A stretch of DNA of 64,000 nt from Watersipora subatra. Lineage: Eukaryota; Bryozoa; Gymnolaemata; Cheilostomatida; Watersiporidae. Positions 1-64,000 of this stretch are shown here, piece after piece. The DNA lies in assembly GCF_963576615.1 (NCBI RefSeq), contig NC_088711.1, forward strand, positions 3,038,001-3,102,000. The letters are read 5' to 3'. Below the pieces are notes generated by a model. That model did not search any database. It was not told the DNA's origin and saw nothing but the letters and a program-made list of their open reading frames with translations. The translations under genes were made by a program, and so were the position numbers. Each line of letters starts with the position of its first letter. The stretch's first letter is position 1.

Positions 1-775
1 ATTACTCTGAAGAAAATCACAATATCTGCCCAGTAAATGATTTTTACAAACGAGTAAATTTGGCCATTGTCACACATTAAAAATGCATATCCAATTTAAT
101 GAAATGTAATAATTCTGAAGTCTACATGTCAGCAGTATCAATATTGAAAAAGCTTGCAACAATATTATAGACTGGTGGTGTTGAGCTTGATTTAGCTCAG
201 ACGCTGATAAATTCTTACAGAAATTGTAATCTTTTTAGACTTTTAGGAGTGCTGGTAGCCTATGCAGTTTTCTTTTACTACCAAGGCTGATTTTGTGAGG
301 TAAGTCTGTGACATTCACATTAGGGCAGTTGCTAGCAGATTATATAGTAACCCACATACAAAAAGTTAGCTTTAAATACTGATACTGACAAATAATGAAC
401 ATGTTGTGAGAAAACCCAAACTACTGACTAGTTTTACTTTTGGTAAACAATCAGATTTAGGAGTTGATATTATTTTTCAATAACTATAAGTAAACTACAG
501 ACAGAATTGAGGTGGTTACACTCTATCATGTGATGTTAGTTACCACAAACAACCAGCATTTGATTGTGGTAGCTATGATCTTGTGTTGAGGGTATGCAAC
601 AAAAAGGAACTTTATGAAACCATATCAAAGAAAGCGTGAGTACAAGCAAAGTCATGATAAAACCGTTATCATGGCTTAACACACCAAAAATAACATTAAT
701 AAAATGCAGTGCTATTTAAAAAAAATTGGACAGCTATGATGTAACATTATGAAATCTGGTAAAATGCAAAAACTT
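1..775. other. Left flank, no gene recognised
   Basis: AT-rich sequence with no long reading frame on either strand, no tandem array and no obvious inverted repeat. It could be 3' flank or intron of a gene lying mostly outside the window on the minus strand, because a small minus-strand reading frame ends at 776, but nothing here proves it. Confidence 0.4.
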
Positions 776-934
776 TTAGACTTTTGTTAACTTCCTCTTC
801 GTGCTTTCTTTACTAGCTGTTCTTACTATAGCATGACAAATTTTATACATTGGTGTAAACAGGATTGCAAATTTCATTAATTCCATGATGAGTGGTACAT
901 TGATCAGATCTTTTGGAACAAGCCAATCAAACAT
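776..934 (-). CDS. Small minus-strand ORF, 52 codons, unidentified
   Basis: Reading on the minus strand from an ATG at 934-932 to a TAA at 778-776 gives 52 residues starting MFDWLVPKDLINVPLIMELM and ending in the basic tail STKRKLTKV. The middle (about residues 11-30) is hydrophobic enough for one membrane segment. The open frame continues upstream of the ATG to a stop near 988, but I see no good AG acceptor in that stretch. It may therefore be the last exon of a spliced gene, a stand-alone small protein, or chance. I do not recognise the family. Confidence 0.2.
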   Translation of the reverse strand: MFDWLVPKDLINVPLIMELMKFAILFTPMYKICHAIVRTASKESTKRKLTKV

Positions 935-1684
935 TGTAGCATGCACAAACAAGTCGATAGAAAAAAGTTGATAAGATTGATTTTATCGACACACAAAGTA
1001 ACAAATACCAGAAATGAATGATATAGCTAGAAACACATAGTATACACAAGTATACTTATATAGCTAATATATATATTAAGTACAGTTAATATGTCTATGT
1101 AGAAATAAGACACTAAAACCAGTTGCCATATTAGAACAGTGAACTGCTAAGATGGACCAGCCCCCGAGCAGCCAAAGATGCGTGCCAGAACGTTGTGCAA
1201 TGAGTGCCTACATTATTGATATATCAGATGTATAAGTTGAATGTCGTCAATCCTAAATATAATCTGTGATATAATGGTTGTTGTGCATATAGTATCCCCT
1301 TGTCAAACAAAAATATCTTGAGCCAGTCTACGTGTAATAGGTAATGAAGACCATAAAAAGTTGGTCACCACCCATTCTCGCTGGTTTTACTTGATAGACA
1401 GCTGTTGCTTTCTTGACGCGGAGTTCTTGCCCAAAGTGTATAAACACTTTATTTTTGAAACTTTAAAATATTTATGGTATTAAAAGCCAACGGTATCTTC
1501 TAACCTAATAAACAACATTGTCTGTACAAATTAATAAGCAAAATTCACCTAATTCTTAGAATAAAAATGAGCGTAAGTTTCAAAGACTACAACTATGACC
1601 AGCCCTAAAACAACAAATTTAAAAATACAATCAAAGCAATTTGTTCGTATTCATAAAGTCTCAGTCAATAATATTCAGACTAAC
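935..1684. other. Spacer between small ORF and the SDCBP promoter
   Basis: No coding signal that I can support. At the right edge, on the minus strand, an ATG in good context (GATATGGCGG, ATG at 1738-1736) opens 17 codons that stop exactly at a possible GTTAGT donor (1684-1679). This could be a first exon of a divergent transcript or a chance ORF. Confidence 0.3.
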
Positions 1685-1929
1685 CTAAGCGTATTGATAA
1701 AATCGGTGTCGATGATTGTTACTGTGGAGTTCCGCCATATCTGACCTAAAATTTAGATTTCCGATGGCGATCCTACTAATTCGCAGTTTCGATTTTGCAA
1801 AATGAAACTCAATTTGCGTCACTCCGATCTAACTTTAAAAAAGAGTTGGCTCCTCGATCTTTTCAACAACCAACAGTCGTCCGAGGGAACAACTACGAAT
1901 GATATGCTATTGGGAGACCCTAAATAAAC

Positions 1930-2094
1930 TAGAATGACGTTATCTACTCATGTGACCATACGTCATGCCTATGACTCAGGACGCAACCGCCAGTTAGTAT
2001 AAAGTTTTGAGATTATTGTCTCGTGACAGTACTTACTACTGAAGCGACTCGCAGCGCTCGTCTTGTTCTTTAACACTACATTTACTTTTAATTT
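1930..2094 (+). promoter_or_regulatory. SDCBP: SDCBP core promoter and noncoding first exon
   Basis: A TATAAAG box lies at 1998-2004, which would put transcription start near 2028-2032. Upstream, two CRE half sites face each other (TGACGT at 1935-1940 and ACGTCA at 1960-1965) around an E-box-like CATGTGAC (1949-1956). A strong donor GTAAGT begins at 2095, so a noncoding exon of about 65 bases ending at 2094 is likely, spliced to the acceptor TTTGTAG just before the coding exon. Transcription start and factors are inferred from motifs only. Confidence 0.5.
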
Positions 2095-2382
2095 GTAAGT
2101 ATACACCTTATTAGGAAGTGATTAGTATCAGTTGTTTTGTGTTGAATAGTTTTTGATGTTTGCGAGTTGCTCCAGGTTGACCGTCCCTTACTTGTAAGGC
2201 GCAGATAATACGGTGTTAATAATACTGTGTTGCGGTTTTCAGGTTTTCATTTTGTTTTATTCTTTGTTCTACCAGTGTGCACTTACGGTGGACAAATAGG
2301 ACTGTCGTGTTTTACCATTTCATACGCTTGTTCGTTGGTTTTGATACTAAACAAAATGTGCTTTATAAATTTGTAGGACACG

Positions 2383-5300
2383 ATGTCCAGTTTATACCCA
2401 TCACTTGAGGATATGAAGGTGGATCAGATGCAGAAGGCACAAAATGCTGTCGCTCAACATATGGCCGCGCCTTCTCAGCCACAGATACAATATCCTATGC
2501 CCAGCCAGCCTGGTGCGCCTCCTTCATATGCTTCCGGACAAGCTCATGCTAACCCTGCATATGGGGCAGTTACTTCTTCTGTTTCCAGCTTATATCCTTC
2601 GTTGGATGATTACATGGGTTTGGACCTTGCCCTTGTCAGGCAAACCACACCTCAAAACCAGATGCAGGTGAGAAATTAATATCGTATGTATATTTAGTAC
2701 ATATCACATTTTTAACTTATTAACTTATTATAGCTGTTCTAAAACTGTATTGCTTGCTTCATATCATACAGCATGGGTTTTAGGTTGTTCCACGTGCCGG
2801 TCAGAGTCAAATGATGGTTGCTCCAGTGAGTGGGAATGATGTTGGCATTCAGAGGGCAGAAATTAAAAACGGCATTAGGGAGATCATCTGTTGTAAAGAT
2901 GGTGATGGAAAAATTGGTTTGAGAGTGCGAGCCGTGAACAAAGGCGTGTTCGTGGCATTTGTCCACAAAAATTCTCCAGGTAATTTAAACTACATTCTAT
3001 CAAAAGCATTTTATCAATGCTTTTGTTTTATGTTTAGCCAGGCAAGTCAGTTTTGGCTTTCTGCTATGTACAGGTTTTGGTGTTTGTGGCCAGTAGACTG
3101 GCTAACTTTGTTCAAGCATATTGACTCTATTTGTTTCGGCAAGTTTTGGCCATTTTAGCTGATATTGCAGTGTTTTACAGAAATATGTAACATACATGTA
3201 TAGAATAAAGCAGCCAATCAAAATTCATGTTCCTGGTAAATTTTCAGCATCGATGGCTGGGCTCAGGTTTGGTGATCAGATCTTACAAATAGATGGACAA
3301 ACAGTGGCTGGCTGGGACACAGATAGAACAATGGATGTCCTGAAGAAAACAAGCCCAGAAAGGATTAGTTTTGCTGTGCGTGACAGGTGAGCATTGGCCA
3401 CACTCTCAAGCATTGTAAGGCTTAGAGGTAGAATGAATATTCTTTTTCCTGTTCGATGAATGTTGAAAAACCACCGAAGCTCCTAAAAATGTTCATGAAT
3501 TGTGTTGCAACATTGTTGATAGCCTAATGTAGTTCCTTATCAGGAATGACGTAGCTCTGTCATAACGGGGTGTGTTCATCATCACGCGCTCATCAGCCAT
3601 TAATGAATATTCTCTTCCATTAATCATGTGTATGTGTTTGAATTCACGCTTATGTATTGGTAGTAAATAGTGATACTAGCCTCATTTTATACTGCTAATG
3701 ACAATTAGGTTGTAAATACTGGAGCTTGCATAAATTTATCCAATCAACAAGCTGGTCTGGGTGCTCGCAGAGCTAGAGCAAACTGCTAAATGCATTGATG
3801 TTGTGTTCACCATGTGCAAGATTAGTCATGTTATGCCTAGACCATGCATAAAGCAAGTTAGTATTATTATATATTTATATTGTGTTAGAAGAGCAACTAT
3901 TTGCTTAGGATGAATCTAGTTGTTGGTTCACTCGACCAAATACACCACATCAATAAGACAATATTGGTTGTCGAGGAACCGACATTACTTTCTTTTGCTA
4001 CCCTTGACCATTCATTGACTTCTCATAAAATCATTGCTCATCGTAACCTGAGTAAAACAATCATTCATTCATTTGGCAGGCCATTTGAAAGGACAATTAC
4101 TATGCAAAAGGACAGCATGGGCCATATTGGATTCATGTTCAAGAGTGGAAAGATCACCACACTCGTAAAAGATTCATCGGCGGCTCGTAACGGAGTTTTA
4201 ACAGAGCATCAGCTAATTGAAGTGAATGGACAGAATGTGGTTGGGCTGAAGGACAAGGAAATAGGAGATATTGTATCGGAAGCACCTACCACTGTTACTA
4301 TTACCATCATGCCAACAGTGCTTTATGAGCACATTGTCAAATGGTGAGTTATCCTGCAAATAACAAAACGAATCATAGTTTCTATTATAAATCCAGTTTG
4401 TTAATATTTTCATCACTTTTAGATCAGGTGATATAATGCCGTTAGGGTCAGTGTTATTGATTAGGGTCAGTGTTATTGGTTAGAGTCAGTGTTATTGGTT
4501 AGAGTCAGTGTTATTGGTTAGAGTCAGTGTTATTGGTTAGGGTCAGTGTTATTGGTTAGGGTCAGTGTTATTGGTTAGGGTCAGTGTTATTGGTTAGGGT
4601 CAGTGTTATTGGTTAGGGCCAGTGTTATTGGTTAGGGTCAGCGTTATTGGTTAGGGTCAGCGTTATTGGTTAGGGTCAGCGTTATTGGTTAGGGTCAGCG
4701 TTATTGGTTAGGGTCAGCGTTATTGGTTAGGGTCAGCGTTATTGGTTAGGGTCAGCGTTATTGGTTAGGGTCAGCGTTATTGGTTAGGGTCAGCGTTATT
4801 GGTTAGGGTCAGCGTTATTGGTTAGGGTCAGCGTTATTGGTTAGGGTCAGCGTTATTGGTTAGGGTCAGCGTTATTGGTTAGGGTCAGCGTTATTGGTTA
4901 GGGTCAGCGTTATTGGTTAGGGTCAGCGTTATTGGTTAGGGTCAGCGTTATTGGTTAGGGTCAGCGTTATTGGTTAGGGTCAGCGTTATTGGTTAGGGTC
5001 AGCGTTATTGGTTAGGGTCAGCGTTATTGGTTAGGGTCAGCGTTATTGGTTAGGGTCAGCGTTATTGGCTAGGGTCAGCGTTATTGGCTAGGGTCAGCGT
5101 TATTGGTTAGGGTCAGCGTTATTGGTTAGGGTCAGCGTTATTGGTTAGGGTCAGCGTTATTGGTTAGGGTCAGCGTTATTGGTTAGGGTCAGCGTTATTG
5201 GTTAGGGTCAGCGTTATTGGTTAGGGTCAGCGTTATTGTGTTCATTTGAGGGTTTTATTTGTCATTCATACTATATTATACATCAGCTCCAGTCCAGCAG

Positions 5301-5709
5301 CCTATTTCATTAAATTACCATGCGTTGTGGTGGAAATATCACAGAACTACTGGTGTGCTACCTACACGTTGACTGGTATAGAAGCAATACAAATAGGTAG
5401 TCGAATGCTTAGATGGTATAACCTGTGTTATTATTCCCGCATATGGCCCTTTTATGGCTCATCAATATAATTTGCGATCATGTTTGTTTATCTATATACG
5501 TATATACCTTTTTCTTTATCCATGGAACAGTTGCTCATTTTTACCTTTCTGCCATGCAGTTCTCTGTAGTCTGTATACAGTAACCACAAATCATTGAAAT
5601 CTATACAAAATAATTTTAGCATTGTGTAAGTATTATTCGTTCGCTTCATTGTAGCATGGGATCCAGCTTATTGAAGAAGCTTATGGACCACTCTATTCCT
5701 GACTTTTAA
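2383..5709 (+). CDS. SDCBP: Syntenin (syndecan-binding protein), tandem PDZ adaptor
   Basis: Five coding exons: 2383-2667, 2784-2979, 3248-3386, 4080-4343 and 5655-5709, all GT-AG with matching phases (0,1,2,2), 312 residues against 298 in human. Syntenin is a cytosolic scaffold whose two PDZ domains bind syndecan and other receptor tails and PIP2; its N-terminal LYPXL motifs recruit ALIX for exosome and endosomal budding. Seen here: LYPSL at residues 4-8 and 70-74, the pre-PDZ segment [23 protein letters not shown]1 about residues 126-206 with carboxylate loop KIGLR, PDZ2 about 210-285 with loop HIGF, and a short C-tail ending HSIPDF (vertebrates end near HTIPEV). The start is the first ATG after the acceptor, and the family begins the same way. 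I see two LYPXL motifs where vertebrates have three. Intron 4 holds a 0.8-kb minisatellite. Confidence 0.96.
4438..5238 (+). repeat. 19-bp minisatellite with TTAGGG in every unit
   Basis: About 42 head-to-tail copies of GGTTAGGGTCAGCGTTATT in SDCBP intron 4. Left-end units carry AGTG in place of AGCG and some carry TTAGAG, so variants are concentrated at the left and the right two thirds are nearly uniform. Each unit contains the animal telomere hexamer TTAGGG plus 13 other bases. No coding role is likely. Confidence 0.97.
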
Positions 5710-6318
5710 ACAACCGGATATTACCAAAGCAGACATCTAGCTTTAAAAGCTGTCTCGATTTTTAATTGTGCTCAGGTAACACTGCAGGAGGACCCCAGGG
5801 GAAGTGTTCGAAGTGTGCAAGGAGAAATCTAATTTATATTTGTTACATGTATTTTTTATATCTGTATATATTCTTTATGAGTTGCTGTTTACACTCTGAT
5901 TGTTGTATTAATATTATGAGACTCAAAAGATTTATTCATATTATGTTTAACTCATTGTTTGCCACATTTATTTACTTGTCGTATACAAAAGAATTTTGGA
6001 CTGTCAAATAACAACACTAAGAGTTATGCAGGTTTTGTAGCTAAAGTATGCTGTTACACTCAGCTAAGTATACTACATATCTCAAAGGAATTGAAGAGTC
6101 AGAAGTTTGCAATAGTGATAAAGCCAATAATCAATATAACTAGAGGCCTGTTAAATTCAGAGTTAATCCGTTGAGATGCCCAAGGTACAAAAATCAATAA
6201 CTCGGACTTGATCATCTGCAGCCATACCGCTGTAGGTCTCAGACAAAGAATGTAAATGAGTAACAACTAACAACACGTGTAAGCTAGATGACACCTCAAC
6301 AATATACTTGTACATGTA
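5710..6318. other. Convergent 3' ends of SDCBP and ANKRD29
   Basis: About 600 bp between the SDCBP stop (5707-5709) and the ANKRD29 stop (6321-6319, minus strand). It must hold both 3' untranslated regions. I see no plus-strand AATAAA. For the minus strand, AATAAA (TTTATT on +) occurs at about 5931 and 5966, inside what would be SDCBP 3' sequence, so the two transcripts may overlap. Confidence 0.45.
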
Positions 6319-9300
6319 TCACAAACTGTTCAACATCTCTTGAATGACCTTGGATTTGTTTTCCTCCGCTATATCTTGGCACGTTTTTCCTTCCTACAAA
6401 TATACATATTGTTGTGTACAACGCCAGCAGAGCATATTACACCATGAATCGCAACCATCACATAATGGTGGTGATGAGGTCAATACATGAACATTTATTT
6501 AGAAGTCTTTTTTCTCATTAGCTAACGAATTGAGGCCCTTTTTGCTAACGTACACTAGTTCACTATTGTATGTATATATGTGAGTGTAATATAAGTTTAT
6601 TATGTTGTACATTAACGCTCCCGCCAAGTAAAATAGTCATAAAAGTTGGCAAGCTCAATTAGTCGTCGTGCTATTTTGTAAAAAAAGACAGACCCATTTA
6701 CGAACCATAGCACTGTTGCAATAGTTTCATCGCTTGCTTACTCCACGTTATTCTGAAAGAACAGATCTAGCTAGACACTCACAGAGTTCTTGATGTTTCG
6801 ATTGGCTCCATGGTCTAACAAAAGCTTGACTATGCTGCTGTGATTGAACATGCATGCCGCATGCATTGCAGTTTCACCATTCTGACAAAGACATAATACA
6901 GCTATTCAAAGTCTGTGAAGATGAAATAACATCATCATAGTAGAAAGTAATTCATAAGAAGCCTTACAGTTGAAAGGAACTTATCAGTACGCTCAAAGAC
7001 CAGCTTTGATTAGATAATACAATTGCACAGCTAAAATGAGAATAGCAACTACAGAAATAGGTAGAAGTACTAGCCACTGCGATTAACATAATCAACACCT
7101 GCGAGTTGTAATCCGAGCAGCTACACAATTTCACCACAAACCGATGCGCATACTGAAAAGTTAGAAGAAACAGCACGGCATGTGAAAGTTTACAGACCCA
7201 GATAAATGCAGAGAATTGGTCAATGAAATCAGTAACAACGTAGGTTCAAATTTAATTTTTGAACTAACCTCTAGTTACTAACAAGTAAGATGTAAATCAA
7301 ATAGTATGCTATGGAGAGTCCTGTTCAGACTGAGCAGTCAGAGAAGACGCGCAGGATGAGGTGAGTCAAGAAGGGTATGACAAGTGATTATTAAAAAACA
7401 CATTTCTAAAAATAAAGAAATGATTCATTCTGTTTCATACCAAGTTCTCTTTTAATAGTTAGTTTGCCTCTGAAGCCGGCGTCATATGATGGTTTACTGC
7501 ACTATTGTCAGCATTGTAAGACAAGGGGGGCATTGTCGGCATTGTAAGACAAGGGGGCATTGTCAGCATTGTAAGACAAGGGGGCATTGTCGGCATTGTA
7601 AGACAAGGGGCATTGTCAGCATTGTAAGACAAGGGGGCATTGTCAGCATTGTAAGACAAGGGGGCATTGTCAGCATTGTAAGACAAGGGGGCATTGTCAG
7701 CATTGTAAGACAAGGGGGCATTGTCAGCATTGTAAGACAAGGGGGCATTGTCGGCATTGTAAGACAAGGGGCATTGTCAGCATTGTAAGACAAGGGGGCA
7801 TTGTCAGCATTGTAAGACAAGGGGGCATTGTTAGCATTGTAAGACAAGAGGGCATTGTCAGCATTGAAAGACAAGGGGGCATTGTCAGCATTGTAAGACA
7901 AGGGGGCATTGTTAGCATTGTAAGACAAGGGGCATTGTCGGCATTGTAAGACAAGGGGCATTGTCAGCATTGTAAGACAAGGGGGCATTGTTAGCATTGT
8001 AAGACAAGGGGGCATTGTTAGCATTGAAAGACAAGGGGGCATTGTTAGCATTGTAAGACAAGGGGGCATTGTCAGCATTGTAAGACAAGGGGGCATTGTT
8101 AGCATTGTAAGACAAGGGGGCATTGTTAGCATTGTAAGACAAGGGGGCATTGTTAGCATTGTAAGACAAGGGGGCATTGTTAGCATTGTAAGACAAGGGG
8201 GCATTGTCGGCATTGTAAGACAAGGGGGCATTGTGAGCATTGTAAGACAAGGGGGCATTGTTAGCATTGTAAGACAAGGGGGCATTGTCAGCATTGTAAG
8301 ACAAGGGGGCATTGTCGGCATTGTAAGACAAGGGGCATTGTCAGCATTGTAAGACAAGGGGGCATTGTCAGCATTGTAAGACAAGGGGGCATTGTTAGCA
8401 TTGTAAGACAAGAGGGCATTGTCAGCATTGAAAGACAAGGGGGCATTGTCAGCATTGTAAGACAAGGGGGCATTGTTAGCATTGTAAGACAAGGGGCATT
8501 GTCGGCATTGTAAGACAAGGGGCATTGTCAGCATTGTAAGACAAGGGGGCATTGTTAGCATTGTAAGACAAGGGGGCATTGTTAGCATTGAAAGACAAGG
8601 GGGCATTGTTAGCATTGTAAGACAAGGGGGCATTGTCAGCATTGTAAGACAAGGGGGCATTGTTAGCATTGTAAGACAAGGGGGCATTGTTAGCATTGTA
8701 AGACAAGGGGGCATTGTTAGCATTGTAAGACAAGGGGGCATTGTTAGCATTGTAAGACAAGGGGGCATTGTCGGCATTGTAAGACAAGGGGGCATTGTCA
8801 GCATTGAAAGACAAGGGGGCATTGTGAGCATTGTAAGACAAGGGGGCATTGTTAGCATTGTAAGACAAGGGGGCATTGTTAGCATTGTAAGACAAGGGGG
8901 CATTGTTAGCATTGTAAGACAAGGGGGCATTGTTAGCATTGTAAGACAAGGGGCATTGTCAGCATTGTAAGACAAGGGGGCATTGTTAGCATTGTAAGAC
9001 AAGGGGGCATTGTTAGCATTGTAAGACAAGGGGGCATTGTCAGCATTGTAAGACAAGGGGGCATTGTTAGCATTGTAAGACAAGGGGGCATTGTCAGCAT
9101 TGTAAGACAAGGGGGCATTGTTAGCATTGTAAGACAAGGGGGCATTGTCAGCATTGTAAGACAAGGGGGCATTGTCGGCATTGTAAGACAAGGGGCATTG
9201 TCAGCATTGTAAGACAAGGGGGCATTGTCAGCATTGTAAGACAAGGGGGCATTGTTAGCATTGTAAGACAAGGGGGCATTGTTAGCATTGTAAGACAAGG

Positions 9301-12300
9301 GGGCATTGTTAGCATTGTAAGACAAGGGGGCATTGTTAGCATTGTAAGACAAGGGGGCATTGTCAGCATTGTAAGACAAAGGGGCATTGTTAGCATTGTA
9401 AGACAAGGGGGCATTGTCGGCATTGTAAGACAAGGGGGCATTGTCGGCATTGTAAGACAAGGGGGCATTGTCAGCATTGTAAGACAAGGGGGCATTGTCA
9501 GCATTGTAAGACAAGGGGGCATTGTCAGCATTGTAAGACAAGGGGGCATTGTCAGCATTGTAAGACAAGGGGGCATTGTTAGCATTGTAAGACAAGGGGG
9601 CATTGTCAGCATTGTAAGACAAGGGGCATGTGGTTAATATCTTTCTTCACTATTATAACATCTTATTCTTGTAGATAATAAATACAGCTAATGTTTGATT
9701 TTATGTCAGCATGTATAACCTTCACAATAATCGATATTGTATAAATCAGGAAACACATTCTTATTCATGGTAATTTTACATATAGGCATAAAAACCGCGC
9801 GAGTAGGACTATAGTCTATATGAGATATATAAAATGAACTAAACCGAAATTATTTGAGTATAAGCAATGTTGACTTTGGCTAGCATAACCTTATCCCAAA
9901 TAATAAATAGAAGCTGCTGCTGAATCATTGCATGTTCGCTGCCTCAATCTAGTGCTGTAGTACGATGGGTATCAACTCAACACTGCAGTCTAATATCCAA
10001 GACATGTATAACCTTTAAAATGCTATATCGAAAGCGTGTTTAACACTACACGAATTTTGTTTGCAGTACAACACGCGCTCTAAAATAAGAACAACCTTTG
10101 CGCATTTGTTTAGACTCAGTGCTAGGATCAGGATTACATTGTAATTGAGGACTGATGATGGATTGCTATGGTAGTTCTTTCCTACAGCAATTAAACTACA
10201 TGTATGAGCAATACAGAAGACGAAGTCAAGGGCAAAGTTACATTATGCAAATGCAGTACTAAAATGCCATGAAACCCTGTTAGATTATGTTATTCGTGCA
10301 AGTCTACAAACTAAGTACATGTAATGAGATTATTCCAGTAGCTTTAAAGGGGAACTCCCCTGAGAACTTGTAGAATCGAGTAGTACTAGTGCCAGTATAT
10401 CGGTAGCATAATTAGCAACTTCATAGGGTAGCAGATAAATAGTGAGAGCAGGTTTTGTAATGTAAATATCATCACAAATGTTCTAGAGATAGGAAAAGCA
10501 GACTTAAGACTTAGTGTTCTACTTCAAAATTCAGTGCAGCGCCTCTGAAATTTATTCAATACTTCAGTAGGTCTATGGAAAGTGGAGAGATTGCTTTATC
10601 AAGTGCACAAGTTGTTAGATGGTTCGAAGCTAGTCTGACGACGGGACTTCGTAGAAGATGAACTCTGTAAGGAATGATGAAAATGTTGAGTGGATCAGAG
10701 ACCTTGTTTGATACGACTGTTGTTGAACTACCAGATTGTTTGTGGAAGACTTACAAAGCTTAACTAAAGACTTAGAAATGAAGGAATTTTCAGTGAAGTT
10801 TGTGTAAAGGAACTTCACTTTTGAACAGAAAAAGGACTGAAGAGCCATCCGCATGATGCCTGATAACGACCCAGATTTCCTTTTCAATGTGGTTTGTGGT
10901 GATAAAACACGGATTTTTGAGAATGCTCCTAAAACAAAATGCCCAAGTCGAGAATTGCACCTGCAAAGTTTCTTCAACCCAGAATGCCAAGAATGAGCAA
11001 ATCAGGAGGCACAATAATGCTGACGTTCCTTTGGTATAAAGGAAAGATTGTCAATGCAGAATCTGCAGGTTCTTAGAAACTTACAGAAATGAATTCATCA
11101 TTCAGGGGCCACCATCAAGGACAAATTGATGTTACATCATGACAACGCGCCTCCTCACACTGCGCTATCCATTAGAGAATATATAACATGAAAAGCATAA
11201 TGCTTGTACTATAGCCTCCACAATTTTTAGAGTTACGCCCAAAAGCCTTCTTTCTATTCCCAAGAGTTAAGAATCATCTCACAGGACCATCCATTGAAAA
11301 TTCGTGACATCAAAATGGTCATGATGAAACAATTTGAAGGTAATAACAGCTCTAAGTTCTAGCAATGCCATGAGGCTTGGAAACTATCTTGAAGATAAAG
11401 TTGATTAGTAATTTTGTCAACCAACAACCTAGTAGAGAGTCTCATTACTTAGTTTGCATACCTCGAATGTCACACCTGGTGATTCATGACAAAGCGAGAG
11501 GATTTGTTAATAATAATTTACTAATCGTTTGGGATCATCTTTATAGTTATAAGCTTTTCTCTCTAGTTAAAAATAAGGTTTATATGTGCTGTTTTACAGT
11601 ATATACTCTTATTTTACATAGAACATAGCGGTATATCGACTATTATTTTCTACCATAGTTACTAAATGCTTCATGAGTTGTTGCAGTGATTGCTAAAACA
11701 GGATTAATCTAGACTGAAAGGCTGTCTCAAGACCCTGTCTGCCTTTACTAGTAGAATTGCTGCCTCCTACTTAAAATGTCGTCTTTATAAATTAAATGTT
11801 TTGATGGAAGTAATCCATGCAAAAACATATCAATAAATTGTTCCCTTTACTGGCCGACATATCCCTAAATCTTGTGAAATCGTATTTCCACAAACGTTAG
11901 TCATGATGCAAAGACTCCTAGACCGCCACAACCAACTTCATAGATGAGGTAACATTTCCGTATTACGCACATGGCAGATCGCCCAAGGCACACTCGTATT
12001 GCTCAATACTCACTAAAGCCTGGTTCAATACTCGTTAACATGTTTGTACTACGAGCATGACAAATGTGGAGAACTAAAAGACTATAAATAACTTCTGTAG
12101 AATTGGCGGGCACCATTTGAGGAAACCAATTGAGTGTATGATAACATTGATTCCCAGAACAATGACACATTGTTAGATTATTAGATGGATACTAAGATCG
12201 TTTGATCCTAATATAAAATGAAGAGCTCACCTAATGTAGATCATAAGGTACAATCTACTGTAGTCCTTTACTATGTCCAATGATTTTATTTCCTAGAATG

Positions 12301-15300
12301 ATCATGGTAATGATATCTACATCGAGGCTATTGAATTGACCTCGAAAATTGGGTAGCAACGCATTGGAGCCACTGCTAACTCTAAGGCTATTTTATCAAG
12401 AACTAAAGAATCTATAACTAACCCTCGACTGGTCTGATCACGTATCACAAGACGTGATGTCAGTCAAGTTTATCTACGCTGTGAGTGAAGTAAAGAGCAG
12501 CAGTCTAACGTGTCTAAGGCCTGCTTCACACTGAATGCCATTCCAATGATGTACCGATGGGAAAACTAGAGTAACTTTACTCTGAATATTTATGCAAGAT
12601 GTGTGTTCATTGCACTACGTAAATGGGGTTGTAAGGCTGAGTCCAACTTTCCTGTACCTCACAGCTAATGTAAACGTTGATGACGTCAATAAATGTCTCA
12701 GTAGATGGATGTATTTTGTATTTATTAATTTAAAATGAACTCTAAAACAATCTCAACATTTTACAATTTTGACAATATTCATGTAGATGTCACAAATATA
12801 TTTGAGCAAATCAGATATATTTGTGACATCTGATATATATCAGCTGTTGTCAAATTTTTACAGCTGGTTGTATTTAATTCTACTTTCCATTCACGTGCCC
12901 ATGTTGCCATAACGGTCAGATCGACCAGCTATGAAATGTAAGTGTAATTTTTAGTTATGAAAAAATGTTAATTTCAAAAAATAAACCATTGTGATGACTT
13001 TCACAAGTGTGGACTTTGCTCTGAGCCTGTTATGAATGGAGACTGACAAAGCAGTTGGAGAAAAAACACTGCATGGTTATATGGGAACATAACTTGAAAA
13101 AGGCATAGAACGGGTACAAACGACATCCATTGTAAACCAGAGTTTACACCCACTGATTCTGCAGAGGCTAAAGACCACTGGCAATGGAAATCATTGTTTG
13201 TTTTCAGACAAGAAATTGTGGACAACGCGGTGAACAGAATTGGGATATTACTATTTCATTTTTACTTGGTCTGAAGTGGCACAAAATTTAGGTCGTTTAA
13301 CACCATTAATTTCTGCGGAGAGTTATATGCTCCTGGGCTTGCCATGTAGGTTCTAATGTGAGGTCTGATTTGCTATATTCAAAGAATAAAAACCAAACCA
13401 GAAGATACTTACGGGTAGAAGTCCAAGGTTAGCATTGTTTTTGACAAGGATCTCTGCAACTCTGTAGTGACCCTTGTGACAAGCCTTAAATAGTGGAGTA
13501 GCTCCATCCTGTACAACACCAACAATACATCTTCAAATGGATGACATCATCATGCATGCTTATGATGGTCTGTCGACCTCCCAGCCTAGTCCTTCAATCT
13601 TGGCAGCAGTGAGACTACTGTCGAAGGTCAAGTTGATACAAAAACTTAACATGTTTTACCCTCAGCACATCAAACTACTGATGACAACCAGCAAGTTTAG
13701 AGCTAGTTCGGCTTCTAGAAAGCCTCTACTATGTGACAGCTAGAGTGAGGGGGAAGGGCACTAATCGTAAGAGCGTATGAAAGCATCCAGAAGAAGTACA
13801 AAGAAGTTATGAGTTGAAAAGCTTGAAGTGTACAACCCTTCACATATTTAGGAGGATTTACAATGGAGCAAAAATCAAGTGAATTCATACTTTGTTAAAA
13901 TTCTAGTATAATATATTGTAAGCAGTGTGAGAATATAAATATATAGGAAGATACACCAACACCTCATCTTATCACACCCCCAGCAGCTGAGGGTGTGATA
14001 AGACTTTATATTGGAAATGGTACACGATATTCACCTCTCTGACAGTGTCCAGCTTTACGCCATGATCCACGAGCAGGGTGACACAGTCTGCATGGCCGAA
14101 CTGAGCCGATATCCACAATGGAGTGGCATTGTCCTGGTAAAGCAAAATCCTAGAATAGTCCACTATCAAAATGGTTGTCATACTAGTACTTTAAAATGTG
14201 GCTGCCACTACCTAAATCATTGGCGGCTGTCTACACAAATATCTTGCTGCTGTCTACCAAATATCAGGTTGCTGTCTATCAAATATCTGGCTGCCATCTA
14301 GGCAAATATCAAGCAACACAATCTACATGTAAATGCTGCCATCTCAAACAGCTGAGTGTTGTTTACTAAATTTAGGAAAGAATGATTTCCTTTTAGAGGT
14401 AAAAGAGAATGCATAAAAAGACAAACCAAAACACTACTTGCTGCACTTGCTCCCTTACCATGCGTGGAGCATGAGCGTTGGCTCCACACTCAAAAAGGAA
14501 TGATATAACATCGGCATGACCGTGTTGAGCAGAGAGAAAGACTGCGGTAGCTCCATCAATCATGCGTGCATTCACATCAGCCCCCTGACCCAATAAATAT
14601 CTGGCTACATCTATATGCTTGCACTGACAGGCTACCAGAAACGGGGTACCACCATCCTGAAAGGACAGAAACACTTGACAGACAGAGCCAACAGGTTGAA
14701 AATGTGGCTGCTGCACAATAGTGCAGTAGGCACGCTAGCCAAGAAAACAAGTTTCATAGACATGCATTATGTGAGGCTTGCAACAATAAAATTAAACAAT
14801 CCATGTCTAAGGAAATGAAGCATAGAGCAAGTGAGTTGAGTAGAAAATGCATGCATATTTGTTAGAGAGTAACTACTGAGGCGGTATACTGTATAAAAAG
14901 GTTGCCATGATGAATTTTTGAAAACAACTGGTTTACTTTCTTCAGTCTTTAGGGTTGTCCTCTCACAAAACACTTATGCTTCAATAATGAGTGAAAGTTA
15001 CAGACTCACTGCATATTTTTTGATTTGGAAAAGTCAATTCAACTAATGAGGGCAGTTCAATTCAACTCTAACAGCAACAAAGAACAGAATAAAATTATTG
15101 TTTTTCTCCAATAAATAAAGGTGATGCAGGAGATGCAACAGATAAGCAAGTCATGCTGTTAAACTAACAGACAAAGCGTAGCAAATAGCGACTACCTGTC
15201 AATGTGTGGGTGATATCTGAAAATAAAGGTTTCCAAGAAATTGCAGAGATGCTTTGCAAAATAATAGTCAACGTGCAATAAAGAGGGCAGCCAAGCAGCT

Positions 15301-18300
15301 GGTCTGTAGACAAAATGTAGGTGACATCACATGTGCTAAGTTCACTCGATTTTCAGAGCTGTAGTCACACAACAAACGCACAACACGTAGGCAGCATCAT
15401 ACCAAGCAAGCTCCACAATACTAATCTGATGATATCAGGGCATACAGCTGTTGCAGCGTGTTAAAAGAACACTCTGGGCCTATACTTGTGAGATAGAGAA
15501 AAAGAGGAGATAATTTCCCAATGTAACCTTAGGTGTAAATCATCAAAATCAGCTATTTACAGGGAAGTGTTGTGCGCATAGATAACTGAAGGATAGAGTG
15601 GTCAATTAACTTATAAAAACAACCTCTTTATTATACATTACAATATCTGCAAACAGTCAGGTTTGAAGCAGAGCAAATAGCTGCCCGATTTGAGAAACCT
15701 TAAGAGAGGCTGCAAGTGTGCAGATGTTTTCATATTGTGAAATTGGTTGTAAATGCTAGTAACAATCCTGTTAACAGAAATATTCAACAACATCTATGAC
15801 TCACAAAGCATGCCAAATCGACCTCGGCTCCTGCCTCAACTAGTGCCTTGGAGATCTCGAGGGAGCCATTTTGGGCAGCAAAGAAGAGTGCTGTTGCGCC
15901 GGTCTGTATAAGAAATACAAGCAATGCTATCAACTGCAGCTTACAACCATTACGCATACAGAAATACCACTTCATCAATCTAACGACTGAATGAATGCCT
16001 TGCTGGGGGCGTTGACAAAATGAGTGAAACAGTGTTTGTTTCCTGTCAATAATACAGGAATATAAAATAAAATAAATAAAATAATATAAAATAATACATT
16101 ATTTTATACAGACTTGAGCAATCATGTTAACTAACAAATTGAATCAGTAGTCCTACATGTACACTAGAGTTGACCTATAGTTGACCTATAGTTGACCTAT
16201 AGCTGACCTATAATAGCTGAGTATGATATGAACATGCCTCAGAAGTTGCCTCTACCCTTATGATTGCTGACAATGGGTGACCATGCTGTTTATGATTGTA
16301 TTGTGTTTGTAGATATCCTATCCCGGTGTACAGTAAAGACTAATCATCTTATTAACATCTAATTGGTTTACAATCATGAACAATCCCATACTATGCTCTG
16401 ATTGGTCTAAAATCTAGCTGCGTCATACCGCTTTCTGATTAGCCTGTAACCTTTAACCCTACATCCTAGTCTCTCCAGCATAGGAGCGACTAGAGAATTC
16501 CAAATAAACTATGTTGTTTTAGATCAGATGACGTCTTGTGGTGTTGTTTCTAACACTTAGTTCTCCAAACTAGAATGCACCAAACATAACTTTATGCTGA
16601 GAAGTATTGAAATACAGTCATATCTGTATGTGCAAAATTACTTCAATGCAAATTCTTCCTTGTATATTAAAAGAGTCATATATGAAATCAAATATTCTTG
16701 TAAGGATACAATTTAATTCGTTTTACAACCCCAAACCAGGAGTAACACAACTCCTTGATAACTACTTCAAGTAATTACACACAACATTGAAACAAACACA
16801 TCATATGAAGCTGCATAAAAACTAAATGTACAAAACTAAATTACCGTATGTGTAAAAACAAAGGGAATAAATAATAATAAACATAAAGGATTAATTGTTA
16901 CTGTACCTTGGAGACACGCAAACTGGAGCCACGCAAACTGGAGACACGCAAACTGGAGACACGCAAACTGGAGACACGCAAACTGGAGACACGCAAACTG
17001 GAGACACGCAAACTGGAGACACGCAAACTGGAGACAATGTACCAAAGAGTAGGTGATAGACACGCTACGTACCGGTATGTAACTTACTAACTTGGATGAG
17101 GTATTGTTAAAGTTAACATTGCTTATATACAGTCAAACATGGATAACTCGAACTTCACGGGACCGAGCGTAAATGTTCGAATTATCAGAGCGTTCAAGTT
17201 ATCAGAGCACTGTCACAAGTCCATGTATTTACTCATTTATTAGTAGATACATGTACATATACAAACTATAATATAAATCAAAAGCATAAATGGCTTGTTT
17301 CAAATTAAATGCTTCTAATGTAAAGTTTAAAACGTTTTTATCAAAAAGTATAGAGATTTTTATATCACTTGAGATTGGTTTGTTGTTTGAGGTGATGTTA
17401 TTGCCAGGACGTTTTTTAGATTGACATTGGCAAAACTTGATCGTTGTTGAAATGCTCAAAAGAAAAGACATCTTTTTCTTTTGAGCGTTTTACCCACGAT
17501 CAATTTTGCCGATTTTTCTTGAAGTTTATGCAAAGATTACCTCACTTTACCTTGCTTTCGAAGGGCGATCGCTAAGCGGATGTTTGGTATAAATCAAATT
17601 TCACCAAACCTTTAGAAAAGTCATTGACAAAAATATTTTGCCGATGGTGGTAATAACGACGCTTATGAATTCCGAAAAGTTGAGGTTTACCTCTATGGCT
17701 TGGAATAAAGTGATTTTCTAAAGCGATAACAACCGTTTCGGTAGCCGTTGGGCAAAAAACAGTTCGAGTTAACAGTGTTGAGTTCGAGTTATTTATAGCA
17801 ATTTATCACTACGTGGGAACGGACCAAAAAACCGTTCGAGTTAACCATGTGTTCGAGCTATCCGTGGGCGAGTTATCCATGTTTGACTGTATTTTGATCA
17901 TTTCTCATGCTTTTTGATGTTTTCGTTTTAATTTTCATCAGCTGCTTCACGTTCATATACGAAACTGTAATGCTTTTAGAGACATCCATTCCCCACTGTA
18001 GGTTAGAAGTTATTTCAGGCGAAGAGTCAAATATTTCCTAGATTTCTAGGCTGTATGTTAGAAAATTGTTATGTCAAGGAATTGTAAATAAAGATTTGAC
18101 TATACATACAACACTGTCATATCGTTAGTGCCCAAGAGATTTTCAAAAGGCAGATTTTCATGGCTTGAAAATCGTATAATCTTTTGAATTGATTAGCCTC
18201 TATGTTTCTGGAATATTCCTGCTGCGTTCTGGTCAACTATTTTCTGACCATCTATGTTTCTGTCCAAAATGAGCATACCACGTGAGATAAGAGATGCAGT

Positions 18301-21300
18301 GCACAAATACTAGGAGTAGAAATTTTACTAGAAATTCTACTAAATTGATAACAATTAACTTTGCAAAATAAATAATTATGCAGTTATTACGATGTCATAA
18401 TTAACGATTAACAGCTGATAATTAATGATTGACAGCCGCTACATTGAGACTAGGTCACTAGGCTTCTACAGTATTATACATGGGCGATGTTAGTAACTAA
18501 AATGAAACTGGAGGAAAAGAGAGCTATGTTTTATGTTTTAGCTGCAATACCTAATCTATTAATGTATGCGCGTGTGAAACAACTGTCCCCCTGCTAGAAT
18601 GTATCACTTTTATCCAAGTCGTTTGGTTTCCATGATGCTACATAAACTAGTAAATCTAGAGACACGAATACCTATAACTTGCTCTAATATTTGTTTTGTA
18701 TGTCGAAACCATTACACTCTCGTTGTAGTAGTCATATGTTGGAGTAGTCAAACCTTGGAGTAGTCATACGTAGGAGTAGTCACACGTTGGAGTAGCCATA
18801 CGTTAAAGTAGTCATACATAGGAATAGCCATACGCTGGAGTAGTCATACGCTGGAGTAGTCATACGCTGGAGTAGTCATACGTTGGAGTAGTCATACGTT
18901 GGAGTAGTCATATGTTATAGTAGTCATACGTTATAGTAGTCATATGTTATAGTAGTCATACGCAGGAGTAGTCATACGTTGGAGTAGTCATACATTGGAG
19001 TAGTCATACGTTGTAGTAGCCATACGTTGGAGTAGTCATACGTTGGAGTAGTCATACGTTGGAGTAGTCATACGTTGTAGTAGTCATACGTTGGAGTAGT
19101 CATACGTTGGAGTAGTCATACGTTGGAGTAGTCATACGTTGGAGTAGTCATACGTTGGAGTAGTCATACGTTGGAGTAGTCATACGTTGGAGTAGTCATA
19201 CGTTGGAGTAGTCATGTGTTGGAGTAGTCATATGTTATAGTAGTCATACGTTGGAGTAGTCATACGCTGGAGTAGTCATACGTTGGAGTAGTTATACTCT
19301 GGAACAGTCATGCGTTGTATACGTAGGAGCAGATATTCTTATAATAAATTGTGTTTCGGTGACTTCATTTCACAGTTATAAACTTTTAAAAATATATAAT
19401 TATATATAGCATTAAAACAAATGCATTATATAAAACTATACACAATATAAATTACGTAAAAGAACTAAATTAATAAAGTAATACTAAATGACATTTTTAT
19501 TGTCACCTCAATTTTGAACTAAAAACAGGCAAAGGGAGGTGCAGCCTTGGCGATAAATGAAACGGACGGTGTGTAGCTAGAGCTGGTAATAGAGATACAA
19601 AACTAGTCTAACTTACACTACATAATTGTTAAATCCCTAAATAACTAAATAACATAACTTATTTATGTATATTTTGTTTAATAGTTGATCTTTTTTAAAC
19701 TTTATCTTCAATTATCATATTTGCCTTCCCCACTTTCTCTCATCTAAAGTTTCTATTCTCCACATGACCTTTTTCGCATAATAACTAACCAACCATCAGA
19801 TGGCTTTGGACACTTTTTAATTTTATTATTTATCGTTGCAACGCTAAAAAACATTGCTTCTTTCCTCTTTCACCTCAATCACTTCTGGCTCCAATCTGAC
19901 TGAAATTCACAAGTTTAAAACTAGAAAGGTATAGCGCACTGGTTAACATTATTCAGGCACCTCAGAATCAATCTCCGTAAATGTGAACTGTCTACATAAT
20001 TATGTACTGATTTACCATACTGCAATGTTTTGAGAAACTTTATGTGCTGAAAATAACTTCCTATGTCAAAACAATTATTTGCTCAAATTTCAAGTCGTAT
20101 GTCGAAATGTTTTGTAAAATATTTTCTGCTTGGTTTGTCTTTGGTATGTATCCCCCTACCTATGAATGAACTATGTTCCTTACATAGTTCATTATAAGGA
20201 ACTCACCATACGCCGGATGTTGGGGTCTGCACCTTGGCTGAGCAGCTCCTTCACACACTCGCATTGATTGGCTGCAACAGCTAGCAGTAGTGGAGTCGTG
20301 CCTTCCTGCAGAGCAGGAATATTGCATAAAGGTTATGGATTAATGAACTGCATTAGAAAAAGCAAGCGTGCACTCTCTCTCTCTTTATGGTCTGAGACAG
20401 CTTTTGGTGTAGAGGATGCTGTATGAGAGGTTAAGCAAGCAAAAAGACATTTTAACAACAAGAATTGCATCACCTCACCAAATGACATCAACACTGCACC
20501 ATACAACTTGACAAAAGCATTGCTTGAAAGGCTTGAACCAACTTGTTTAGACAGACTATGTTAATTGTAATTAAATTTTTGAAGTTCAGCTAATACAATG
20601 ATTTGTGGAACCCAGAACCCAGTCAAGATAATATTACTTTGCAATATTTGTAAGTTAAAAATCAGAGGTTTTGCAGATGGCCATAGCCCAGATTGTTAAA
20701 CACACATGTAAAAATCACAGGCTAATTTAGACACTCTCTCACTACACATAACTGACATATTCCCACGACCAAACGAGCGAAGCGATTGTTTGGTAGATTT
20801 ATGATAAATGCATATGTGCACACAACTCACAAAAACTATTCATGAACGGCCATCCCAAATTCTTGTGCCCAAATCTCATCAACAAATTTAACCATTGTTC
20901 TATGGAGTCATTTAAGTATAATAACGATACAAAACACATATAAACCTATTTAAATATGTTACCAAGTCTTTATCATTTGTAGACAATATCCTAAAACTAA
21001 CTCATCTGATCGGATTATACATAAATAGACAGATTAATTTGGCCTAAAAACTTGACAAGCCTTTTTTAATCAAAATTAAGACCGGCCAACGAAACGTCGA
21101 TAAGGCTGTGCGACAGAGAGTAGAACCATTAAGTCGTGCGCATTTCAAGAGAAAAACGTGCATATTTCACCAGTCTATGGCATTGTCCAATGGCCGAAGG
21201 TTTCTGTAATTAACGTAGAAGTACTGAAAAGTAATTGTTTTTTCATTGCCGATTTTAAAGTAGGTAACTGACATTTTGGACACTCATGAGTACTTTGGTA

Positions 21301-23659
21301 TTCCAACTGATGTTCAAAGCAGTGAAAGTAAAGAAAATGACGATGATATTTTTCCGACGATTTTTATAAGATTATTACAATATTTAATTATAAGAATAAT
21401 TATTCTATTTTATAAGATTATTATAAGATTTAGTTATAAGAATAATCATTCGAATTTACAAGATCGAAGTATATAGTGACTGATGTTGGGCAATATGTTA
21501 CTGTTATTATTTTTCTAAATATTTTGTTGGTGATACTACGGCTATGCCCAATATTGCGGTACTGCCAAGCCGTTTTTAATAACTGCAAAATTAAGTTATA
21601 GGCCTACAATTTCTTACAGATATACAGCTATTTTTATGACAACCAACTAAAATCTGTTTAGCTTTTTAAATTCAGCATAATTTTTTGCATATAAATACAA
21701 AAAATCTAGATAAATATCACAACTTCTTGATATTGGTTGCTATGACATTTTGAAATGTAAACAAAATTGTGCATCGGTTTTTGTTTCTCAGACTTAAACA
21801 CCAGTTTTCTCGGAACTATGTTTTCGCACACTAGTAAACATGCATTCAGTTTATTCTTTATTGACCATAAAATCTGCTGTAATTAAGCTGGAATCAAATT
21901 TTCTTTTACAAAACAACTGAGAATTTTCTCCTTCTGCTAGTGTAGATAACTCTGAATCTCACACATCCGACTTAACCATGGTTTCTGTGATCACGACCAA
22001 TTTCTTCACTTTGGTTACAGATCGCTGGTCACTTTGGACCAGCGATCTGTAACTTTGGTTACAGATCGCTGTCAAAACCATTCTGCATTCAACACAACCA
22101 ACTTTCAAACTGTGTATATTACACAGCAGCTTGCCATTTTGCTTCTAATATTGCATTTCTCCTATTGCAGGGGAGAGATATAAACATACACTGTAATCTT
22201 TTCCTTTCATTATTGCTGCTGTTGTACATAATAACATCCAGTACATTACAGCTACCATTGCAGCTACCATTGCAGTTATCCTATTGCACTGCAGTGCCAT
22301 TTGACTGCTAATATTGCAATTCTCAACCAGCAGTACCCTTTCTTTTTTCCAATATTCCTTTGGTCGTGGGCTGTATGAGAGGAGAATTGATAGTTTAAAA
22401 ATATTTGCTTTCAACTGGAAATAACAGACATTATAAAATATTTTTAATTTTTAGCCATGGATGCTCATGGTAGATTTAAAATGCTGCTCGTGCTTGGCAG
22501 AACCATAATGATGAAAGCAACATAACTAACCTTGTCAATGCAGTCAACATGCACCCTGCCCGAATCTAGTACAGATCTCAGCTCATCCAAATCGCCTTCA
22601 TAAGCTGCTGTGTGAAATAGTTGATCATGACGTGTTTCCTTCTGCCAAGCATAGGTAAAAAGCTACAGGCACATGTTACCATCAATTTGCAGAAATAGCA
22701 GACTGCTGAAGGGTAGAGAGAACTCCCTGACTAGTTCTAACCAATTCTCACAAGTCTATTAATAGGAAGAATATTCAAACAAGAGATTTTCAACACTGAG
22801 CAGTAAAAGTATGAGATGTATCGTCACTTTATGCTTGCAACACGCTCAGTGCAAAACTAGCTTTCTTTCAATGTCAGGCATTCACAATCCAAACAAGATT
22901 CACAAATATTCTGCTCTACTCCAAACTAGCATGACTCGCTACTAAAACCATTCTCACCCAAACGAACTTCAAGTGCATCAATTGATTAGAGTTCCAAGTC
23001 ATGTTGTCAAATACTTTGATTTCTGCAATGAACACCTACAGCTAAACATAAGTTAGTAATCTTCTATCACCTCAGCTTGGTCAGTGTTTTTTAACCAAGT
23101 AACAAGTGCTCTTGTATCAAAGGAATTATGTTAGCATTTATGACAAGCATAGGAAAACTTTTAAAACACAGATTAGCATGCTCAATTGTTTTAGCGTGTC
23201 TTCCAAAATAACCTTATGCATATGTGTTTTTGGCCTTAAAATTTCTAACTTAGAAAGCGCATTTAGCTCGAAATCCATATTAATCCCACCTTGTCATCGT
23301 GTGTGTCCGTATGTCCACATTTTCAAGTTTTTTGGCCGATTTTGTCCTTCACATCCTAACTAAATGATATCAAACCAACGTGCTGGTTGTGAAAACTGCG
23401 TGTTAGTTGTTAGGAGCTAATAAACGGCATTTGTCCTCTATCAATCACCTTGATCAACTAGCATCAATGAAACTAGATCGTCACCGCCATAGCTGAACAC
23501 ATTCAAACATACTTCAACTACCAACTATAAAACTTTGCCTGTGCTGATGAAAAGCCATATAAATTCCTCTTGCATGAATTTATGTAGAATTCATGCAGGA
23601 GGACCTAGTAAAATATCCACAACATTACTAAAAGAAATACCAACCTTATGAGAGGGCAT
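6319..23659 (-). CDS. ANKRD29: Ankyrin repeat domain protein 29 orthologue
   Basis: Nine coding exons in transcript order: 23659-23645, 22641-22531, 20305-20207, 15903-15805, 14656-14459, 14133-14035, 13508-13413, 6881-6783 and 6393-6319, giving 296 residues (human 301). Every junction is phase 0 and nearly every exon is exactly one 33-residue ankyrin repeat; 14656-14459 holds two and 13508-13413 has 32 codons. Residues run MPSHKKETRHDQLFHTAAYE, then repeats with the usual G-T-PL--A---GH--V--LL--GA pattern, ending in EEN-SKVIQEMLNSL. Repeat order and lengths match vertebrate ANKRD29 one to one (for example GATALFFAAQNGSLEISKAL and GGTPFLVACQCKHIDVARYL). Ankyrin stacks bind proteins; the partner of ANKRD29 is not known to me. 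The first ATG upstream is out of frame, so the second (23659) is chosen. The exon 1 donor is GTTGGT, slightly weak. Confidence 0.95.
7502..9629 (+). repeat. 27-bp minisatellite with higher-order repeat
   Basis: About 79 tandem copies of a 27-bp unit, roughly GGGGGCATTGTCAGCATTGT followed by AAGACAA, with point variants (CAG/CGG/TAG/GAG in the middle, GTAAG/GAAAG) and 26-bp units lacking one G. Because 27 is a multiple of three, both strands show long spurious reading frames (SYNADNAPL repeated). Variant order repeats with a shift of 564 bp: the pattern at 7724-7954 recurs at 8288-8518 and the one starting at 7912 recurs at 8476. A segment of about 20 units was therefore duplicated as a block. 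Confidence 0.97.
10560..11410 (+). mobile_element. Decayed mariner-family transposon
   Basis: Pieces of a mariner transposase can be read on the plus strand in changing frames: helix-turn-helix part with QVVRWFEA near 10600, VVCGDKTRIF near 10890 (family VTGDEKWI, first catalytic Asp present), HHDNAPPHTA near 11140 (family QHDNARPHVA, second Asp present) and LRVTPKSLLSIPKS near 11230. Many stops and frame changes break it. I could not see intact terminal inverted repeats. It lies in the ANKRD29 intron, sense opposite to the gene. It is an old, inactive copy of a plain DNA transposon. Confidence 0.75.
13509..15804. other. ANKRD29 introns 4-6
   Basis: Intron sequence between the exons at 13413-13508, 14035-14133, 14459-14656 and 15805-15903. 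Several short imperfect repeats of a GGCTGCTGTCTA-like phrase occur around 14200-14300. Nothing else stands out. Confidence 0.5.
16909..17036 (+). repeat. 15-bp minisatellite, about 8.5 copies
   Basis: Tandem GGAGACACGCAAACT units, one with GGAGCC. The length is a multiple of three, so both strands look open; the reading frames are artefacts of the repeat. Confidence 0.95.
17130..17889 (-). mobile_element. Pogo-like MITE, short subfamily (copy 1)
   Basis: Starts CAGTCAAACATGGATAACTC and ends with its inverse (GTTTGACTG), flanked by TA on both sides (17128-17129 and 17890-17891), the target duplication of Tc1/mariner/pogo elements. It is 760 bp. Internal sequence matches the longer copies at 35.6-39.4 kb but lacks the foldback block present there. 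An 80-codon open frame (starting [20 protein letters not shown]) is shared between copies; I do not recognise it as transposase, so the element looks non-autonomous. Confidence 0.85.
18720..19320 (+). repeat. 16-bp minisatellite, about 37 copies
   Basis: Tandem GGAGTAGTCATACGTT units in ANKRD29 intron 3. Variants (ATGTTATA, ACGCTGG, ACGTAGG) are clustered at the two ends and the centre is homogeneous, as expected if slippage or unequal exchange renews the middle. Confidence 0.95.
20306..22530. other. ANKRD29 second intron
   Basis: AT-rich, no gene. A hairpin at about 22022-22050 reads CAGATCGCTGGTC, ACTTTG, then its complement; the phrase TTTGGTTACAGATCGCTG occurs again beside it. The first intron (22642-23644) shows nothing notable. 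Confidence 0.5.
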
Positions 23660-24187
23660 TTTTCATTGGCGAGCTAATGCTTGCTGTCACCTGCCGTAGT
23701 TGCCAGGTCAACCTTAACTCCCAGAATGCCACTCGCAGTCAGCTCCTTGTACACTAAGAGGATAACAAACAGCAGTCATCAATGAGTGTGATTAGTTGAA
23801 CACAAAACATTCTAGGAGCTAGCTTCATTGAGAGCGAACAAGCCCTCGAGAGCAAATTATAAGAGATTAGGTTATAGTAGCCATCCTGGTATTGATAGCG
23901 CCTGTATACAGTTATTGAACTCAGACAATCAATCAATGCACGATTGTGGTGGTCAATACCGTTCACTATGCTTATCGAAATTTCATATATTGTGCACTTA
24001 GTTAACTGCAGGCTGTATAAGGGTTGACGGTGTAAAATCGCTAGGATATGGCAGCAATTTGAATTTGTTGGAAATTGATAACAATTCTTATGACTATGAT
24101 GAGTACTCAAAGAGGAACTTAATACAAATCTTTGTAGATTTCATCAGAAACTATCGGTATTTTTCTATCATTTGCGATTGTTTTAGA

Positions 24188-24400
24188 TGTTTGAGCTGAT
24201 CCGATTGCTATGATGTTTGAGCTGATCCGATTGCTATGATGTTTGAGCTGATCCGATTGCTATGATGTTTGAGCTGATCCGATTGCTATGATGTTTGAGC
24301 TGATCCGATTGCTATGATGTTTGAGCTGATCCGATCGCTATGATGTTTGAGCTGATCCGATTGCTATGATGTTTGAGCTGATCCGATTGCTATGATGTTT
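24188..24400 (+). repeat. 26-bp minisatellite, about 8 copies
   Basis: Tandem units beginning GATGTTTGAGCTGATCCGAT and ending TGCTAT, almost identical to one another (one unit has GATCGC), so recently expanded. Confidence 0.95.
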
Positions 24401-24741
24401 CTAGCTTAAAATTGATAAAACTTGACCGCAATTAAAATACAAGCGAAATGATTGTCACCAGTTGTTATCATTGCCACAGTTGATGCCAGCTATTGAGTTC
24501 AAATTGAAGCATTCGGGTCCGTATTCTGTCGGTCTCTTTGCAACTATAGACGTCATAATCACGATTTCGATTGATCATGCAGATGCAGAGACACTGAAAA
24601 GAAGCGCATAGGTGTCTGTTGAACTTGAGCGATGTTAGCAATTGTAAGCAGATTGATAACAAAACTGATTGATAAATATAGTTAACTACCAAGTTAGCAA
24701 TGAATTTGAGTTTGCTTGGTTGGACTAAGCAAATGAGTTAA

Positions 24742-24988
24742 CAATGTAATTAACAATAGAGTTAACAATGTAATTAACAATAGAGTTAACAATAAAGTTA
24801 ACAATAGAGTTAATAATAAAGTTAGCAATAGAGCTAATAATAAAGTTAGCAATAGAGTTAACAATAAAGTTAGCAATAGAGCTAACAATAAAGTTAACAA
24901 TAGAGCTAACAATAAAGTTAACAATAGAGTTAACAATAAAGTTAGCAATAGAGCTAACAATAAAGTTAACAATAGAGCTAACAATAAA
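24742..24988 (+). repeat. 12-bp minisatellite, about 20 copies
   Basis: Units alternate between CAATAGAGTTAA and CAATAAAGTTAA forms, with GCTAA and GTTAG variants, so the effective period is 12 or 24 bp. Each unit carries a GTTAAC-like palindrome. The minus-strand leucine-rich open frame across it is a repeat artefact. Confidence 0.93.
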
Positions 24989-27799
24989 ACCCTCCCAATA
25001 TCTCCTGTAAAAAGCACATTATGATGCTTAACAAGAACATGTTAAAGCATCTAAGCACTGCTAATTCAAAATTATTTTATTGATAACAAGTGATTTGTTA
25101 ATGACTATTTACAGCGATGTCTAAAAACAAACAAGCGATGTGGCTAAACAACACATGTTTCTTCTCAATATGATATAGTGTGGACAGGCTCTGTAATGCT
25201 CAAGCTGATTAACTTTCCAAGTATAGGGAATAAAGTGAACGAAAACACACCTGCTTGCTAATAATAGCCAAAAGTATTTAACAGCAAGCTATAATTATGG
25301 CTACATATTTCAGCAACTAAACTTTGGACAGCTTTGCGACAGTTTATGGTGTCAGCTTTATAAATCATCAAGAAACCTTTCACCAAAAGGTACCTATTAA
25401 AAGCCAATGGTGGGAAATAAAAATTTAAAAACACGGGTGGGTATGTTAATGTTGAAGTCTGAGCAACAACAATTACGACAGCAAAAATGGTAGCGAGATT
25501 AATAATGCAATTACGAGTAGGCATTCATCAGCATTAAACCATTAGTAAGAGCTCGAGTAAGCTATAAAATGGTTGCGCAATAAACAGATCATGTTTCTTG
25601 AGGATACTGTTAGTGGCAGACAGAGTGTCTTCAAAACTTCCTTCTCAAATATGTGCATTATGTACAGTCTAAAATAATAAAGAAATGAGTTTATGTCATA
25701 AATGACAAGAATCCTAAAAAATGCTAGGTAACCCCATAATTATGGTCACTATAACTGTACCTTGCTATTTATATTTAAATTTCTGTTAACTGTGAAAAAT
25801 ACAATCAAGCAAACTTAGATACCTTTTGACAGTCCCCAGCAAAATTAATAAAGCAATATACATGCTAGTTCCCGCTAACGCGTATATCACTTATTCTGAA
25901 AAGTTTTGCTACATTTGGGCAATTTTTAGCAAAAAACAAAAGCACACAACTGTTTCTGTATCTTAATCTGATATTGTAGTAGACCTCCAACACACATGCT
26001 ATTGCTTTAGCTCTTAGAACTGAGGTTGCACCAATTGAAATTTTGATATAAGGATTGTTCTTTCCATTAGTCTAATGCGGTGCAAAAATTTGAAAAACTT
26101 CACAAAATGGGAGACATTGTATTTTAAGTGAGCGGTGTGAATGTTACGCAATGCAAGTCAACGCACTATAGCTTATTATCCACGCAATAATGAAAAGTAA
26201 CTATTTTACAATTTCTTTCAGCTATTGGAATCTGGTCACAGTTAAAAGTGAAATCTGGTGGCAGTTGTTAAGAAAACGGACCTTAAAAAGATATTAGTGT
26301 GTACCGCCTCTCTTATTTCACAGAGTACATCCGTTCTGTACAAAAGCATACATGGCAAAAATGCTGCAGGAATGTTCCAGAAACAATGGTTTGAATGACC
26401 TTCACAGCAATTTTTTGTTGTATCTGCTCAAGCATCATGTCATCTTGTGAATATTTGTTTGTTGGAAGTTTAATGAATTCAAAATGATTGAATGATCTTT
26501 AAACCCATGAAAGCCTGCTATTTATATTGACTGACCTATTTGGCTCTAAAAATATTGCAAAGTTAGGCATAATCAAGCCTGTCTTGTCAAACTAGTTTTG
26601 ACTTACTATATGCTCAAGTCAATTGTAAATCCCAATTTCATAATTATACTGCAGAGCAGAGAATAGTTGATAGACAACTGTGGTTATGACAAAGACAAAC
26701 ATGTGCTGTTACAGAAACAAATTTAATTGGAAAAACCAATTGACAAACGAAACACATAGGCCTATAGATGTATTATAAAATTTTTTCAAAAGTGCAGATG
26801 CACAAAGTTTGTTGCTTTGAAAGCTTTAGAATTTCGCACTAACCAAATCTCACAAGGAGTATTGAGTTATGACTCAAAAACCTGAGCCAATAGTAAAACA
26901 AGCTCAAGATGATATGTTCAAGCTAGGGAAAAAATATTACCACAAGCCAATATTACTACAAATATTACTATTCAATCTGTTCAATATTACTACAAGCCAA
27001 TTGCAAAAATCTTGCTACAGGCATTCCAACAAGCAGACAGGCTAAATATAACAACAGAAAAAGAAAATGTTTACAAATGCATTAAAACTACCTTTATTTT
27101 GAAGCAATAACACCATACCCTAACTAAACACAGTGTAGTAAAGACTGCACACTCACTTGAAACCCTTACACATCATTTACCTAAAAAACTTTTTATCCCA
27201 CCCAATTTTTAATAGCATAATTATTAACTTAATTGTAATAGCTGGTCGCTAATTTAACTGTATATATGAGTCCATAATAGAAGTCTTGCGCGATAGTATA
27301 AAGATTTAAACACAGTCGCCAACACACGATTTAGGGTTTAGTGTCACGTAAATCAAAACTCTCCATAAAGAACCACACAAGAGTTGGACACTTTAGCAAT
27401 AACCACACCTGCTGGTACTTGTATTCAACTGGGAGTTTCGATACCTTAGAAACACAAAAACCTATGTTGTCAGATTCTATCAGGAGTCTGTATATAGTAC
27501 CTAAAACGGTACCTAGTAAATATTTGTACACAATAATGAACACAAACTGTAACTTATTTAAGTAAAATGCTCACATGCGTCATTTCGAACATATCTATTG
27601 TGGGTTGTGTAAATGTGCGAAAACTTCAAGTTACTGTACAAATTTAGCAAATGCCCGAAACGCGTAAAATTGGGTTCACGCTAACCTCACCCGCAAACGT
27701 ACAACGAGCTAGAGTTAATTGAGATAGAATTCGCCCAATAACATTTGCGAGCACTTTGGCGAAATTAGGCGTACCGTACATGGACATCCCGCGTGCGTT

Positions 27800-27838
27800 C
27801 TTTTTGGGAGCCATCTTTTGACCAGCGTGAACGTACAG
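27800..27838 (+). promoter_or_regulatory. RPS21: RPS21 transcription start with 5' TOP-like tract and noncoding exon
   Basis: CGTTCTTTTTGGGAG at about 27796-27810 has the C followed by pyrimidines expected of ribosomal-protein mRNAs (terminal oligopyrimidine, translationally controlled by growth signalling). A noncoding exon from about 27800 to 27838 could splice with CAG|GTTTGC to the acceptor TTACAG ending at 28139. No TATA box is seen, as is usual for these genes. The exact start and donor are inferred. Confidence 0.5.
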
Positions 27839-28147
27839 GTTTGCTTGTAGCTTACATTATCTTAAACATGGGTTGTTTTACCAAAACAGCTTTTTATGCG
27901 TTGCTCTGTGTTATCCTAAAGCAATTCAATATAACTTTCATGTACCATGTCATCAATTCAATAACGGTTAGGCCTTTCAAATTACGTTTTTACCGATTCC
28001 AAAATGAGTCATACTAGTGGTGATGATTTGATATATAGTTATTGCACACCCGTGGACAGGCTTTAACTGAATATGCTCCATTTTAGTTGCGATACGATTT
28101 TGCTAGATTTACTGTCTGTTACTTGTGTTTTCATTACAGATATCATT

Positions 28148-31100
28148 ATGCAGAACGAAGCTGGAGAGAATGTGGATATGTATATTCCTCGCAAGTGGTA
28201 AGTTAATATTAGTGTTTTGATCTTATCACGTAGCATCAATATTTTGTGTTGTCAGTGATTACGTGTGAAAAAGACTAAACATGACAACCAAACTATTTTT
28301 CTACACAGTTGAAGTTACCTTGCAAAACTTGTAAAACGCTCCGATATTTAAATGGTCTTGAAAATCGGCAGTTGACAAATTGCATCAAACGTAAATATGT
28401 CGTGTGCCTAATTTTTGGCTTATACGTCATGTTCGGTAAGTGTAACAGCTAGCCATTTAGCCATTTTATTGGTTCAATGTCATACTTAGACCAAAACTTT
28501 TTTATTACTTTGGCGCAACATTTTTGGGTATGATCTATGTGTTGGAAGAAATACTTGTTTCATATGAACTAACTCAAATTTTTTTCATTTCCAGATAGTT
28601 TAAGCCACATAGTTAAATGCCAAAACGTATTTCTCAAATTCATCTCAGAACATTTTAGTGGTCGCGCAGATGTTAGGTTTCTTCTGTACATCAGGTGGAT
28701 AAAAATTAGTTTAGGGCCCATCAAACTAGTTATATATTGAACAAATATTTATTTTCTACATATATATATTTCAAATAGTCAAGCGAGTTATATGTGGCGG
28801 AAGTTGTCTTTTCATTCATTTTCGCGGGCTATTTAACTTGTGGAGGTACACATGCAAATAGGTTAATTCGTGAATCCGGTTAGCAATAGAGTGCAAAACT
28901 TTCATATGGCTATAGCGCTTGTTTAACTTAATGTATGACTTTTAATTCTATATGTAATCGTATCTGCAAATCATATACATCCATGTCTAAATCCAAATCA
29001 TCATCGTCAATTTCATCAACTATAGTATTAGAAGTTGTTAGAGATGGTGTCACAGTGAAAAACTGCATCAACTACTACTGATGATGACATGCTGAATGCC
29101 AAAGAAATTGTAACAACCTTTAAAGGTTGACTTGCAACAAAATTCGCATTACAGTTGATATCAAAAGATTCACCATGTCTTACTCTGTTGCGTTGTAGGT
29201 GCAAAATATGTGGAAAGGTGATTACAAGCTCTTAAAAGCTAAAAAACGAACAGTTAATCGCAGTCACACTAGACCGCCATAGTTTGGATTCTCTTTCCAA
29301 AGCGGCTCAAATGTGATGTAGTTGTGGTAGATGGTTTCTGTTTACACTTTCATGCAACCTTATTCGTCGAAATATTTTCACAAATTTACTTCACGTATTC
29401 AATAAAACCATGTCTATTGTTCTTACGTGTCTGTTTTATTGTCATTGAATGCTGTCACTTTTAGCAGCGATATCTTTTAACTTACCGTAAAAATTTGTTT
29501 AATTTTTTAACCTTACCTCGAAGGAGTACATATCATTGTCTGATAATCATGACGAGCCTGTTGGTCACCTGTGATAATCGAAAAGTGCTGCAAAAATTAT
29601 TTGTGAAGTATTGGGTCACATGATCAGATTACGACTTGCCGATTAGACCAAGCCGAAACAAAATTGTAAAGTAGCGAGCATCTATATTTGATGCAGGGTC
29701 TTCGGTAAAACCCGAAGTGTTTGTCATAAACTAGTGCTACGATAGGTTTTATATTGAGCTTTTTATTGGCCTTTCAATTCACGTGAGAACATCATGTGAC
29801 AAGACAACCAAACTGTGATGACAACGTCAGAGAAATGAAGAGATTCGTTTTTGAGCTTCTAAGAGCTTGTAATCACATTTCCACATATTTGGCACCTACA
29901 ACACAACTGAGTAAAGGTCCGGCCACACGTAACGAATTATTCGTTCAATCTGACCGAATCCACGAATTTCACAGAATTCACAGATCTATTCTGCTGAATA
30001 TCATAGATTCGTCTGAGCTGTGCATGCACACCGAATTCGTTACCGAAACGCGTTTAATTGGCTAACCAATTTTTTTAGCGAGCACGATTCTATTAGCTTT
30101 GACAAGTGATATAGTCCAAGACACGTACGACGACCCACAATAAAAGTTTCACCGCGATATGACTTGATACGTACGATGCAACTGCCTATATGCGCTATTG
30201 TTGGTTCTCTCTCGTTGGTTCACCATGACAGGAACTTCTCATCGTGTATTCAGAATTTTTTTTTAGATATTTTAAAAGTTATGAATTATTTCTTTTTCAA
30301 TAATAATAATTTCTTTTTATGCAGCAAAAGCTCCGTCGCAAAAACAGTCGCTATCTCTAGCGCATATAGGCAGTTGCATCGTATGTATCAAGTCATATCG
30401 CGGTGATACTTTTATTGTGTGTCGTCGTACGTGTCTTGGATTATATCACTTGTCAAAGCTAATAGAATCGTGCTCGCTAAAAAAATTGGTTAGCCAATTA
30501 AACGTGTTTCGGTAACGAATTCGGTGTGCATGCACAGCTCAGACGAATCTATGATATTCGGCAGAATAGATCTGTGAATTCTGTGAAATTCGTGGATTCG
30601 GTCAGATTGAACGAATAATTCGTTACGTGTGGCCGGACCTTAAGACATGATGAATCTTTTGATACCAAATAACTGTAATGTGAATTTTGTTGCAAGTCAA
30701 CCTTTAATAATTTTGTAAAGAATTGCGATGCATTGGCAATAGGCCCAGTTCTAACGATACGGTTACAAAAAAATTGAATTTTGATATGTTTACTGACTAC
30801 ACCTGGCGACTAGTTTTCAATTTTATGTAGTAGTTACTCTTCCCTTTTCCTTTAAACTAAACGAAAAGCGCCAACAACTTGAATTGTTCCCTGATTTTAA
30901 CTTCGTGGAATTGTCTGCCCGCCAATCCACGAGTTTTTGAATACATCGAACGGTATCATCCTGTAGGGTAGTTAGTTGTTTTTCAGTTGTCTGTGAAGCC
31001 ATAGATTTTAAAGAAAACAGCAAGTCGTTTAAAGTAACATTTTGATATGGTATGATTCCACTCTCAACTGCATTGATAGGCACACAAGTTGACCTAAAGT

Positions 31101-34100
31101 TTGTACATATCAAGAAAAGTTATTTTCAGCTGGGACGGAGGATTGGACTGTCCCAACCATTTTTTCCTGCCTATCTAGCTAATCCTTTCACGACTGAGCG
31201 CACATAACAAAGACTAAATAATAACTAATAATAAAGACTACTCTGTTGAGCAGCGCAATGTGCACCCTAGACATGGAATGAATGTGCATTGAGAGACTGA
31301 AACATTTATCAACCGCCTAATATATTTTGCTAGCAGTTAACATAATGCAGATCTAATAATCTGATTTGTAACTACAGTCAAACTTGGATAGCTCGAACTC
31401 TAACAGATTTGTTTGGTCCGTTCCCACGCAATGATAAATTGCTATAGATAACATCATTAACTCAACAGTTTTTTGCCCAACGACTACCGAGGCAGTCGTT
31501 ATCGCTTTAGAATATCACTTTATTCCAAGCCATAGAGATAAACATCAGCTTTTGGTAGTTCTTAGGCATCGTTATTACCATCATCGGCAAAATATTTTCA
31601 TTAACGATTTTTTTAAAGGTTTGTAAAACATCAAATTTTATCAAACATCTGCTTTGCGATGGCCCTTCGAAAGCAATAAAAAACGAGGTAACCTTCGGAT
31701 AAATTTAAAGTAAACTCGCCAAAGTTTATTTTAGTTAAACCGTTCAGGAGAAACAGGTGTATTTTTCTGGTCCCGTGAAGTTTGAGTTATTCAAGTTTCA
31801 CTGTATTTGTAGCTATGAAAAATTCTTTTGAATTTGCTAACTTTATTCGTTTTTGGGTTTTATAAGTATATATTTGACAAGGTTGTGTAAAAGTCCATTG
31901 CACTGATTCATGTTTGCTAGTTTTCAGCAAAAACTGCCAAAAAATGTGCTATAGAATTTGAGTTTTGGGCCTCTTTTCAGTACAAACCCAGTTTAGATAA
32001 TGGTATTGAGGTTTTCAAACAGGGTTATAAATCTCAAAATTTATCAAATAAATAATAATATATCAAATGGTAAAAAAATTTACAGCAGCTAGTTATACGT
32101 ACATTCAATATTACTGATAATTGCAGGAACTAAAATAAAAATATTTGTATTAATTTAGCATTGCTAGCTTCTATGATGTCTCTAAAAGTTTCGGTCAATA
32201 ATTTTTCCAAAATCTTTAGAGTTAACATTCATGAATGGTTTTAGACACGACATTTTTAAATACTGAAGGAGATTGATTGTTAGTTGATTCTTTTATTTTT
32301 GCTCAATCTATACATATATTTCTTAATCTATACATATATTTCTCAATCTATACATATATTTCTCAATCTATACATATATTTCTCAATCTATACATATATT
32401 TCTCAATCTATACATATATTTCTCAATCTATACATATATTTCTCAATCTATACATATATTTCTCAATCTATACATATATTTCTCAATCTATACATATATT
32501 TCTCAATCTATACATATATTTCTCAATCTATACATTTATTTCTCAATCTATACATATATTTCTCAATCTATACATATATTTCTCAATCTATACATATATT
32601 TCTCAATCTATACATATATTTCTCAATCTATACATATATTTCTCAATCTATACATATATTTCTCAATCTATACATATATTTCTCAATCTATACATATATT
32701 TCTCAATCTATACATATATTTCTCAATCTATACATATATTTCTCAATCTATACATATATTTCTCAATCTATACATATATTTCTCAATCTATACATATATT
32801 TCTCAAAGTTTGTCTGATTTCGGTATGTTCAGCTATTAATAGCAGTTAAACTTCCACATTATGTTGGACTTGAACTCACGTTTACAATAAAATTTGCATC
32901 AGAGTAGGTTATCATAATCCACTCAATTCTTTCTTTCCACTATACTTTTTGCTGCTCTTTCAGTTCAGCAAGCAACAGAATAATTGCAGCAAAAGACCAT
33001 GCTTCAGCACAGATTAACATAGCTGTAGTTGATGAGAAGAATGGACGAATGACTGGTGCTTATAAGACCTATGCCCTTTGTGGCCAGATCCGCAATATGG
33101 TGGGTTGTAAACTGAGTTGGCTGTTATCCTTATCGTTACATTTATTATTTTATGTCTTAGTTCTGATTAGGTGCACAAAGATTACCACACTTCAATTCTA
33201 TCTTCGTCCTCTAAATTAGTATTGACTAGTATGAATGATTGCAGTCGGGATGTTTTGCTGTGAATTATTAGATTATGTGTTGCTGCGCACACAGATTTCT
33301 GGTCACGTCTTTCCTTCATTCGCAGTAGTAATCTAAAAATATTTAAATGATAGCAACTTGGGAGCCAATTTGAAACAGGGAAGTTTCCGTTAATCTGTTG
33401 GCACGATTGCAGCTGTTATCGATTACTTCGCTGAGTCGAAGAGCAGAAGGTCATGGTATGAGATCGTCTGTGAATGTGTTTAAAAATTAGTAATAGTTAA
33501 CTTATTTGTGCAAAGTTCATTAAATTCTGGCATAGGTCCGTCTTCTCATTGACAACAAAAAGGTTAGTGTTAAATTTTTGTGGCATATTGATGGACTGAA
33601 TTAACATTACTTCATTCTAGAATCTGTATAGGTGGTACAAAATTTATTTAATCTATTTGCTTGCTCTACATCATAGATTCATGTATGCAGAAAATTCTTC
33701 GTTAAACAAAATAAACCCATTGAATCTGTCGTGTATGTGTGTGGCTCTGCATGAATAATGATTTTAACAGGCGGTTGTTAGATCTTTGAAATGACAAACT
33801 GGTGCTTTTAATGTTATAATTGGGGTTTTTGTATTTATTTCAGGAGTTTTCTTCTAGCCATTTGGTGCCAATTGAGAAAGCTTTTAGAAGTGTTAACAAA
33901 ACATTTGTGAGTTTAAATGAAATGTAGTTTCCTATTAAAATTTAAAAGGATGAGGTGTGTTAGCCAGCTATGTTTTAAAAGCATAAAAAATATCAAGTAC
34001 TCTGAAAGTTACTGGTTGATTTTGTTAAGGCTAGTTTTTGACTGACTGGCTACTGCTGCTTATAGTCCATGCGCTTATTCTAAGTACCATGGTTTTTAGG

Positions 34101-37100
34101 GAGAAGCTGACGACTGTCTCAATAGATTGGCTAAGAAGGATGGCATTTTAGCTAGGTAAGTCTGGTGATATATTTAATTTATAATACTTTTAGTTCTCTT
34201 CTATTTATGTATTAATCTCTTCAATTTGGTGGTGGATTAAGTTCAAACTTTTTACACTCTGAACATGGCTCTTGCAAACTTTAGTTTGCCTCTTATTAAT
34301 TCAGCTCAATTCGGTGAGGAAGCTATTATATAGAATTAAAACCTAGTTCACACTAATCATCGTATGAGTCCTTTTCTATGTCATCCCAAAGTATGATCGC
34401 ATATATGCTTACGAGATACTTTTACGACACCCTAGTATGCACATTATTCCAGTGTAAATCTTAAATGATTTTTTTTCAGGGTCAATTTTTGTTCGCAACA
34501 ATGACTTGTATTTACATTACATAGCTGTTGCGTGCGTCGTAAAATCTTTGGTGAATTGGTCAAATCCTGGTTTTATCAACATTTCTAGATCTTGAGAATG
34601 GGCAAAACGATTTGCAATCTTTGCAAAATATTGACCAAAAACCGCTGTGACACTATATAATTGTATTAAAATCGTTCATTTTTTCAACTAAATTATCTAA
34701 AAATTGTTTATTCAAAATCCTTAATTCATGAAAGTAGAGCATATGTTGATAGGATATAAGTAGATGACTTCAGAGAAAACTTATTTTTTAAATTTTCGAT
34801 TCGTGAAAGAAGAGTTTGTTATTGCATTCCACAAGAAGTATACACAGGACCGATCTTGTAATTGTAGTAATTGTATAGCTACCACTTAAAAGTTAGTCAG
34901 AGACATACAAATACCGTGTAGACTTTTTCGATATTTGTAAAATCTGCTTCCACCTTACATTACAATTATCTTCTATGTTTGTTAACCATAACAATGTAGT
35001 GTGGAGACTCACTGGGGAAATGTTTAAGAATGACGACTAACAGAAGTGCTTCTATCTCGCATTCACGCATTGGCTAATCTTTTACATTTAGATTCAAATA
35101 CGACATCAAATTCAAATACTTCAAATGAACAAGTGACATAACAAACCATATTTATAATACATGCAGAATCAAAATTAACGTTTCTGAAACAAGATTATTT
35201 GCATGGTTTGCTCGGTCAGCTGCTTTCTGATCGTTGCTTTCGATGAAACAAACGTCTATTGGTTGTTCAATACCTTCCACGATGTCTTCTGAACTCAACT
35301 CTTCTTCCGCATTGCTGAACTAGTCAATATTAGCATTGAAACAATTTTTTGGCAGAACAAAACTATTATTGGTTCGTAAAGATCAAAGAATGTCAAAGTG
35401 GCGTTCAATTAGAGGTGTTACGATATATTACAGTTCAGAGCTTGCATCGTTGGTGTTTTTGTCTCGAAAACTTATTTTTTCTAACATTACAGTCATTGCT
35501 AAAAAATAAAATCTGATTATATTGGTGTATATAGGTGCAATTTTTAAAAGGCTGTCTGTTAACCAAGCAAAACAAACTATGAGACTCATCATCTGTGACT
35601 ATGACAAGTATATTTGTGGAATCTGGCTAAATATGAAATTATCAAATACAGTGAAACATGGATAACTCGCCCTCGGATATAGCGAACACATGGTTAACTC
35701 GAATGGATTTGCTTGGTCCGTTCCCACGCAATGATAAATGGCTCTATATAACTCGAACTCAACACTGTTAATTCGAACTGGTTTTTGCCCAACGGCTACC
35801 GAAACGGTTGCTATCGCTTTAGAAAATCACTTTATTCCAAGCCATAGAGGTAAACCTCAACTTTTCGTAATTCATAAGCGTCGTTATTACCTCCATCGGC
35901 AAAATATTTTTGTCAACGACTTTTCTAAAGGTTTGGAGAAATTTGATTTATACTGCTATACGGTGAATAGCACGGGCTAGCCGGGTCCCGCGCGCAAGGA
36001 TTTCGCCACGCACATACAAAACAAAAACAGCATGTTGTTTTTGTTTTGTATTTGCGTGGCGAAAATCCTTGAGTGAGTGACCCGGCTAGCCCATGATGAA
36101 TATAGTTTTCCGACGTTGATTCCGTGTGGAATCAACGTCGGAATTTTGAATGTTTAAAACGTCTTAGAAATTGTTGTAATTAAACGTATACGTTGTCTTA
36201 GCTAAAAAAAAACTATTCATCGTTTGACCTAAATACAGAATACGTGTGTACATTCAATAAGTATCCATTCAAAAAGCATGAGTGATATACAATGTACCGT
36301 AAAACTTCGTAAAACTTATAATTGAACTGCTTCGGAGTGTTGCTCTTAACGAATCCCAGGTAAAGTAAGTTAATCTTTGCATAAACTTCAAGAAAAATCG
36401 GCAAAATTGATCGTGGGTAAAACGCTCAAAAGAAAAAGATGTCTTTTCTTTTGAGCATTTCAGCAACGATCAAGTTTTGCCAATGTCAATCTAAAAAAAC
36501 GTCCTGGCAATAACATCACCTCAAACAACAAACCAATCTCAAGTGATAGAAAAATCTCTATACTTTTTGATAAAAACGTTTTAAACTTTACATTAGAAGC
36601 ATTTAATTTGAAACAAGCCATTTGTGCTTTTGATTTATATTATAGTTTGTATATGTTCATGTATCTACTAATAAATAAGTAAATACATGGACTTGTGACA
36701 GTGCTCTGATAACTTGAGCGCTCTGATAATTCGAACACTTTTGCTCGGTCCCTTGAAGTTTGAGTTATCCGAGTTTCACTGTACATTGTGTTTTCATTGT
36801 TACTTTGCCTTGGAGATACAGTCAAACATGGATAACTCGTCCACGGATAGCTCGAACACATGGTTAATTCGAACATTTCCTTTGGTCCGTTCCCACGTAA
36901 TGATAAATTGCTATAGATAACTCGAACTCAACACTGTTAATTCGAACTGTTTTTTTGCCCAACGGCTACCGAAACGGTTGTTTTCGCTTTAGAAAATCAC
37001 TTTATTCAAAGCCATAGAGGTAAACTTCATCTTTTTGTAATTCATAAGCGTCGTTATTACCACCATCGGCAAAATATTTTTGTCAACGACTTTTCTAAAA

Positions 37101-40045
37101 GTTTGGTGAAATTTGATTTATACTACGATACGATGAATAGCACGGGCTAGCCGGGTCACGCGCGCAAGAATTTTCGCCACGCACATACAAAACAAAAATC
37201 GCATGTTGTTTTGTATGTGCGTGGCGAAAATCCTTGCGTGCGTGACTCGGCTAACCCGTGATGAATAGTTTTCCGACGTTGATTCCGTGTTGAATCAACG
37301 TCGGAATGTTGAATGTTTAAAACGTCTTAAAAAATTTTGTAATTAAACGTATACGTTGTCTGAGCTACAAAAAACTATTCATCGTTTGACCTATACACAG
37401 AATACGTGTGTACATTCAATAAGTATCTATTAAAAAAGCGTGAGTGATATAGAATGTACCGTAAAACCTCGTAAAACTTCTAATTGAACTGCCTCGGAGT
37501 GTTGCTCTTAACGAATCCCAGGTAAAGTAAGGTAATCTGCATAAACTTCAAGAAAAAACTGCAAAATTGATCGTGGGTAAAACCCCAAAAGAAAAAAATG
37601 TCTTTTCTTTTGAGCATTTTAACAACGATCAAGTTTTGCCAATGTCAATCTGAAAAACGTCCTGGCAATAACATCACCTCAAACAACAAACCAATCTCAA
37701 GTGATAGAAAAATCTCTATACTTTTTGATGAAAACGTTTTAAACTTTACATTAGAAGCATTTAATTTGAAACAAGCCATTTGTGCTTTTGATTTATATTA
37801 TAGTTTGTATATGTACATGTATCTACTAATAAATAAGTAAATATATGGACTTGTGACAGTGCTCTGATAACTTGAATGCTCTGATAATTCGAACACTTTT
37901 GCTCGGTCCCTTGAAGTTCGAGTTATCCATGTTTGACTGTATATACAAACAGAATGTTAGCTTGATGATATGTATTTTTGGAAAAAAGTTGGTGTGTCAA
38001 ACTTAGTTTATATATATTTGGACATTCTTACATTTTCTTTGAATTTTTACCAGTCTTTTTATCTTCACTTGCAAAATGACATTGTTTCGAGCGGCTTTAA
38101 ACATTGTATGTTGGCAATTACTTTTTTACTTTTACTTAGTCAGCTGCTCGGTTGATCGTAAATTAGAGTTTTGACAGCACAATATAACAACACCCACAAA
38201 GGTATCGTGAAGGTTTTTACCCAACAAACCAGATGAAAAAGTTGGACCAAGCCAAAAATTTATACAGTGAAACTCGGATAACTCAAACTTCAAGGGACCG
38301 AGCAAAAGTGTTCGAATTATCAGTGTGTTCAAGTTATCAGAGCACTGTCACAAGTCCATGTATTTACTTATTTATTAGTAGATACATGAACATATACAAA
38401 CTATAATATAAATCAAAAGCACAAATGGCTTGTTTCAAATTAAATGCTTCTAATGTAAAGTTTAAAACGTTTTTATCAAAAAGTATAGAGATTTTTCTAT
38501 CACTTGAGATTGGTTTGTTGTTTGAGGTGATGTTATTGCCAGGACGTTTTTTAGATTGACATTGGCAAAACTTGATCGTTGCTGAAATGCTCAAAAGAAA
38601 AGACATCTTTTTCTTTTGAGCGTTTTACCCACGATCAATTTTGCCGATTTTTCTTGAAGTTTATGCAAAGATTAACTTACTTTACCTGGCATTCGTTAAG
38701 AGCAACACTCCGAGGCAGTTCAATTAAAGGTTTTACGGTACATTGTATATCACTAACGTTTTTTGAATGGATACTTATTGAATGTACACACGTATTCTGT
38801 GTTTAGGTCAAACGATGAATAGTTTTTTTTAGCTAAGACAACGTATACGTTTAATTACCACAATTTTTAAAACGTTTTAAACATTCAACATTCCGACGTT
38901 GATTCAACACGGAATCCACGTCGGAAAACTATTCATCACGGGCTAGCCGGGTCACGCACTCAAGGATTTTCGCCACGCAAATACAAAACAAAAACAACAT
39001 GCTGTTTTTGTTTTGTATGTGCGTGGCGAAAATCCTTGCGCCCGTGACCCGGCTAGCCCGTGCTATTCATCGTATAACAGTATAAATCAAATTTCACCAA
39101 ACCTTTAGAACAGTCGTTGACAAAAATATTTTGCCGATGGAGGTAGTGACGACACTTATGAATTACGAAAAGTTGAGGTTTACCTCTATGGCTTGGAATA
39201 AAGTGATTTTCTAAAGCGATAGCAACCGTTTCGGTAGCCGTTGGGCAAAAAACAGTTCGAATTAACAGTGTTGAGTTCGAGTTATATAGAGCCATTTATC
39301 ATTGCGTGGGAACGGACCAAGCAAATCCATTCGAGTTAACCATGTGTTCGCTATATCCGAGGGCGAGTTATCCATGTTTCACTGTATTTGCGTTGTACAA
39401 CTTTAAGTCTATGTTCATATTAAAATCTTGTGTTTGATTGGAGTGAGTTTGTGTGAGCCAGGCTTCATTAAGAGAGAAACACACATTTATTACGTTGACA
39501 ATCTCTATCATGTTTGATGGAGTGACAGACGGTGTAGGTGTGCCTCAATAAACGTGAAGAAAATTTTAAGCGTGTATGTTGCTCCAGAGGTTTTTGCAAG
39601 ACAAATGAAATGGTGTCACACCTTTACTATGTCCTTTTTGAAATTGCTTCTCTTTATAAAACTATGAAAAAATTTAATAATCTATTTTGCATAATTACAT
39701 ATCCAAACAACAATAACCATATATATTATTATGCTGTGTGTGACAGAAATTACAAATCGCTATCCCATACAAATTATTCATTAACTGCAAGTGTTAGATC
39801 TTTAATAAACGATTAAAAATGTTTGGTTACCGAAGTCGTTTAAACTACTTTGACAAAACTTGCCAAACCTGTGTAGAACCAGATGTGTTGCATAGAAATG
39901 TAGATATTTATAGTTTCATTAGTGTTTGGTTATCGCTGTTTTTATCGTTCATCATGTTTTATTGTGGCTGTATATTGTTACCAGAATCGTATAGTAGATG
40001 GTCATTCAGCTTATGACGGTTTCTTCTTTTTCTAGGAACTTTTAA
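28148..40045 (+). CDS. RPS21: 40S ribosomal protein S21 (eS21)
   Basis: Four coding exons: 28148-28197, 32964-33099, 34100-34155 and 40036-40045. Phases fit (2, 0, 2) and the product is 83 residues, exactly the human length. It begins [20 protein letters not shown], continues [20 protein letters not shown] and [20 protein letters not shown], and ends [10 protein letters not shown] (human ends KADGIVSKNF). eS21 is a small-subunit surface protein next to uS2. The last exon encodes only the end of an Arg codon, Asn, Phe and stop. A good AATAAA follows at 40138-40143. The gene is about 12 kb for 249 coding bases; introns 1 (4.8 kb) and 3 (5.9 kb) are packed with inverted-repeat elements. A possible 63-nt in-frame cassette exon lies in intron 2. 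Confidence 0.96.
29119..30707. mobile_element. Large foldback element in RPS21 intron 1
   Basis: Left arm from about 29119 (TTAAAGGTTGACTTGCAAC) to about 29260; right arm is its inverse, from about 29825 to 29914 and then 30641-30707, because a second element splits it. The arms share CATGTCTTACTC, GTTGTAGGTGC and ATGTGGAAA-GTGATTACAAG phrases with scattered mismatches. The about 0.55-kb centre shows no coding signal. Ends read TTAA-AGGTTGAC / GTCAACCT-TTAA. Class II non-autonomous element is the likeliest reading; superfamily unknown. Confidence 0.75.
29915..30640. mobile_element. Harbinger-like foldback MITE nested in the arm of another element
   Basis: 726 bp with inverted arms of about 280 bp each (29915 to about 30192 and about 30357 to 30640), ends AGGTCCGGCCACACG and its inverse, target duplication TAA at 29912-29914 and 30641-30643. 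The outer element's left arm retains the unoccupied sequence (CATGTCTTACTC on +), which confirms a 3-bp TAA/TTA duplication. PIF/Harbinger elements make such TWA duplications; the assignment rests on that alone. Arms differ by only a few bases, so insertion is young. Confidence 0.85.
30823..31113 (-). CDS. Unidentified minus-strand ORF, about 96 codons
   Basis: An open minus-strand frame in RPS21 intron 1 with ordinary-looking composition (stretches [20 protein letters not shown] and [19 protein letters not shown], amphipathic and helix-like). A plausible acceptor (TATCAATGCAG) lies inside it, so only part may be exonic. I do not recognise the protein. It could be a fragment of a transposon, a nested gene exon or chance. 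Confidence 0.2.
   Translation of the reverse strand: MICTNFRSTCVPINAVESGIIPYQNVTLNDLLFSLKSMASQTTEKQLTTLQDDTVRCIQKLVDWRADNSTKLKSGNNSSCWRFSFSLKEKGRVTTT
31375..31803 (+). mobile_element. Pogo-like MITE, truncated inside (copy 2)
   Basis: Starts CAGTCAAACTTGGATAGCTC and ends CAAGTTTCACTG, with TA on both sides (31373-31374 and 31804-31805). It is 429 bp and more diverged than the other copies; the left 230 bp match them, and the right half is shortened. Confidence 0.75.
32301..32806 (+). repeat. 20-bp minisatellite, about 25 copies
   Basis: Units of TACATATATTTCTCAATCTA in RPS21 intron 1, ending about 160 bp upstream of coding exon 2. Only two or three base variants occur in the whole array. 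The open frames of about 180 codons across it are artefacts: three frames of an AT-rich 20-mer without stops. Confidence 0.97.
33844..33906 (+). other. RPS21: Candidate 63-nt in-frame cassette exon of RPS21
   Basis: Inside intron 2, a long pyrimidine tract and CAG at 33841-33843 are followed by 63 open bases and a GTGAGT donor at 33907. The flanking junction is phase 0, so inclusion would add 21 residues ([20 protein letters not shown] plus F) between Met and Gly without shifting the frame. Known eS21 proteins have nothing here, so constitutive use is unlikely. Confidence 0.3.
35160..35350 (-). pseudogene. Possible pogo/Tigger transposase C-terminal fragment
   Basis: On the minus strand, [11 protein letters not shown], a stop, then [20 protein letters not shown] can be read. 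The NCF followed by an acidic linker resembles the end of the Tigger/pogo transposase domain. It is short, broken by one stop, and 300 bp from the pogo-like MITEs. The match is to a remembered pattern only. Confidence 0.25.
35649..36781 (+). mobile_element. Pogo-like MITE, long subfamily (copy 3)
   Basis: 1133 bp, starts CAGTGAAACATGGATAACTC, ends GAGTTTCACTG, TA on both sides (35647-35648 and 36782-36783). Contains a hAT-like foldback (35974-36092) and a second perfect short palindrome (about 36108-36143, TTCCGACGTTGATTCC and inverse). Two 63-80-codon open frames shared with the other copies are not recognisable as transposase. Nearly identical to copy 5 in inverted orientation. Confidence 0.88.
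35972..36094. mobile_element. hAT-like foldback nested in MITE copy 3
   Basis: Nearly perfect palindrome of about 120 bp: CACGGGCTAGCCGGGTC, then CGCCACGCACATACAAAAC, a short loop near GCATG, and the inverse. Equivalent foldbacks sit at about 37142-37259 and 38938-39061. In copy 4 the flanks are ATGAATAG on both sides, an 8-bp target duplication typical of hAT elements. Confidence 0.75.
36819..37939 (+). mobile_element. Pogo-like MITE, long subfamily (copy 4)
   Basis: 1121 bp, CAGTCAAACATGGATAACTC to GTTTGACTG, TA at 36817-36818 and 37940-37941. It lies only 37 bp after copy 3, same orientation, and carries its own hAT-like foldback (about 37142-37259) with the clearest 8-bp ATGAATAG duplication. 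It is more diverged from copies 3 and 5 than they are from each other. Confidence 0.88.
38265..39384 (-). mobile_element. Pogo-like MITE, long subfamily (copy 5, inverted)
   Basis: 1120 bp with CAGTGAAAC ends and TA at 38263-38264 and 39385-39386. Read on the minus strand it matches copy 3 almost base for base, including private features such as the CCCTCGGATATAGCG segment and the TGGCTCTATATAAC segment. The two form an inverted pair around copy 4. Confidence 0.88.
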
Positions 40046-40137
40046 CAAGCGATAGCCAGGAGATTGGACACACAGAAGTTGCTGCGTACCTATGCTACTT
40101 CTTACTGTTACAATATATAAACATCTTTATTGTGATT

Positions 40138-40143
40138 AATAAA
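40138..40143 (+). terminator. RPS21: RPS21 polyadenylation signal
   Basis: AATAAA about 95 bases after the RPS21 stop, followed by AGCTATTGATTGTTAACTCC, a TG-rich stretch suited to cleavage-factor binding. A short 3' untranslated region is normal for ribosomal-protein mRNAs. Confidence 0.8.
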
Positions 40144-40776
40144 GCTATTGATTGTTAACTCCAACATTTTCTTTGCTGCTTTCCTAGGCCGATGTTGCTT
40201 AGCAAGCATGATGAACTTCCCTCTGCTGGTTAATACAGTTGTTGAATTGTAGAACCCTTTACATAAATGGCAATACACTCCTTCAGTACTAATCTTATGG
40301 ATTTGGTGTGATTGCAATGATTTGAGTTGTTCGTTGTTTCATTGATTTAAAACGTTTCTTGGATTCCCAATACATGATTAACTATTATAGATTAGCATAT
40401 CATTCGCTAAAGTAATTTGGTAGCTCTGTCTAATAGTTGAAAAATGCTCAAGCTAATTGTATGTCAAATATGGTTTGCAGCTTGAAATACGATCATATGT
40501 AGCAGTTTCACCGACCAAAAAACCAAGAGGTTATAGTGCTCGGATGCAATTATTCTAATGAAAATTGCATGTTCTTAATATTAATGTAGATATCCTTAGA
40601 ACCTCTGCCATATGCGGCTTTTCTCGTAATCCTCATTCTGAAATTATTCGTGTGTAATTGGGTATCGCCCTTATCCTGTACGTGTAGCGTACAGGAGAGT
40701 TATGCCACTAACGGAGCCTATAAAGACGCATCGAATGTTCTAAACAAGCATTGGCCGCGCCTACTTGTATATAGAA

Positions 40777-41155
40777 CTAGCTGTGATACCCGGTATTGCC
40801 AAGTATTAAAATTCAGCTTATAAACAATAAGTTGCTTGCTATTAGCCTGGTGTAATACCAATGGAAAATTTGAGTAAGCTTACTATTAAGAGCTGCCACT
40901 TCTCATGACGTTACGCCATCACTTTGCTTGTCATCAAAAGTAGTAGCCTATCTGCTCCCATATAGTGACATATACGGTAGGTATTGCCTAGTGAATCCCA
41001 TCAAGCTCATGTGGCTTAGTAAGGTGTCAGACTGGCAAATGGGAAGTTCCGAGATCAAATCTGCTTTACGAATTGTTTATTCTAAGATTTTAATAGCTAA
41101 GATGGACATATACAACGGCAGACAACCAACATTGAGAAATACATATGTAAATAAC
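40777..41155 (+). repeat. SINE-like repeat, copy A
   Basis: Starts CTAGCTGTGATACCCGG and matches the repeat at 59574-59935 along its length with many substitutions and small indels. In the middle it has a tRNA-like stretch: A-box-like TGGCTTAGTAAGG near 41010 and B-box-like GTTCCGAGATC near 41048. This suggests RNA polymerase III ancestry. The family name is unknown to me. Confidence 0.65.
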
Positions 41156-41575
41156 AACGAACCATTCTTACCTGTCTTAGTTTATCAGCCAATAAAATTA
41201 CTTTGGGTAGCCTTAAAGCACTATCAAGTACACCACAATAAAGCTCAGGTTTTGTTCTAATTCACACTGCAGTTGCAAAGGTAACAACATGTGTTCTGCT
41301 ACTTCATGATAAATAACTACTCTTATTATATGTGTTAGAATGTCTTAGTTAAATTGTGTTTACTTGCAATTTCACAACTTTAGGCCTCCAAACAAACGAT
41401 TTAAGGTATTCACAATGGTAATTATATGTATAATACCATCAATTGCCAATTCTTTTTTCTTAGTAGTTATAAAAATTATAAATAGACTTGTTTTATACAA
41501 ATTAATAGACAACCGCAAATTTTTTACGGACAATGATTGTAACTGAAAGTGCAAAAAGTATGGAGCTTTACGTGT

Positions 41576-41871
41576 AACAGTGCCCCGGGTTTGCAACCCA
41601 AATTGATAAAAAGAGTTATATTTACAAACTGGAGTTTTTAAATATAACTCGGGTTGAAAACCTGGGACACTCTAATCCGCCATAAGTTCTAATTTTACAG
41701 TACATACATACATAGTTTAATTTCTATTAGCTAACGGGTGCCTGTCGGTGTACCATTGTTGATATAGCCAGATCTACAGTTATTCTACCGTAATACCAGT
41801 ATAGTACACTCTATTTTTACCAACTCGAGTTTGTAAATACAACTTGGTTTATGCAAACCCGGGGCACTATA
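41576..41871. mobile_element. TIR element with CCCGGGTTTGCA ends
   Basis: Ends AGTGCCCCGGGTTTGCA (41579-41595) and its perfect inverse TGCAAACCCGGGGCACT (41852-41868). Just inside are AACTCGAGTT-like palindromic phrases. The core (about 41695-41805) recurs inverted at about 42758-42862 inside the larger element below. Non-autonomous, no coding signal; superfamily not determined. Confidence 0.7.
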
Positions 41872-42207
41872 ATAAAGTATGTAGTACAACATAAAAATTG
41901 AACAATTTTCCATAATAAAGACTGAATACTAAAAGAGCATTTTATAGGGCCTACTACATAGAAAATCCTTCATAGTAATCTTTCATTAAAAGTTATTAAT
42001 TTCGAATAAACAAGTCAAAGAAGGTAAGTTGTAGTAATACTATAGCAAGCTACGCCAGAGTGGTATTTTGTGCGCAATGGCTGACCTATACATGTTTTTA
42101 ACATATATACAAATAATACTAGCCAACAAGCGTGAATGCAATAAGAATACAGAAAGTATCGAATTTCAACAACACTTAATGAATATTCTTAGATAGTGTT
42201 CACATGG

Positions 42208-42594
42208 CTATGCTTTGCTACTTCGCGGCACTGAGTGTGAAGTGGAGGTATGTTTTTTAAATAAAATATGAAGTCTAACATTCACCAACTTTCTCACTAG
42301 TTTCTGTAATATACATGTAGGATGACAAGTGACCAGTTCAAATGGCATATTAATATCCTCCATGCATTTAGAAGCTATCAAAATACACATATGGTTATTC
42401 TTAAGATGAGGTTCAAAGCTTCTCATGACTGACTCCCACTTTTTGAACAGAGCAAATGTGTCACCAAAAACTTCACACAAAGCACCCTCTTTAAAGTTGT
42501 TTAATTGCAGAAAACCTGACCTACAATGTGGAATACCAGATGTGTTAGATAGGCTGGTGCAACAACCTTCACATATTTGCTCCAACTTTAGCAA
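42208..42594 (-). pseudogene. C-terminal fragment of a P-element/THAP9-like transposase (tentative)
   Basis: An open minus-strand frame of about 128 codons ending at a TAG (42210-42208). Its last third (CHPTCILQKLVRKLVNVRLH then ILFKKHTSTSHSVPRSSKA) resembles the C-terminus I remember from P-element-like transposases, with the Cys-His pair, a basic RLH helix and a terminal SRS/SKA tail. There is no catalytic region and no upstream exon that I can find, so it is probably a transposon relic rather than a host gene. Confidence 0.35.
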
Positions 42595-42636
42595 ACTCTG
42601 TCGACAATAGCCAGCTAGGTGATATAGTGACTTTTA

Positions 42637-43507
42637 TGGCGCCTTACAGTGCCTCGCGTTGTGCGTTCACAACTCGAGTTGTACAACTCGAGTGGCACAA
42701 CTCGAGTTGTGAACACGCAACGCGACTTTTCAAAAGTAAGTTGCAATATATTGGTATTACGGTAGGATAACCGTAGATCTGGTTATATTAACAATGGTAT
42801 ATCAATAGGCACCCGTTAGCTAATAGAAATTAAATTATGTATGTACTGTAAAACTAAAATGAAATGGTGAATTATAGTGTGCCGAGTTTGCAACTCGAGT
42901 TGTACAACTCGAGTTACACAACTTGAGTTGCAAACTCGAGTTGTGTAAATATAACTAGAGTTGTACAACTCGAGTTTACCAAAACCCAAGCCGAGTTCGT
43001 TCAACAACAACTCGAGTTCAACAACTTGGCTTGAGAACATCTCATCATTTCATTTTCTCTAGCTATATGGATTATTTTTGTGCATCATTAAACGCTGTTG
43101 AAATAATTTCTATGTTCATTTTCGGTGTTCATTCAGTTTCTTGTCAGATTCTAGAGAGATGACTCTTTTTTCATTTGAAAAAGAAGTGGCCCAGCTCACA
43201 CATAGATTGTTTTTTAGTTTGCTATTTACAATCTACAATGGTTTTTGTCTCGCTATATCTATAGAAACAAATGTACGCAAATATCGCCAATATATATAAT
43301 TTAAATGTGTATACATATTTAAATTATTAGTGTTAAATTTATGTAAATGTTCTGTAAATGAGACACCCCAATTACTCACTTTGCTTTCTTTACGAACCCG
43401 TGTTAGTTTTGCGTAACACAACTCGAGTTCATCAAAAACCCAGGCCGAGTTATACAACACGGCAACTCGAGTTGCGAACACGCAACGCGAGGCCCTGTAA
43501 GGCGCCA
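42637..43507. mobile_element. 871-bp TIR element rich in AACTCGAGTT
   Basis: Terminal inverted repeats of about 45 bp, TGGCGCCTTACAG then GCCTCGCGTTG and AACTCGAGTTG, at 42637 and inverted at 43507, flanked by TA (42635-42636 and 43508-43509). Its interior holds more than ten AACTCGAGTT-type palindromes in two clusters (42670-42715 and 42895-43025) and a core shared with the element at 41576-41871. A second smaller foldback sits at the left end (about 42654-42724). No coding signal. Confidence 0.7.
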
Positions 43508-43554
43508 TAGACTTTTCTTCAGCTGCGCTGGCTGATTTCCTCACGTGAAGCCAG

Positions 43555-43788
43555 TGTTGTATAAATCAATGTACTCACATTTACTGATGTGAAGATGAAG
43601 AAGAGCCTCTGTCTTTCGTTACACTTCCTTATATCCTCCCCCATACTGCCTTACACTAGCTAATCTACTAGCTTTACCCACTAGCTTTATCCAGCTTTAT
43701 GCACTCACCGTAATTACCAAGACCACCTGTACTGCCTCGAGCTCAGACACCAATATAGCCTGAGTCTAACAAATCCCATAATACAACA
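43555..43788 (-). repeat. LTR at the 3' end of the fossil element
   Basis: 234 bp with TGTTGTA...TACAACA ends. Identical in layout to the split LTR at the other end of the element and differing from it at only a handful of bases. Confidence 0.85.
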
Positions 43789-43958
43789 TGCCCTTTCTTT
43801 TTTTCTTTTTGTTTTGGGCCACTCCATCACTACCAACAAGCAGATGTAGTAACTTACCTTACTTGTGTTGCTCGTTACCTGACTCCGTTAGGGCAGTCTC
43901 CATAGGCTATGCCTCTGGCTTGTCTGACCCTGTGCTACCGTCTAAAGTACTCTTCTCG

Positions 43959-45230
43959 CTACTGCCAGCTCCATTCCCAGTCTGCACTGGCTTTTCCATC
44001 ACCCTGACCTCCGCCACTACCAATACTTTTACCGTGACCACTGTCACTACCAACACCACTTCCACCAACATCTCCAACACTACTTCCACCAACCCTGACT
44101 AGCCCGGAGTCTTTTGGTTGGATCAGTAATGACTCCTCAACCTCATCTCCGTCTCTTCCGTCTTTACCTCGCTCTCCCCAGTAAAATGCAGGCTCGACAG
44201 GCTTCCTGTAGGAGGTCTCCACCTGGGCCGTAACCGGCTGCACAGGGGATGGCACCACAGAGCTGGGAGTTGGCATAGGCCCAGACCTATCTAGCTCGAC
44301 CTCACCTGCAACCAGTGCAGGTCTGCTACCAGCAATTTTCCTCTGAACCTCGGCTAACTCCTGCACCACTACCCTGAATGCCTTTTCCAACTCCATGACT
44401 GCTGTCTCCCGTTTGACTTTCAGCTTAGCCAATTTCTCCTTCGACTTCCTCCGCACCTCCCTTTCCTCTCTTTCAATCTCTGCTACCTTTTTCTCATGAC
44501 CTTCTCTGCCTAACATTCCATTGCTGGATACCTTGGCTAAAAAAGAGCAAACCTTTTCCATTACAGACACAGGTTCAGCTACTTTCTCAGCACCTTCCCT
44601 TACCTCATCGTGACTCTGTTTTCTATCACACCCCATAGACACTTGCACATCTCTGGTGCCTTGGGCTGTCCCCCGTTGACTACCAATTTCCACGTATTCG
44701 CTACTCTTCACCGCCTTGGTTTTACAAGTCCACCAATCTTGACCTGTGTGACCTTTCTTAACTTTGCTCTCTCTGTCAGACTTATTTGTCAGGTTTTGCA
44801 ACTCAACATCATCTGAAACATAACTTGACCCAGCAATAATGGTTCTCGACGAAAACGGCTTAACTGGCTTAATACTTCTACACTCCTTAACAGGCTCAAA
44901 CTTACTTTTGCATAACGCGTTTACAACAGCAAATAATTTAAGCTGCTTCAACTCGGTTATGCCCAAGAAGTTCGTTCTCAATCCTTTTACCACATGAACT
45001 TCAGCATTCATATGCCTGTCTTTACTTTCCAAATGAACTATTACACTTACAACCACTTTTAACTCACTACCATCAGCAGTTTCTAAAACAGTCGACGGTT
45101 TCTTTAACCGTAGGTTCAACTTATTGGCTGTTGCCTCGGTTAATATTGACACCTCAGCCCCAGTATCAAACGTAAACTCTACATTTACTCCATTAACTTC
45201 TAAATACTTTAGAATTCTCTGGCCTAGTCA
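43959..45230 (-). mobile_element. Protease and tail region of the LTR fossil
   Basis: Minus-strand region with a retropepsin signature (FDTGAEVSILT, catalytic DTG) followed by a basic/acidic coiled coil and a proline- and glycine-rich tail. No polymerase domain follows, which is unusual for the position. Fossil; described only as a part. Confidence 0.7.
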
Positions 45231-46538
45231 ACTGTCATCATCATATTTATCCCTCAAACCAGAGAATCTAACACTTCTGCCCTTGCTATTATCCCAGTAC
45301 CTTTCATCATACTGACTCGTCTCGTGCCTCTCCTTATACCGGTCCCCCTTAAGCCTATCTATACTATTGTCCCTGTATCTACTCAACTTGTCTCTTGTCT
45401 CGCGGAGGCTTTCTCGGCCCCTGTACCTCTCCCTACTAATATCCCTGCTGCCATATCGCCCATAGCTACTATCACGGCTACCTCCTGACCTGCTGCTACC
45501 TCGTCTATCGTAACCTACATCTCCTCCCTTATCCCTACAATAACGGGATACATGTCCTCGCCGTCCACAAGAAAAACATTTAATGTGGGGACAACTCCGC
45601 ATCTCATGGCCACTACCTCTGCAATTATAGCAAACTCTATCTCTACTTTCTCTACTGTTTTCTCCATGTCTAGAGACATACCTTTCCCTGCTATTGTCTC
45701 TATACTTCCTACTGCCACTGTCCTTGTTATCCTCCCGGCCTCTTGTCCCATATCTACTAGTATCATGCTCCTCACTACCATATTACTCTCTACTACTCCT
45801 AGGGCTACCTCTAGGGGAAGATCTACCCGCTGAATCATAGCTTCTATCTCTATCATTACTCCTGTACTGCGCTCGGCTATCAAACTCTGATACCTTTGCT
45901 ACTTCTCTCTTAACCTCACTTTTTAAATTGGTACTTCTACCCTCAGTTCTCAAAAATCTATTCGAGTTGTTGGCCATTTTATGAGCCCTCAATGCCTCAT
46001 GCAATAACGCCCAAGTAAGATTGGCATTCTTCATTAAATCTCTGCTTACTTCTCTATCTCTCAACCCGTTAACCGCCACAATAAGGGCAAACCTTACCCT
46101 ATCATTATTGTTAGTCACTTCTGCATATCTGCTCAAACTCTCTACCCGTTGTAAATATTCTCTATCACTTTCTCCAAGTGCCTACCTAGCCGTAAGAAAC
46201 TTATGCCCCTTTACGAACATACTCTCTTGTCTACCATAATAATCCTGCAAAACCTCCACTGCCTCTTCATAAGTAGAATTTACACCATCTACGTTAAACC
46301 CTGCACCCCTCAATACTTCTCTACCACTGTGCCCAATAGCTCTCAATAGTGGCACTAATCTAGCTCTACCTCTCATAATATGTACTCTATTGCCATTTTC
46401 ATCATTTACATAACCTCTCCTCTCGACAGCACTCTCAATACACAAATTCATCTCCTCTATAAATCTCTCCCACGACCCATCACGGTGCTCACCGAACACC
46501 AGCTTCGGAAAACCACTATCCATCCCTACACAACACAA
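45228..46538 (-). mobile_element. Gag region of the LTR fossil
   Basis: Minus-strand gag-like region: an N-terminal capsid-like part (phrases WERFIEEMNLCIESAVERRG and LRAIGHSGREVL), an arginine/serine-rich stretch and one zinc knuckle C-FS-C-GRRG-H-VSRY-C near its end. Fossil; described only as a part. Confidence 0.7.
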
Positions 46539-47052
46539 TACGTTATATTTCTTGCCACAATTTTACTCTACTCGTATAAATTTAATGTATTTGTCACCTC
46601 CGAACACTTAATAAATATCTATACCTCTCCAACACCGATGCTTCACCGCTACAACACCTCACCTCACCACCCTACCGCACCTGCACGCCCGTGAAAGGGT
46701 CTAATCAACCGTTCAACTTGACCCCGTAACCAGAAAAATTACCGCTAATGATAACGCACAAGAAAAAAAATCAGAGCTCCGTCAACTGCGCCATGTTGTA
46801 TAAATCAATGTACTCACATGTACTGATGTGAAGATGAAGAAGAGCCTCTGTCTTACGTTACACTTCCTTATATCCTCCCCCATACTGCCTTACACTAGCT
46901 AATCTACTAGCTTTACCCACTAGCTTAATCCAGCTTTATGCACTCACTGTAATTACCAAGACTACCTGTGTAATAAAAAAAGTGGATGATAAGTACGACA
47001 CTGAGTTTTCGCCATTGTTGACGCAGAATAAAACCCTTAAAATGGAAATGGT

Positions 47053-47068
47053 GGCCCTGAGAAGGGCC
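47053..47068 (-). terminator. Histone-type 3' processing stem-loop
   Basis: On the minus strand GGCCCT-TCTC-AGGGCC followed by ACCA. A 6-bp stem starting GG, a 4-base UYUN loop and the downstream ACC fit the SLBP-bound hairpin that replaces poly(A) in replication-dependent histone mRNAs. A purine-rich U7 site downstream is not obvious (only AAGGG). Confidence 0.65.
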
Positions 47069-47094
47069 GAGGTAGTTGGTGGAACTACTGGCAC

Positions 47095-47499
47095 TTAGAA
47101 GTCGATTTTGACTGGTGAGTCCAGTAGCCCGAGAGGGTCACTATCATCCCTGATAGAGTCTACCGATGGGCGAACGATCTTGGACTCCACTTCATGCCGT
47201 GGAGTAGGGCAAGCATCACGGGATGGCCTCCAGTACGGCCGTCGGTCCTACCGTGGCCTTTGGTTGCATCGCTCTCGGTGATGGTGTTGGCGACGGGGTG
47301 AACACGCCCTCGGTCTCTGAGGTTCAGTCTGGGTAGACTGTGTTCTCCGGTGCTCAGCAGAGACGTGTGCATGCAGGAGAGGCTGAGTGGTGAACCCCTC
47401 ATCACAGGAGGAGCAGCGGTGTCTGTGTACACGAGCGTGCCTCTGTAGGTCACGCTCCTTGTTGCAAGAAAAATCGCAAAAAGTACACGAGTGCTTCAT
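47095..47499 (-). pseudogene. Intronless two-finger C2H2 gene with histone-like promoter and 3' stem-loop
   Basis: ATG at 47499-47497 opens a frame starting MKHSCTFCDFSCNKERDLQR. Finger 1 is C5-C8-X12-H21-X3-H25, finger 2 C29-C32-X12-H45-X4-H50, both canonical, followed by a Gln/Arg/His-rich tail. A TAG at 47250-47248 ends it after 83 residues, but the same frame is open for 50 more codons (ending DSPVKIDF) to a TAA at 47097-47095. The histone-type hairpin lies 27 bases after the distal stop, the usual spacing, and 179 bases after the proximal one, so the original product was probably about 133 residues and this copy has one nonsense change, unless TAG is read through. Known two-finger proteins bind nucleic acid; the function here is unknown. 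No homologue is recognised. Confidence 0.6.
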
Positions 47500-47539
47500 G
47501 CTTGTAAAAGCGAATGAACTGTAAATCAGTGTGTACCCG

Positions 47540-47581
47540 TATTTATAGACAGTCAGCATGCGTAAGAGAGTTGATGACGTC
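47540..47581 (-). promoter_or_regulatory. TATA box and CRE-like site of the zinc-finger gene
   Basis: On the minus strand TATAAATA (47547-47540) lies about 40 bases before the ATG, leaving a leader of only about 10-20 bases, and GACGTCA (47581-47575) lies about 30 bases further up. The compact layout resembles animal histone-gene promoters. Confidence 0.55.
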
Positions 47582-48204
47582 TTTTCTAAGCCTATAATCC
47601 GGCAGCTTCAAATTGCTGACTCAATGGATCTATATTACGTTCGTCGCAATTCAGACAAATTTGAATAGTCATTTTATAAGGCGCACGCTTAACACTTGTC
47701 CAATGTAGTGTATATGTATGGGTTATACTAGCAATTTTTTTACGTTAACCATTTATTACCATATTGTTCTAAGATTTGTATGTTACTATACAAACAATAA
47801 AAATTATTAATACTCGTATTGCGTGATTAGTTAGTGACAAATGTTATCGTTTTTGTATTCGAAATATGTTATTGTGGAATTGGTTGACCTAATTACTGTG
47901 CAGCCAATCAATTGTAGATTTTCCCTGGGATTGCTATGTAACCTGTCAGTTTTATCATTGCTGGTGTGTTACTGCTTGGTACTGAGAGATATAACACCAA
48001 TAAAGATACTGCGTTCTTTACAATAAGCTCTGCTTGATTTTCAAAAGCAAATAGGGTATAAAATTCTTGTCACTGTTTCTGACTTTAGCATTGTGATATT
48101 AGCCAGCGTATCATAGCTGCTTTCACTATAAGTGCTATTGACCGAACATCAAGAATTATTGCGCTTGGCTTGCTAGGGTGTAACAGTTGAGAAAAGACAC
48201 CATC

Positions 48205-48612
48205 GAGTCTGTTTATCGGCTCACCATCGAGTCTGTTTATCGGCTCACTTCCGAGTCTGTTTATCGGCCCACCCACGAGTCTGTTTATTGGCTCGCCATC
48301 AAGTCTGTTTATCGGCTCACCATCGAGTCTGTTTATCGGCTCACTATCGAGTCTGTTTATCGGCTCACCCATGAGTCTGTTTATCGGCTCACCCACGAGT
48401 CTGTTTATCGGCTCACCATCGAGTCTGTTTATCGGCTCACTCCCGAGTCTGTTTATCGGCTCACTCTCGGAGTCTGTTTATCGCCTCCCCATTGAGTCTG
48501 TTTATCGGCTCACCATCAAGTCTGTTTATCGGCTCACCCACTAATCTGTTTATCGGCTCGCCCCTGAGTCGGTTTATCAGCTCGCCCACAAGTCTGTTTA
48601 TCAACTCATCGA
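48205..48612 (+). repeat. 24-bp minisatellite, about 17 copies
   Basis: Units built on GAGTCTGTTTATCGGCTCAC plus a variable CATC/CCAC/TCCC. The unit is a multiple of three, giving spurious open frames on both strands (TIESVYRL and EPINRLDG). It forms the right part of the insertion in the LTR. Confidence 0.95.
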
Positions 48613-48738
48613 GTTTGCGTGAACTCGCTCTTGAGTTGGGAGTTGTCTATCCTCGTCGAGCAGAATTTACTTCACCTGTACTGCCTCGAGCTCAGACACC
48701 AATATAGCCTGAGCCTAACAAATCCCATAATACAACAG

Positions 48739-49304
48739 CCAAAGGTATATTTATGAGCTGAGGCTCCGCAGTTGGTACTTTTATGGTAAATGGTAATAAA
48801 TCTTTGAAGTACTTCATTCATATTCTACATAGTTAAAACTTTGATAGGTTTGAGATACTGTGCCACAGTGAACTGTTTTAGAGCATATTTAAATTCCCCA
48901 GCTATTGGCGCAGGACTTTTAGCCTGGTGCAAACCTAACCAACCATAGATAAGATGCTCGCCCTATACACGAAACAAATTAGGAAATTCTGAAAATTTTT
49001 GTGATATTTAAAAAAGCTAAAAAAATAATAATTTTTTTAGTGTAGAAGTCGTATTTCTAATTCAATACCTCAATTTACAACAGAACTTTATAAGGTCACA
49101 TGAGTTTGGTTGGAACTTCTGAAAATGTGTAAACATCCGGTGGCGTAACCTTCCTTGAACGACGCTGTGTACATGTCCGTATAGTTTATCGACTTTTGAT
49201 TCGCGCTTATGATTAGGTCATAGCCGATCCATTTCCGCGTTTTGTTGCCAATTCAGTTTCTCGAAAGATTTACTCGAATTAATTCTTATTACCACTTCAT
49301 TACA
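48739..49304. other. HECTD3 upstream flank
   Basis: AT-rich in its left part, then a more mixed-composition stretch from about 49120 that should hold the HECTD3 promoter and 5' leader. No TATA box or clear initiator is visible. The frame is open upstream of the chosen ATG for at least 21 codons but with no earlier ATG. Confidence 0.4.
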
Positions 49305-52300
49305 ATGAGGGCGCAATATGATTCATGCCGAACTAGACTGGGACGGATACGGTGTCTAAACAAATGTTTGGTAGCGTTTTCGCAACAAAAACCTTTTCCT
49401 GAAGCACTTTGTTATACATGTAAAAATGTCGAGTTTTATTGCTCGTCAAGTTATCTAGCTACTCACACTGATATTACAACGCATTCCAATCCTTTTTCAT
49501 TGCCGAATCGCGGTGATTCAGAATCGCTGCCTGATTTAGTACTAAGTCAGTCACTCAAAGATGTTTTGCCCGTTGGGACAATTCCTTGTGACTGCAACAC
49601 CCGATTTTATTGCAGCAGTGAGCCGATGGTTACATGCTTTGGCGTTTGGCTCAAAGTCTTTGTGGTACGTTTGATTATTTAGACGTGCAAGCATATTTTT
49701 ATTAGTGTGGTTACAAAAAACCAATTTGTATGCACCAACAGGTGATTTGCAAACACTCACACAGCAGGGGTAACGGGTATATTATCAGTTTCTGAGTGAT
49801 AGTTATGTTGATGTAAAAGAACGTGTTATATCTAGGTGAAACAAGGTTCAGGTGCATCTGCTGTTAGTCAAAAAATCTCTCCTCCGACATGGATCCTAAT
49901 GCATGGCATAGCCAATGATGAGTCTCCATACTTGGAGCCTAATGACAAATCGCATGAGATCTCATCACCACTTGCTGAAGCTTGGAAAAAGGATGAAAAT
50001 ATGAATATTAACAAGTGAGTTTTTTATGTTGTTAGAAATCTCAGTCAAGCTCCGACTCCATAGTTTTGCTTGGTTATTTTTGTTGACATTTGCTCTTTGC
50101 TTTTCCTCCTGTATAATAAAACTGAGCAGTCAGTTGTGTCTATTTCTTAAATGATAAAACAGAACAAGCATGAAATGTCACAAAGTGAACAAGAATGTTG
50201 ACTATTCTCTAAAAATTCTGAGTTGTCTAGCATTGAAAAGATGCAAAGATGTGTAGCCCTACCAGTATTATTCAGCCAGTCACACCACAACATATGCAAA
50301 AGTAGCAATGCTCACGTTTATTTCAAGCCATGAAGTGGGGATTAGCGTGAAATTTATTAAGCTGAATAGTGGGCAAGAGGCATAAGGAGGACGTCTGAGG
50401 AAAAAGTGCAGTGTCATCAAATTGTAGCAAATCTCATTTTGAGACATATAGTTGGGATGATCGTCTATATTGCTTCACCTTGCTCTATCAATAACGTTTT
50501 CTATGCACAAACACAGATGCTAATTCATACTAAATGCTGAGTACATTTATGGACAATATTTTCTTAGGGTCTCATGAAATTTGACTAAGCTATCTAATTT
50601 ATTTCAAGATTTTATTTTCTGAGTAGAAAAAAGGAATACAAGACAACAAAAAGCGCACTTTTTTAAATTAATAAAACTATGGCTCAAACAGTCCCATCTT
50701 ACTTGTTCAACTTCTACAGTTGGTTGGCCTATGTGGAGTCTCAGTACTCTATGAGCATCTCTAGCAAGCCTATTCCTGCTCCAATGGACCTCGAGACAAT
50801 GGCAGAGCTTCAACGAATTCCTGAAAACTGGACTGCCGAGTGTGACGAACAACTTATTCGGTTTCTCTCAGATGCCATCGAGATAAACTCTCTCAATCTT
50901 GGCACGATTAAGAACTTTGTAGATCAAGTGACTGCCAGCACGTCGTGCGTGAGTTGTATTCTTTCTTATTGCGAGTGTTCATGTCTACGGTTAATCTATA
51001 TCTGCTAGCTTCTGCATCATCAAATCAGTTCAATATTATGATTCTTTTTAACAGGACCATGATTTTGAGGAGAAACTGACTGATGGAAACAATGAGACCT
51101 TCTGGGAGAGTGATGGTAATCATGGCCAACACTGGATTAGGTCTCTCCTCTATCCTCTATATCATCCTTGACACTTGTTTTTTATGAGTTTTCAACAATG
51201 TATTATTACGCTGAAACCATTAAAAATGTTGTACTTTTCGGGTGTTTGTTTTGAAATAGTTTCTATATATATTTAATGTATAAGTGCTGATGTGTATTTA
51301 GCACTGTATGGCAAGTTATCAGTAACATATAAATGTAGTTAAAGAAGTAAATGCTTAGTAATTGCATCTAGTACGAGAGTTAGTTTCAGCTTGCTTTACA
51401 AATATTATAGTGAATTTACTAACAGTCTTTGGTAACTCAATTTCTGTCCAGTTCAATTCCGGCCGTTCAATAATTCTTTTGATCACTTTAAAACAGGCTG
51501 AAAATGAAGAGCGGAACAGTGATATCACGTCTATATATAACTATAGCGATGGATGACGAGAACTACCTGCCTGAGCATGTCGTGGTGGCTGGAGGAGAGT
51601 TGGATGATATGGCCATCCTTGAGGACACCCACATAGATGTGTGAGTCATTTGCTTTCTTTTATTAACCTAAAATGACTGTTTACTTTCAGATATGCTATC
51701 AGTGTACTCGTTTGTTATTGTTTATTAATCAACACGTATATTTACTGACTAGAACGGACAGCGCGGGGGTCAAGGATGAATGCGTGCTACAGGACTGCAG
51801 AAAGCACTACCCTTATATTGAGATCAGAATTAAAAGTTGTAAAGGTGTGTTTTCTCTTATTACTCACAGTTGTTGATATGCCATGTGCGCACCCGTAGGT
51901 CTTGAATGCTAGCTTAAATATGTATCATTTATTAATTTTATGATTTGTGATCAGCTGAATACTTAGAGCGAACATTTAGTAATTGCCATTTGTGTGCTTT
52001 GTTCTGTGATAACTTTTGTTTGTTGTCCTAGCATTATTCACTGCTTATCTGCATAGATAAGATTATAAATACAGTAAACGGTTTTACAACGTAAATAACC
52101 CATTCTGAGAACATTCACGTTAAAGGGATTTTACGTTATACAACTATAAAATACATGTAAATTGCCTAATCTATTCCAAGATCGTCTCAAACTCCCTTCT
52201 TTGAACCTTCATAACGGATAAAAGTGAAGTTAACTTTTAATTTTAATGACTGTACAGTAACTGTAGTATTATTGTACATAATACTTTTTTCTAGATAACA

Positions 52301-55300
52301 AGGTCTGTGCTGCAAAGAAAAAGTTAATAATGAAGCGTATGTCTAAAATACAGCGAAACAAAAGTATATGCTTACTATGGTAAAAGCGGTGTCTGTCCGT
52401 TTGTCCAATTTTTATGTAATACGAGACGAAAACTACACTAATTCTTTAGAAAATTGAATCTACACCAAAGAAGCTTTTTATTATACATGTAGGAGCGTCT
52501 ACTGTAATATTGTGACAAGGAGATGTTCCATATAGTTCTAAAATATTTCCTTAAAGCCAGAATTCGTTATTGCTGTTGTTATTATTATTATTGCTGTGCT
52601 GCTTGATCTCTCTTACTCGTGTAGATGAGGGTATTGACACCCGTATTCATGGCCTCAAGATATCATCGACCCGAGAGGTAGAAGTTGGGCTGAGTGTGGA
52701 TGCTTTCGCTCAAAGAGACAAGCTTTGTCGTTACCCTGTTTTGGAGGCGTATAACAAGGAAATATTGTACAGAAGAGCCCAATCACTGCAAAGGTCTGTG
52801 TTGCTCAGTAAAGGCATGGCTGGTTAGTGCAATGGTTTCCATATAGAACTGTATTTAACAGTCACAGTCAATTGTCTGGCAAACAGTTCAACAGTTTCAG
52901 GCAGTAGATCATGATTTGTATGGCTGTTTAATTATGTCCAACATTTCACAACATTCATTTATTTTATGTATTTTATATGCAATTTCATGTATTTTATGCG
53001 AATAATTATGTAATTAAATGTACAGCATTTATTTATTTCATGCTCAAAAGTTCGATAGTTTTAGATTCCTCAGTTTTTTATGTTAATATTTCCATTGAAT
53101 TTTTAGTTCTTCGGACTGACTGCCAGCTAGATCTGTTATATATACATAATCTTGTATTATTATGGTACCTGATATCTCACTATTAAGTTGTTTCTACTTG
53201 TGTTCCTACATTGCAGATTAGTTGCTCTCATGGACACTGTGTTGAACTTCTTGGTTCCTTCGTGGAAAGAAAGTGTTGGAGCGCTAGACTTGATACAGGA
53301 TGTCAAATACCTACTTCCCTTGTCAACCAAGCGGCTTACACTTCTTGACACATTTATTAAACAAAGTGAAAACAAGTGAGTCTCTTTGCACTTTTGTGAG
53401 TCTATTTGTCTCTTTTTACTCATTTAGTTAAATGGCAGTAATTAGGTCATCAGCCATCATTGGGTCTGCTAATTGTCGCCTTCACAAAACCATCACCTTG
53501 TACACATCGTTTCAAAGATACGCTTTCATTTATGTTACTTTCTCTCAGTTGCGCCCACCCGCTATTTGTCTGCCATGATCATATGTCATTAACTGCTTGC
53601 TAACTGCAACGACCTTTGCAGGGACAACAGACTCAACAGCAACAATTTTCCAAAAGTTATCATCAATCGCCGAGCAGCTGCTGAGCATCGGTCTGACCCC
53701 AGCCTTGACCCTGCTGCCGCGAACTCTGTTTTTGTACAAATTTATGAGGGCCTGAAGCCGAGGAATCCAGAAGATAAGGGTCTGGATTACAGGTGATAAC
53801 TTACCTTCTCAGCACTGGTTTGGGTGATAGGTTTGACGATGATTGGTCTACTGGTGCGATTGTTCTAAATAACTATTGCCATTTTTATTGTCAAGTCAAA
53901 ACGGACAATAATGATAATTTAGAGTTTTGATGAGGGCCGGTGCATAATCTGTAAAAGTTGAGCTGGCAGTGTATAATATTGCTTATCATGTTATGTTGTA
54001 TGCTGTGTGTATTTGTATTAAATAAAAGTATGTTTTAAGTTTTCGTATTTTTATACTTGTCTTTAAAAATTAATTTTAAACTAATAATCATTGGACCAAA
54101 TAGTATAGTATATTAATAGTACAGTTTATTAATTGTACAGTATATTAATAGTACTGTATATTAATAGTACAGTATATTAACGGTACAGTTTATTAATAGA
54201 ACAGTATATTAATAGTACAGTATATTAATAGTACAGTATATTAATAGTACAGTATATTAATAGTACAGTATATTAATAGTTCAGTATACTAATGGTACAG
54301 TATATTAATAGTACAGTATATTAATAGTACAGTATATTAATAGTACAGTATATTAATAGTACAGTATATTAATAGTTCAGTATACTAATGGTACAGTATA
54401 TTAATAGTACAGTATATTAATAGTACAGTATATTAATAGTACAGTATATTAATAGTACAGTATATTAATAGTACAGTATATTAATAGTACAGTATATTAA
54501 TAGTACAGTATACTAATGGTACAGTATATTAATAGTACAGTATATTAATAGTACAGTATATTAATAGTACAGTATATTAATAGTACAGTATATTAATAGT
54601 ACAGTATATTAATAGTACAGTATATTAATAGTACAGTATATTAATAGTTCAGTATACTAATGGTACAGTATATTAATAGTACAGTATATTAATAGTACAG
54701 TATATTAATAGTACAGTATATTAATAGTACAGTATATTAATAGTACAGTATATTAATAGTACAGTATATTAATAGTACAGTATATTAATAGTACAGTATA
54801 TTAATAGTTCAGTATACTAATGGTACAGTATATTAATAGTACAGTATATTAATAGTACAGTATATTAATAGTACAGTATATTAATAGTACAGTATATTAA
54901 TAGCACAGTATATTAATAGTACAGTATATTAATAGTACAGTATACTAATGGTACAGTATATTAATAGTACAGTATATTAATAGTACAGTATATTAATAGT
55001 ACAGTATATTAATAGTACAGTATATTAATAGTACAGTATATTAATAGTACAGTATATTAATAGTACAGTATATTAATAGTACAGTATATTAATAGTACAG
55101 TATATTAATAGTACAGTATACTAATGGTACAGTATATTAATAGTACAGTATATTAATAGTACTGTATATTAATAGTACAGTATATTAACGGCACAGTTTA
55201 TTAATAGAACAGTATATTAATAGTACAGTATATTAATAGTACAGTATATTAATAGTACAGTATATTAATAGTACAGTATATTAATAGTTCAGTATACTAA

Positions 55301-58300
55301 TGGTACAGTATATTAATAGTACAGTATATTAATAGTACAGTATATTAATAGTACAGTATATTAATAGTTCAGTATACTAATGGTACAGTATATTAATAGT
55401 ACAGTATATTAATAGTACAGTATATTAATAGTACAGTATATTAATAGTACAGTATATTAATAGTACAGTATATTAATAGTACAGTATACTAATGGTACAG
55501 TATATTAATAGTACAGTATATTAATAGTACAGTATATTAATAGTACAGTATATTAATAGTACAGTATATTAATAGTACAGTATATTAATAGTACAGTATA
55601 TTAATAGTACAGTATATTAATAGTACAGTATATTAATAGTTCAGTATACTAATGGTACAGTATATTAATAGTACAGTATATTAATAGTACAGTATATTAA
55701 TAGTACAGTATATTAATAGTACAGTATATTAATAGCACAGTATATTAATAGTACAGTATATTAATAGTACAGTATACTAATGGTACAGTATATTAATAGT
55801 ACAGTATATTAATAGTACAGTATATTAATAGTACAGTATATTAATAGTACAGTATATTAATAGTACAGTATATTAATAGTACAGTATATTAATAGTACAG
55901 TATATTAATAGTACAGTATATTAATAGTACAGTATATTAATAGTACAGTATACTAATGGTACAGTATATTAATAGTACAGTATATTAATAGTACAGTATA
56001 TTAATAGTACTGTATATTAATAGTACAGTATATTAACGGCACAGTTTATTAATAGAACAGTATATTAATAGTACAGTATATTAATAGTACAGTATATTAA
56101 TAGTACAGTATATTAATAGTACAGTATATTAATAGTTCAGTATACTAATGGTACAGTATATTAATAGTACAGTATATTAATAGTACAGTATATTAATAGT
56201 ACAGTATATTAATAGTTCAGTATACTAATGGTACAGTATATTAATAGTACAGTATATTAATAGTACAGTATATTAATAGTACAGTATATTAATAGTACAG
56301 TATATTAATAGTACAGTATATTAATAGTACAGTATACTAATGGTACAGTATATTAATAGTACAGTATATTAATAGTACAGTATATTAATAGTACAGTATA
56401 TTAATAGTACAGTATATTAATAGTACAGTATATTAATAGTACAGTATATTAATGGTACAGTATACTAATGGTACAGTATATTAATAGTACAGTATATTAA
56501 TAGTACAGTATATTAATAGTACAGTATATTAATAGTACAGTATATTAATAGTACAGTATATTAATAGTACAGTATATTAATAGTACAGTATATTAATAGT
56601 ACAGTATACTAATGGTACAGTATATTAATAGTACAGTATACTAATGGTACAGTATATTAATAGTACAGTATATTAATAGTACAGTATATTAATAGTACAG
56701 TATATTAATAGTACAGTATATTAATAGTACAGTATGTTAAACCAATCAGTTTTAGACTAAATAGTAATTGTCTTTGGACCAATCGACATTTCACTAATCG
56801 TACTGAACACCTCAGCACATACTACTTATTCACATTTCATGTATAATTTGTATGTCTAATGGTAATGTGACTTGTTGTTACTTCAAACCTAGCCTTAAAT
56901 TCATTTTGTGGTGGGGATGGTCTCATATATGAGCATATTAAAAACATTAGGTTGCAGCTCTTTGAACCGGGCCATTGTGTTTGGGTGATGCCATAGTATG
57001 CCTGGTATCCTAAATGAATAGTTTAATATATGGAAAGGAACTTGTTGACAATTTATAGCCATTTACAGTGTTCTGTACTAATTCGTGTGAGACTTCTGGG
57101 TTCATTCATTTAGCGTGTTCTTCTGCGCCTTGAATTTGAAAGTGTTATATTCTTACCTAAGCAAATGTTAGCTTCGCATAGTGTGTTTAAAATCACAAGA
57201 ATGTTATGGAGTTGCTTCCACACAGTCATCCGCCGACAAGACCACACTAGTTATTAATTATGCAAGTAATTTGAGCTAATTTGAGATTTTTGGATTTTAA
57301 ATTTTGATAATTTGCAATACACAGTCTATTGTAGAACACAGTCTATTGTAGAACACAGTCTATTGTGAAACACAGTCTATTGTGAAACACAGTCTATTGT
57401 GAAACACAGTCTCTTGTGAAACACAGTCTATTGTGAAACACAATCTATTGTGAAACACAGTCTATTGTGAAACACAGTCTATTGTGAAACACAGTCTATT
57501 GTGAAACACAGTCTCTTGTGAAACACAGTCTCTTGTGAAACACAGTCTATTGTGAAACACAGTCTATTGTGAAACACAGTCTATTGTGAAACACAGTCTC
57601 TTGTAGAACACAGTCTATTGTGAAACACAGTCTATTGTGAAACACAGTCTATTGTGAAACACAGTCTATTGTGAAACACAGTCTCTTGTGAAACACAGTC
57701 TATTGTGAAACACAGTGTATTGTGAAACACAGTCTATTGTGAAACACAGTCTATTGTGAAACACAGTCTATTGTGAAACACAGTCTATTGTGAAACACAG
57801 TCTATTGTGAAACACAGTCTATTGTGAAACACAGTCTATTGTGAAAACTTGATTGTTGTTTTGGCAGGTGGCCTGGTCACTCAACGCAGTGGTGGGAGTG
57901 CAAACTTGTCGGAGAGGGTATAATCGACCAGGGTGGTGGCTTCAGAGACAGTCTGTGCGACATAGCTGAGGAACTTTGTCCCACCAATACATATGGCCAA
58001 TTACCTCTCCCTCTATTTGTTAGAGCTCCAAATCAGGTTGGCTTATGTAGACACACACACACATACGCACGCACATACGCACGCGCACACAAACACACCC
58101 AGAGTAGCTTTGTATTGTACACATTGTTGGATATGTCTTCTGTAAGAGTTATTCATTAATTGTTAGAATTTTTTATATATTTAGGTTACCCTGAAGAGTG
58201 TATTCACGCAGCTAGTTACAGATATGTGAGTTGATGGAATACGCATGTACATTGTACATGTATATTAATATCTGCGTTGACTGACATGTCAGTGAGATGT

Positions 58301-61300
58301 CACACTTGCACCAGCTTCATACAAATATATCTACCAGGTGAATGCTGACAGCAACATGCACCGAGATGTCTTCGTACCCAACCCAGCCTGCACTAAGTAC
58401 TCGCAGTATCAATGGATAGGCAAGCTGATGGGTGCCTGTTTCCGTGGACGAGAGAGTCTTGTACTATCGCTGCCGGGCTACATTTGGAAGAGAATCAGCA
58501 ATGAGAAGGTGAAGTGGGCATTGGATTACACGTCAGTGGATGCTGCTGAGGTGAGATTAGCAGTCAAACCTTGACTTACAATCACCTTAATGTATGGATT
58601 TTACAGTATACAACAGTTCTAGGAATAGCATGGAGTTGTGTAAACTTGCATACTTATACGATGAGAAATGCCATTGCAGTGATCGTCGGCAAACACCTTG
58701 TGAGTATTGTGACAAAATTTCAGATTGCGAAGACAATGGGTTCTCGCGTGAGCTAAAGTTATGTCAAGGCCAGTCAATCGCCTCCAGCTATGCTTTAGTA
58801 AATTTACCAAAATGTCTAATTTATCGCAACAGCTTATTTGCATTGAACTTTGTGTGAAATTAGGTACTCAGACACTCGCTATGTTAAACACTGCCTTTTG
58901 GAGATACTCTAAAGAAAATAGAAGTTCTTGACTGGCACAAGTGTTTTGGGGATGACAGAGACAGCACTGAAAATGACGCGAGGTCCGGCAGACCAGCCTC
59001 GGCAAGAACTTGCTCATCAATTGACAGTGTGAGGTCACTAGTCATTGCAGATCATTGTGTAACTATTACAGAGATATCTGGAGAGACTCGACTTGGTTTT
59101 AGAGCTGTTGAAAGGGTTTTTACTGTCGATTTGAACATGAGAAGAGTCTTAGCAAAGTTTAGGCCACGCCCACTTTCACACTCGTCTACGCTGTGTTGTC
59201 TGTGAAGATATTGCACTAAAAACAACATGGCTGTGCCATCTCATCCATTCCTACCAAATTTGGCTCCCTGTGACTTCTGGCTATTTCCTAAGTTTAAACT
59301 TACCGTGAAAGGAACAAAATTTGACAGTGTAGAACCGATTCAACATGCTACAACAAGAGAGCTAAACAGCGTCGACGCCAACGGCTTTCAACATTGCATG
59401 ACATCACAACAGAAGAGCTGTTACAAGTGTATCGATATCTGAAGGGAGTACTTTTAAGAAGTCTAACTAGATGAGTAAATTGAAGCAATGCATTTTAAAG
59501 TACAAATGTACATATAGCTCCATTCCTAGAATTTTCGGATTAGACCTTGTATAACATATATATAAGTACGTTACTAGCTGTGCTACCCAGCGTTGCCGGG
59601 TATTAAAAATCAGCTTATAAACAATGAGAGATAATGAGAGTTGCCTGCCACTTGCTATTAGCCTGGCACATTGCCAATGGATAATTTGAGTAAGCTTACT
59701 AATAAAAGCCACCCCGTGACGTTATGCCATTGCTTTGCGTCGTGACCGGTAGCGGATTTGCTCCCATATATCACCTAGCGAATCTATCAAGCTCGTCTGG
59801 CTGAATTGGTAGTGTCGAACGGGCGAACGGGAGGGTCCGAAATCAAATCTTTTGCGGTATGGATTCTTTATTGCTAGATTTTAATAGCTATAGCTGAACA
59901 TATACAGCAACGACAAACTTTGAAAAATATATATATAGATATATATATACGTGTATATATAACATCAGTACAACATATGGTTTGAGAAAATCTTCAACTC
60001 GACATATGAAGTACTTTCTAACATGAGACTTCTCAATGTCTTAAAAATTAACAGTTTTGTAAATCAATACACATGTAAGCAGTTCTCCTTGACATAGTCA
60101 GGTTTTATAGTGTTTAAATAATTTTAAATAACTAATTTTGTATATCGAGGTAAGATTTTTATTTGGTTTGTAAGAATGTTGCGAGGTGTGGGATTTCTTC
60201 TGTCATCGACTGGCCAGGAGTCGAGTCAATAATACTAGGACTCACCTAAGATTATTGTTACGGATGATATTGTGTTTATGTGGGAATTATAGTGTACATT
60301 TGATTTAGTTTGATACAGACATAAACAGAATGATAAAAGCTGGCATCTACCAAGGCTTCCGAAGGTCATGTACAACTACTCTCATCGCATTATATAAGTG
60401 CACTTTTTTGTCATTGTTTACATTCTGCTGGGCTAAATTTTAGGTAAAATTGTTGGACACCCTCGAAAACATGGATGAGGAGAGTTTTGCTGTGCACTTC
60501 AGTGAGAGAATGTGGGCTGTTACACTAAGCGATGGGTCACTCTCTGAACTTGTTCCTGATGGGGCCAACAAGCCTCTCCTGTTTGCGGACAGGCTGGAGT
60601 ATGGAAGACTTGCCAGGGAACGACGGATGATGGAGAGCGATAAACAGGTTGGTGGCTGTTGTGTTTCCTATTAACTCCTCTAAGTGATCGGCGCAAGTGC
60701 TGCTTTTAGATAATTCTCATTAGAATCAGGAACATCGATTGCTTTCTGTAGCAAAGCTTTTAATGGCGCTTTCCTTGTTTGTATTTAATCCATAGTTAAT
60801 CCTCAGTTAGGAGTCATAAATCATCCTGGTTAGGTTATTGAAATAGATTATTGAAATCAAGTAGTGTCTACAAAGGTATTTTTATCAATGTTATATTTTA
60901 CTGTCACGGTAACATCATACGTTAGTCTAAGAAGTTTTTAATCCTAGCTGAAACTTAGCCATCTTATAACACCAGTTTGTTTCTGCATTTCCCCAATCTC
61001 GATATAAGCAATGCCCGCAGTTCATCACTCTATTCTACTCAATCTATTCAATCAGGTATTTGAATGTATTGAGTTTATTACATTGATTCAAACAGCACCC
61101 CTAATTCATGGCACCAACACAGTTAACTATTAGCCGCTTCACTAGGTGAATGCTATAAAGGAGGGATTCCTCTCTGTCATTCCTGAGGCGGTGCTCAACC
61201 TTATGACCTGGCAAGAGATTGAGATCAGAATTTGTGGCAATCCTGAAATATCTATAGATGGTCTCAGAAAGTCTGGTAATAATGTTATTGTTGCCAACAT

Positions 61301-63212
61301 GGTATTGCATGCCAAATGCTACATCTATGGTCAAGTGATATAATACCTCTATGATTTTATCAGTTTGAGCATATGGTAAGGGCTGTATTCGTTAGAGACG
61401 ATGTTTTTTCATGCGGGTCTGTCTTCACAGTGCACCTCGATGAACTCGATGCCGCAGATGACAGAGTGAAGGTCTTCTGGGAGGTGATGAAAAATTTTTC
61501 TAACGAAGACAGAAGTCGATTTTTAAGATTTGTGACAGGAAGGAAAAGGCTACCGTGTCCAGTATACATCAGTCCCAACAAGTCGTAAGCTTGTTCTAAC
61601 TTGTTCAGTACACATCAGACAGCTTTTATTGTGCTCCACATCCAATTTTCAAATGCTAGTTGTAGAGCATGCAACCAGCCAACTCTCCGTCTATTATTGT
61701 CCTGAAACAGCAAAATTCTTTGATTAAACTTTTGGTAACAAATTAGATACATCCCTGGTGTTTTTAGGACTGCGGTAGACTGTCTTCCGGAATCTTCCAC
61801 CTGCTCCAACACTCTCTATCTACCCACATATAGCAAGTAAGTTCTCAACTACATATAGGATTGCACAAGCCTTTTACTAACTGTATAACCATCTGATTCA
61901 CCATAACAACTTCCGAGTGTGTTTCTTTCACATTTTTTATCAGACCTTTTTCTACATCTATTAAACGATCTCATTAAAGGTATGTTAAAAGCGATTGCTG
62001 CTGCATTCATGCATATGCAGTCATGAATGATATGAATGTACTTGTAGTCTATACTTGTACTATCAGAAAGTTTGATTATACGTCTTGAGAGTTTGAGATA
62101 CAATGTTGCATGAGTAACACTAGGTTTAGTGTAAATGCAGATCGCAGCCGTTCTGCATAATACCAATATATAGCCAGTCATGTTATGCAACATGTGTAAC
62201 AAATGTTCCTTTTTTGCTTCTTCCTGCGTTGTAGAGTTTGTAACCAAGATCAGTGTCAAAAGTCATTGCCAAGAAAGCTAAAGTAAAAAGAATATTATTT
62301 TGTTAACATGCCTCCTATATCATAAATTCGATTGGCTTGTGCGCTTAGGTCAACTCAATTTTCTATTAACTTTTTTCCCCTCAAACCGTTGACTAAGCTT
62401 ATATATTCAATTCTGCATGTTTAGGAAATTATAGCTATCAATTTTCATAATACCCTAAATGAATAATGAGTAAAATGCCTCGAATGAGTAAAATACAGTA
62501 GCTATTTCTGTTGCGCTTTGACTTACCTATGCATTCTAAATCTAGCTTATATGCTACAAATAGGCTGTCGTATCTACGATATACCCAAGGACTTGAGTTT
62601 TTTAGCTAGTATAAAGATTCTTTGTGTCGCTTTGAATGATTAGCATTACCACCAAATAGAGAGGTTACAAGGGTCATGGAAGCTGAGGGTTATAACCGTA
62701 ATTATTTTACCATAATTGAAGAAACGTTTTCAAAAAGTTATGTCAGCAGCGGATTCGAGCAGGCGCATGTGCCGTTCCTGCAAGCTGTTAAAAGATCATT
62801 GTATAGAGAGCGCAATGCTGTCAAAAGAGCATAAATAGACTCAATACGGTGCCCTTATACTTCCTGTGACCTTAATCTCTCTGTAATTTGCTTGACATAA
62901 ACTGTGTGTACGCACGAAACATGCTGTTACTTCTGCTGCTCAAAATAGAGCTGCCTGTGATTAGCGAAAGGACTAGTTTTCAAAACATTTGTTTCAGTTT
63001 GATAAAAGATCTATTTCCTTTTTGCCACATATTTCTCTGGTCATGAGTGGTCAGTAAGCTAGAGCTTTCCGTGTTCGTTAAATGGTTGGTCCGTTTGACT
63101 GTAATGGTGTCTTTCCATACTTTTTAGCGTAAAAATAGCTGAAGAGAAGATTCGATATGCTTCTTACAACTGTGTTGCCATAGATACTGACCTCAATCCA
63201 TGGGAAGAATGA
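49305..63212 (+). CDS. HECTD3: E3 ubiquitin-protein ligase HECTD3
   Basis: Sixteen coding exons with consistent phases: 49305-49664, 49836-50014, 50720-50948, 51055-51140, 51497-51640, 51753-51844, 52625-52793, 53217-53375, 53622-53792, 57868-58036, 58338-58550, 60444-60647, 61146-61275, 61431-61584, 61768-61836 and 63128-63212; 870 residues (human 861). N-terminal region ([14 protein letters not shown]), DOC/APC10-like domain about residues 230-400 ([31 protein letters not shown]), HECT domain about 520-866 ([37 protein letters not shown]). The catalytic thioester cysteine is Cys832 in [14 protein letters not shown], 38 residues from the end as in human. The family ubiquitinates substrates such as MALT1 and caspase-8 in mammals. 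Start: first in-frame ATG. Donors of exons 4 and 7 are GTCTCT and GTCTGT, weak but required by frame and homology. Confidence 0.95.
50015..50719. other. HECTD3 intron 2
   Basis: About 0.7 kb, AT-rich, ending in a pyrimidine-rich acceptor CTTCTACAG. Nothing else seen. Confidence 0.6.
51845..52624. other. HECTD3 intron 6
   Basis: About 0.8 kb. Around 52072-52150 a phrase starting CAGTAAACGGTTTTACAACG looks like one end of a pogo/Tigger-type transposon, but I could not find the other end, so I do not call an element. Confidence 0.5.
54094..56737 (+). repeat. 16-bp AT-rich minisatellite, about 165 copies, with higher-order structure
   Basis: TACAGTATATTAATAG repeated for 2.6 kb in HECTD3 intron 9. 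Variant units (TTCAGTATACTAATGG, TATTAACGG with AGTTTATTAATAGAAC) recur in the same order; the TTAACGG marker is at about 54175, 55183 and 56031, intervals near 1008 and 848 bp, both multiples of 16. Block duplication is therefore layered on unit duplication. Confidence 0.97.
57320..57847 (+). repeat. 17-bp minisatellite abutting HECTD3 exon 10
   Basis: About 31 copies of ACACAGTCTATTGTGAA, with CTCTTG and GTAGAA variants. The array stops about 20 bases before the exon 10 acceptor (TTGTTTTGGCAG, exon at 57868), so branch point and part of the pyrimidine tract must lie in or right beside the last repeat unit. Confidence 0.97.
58047..58096 (+). repeat. CA-rich microsatellite
   Basis: Imperfect (CA)n with ACGC and ACGCGC interruptions directly after the exon 10 donor in HECTD3 intron 10. 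Confidence 0.9.
58600..59552 (+). mobile_element. Deletion derivative of a mariner transposon
   Basis: In HECTD3 intron 11. The N-terminal DNA-binding part can be read ([20 protein letters not shown] then GRPASA, and [15 protein letters not shown]), followed by a jump to the C-terminal part ([20 protein letters not shown], then FDSVEP). The segment with the first two catalytic Asp residues is missing, and the remaining parts are in different frames. Partial inverted ends share TTCTAGGAAT (about 58617 and inverted near 59525). Non-functional plain DNA transposon. Confidence 0.75.
59574..59935 (+). repeat. SINE-like repeat, copy B
   Basis: Starts CTAGCTGTGCTACCCAGCG and is similar to copy A at 40777-41155. 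Its tRNA-like middle is clearer: A-box-like TGGCTGAATTGG (about 59798) and B-box-like GGTCCGAAATC (about 59834), 25 bases apart. It ends in an AT-rich (TATA)n tail near 59930. Inserted 20-odd bases after the mariner remnant in HECTD3 intron 11. Confidence 0.65.
61837..63127. other. HECTD3 intron 15
   Basis: About 1.3 kb, AT-rich. Minus-strand open frames here have no family resemblance and I do not call them. The acceptor is TACTTTTTAG at 63127. Confidence 0.6.
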
Positions 63213-63772
63213 AGGAATTGTTTGCCTAGAGCCCTAAATGTTACACTCTCAGATTGTCATAGATTTGATCATCATCGTAAGCGGATCTCTAAGCTGCTCC
63301 CTCGTGTGACGAGCCTTAGCAAGCTTTTTATTTGTTAGTTAATTTATATGGCTCTATTATATATTTATGTAAAATTTGTTACATGCACAGGTACATGTTC
63401 GATACAGTCTGTCTATATTGTCTTTGGTGAGATTGCCCTTGCAAGAGAACCGTGGAACATTTCCATATTTAATTGCACGCTTTGACTATGCAGCTTCCGA
63501 ACAGCTATGAATACCTTTGCTCTCATCAAAGTGCACATTTGTCCCCATCCTGAAACAACCTGCGTGGTCTTTGAACCTACAAAATAGAAATATCTGAAAA
63601 CATGTGTCCAGAAAGTTTTAAATCTGGAAGGGATTATTTGTATTCATCAAAAATATTACAAACAGTAACAATGAAGCGCATCCTAGTGGTACCCTCATTA
63701 AAGACAAAACTGTTTTATTTCACCCAACATGACATTAAAAGATAATTGAGCACCTTGTTATTACATGCCCAC
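63213..63772 (+). other. HECTD3 3' flank
   Basis: Should contain the 3' untranslated region. No AATAAA is seen; ATTAAA occurs at about 63697 and 63732 and could serve. Confidence 0.4.
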
Positions 63773-63982
63773 ATCAACAGCGCTCCACATCAACAGCGCT
63801 CCACATCAACAGCGCTCCACATCAACAGCGCTCCACATCAACAACGCTCCACATCAACAGCGCTCCACATCAACAGCGCTCCACATCAACAGCGCTACTC
63901 ATTAACAGCGCTCCACATCAGCAGCGTTCCACATCAACAGCGCTCCACATCAACAGCGCTCCACATCAACAGCGCTCCACAT
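63773..63982 (+). repeat. 16-bp minisatellite at the window edge, about 13 copies
   Basis: CGCTCCACATCAACAG units, with a few variants (AACGCTCC, CTACTCATTAAC). It ends in CCACATGATAAAGCC just inside the window, so it appears complete. Confidence 0.95.
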
Positions 63983-64000
63983 GATAAAGCCAACAGCTTC

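Follow-up and report, generated by a model that had tools for sequence, protein, structure and literature searches.

Replication-dependent histone genes of metazoans are intronless, possess a TATA-type box and a short leader, and end in a hairpin with a 6-bp stem and a 4-nt loop, followed by ACCA and by a downstream element. Non-polyadenylated ends are described as particular to the mRNAs of these genes in the cited parts of two papers (PMC8178370; PMC3661734). The antisense ORFs of LTR elements form a second group of related systems. In HTLV-1, the product HBZ is a nuclear regulator. HIV-1 has an antisense gene transcribed from its LTR region, and the abstract reporting it mentions no histone hairpin (PMC1654176). 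The plant Ty3/gypsy elements Retand, Grande and RIRE2 carry an extra antisense ORF that sits after pol, ahead of the 3′ LTR, and contains TRP28 or other domains; its protein is thought to be DNA-binding and is kept across families, and there are tandem repeats nearby; the term zinc finger does not occur in the cited text (PMC11963269). Precedents exist, then, for antisense ORFs in LTR elements; for transposon genes with histone hairpins, no report was found in a search that combined histone hairpins or SLBP with either mobile elements or non-histone genes and took in little of the subscription literature.

In this study, we analyze a minus-strand gene located in a 64,000-nucleotide stretch of the genome of the bryozoan Watersipora subatra (hereafter, the window; contig NC_088711.1, positions 3,038,001 to 3,102,000). 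Our preferred explanation, to which we assign a probability of roughly three in four, is that an accessory gene borne antisense by a Ty3/gypsy LTR, with both the layout and the processing of a histone gene, is represented here by a broken copy in a solo LTR. The unit shares with metazoan histone genes the intronless frame, the TATA-type box with a predicted short leader, and the hairpin with ACCA, as well as, in only part of its families, the downstream element. It differs from them in that it codes for a two-finger C2H2 protein and sits antisense in an LTR. With respect to the plant elements, the gene lies wholly inside the LTR and combines C2H2 fingers with a histone-type end. It resembles the retroviral antisense genes in its predicted antisense transcription from the LTR region.

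Anatomy of the unit in the window

The anatomy of the unit can be regarded as practically certain. It is contained in a solo LTR of 1,706 bp belonging to a Ty3/gypsy element (46969..48674), as delimited by the repeat boundaries of paired copies and the edges found in the copies, and comparison of the flanks revealed a CAGG target-site duplication on each side (46965..46968 and 48675..48678). The LTR termini on the minus strand are TGAAGTAAATT...TTATTACA, the retroelement's own sense strand being the plus strand. A 24-bp tandem repeat of 16.8 copies is also found within the LTR (48198..48602).

On the minus strand, a CRE-like ACGTCA (47575..47580) is followed by the TATA box TATAAATA (47540..47547), located 48 nt upstream of the ATG, and by the zinc-finger gene (47095..47499), with its ATG at 47499 and a distal TAA at 47097-47095. 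The gene was recognized from its frame, Pfam, the family alignment and dN/dS. Its product comprises two C2H2 fingers, a QTE motif, an Arg/His-rich middle, RPYWRP and the tail DPLGLLDSPVKIDF. Downstream of the gene come the histone-type 3′ hairpin GGCCCT-TCTC-AGGGCC (47053..47068), which thus presents the 6-bp stem and 4-nt loop soon after the stop, and ACCA (47049..47052), cleavage being expected just beyond it. The site of the histone downstream element (47024..47038) is degenerate, its sequence AAGGGTTTTATTCTG having 4 mismatches to the host motif AAGAGTTGTTC. The sequence-only reading that first described the locus had listed the CRE-like site, the TATA box, the two-finger frame and the hairpin, and all of them were found in place when the sequence was re-read; it had also located the hairpin properly, but the gap between the distal stop and the hairpin is 26 nt and not the 27 it gave. 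That reading further suspected a dead copy of an active multi-copy family, and the window gene is indeed broken by one in-frame TAG at codon 84 (47250-47248).

Gene copies, protein families and selection

Searching the genome with the DNA of the unit yielded 319 candidates, the best 40 of which were scored; all 40 were full or nearly full length, with at least 94% identity. The predicted family is therefore present. The following counts refer to the best 30 of these 40 loci (family 1), the window copy included. The frame was complete, at 134 or 136 codons, in 24/30 loci, the TATA box was present in 30/30 and the CRE-like site in 28/30, the latter also in three of the four printed loci of a second family. 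Intact copies thus retain the reading frame together with the TATA box and the hairpin. It must be noted that two H3 genes and one H2A gene of the host lack the CRE-like site in the stretch of about 100 nt read upstream of them and, therefore, it is not part of the likeness to histone genes.

A protein search gave 278 candidates, with 150 scored matches, a single copy being able to account for two of them. At least 57% identity was reached by 136 matches, and the other 14 had 40-48%. These 14 constitute family 2, most of them with open frames of 146 residues, while family 3 came to light through the hairpin search described below, among 20 hairpin places picked by hand. The identity to the family-1 protein is 47% for family 2 and 45% for family 3. 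The three families have in common two C2H2 fingers, QTE, a basic middle rich in Arg, His and Ser, and RPxWRP, with the finger ligands, QTE and RPxWRP invariant; the tail DPLGLLDS is common to families 1 and 2. By eye, the fingers fit C-x2-C-x12-H-x3/4-H twice. The best Pfam zf-C2H2 models gave values of 1.9e-5 to 3e-4 per protein, all under the curated cut-offs, and the protein profile matched CTCF fingers at 2.4e-10. Retroviral antisense proteins are not known to be related to this product. A possible fourth zinc-finger family is represented by L098, which has degenerate fingers, TTACQTE and a GGCCCTTTTCAGAGCC hairpin, and gave no RF00032 match at E 0.01. When relatives were sought in viral contigs, none of the 58 pattern places was confirmed.

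The dN/dS ratio of the finger frame was 0.31 (40 loci), 0.30 (11 loci) and 0.31 (4 loci) in families 1, 2 and 3, respectively, while the other two frames of the gene's strand gave 0.70-1.35. Over codons 1-62 the ratios were 0.24, 0.10 and 0.12, and over the rest of the protein 0.38, 0.62 and 1.03, where constraint is weaker or absent. The fingers are therefore the constrained part and, as judged by these substitution ratios, they are under purifying selection. In this regard, the pol frame extends into the LTR antisense to the zinc-finger gene, and selection on an antisense frame was considered as the cause of the low values. This was rejected for the finger half, where every antisense frame stops (one copy checked per family: L010, L077 and L103). 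One antisense frame did have low ratios (0.42, 0.42 and 0.26), that of family 3, with 4 copies, falling below the 0.31 of the finger frame; we put this down, tentatively, to shared third positions.

These data also bear on the notion that the frame is a functionless processed zinc-finger gene of the host, or a chance frame inside the LTR. The in-frame TAG of the window copy and the lack of a full frame in 6/30 family-1 loci would agree with it, but the low dN/dS in three families contradicts it, as do the 24 family-1 loci with a full frame and the single architecture maintained across three diverged families. We consider it extremely improbable.

The Ty3/gypsy element carrying the gene

Several family-1 copies were paired at about 6.5 kb from each other, and self-comparison showed direct repeats that were 99.88% (L039), 99.94% (L040), 99.94% (L041) and 97.4% (L042) alike. 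No 5′ edge was found in two of the 30 loci; among the other 28, an element interior adjoins 11, and the remaining 17 are classed as solo or other copies, 14 of which, including that of the window, have identical 4-bp flanks. TG...CA LTR ends and 4-bp target duplications are present. In full copies, gag with a CCHC knuckle is followed in the interior by protease, RT, RNase H and integrase, all of them encoded opposite to the fingers; Pfam searches of L041 pieces confirmed this order. When the sense strand was read by eye, a primer site TGGTGGCAGCGGTGGG was located one base after one LTR, and a polypurine tract AGGAGGGGACAG directly before the other. Given that the interior gag-pol is on the opposite strand to the fingers, the gene is antisense and lies at the U3 end of the LTR. 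Inspection by eye also found gag or RT opposite to the fingers in one family-2 and one family-3 element, and the same opposite-strand layout in one family-3-like element devoid of the ORF. The sequence-only reading missed the context in which the gene is carried, antisense within a Ty3/gypsy LTR. A free-standing host gene is ruled out by the LTR boundaries and the target duplications.

Some additional traits of these elements were observed. The LTRs of L039 and L041 are 97.5% alike, while a piece of their RT shares just 72% at the DNA level and 77% at the protein level; therefore, an exchange of LTR and interior between lineages is probable. Four family-3-like LTRs without zinc-finger frame (L107, L114, L115 and L116) keep the hairpin. 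Some ORF-less LTRs of this type are paired about 5.85-5.9 kb apart (e.g., C2:1986991 and C2:1992844), compared with 6.33 kb in a pair carrying the frame. Since they occur as pairs, the zinc-finger gene is not needed in cis, which suggests that its protein, if needed, can act in trans. AATAAA occurs in the first 150 nt of U3 on the retroelement sense strand in 24/30 family-1 LTRs (about 46969-47119 in the window, plus strand); in the printed copies it stands at the very start of the LTR (TGTAATAAAA), which is unusual for the poly(A) signal of a genomic RNA.

Scoring and conservation of the hairpin

The window hairpin matched the histone 3′ stem-loop model RF00032 with 32.2 bits and an E value of 2.7e-7 (801 bp against 4,227 families). 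At the gathering threshold, 34 for this model, Rfam reported nothing for it. As a yardstick, six histone 3′ regions of the host, out of 16 fetched, were scored with the same model, with values of 31.4 (L117), 34.8 (L119), 31.8 (L120), 34.8 (L121), 29.7 (L125) and 34.4 bits (L113). Only 3/6 exceed 34 bits in a range of 29.7-34.8 and, therefore, the shortfall of the window hairpin means little: in the covariance-model check that had been proposed for the locus it falls below the formal cut-off and within the range of the host's own histone genes. Other loci of the zinc-finger families scored 28.5-34.7 bits, against the 29.7-34.8 of the six host regions. Altogether, 18 of the 20 loci submitted matched RF00032 at E 0.01, the exceptions being L025 and L098. 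Folding of the RNA returned exactly the window hairpin, with a z of −3.76, and 0/200 shuffled sequences were as stable.

The pattern GGCYCTTYTCAGRGCCACCA occurred 397 times in the 784-Mb genome and was never found in the reversed direction. Applying a relaxed rule, the hairpin was present in all 30 family-1 loci, 27 with GGCCCTTYTCAGGGCCACCA and 3 with one change, and in 9/10 fetched family-2 loci, L080 being altered in the first base of the stem. The sequence-only reading had made its proposal depend on the existence of other copies and on a hairpin conserved between them; such copies exist, and the hairpin is kept both between copies and between diverged families. In family 1 the variability of the hairpin was only modestly lower than that of its surroundings (0.008 versus 0.011-0.027), while in family 2 the hairpin plus ACCA (20 bases) had 0.005 per site versus 0.030-0.087 around it, that is, 6-17-fold less. 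In all three families the hairpin sits about 50-85 nt from the LTR end.

Comparison with the host histone genes

The zinc-finger gene consists of a single open frame without introns. The distance from stop to hairpin was 26 nt in the 24 full-frame family-1 loci, 19-20 nt in family 2 and 23-24 nt in the family-3 loci with a full frame. The distance from TATA box to ATG was 48 nt in family 1, about 38 nt in family 2 and about 42 nt in one family-3 locus (ATAAATA). Among three host promoters read, one H3 gene has TATAAA about 40 nt before the ATG, a spacing similar to that of the zinc-finger genes, and one H2A gene at about 59 nt; the second of the two H3 promoters has no TATAAA. Hairpins were found in 14 of 15 histone-cluster 3′ regions, L129 having none within reach, and L113 additionally carries one. 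Six of the cluster hairpins are the exact 20-mer GGCCCTTTTCAGGGCCACCA, the others being variants such as GGTCCTTTTCAGGACC.

About 8 nt past ACCA, the host histone genes have the downstream element AAGAGTTGTTC or a sequence close to it, and the element was scored as ungapped mismatches to this motif. The host genes had 0-3 mismatches (10 measured of 16), family 2 had 1-2 (11 measured of 12), family 3 had 2-3 (4/4), and the family-3-like LTRs without ORF 1-3 (4/4). Shuffled sequences averaged 4.7-5.0 mismatches and had 3 or fewer in 4-7%; two of the four family-3 loci are at 3 mismatches, a level attained by about 5% of shuffles. Family 1 had 3-4 mismatches (30/30), values not better than those of shuffles, its diverged loci 3-5 (5 measured of 10), and the fourth-family remnant 5. 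By this comparison the downstream element is kept in family 2 and, less clearly, in family 3, so it lends some independent support in family 3 and none in family 1, to which the window copy belongs. It must be considered that, among the segments past the stop in family 2, the one with the element shows the highest variability (0.087), a value that comes partly from a 3-base deletion in L079 and from changes outside the element core. No AATAAA or ATTAAA was found between the stop and the LTR end in 30 family-1 and 10 family-2 loci. With respect to the machinery, SLBP domain exons occur at two places in the host genome. RF00066 (U7 snRNA) had no match in it, nor in any control genome, and a pattern complementary to the histone element was found at 7 places versus 24 in the reversed control.

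The hairpin could instead serve the retroelement, as a U3-end structure acting in reverse transcription, integration or packaging, its likeness to histone genes being incidental. Its position near the LTR end in the three families and its persistence in LTRs without ORF would suit such a role. Nevertheless, ACCA occurs on the gene's side only, as does the downstream motif of families 2 and 3, and both match the host histone genes; in all three families a selected frame ends 19-26 nt before the hairpin; and LTR-less Tc1 elements carry it after their transposase stop (see below). Consequently, we regard this role as very unlikely.

The gene might also be real and selected but transcribed for the most part past the hairpin, with polyadenylation of its mRNA downstream; in that case the hairpin would be a relic of capture from a histone-like 3′ end. 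The poor downstream element of family 1 is compatible with this, and some H2B genes can also give polyadenylated mRNA, according to the cited part of a paper (PMC3661734). The conservation of the hairpin across families whose proteins are 45-47% identical argues against it, and so do two further facts: family 2 and, to some extent, family 3 have kept the downstream element, and AATAAA and ATTAAA are lacking up to the LTR end in families 1 and 2. Read-through thus seems unlikely, and histone-type processing of the antisense mRNA appears to be the probable outcome. In this respect, the sequence supports the earlier proposal that a gene without introns, coding for something other than a histone, has a histone-type 3′ end.

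Predicted expression and function

Under our preferred reading of an LTR-borne gene with histone-type processing, each LTR would contain a complete, self-contained gene, antisense to gag-pol and copied with every insertion, made up of a TATA-type box, a short leader, a frame of 134-143 codons, a stop, 19-26 nt, an SLBP-type hairpin with ACCA and the place of a U7-pairing element. Pol II would transcribe it from the gene's own promoter, SLBP would bind the hairpin and the U7 snRNP would cut a few bases past ACCA, giving an mRNA predicted to be non-polyadenylated and linked to S phase. The antisense placement may spare the genomic RNA from the cleavage directed by the one-sided hairpin. The product would be a small, basic, nuclear protein of two fingers that binds nucleic acid, either DNA or RNA. 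It might be a regulatory accessory of the element, influencing either the transcription of the LTR or steps that take place in the nucleus or are linked to replication; this regulatory role is our best guess by analogy with the retroviral and plant Retand antisense genes, and we propose it tentatively, as somewhat less than an even chance.

Tc1/mariner transposase genes with the same hairpin

Among 75 scored RF00032 hits in the genome, 28 were examined and no histone frame was recognized in any of them; therefore, RF00032 hits cannot be read as histone genes. Comparison of the lists by eye likewise placed none of the 75 at a PF00125 match. The best RF00032 scores of the genome correspond to Tc1/mariner transposase genes and not to histone genes. 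A Tc1/mariner transposase frame (HTH_Tnp_Tc3_2, DDE_3) was located upstream of the hairpin in four of the loci L001-L008, and a frame with an intact end before the hairpin in 10 of 20 further RF00032 loci; other loci share Tc1-type tails without a recognizable frame. In several Tc1/mariner families the hairpin lies about 20-53 nt past the stop (L001-L008, L054-L073, L099, L101, L108, L109 and L111). The downstream motif, measured in 34 loci of the Tc1 group, had 0 mismatches in 4 loci, 1 in 1, 2 in 4, 3 in 20 and 4 in 5.

The 20 further places of the hairpin pattern, hand-picked from the listed part of the 397 with the exclusion of those already seen, comprised seven Tc1-type tails (five with a transposase frame), two family-2 loci, four family-3 loci with ORF, four ORF-less family-3-like LTRs, one possible fourth-family remnant, one H2A gene and one unknown.

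The hairpin is shared by Tc1/mariner and Ty3/gypsy loci and, therefore, two unrelated classes of mobile elements carry it. On the basis of these sequences, it is somewhat more probable than the contrary that both classes have recruited the histone mRNA 3′-end pathway in this animal, one for an antisense zinc-finger gene and the other for the transposase mRNA. If so, the expression of mobile elements would be tied to DNA replication and freed from poly(A) tails, which would constitute a natural route to S-phase-timed transposon expression, and the non-histone SLBP-dependent mRNAs encoded by transposons would outnumber the host histone genes. The histone 3′-end pathway would then be open to capture by other genes, and these mRNAs would offer non-histone substrates for asking what the hairpin alone specifies.

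Other features of the window

The frames adjoining the solo LTR on the minus strand (43959-46538) resemble a different retroelement; they are gag-like by eye, with a gag-asp protease match at E 0.1, below the cut-off. In addition, the window contains long tandem arrays of short period and long frames coded by repeats, from 53947 onward and at 7563-9622, 32277-32849 and 48198-48602, the repeated unit being 16 bp near 54 kb and 24 bp inside the LTR.
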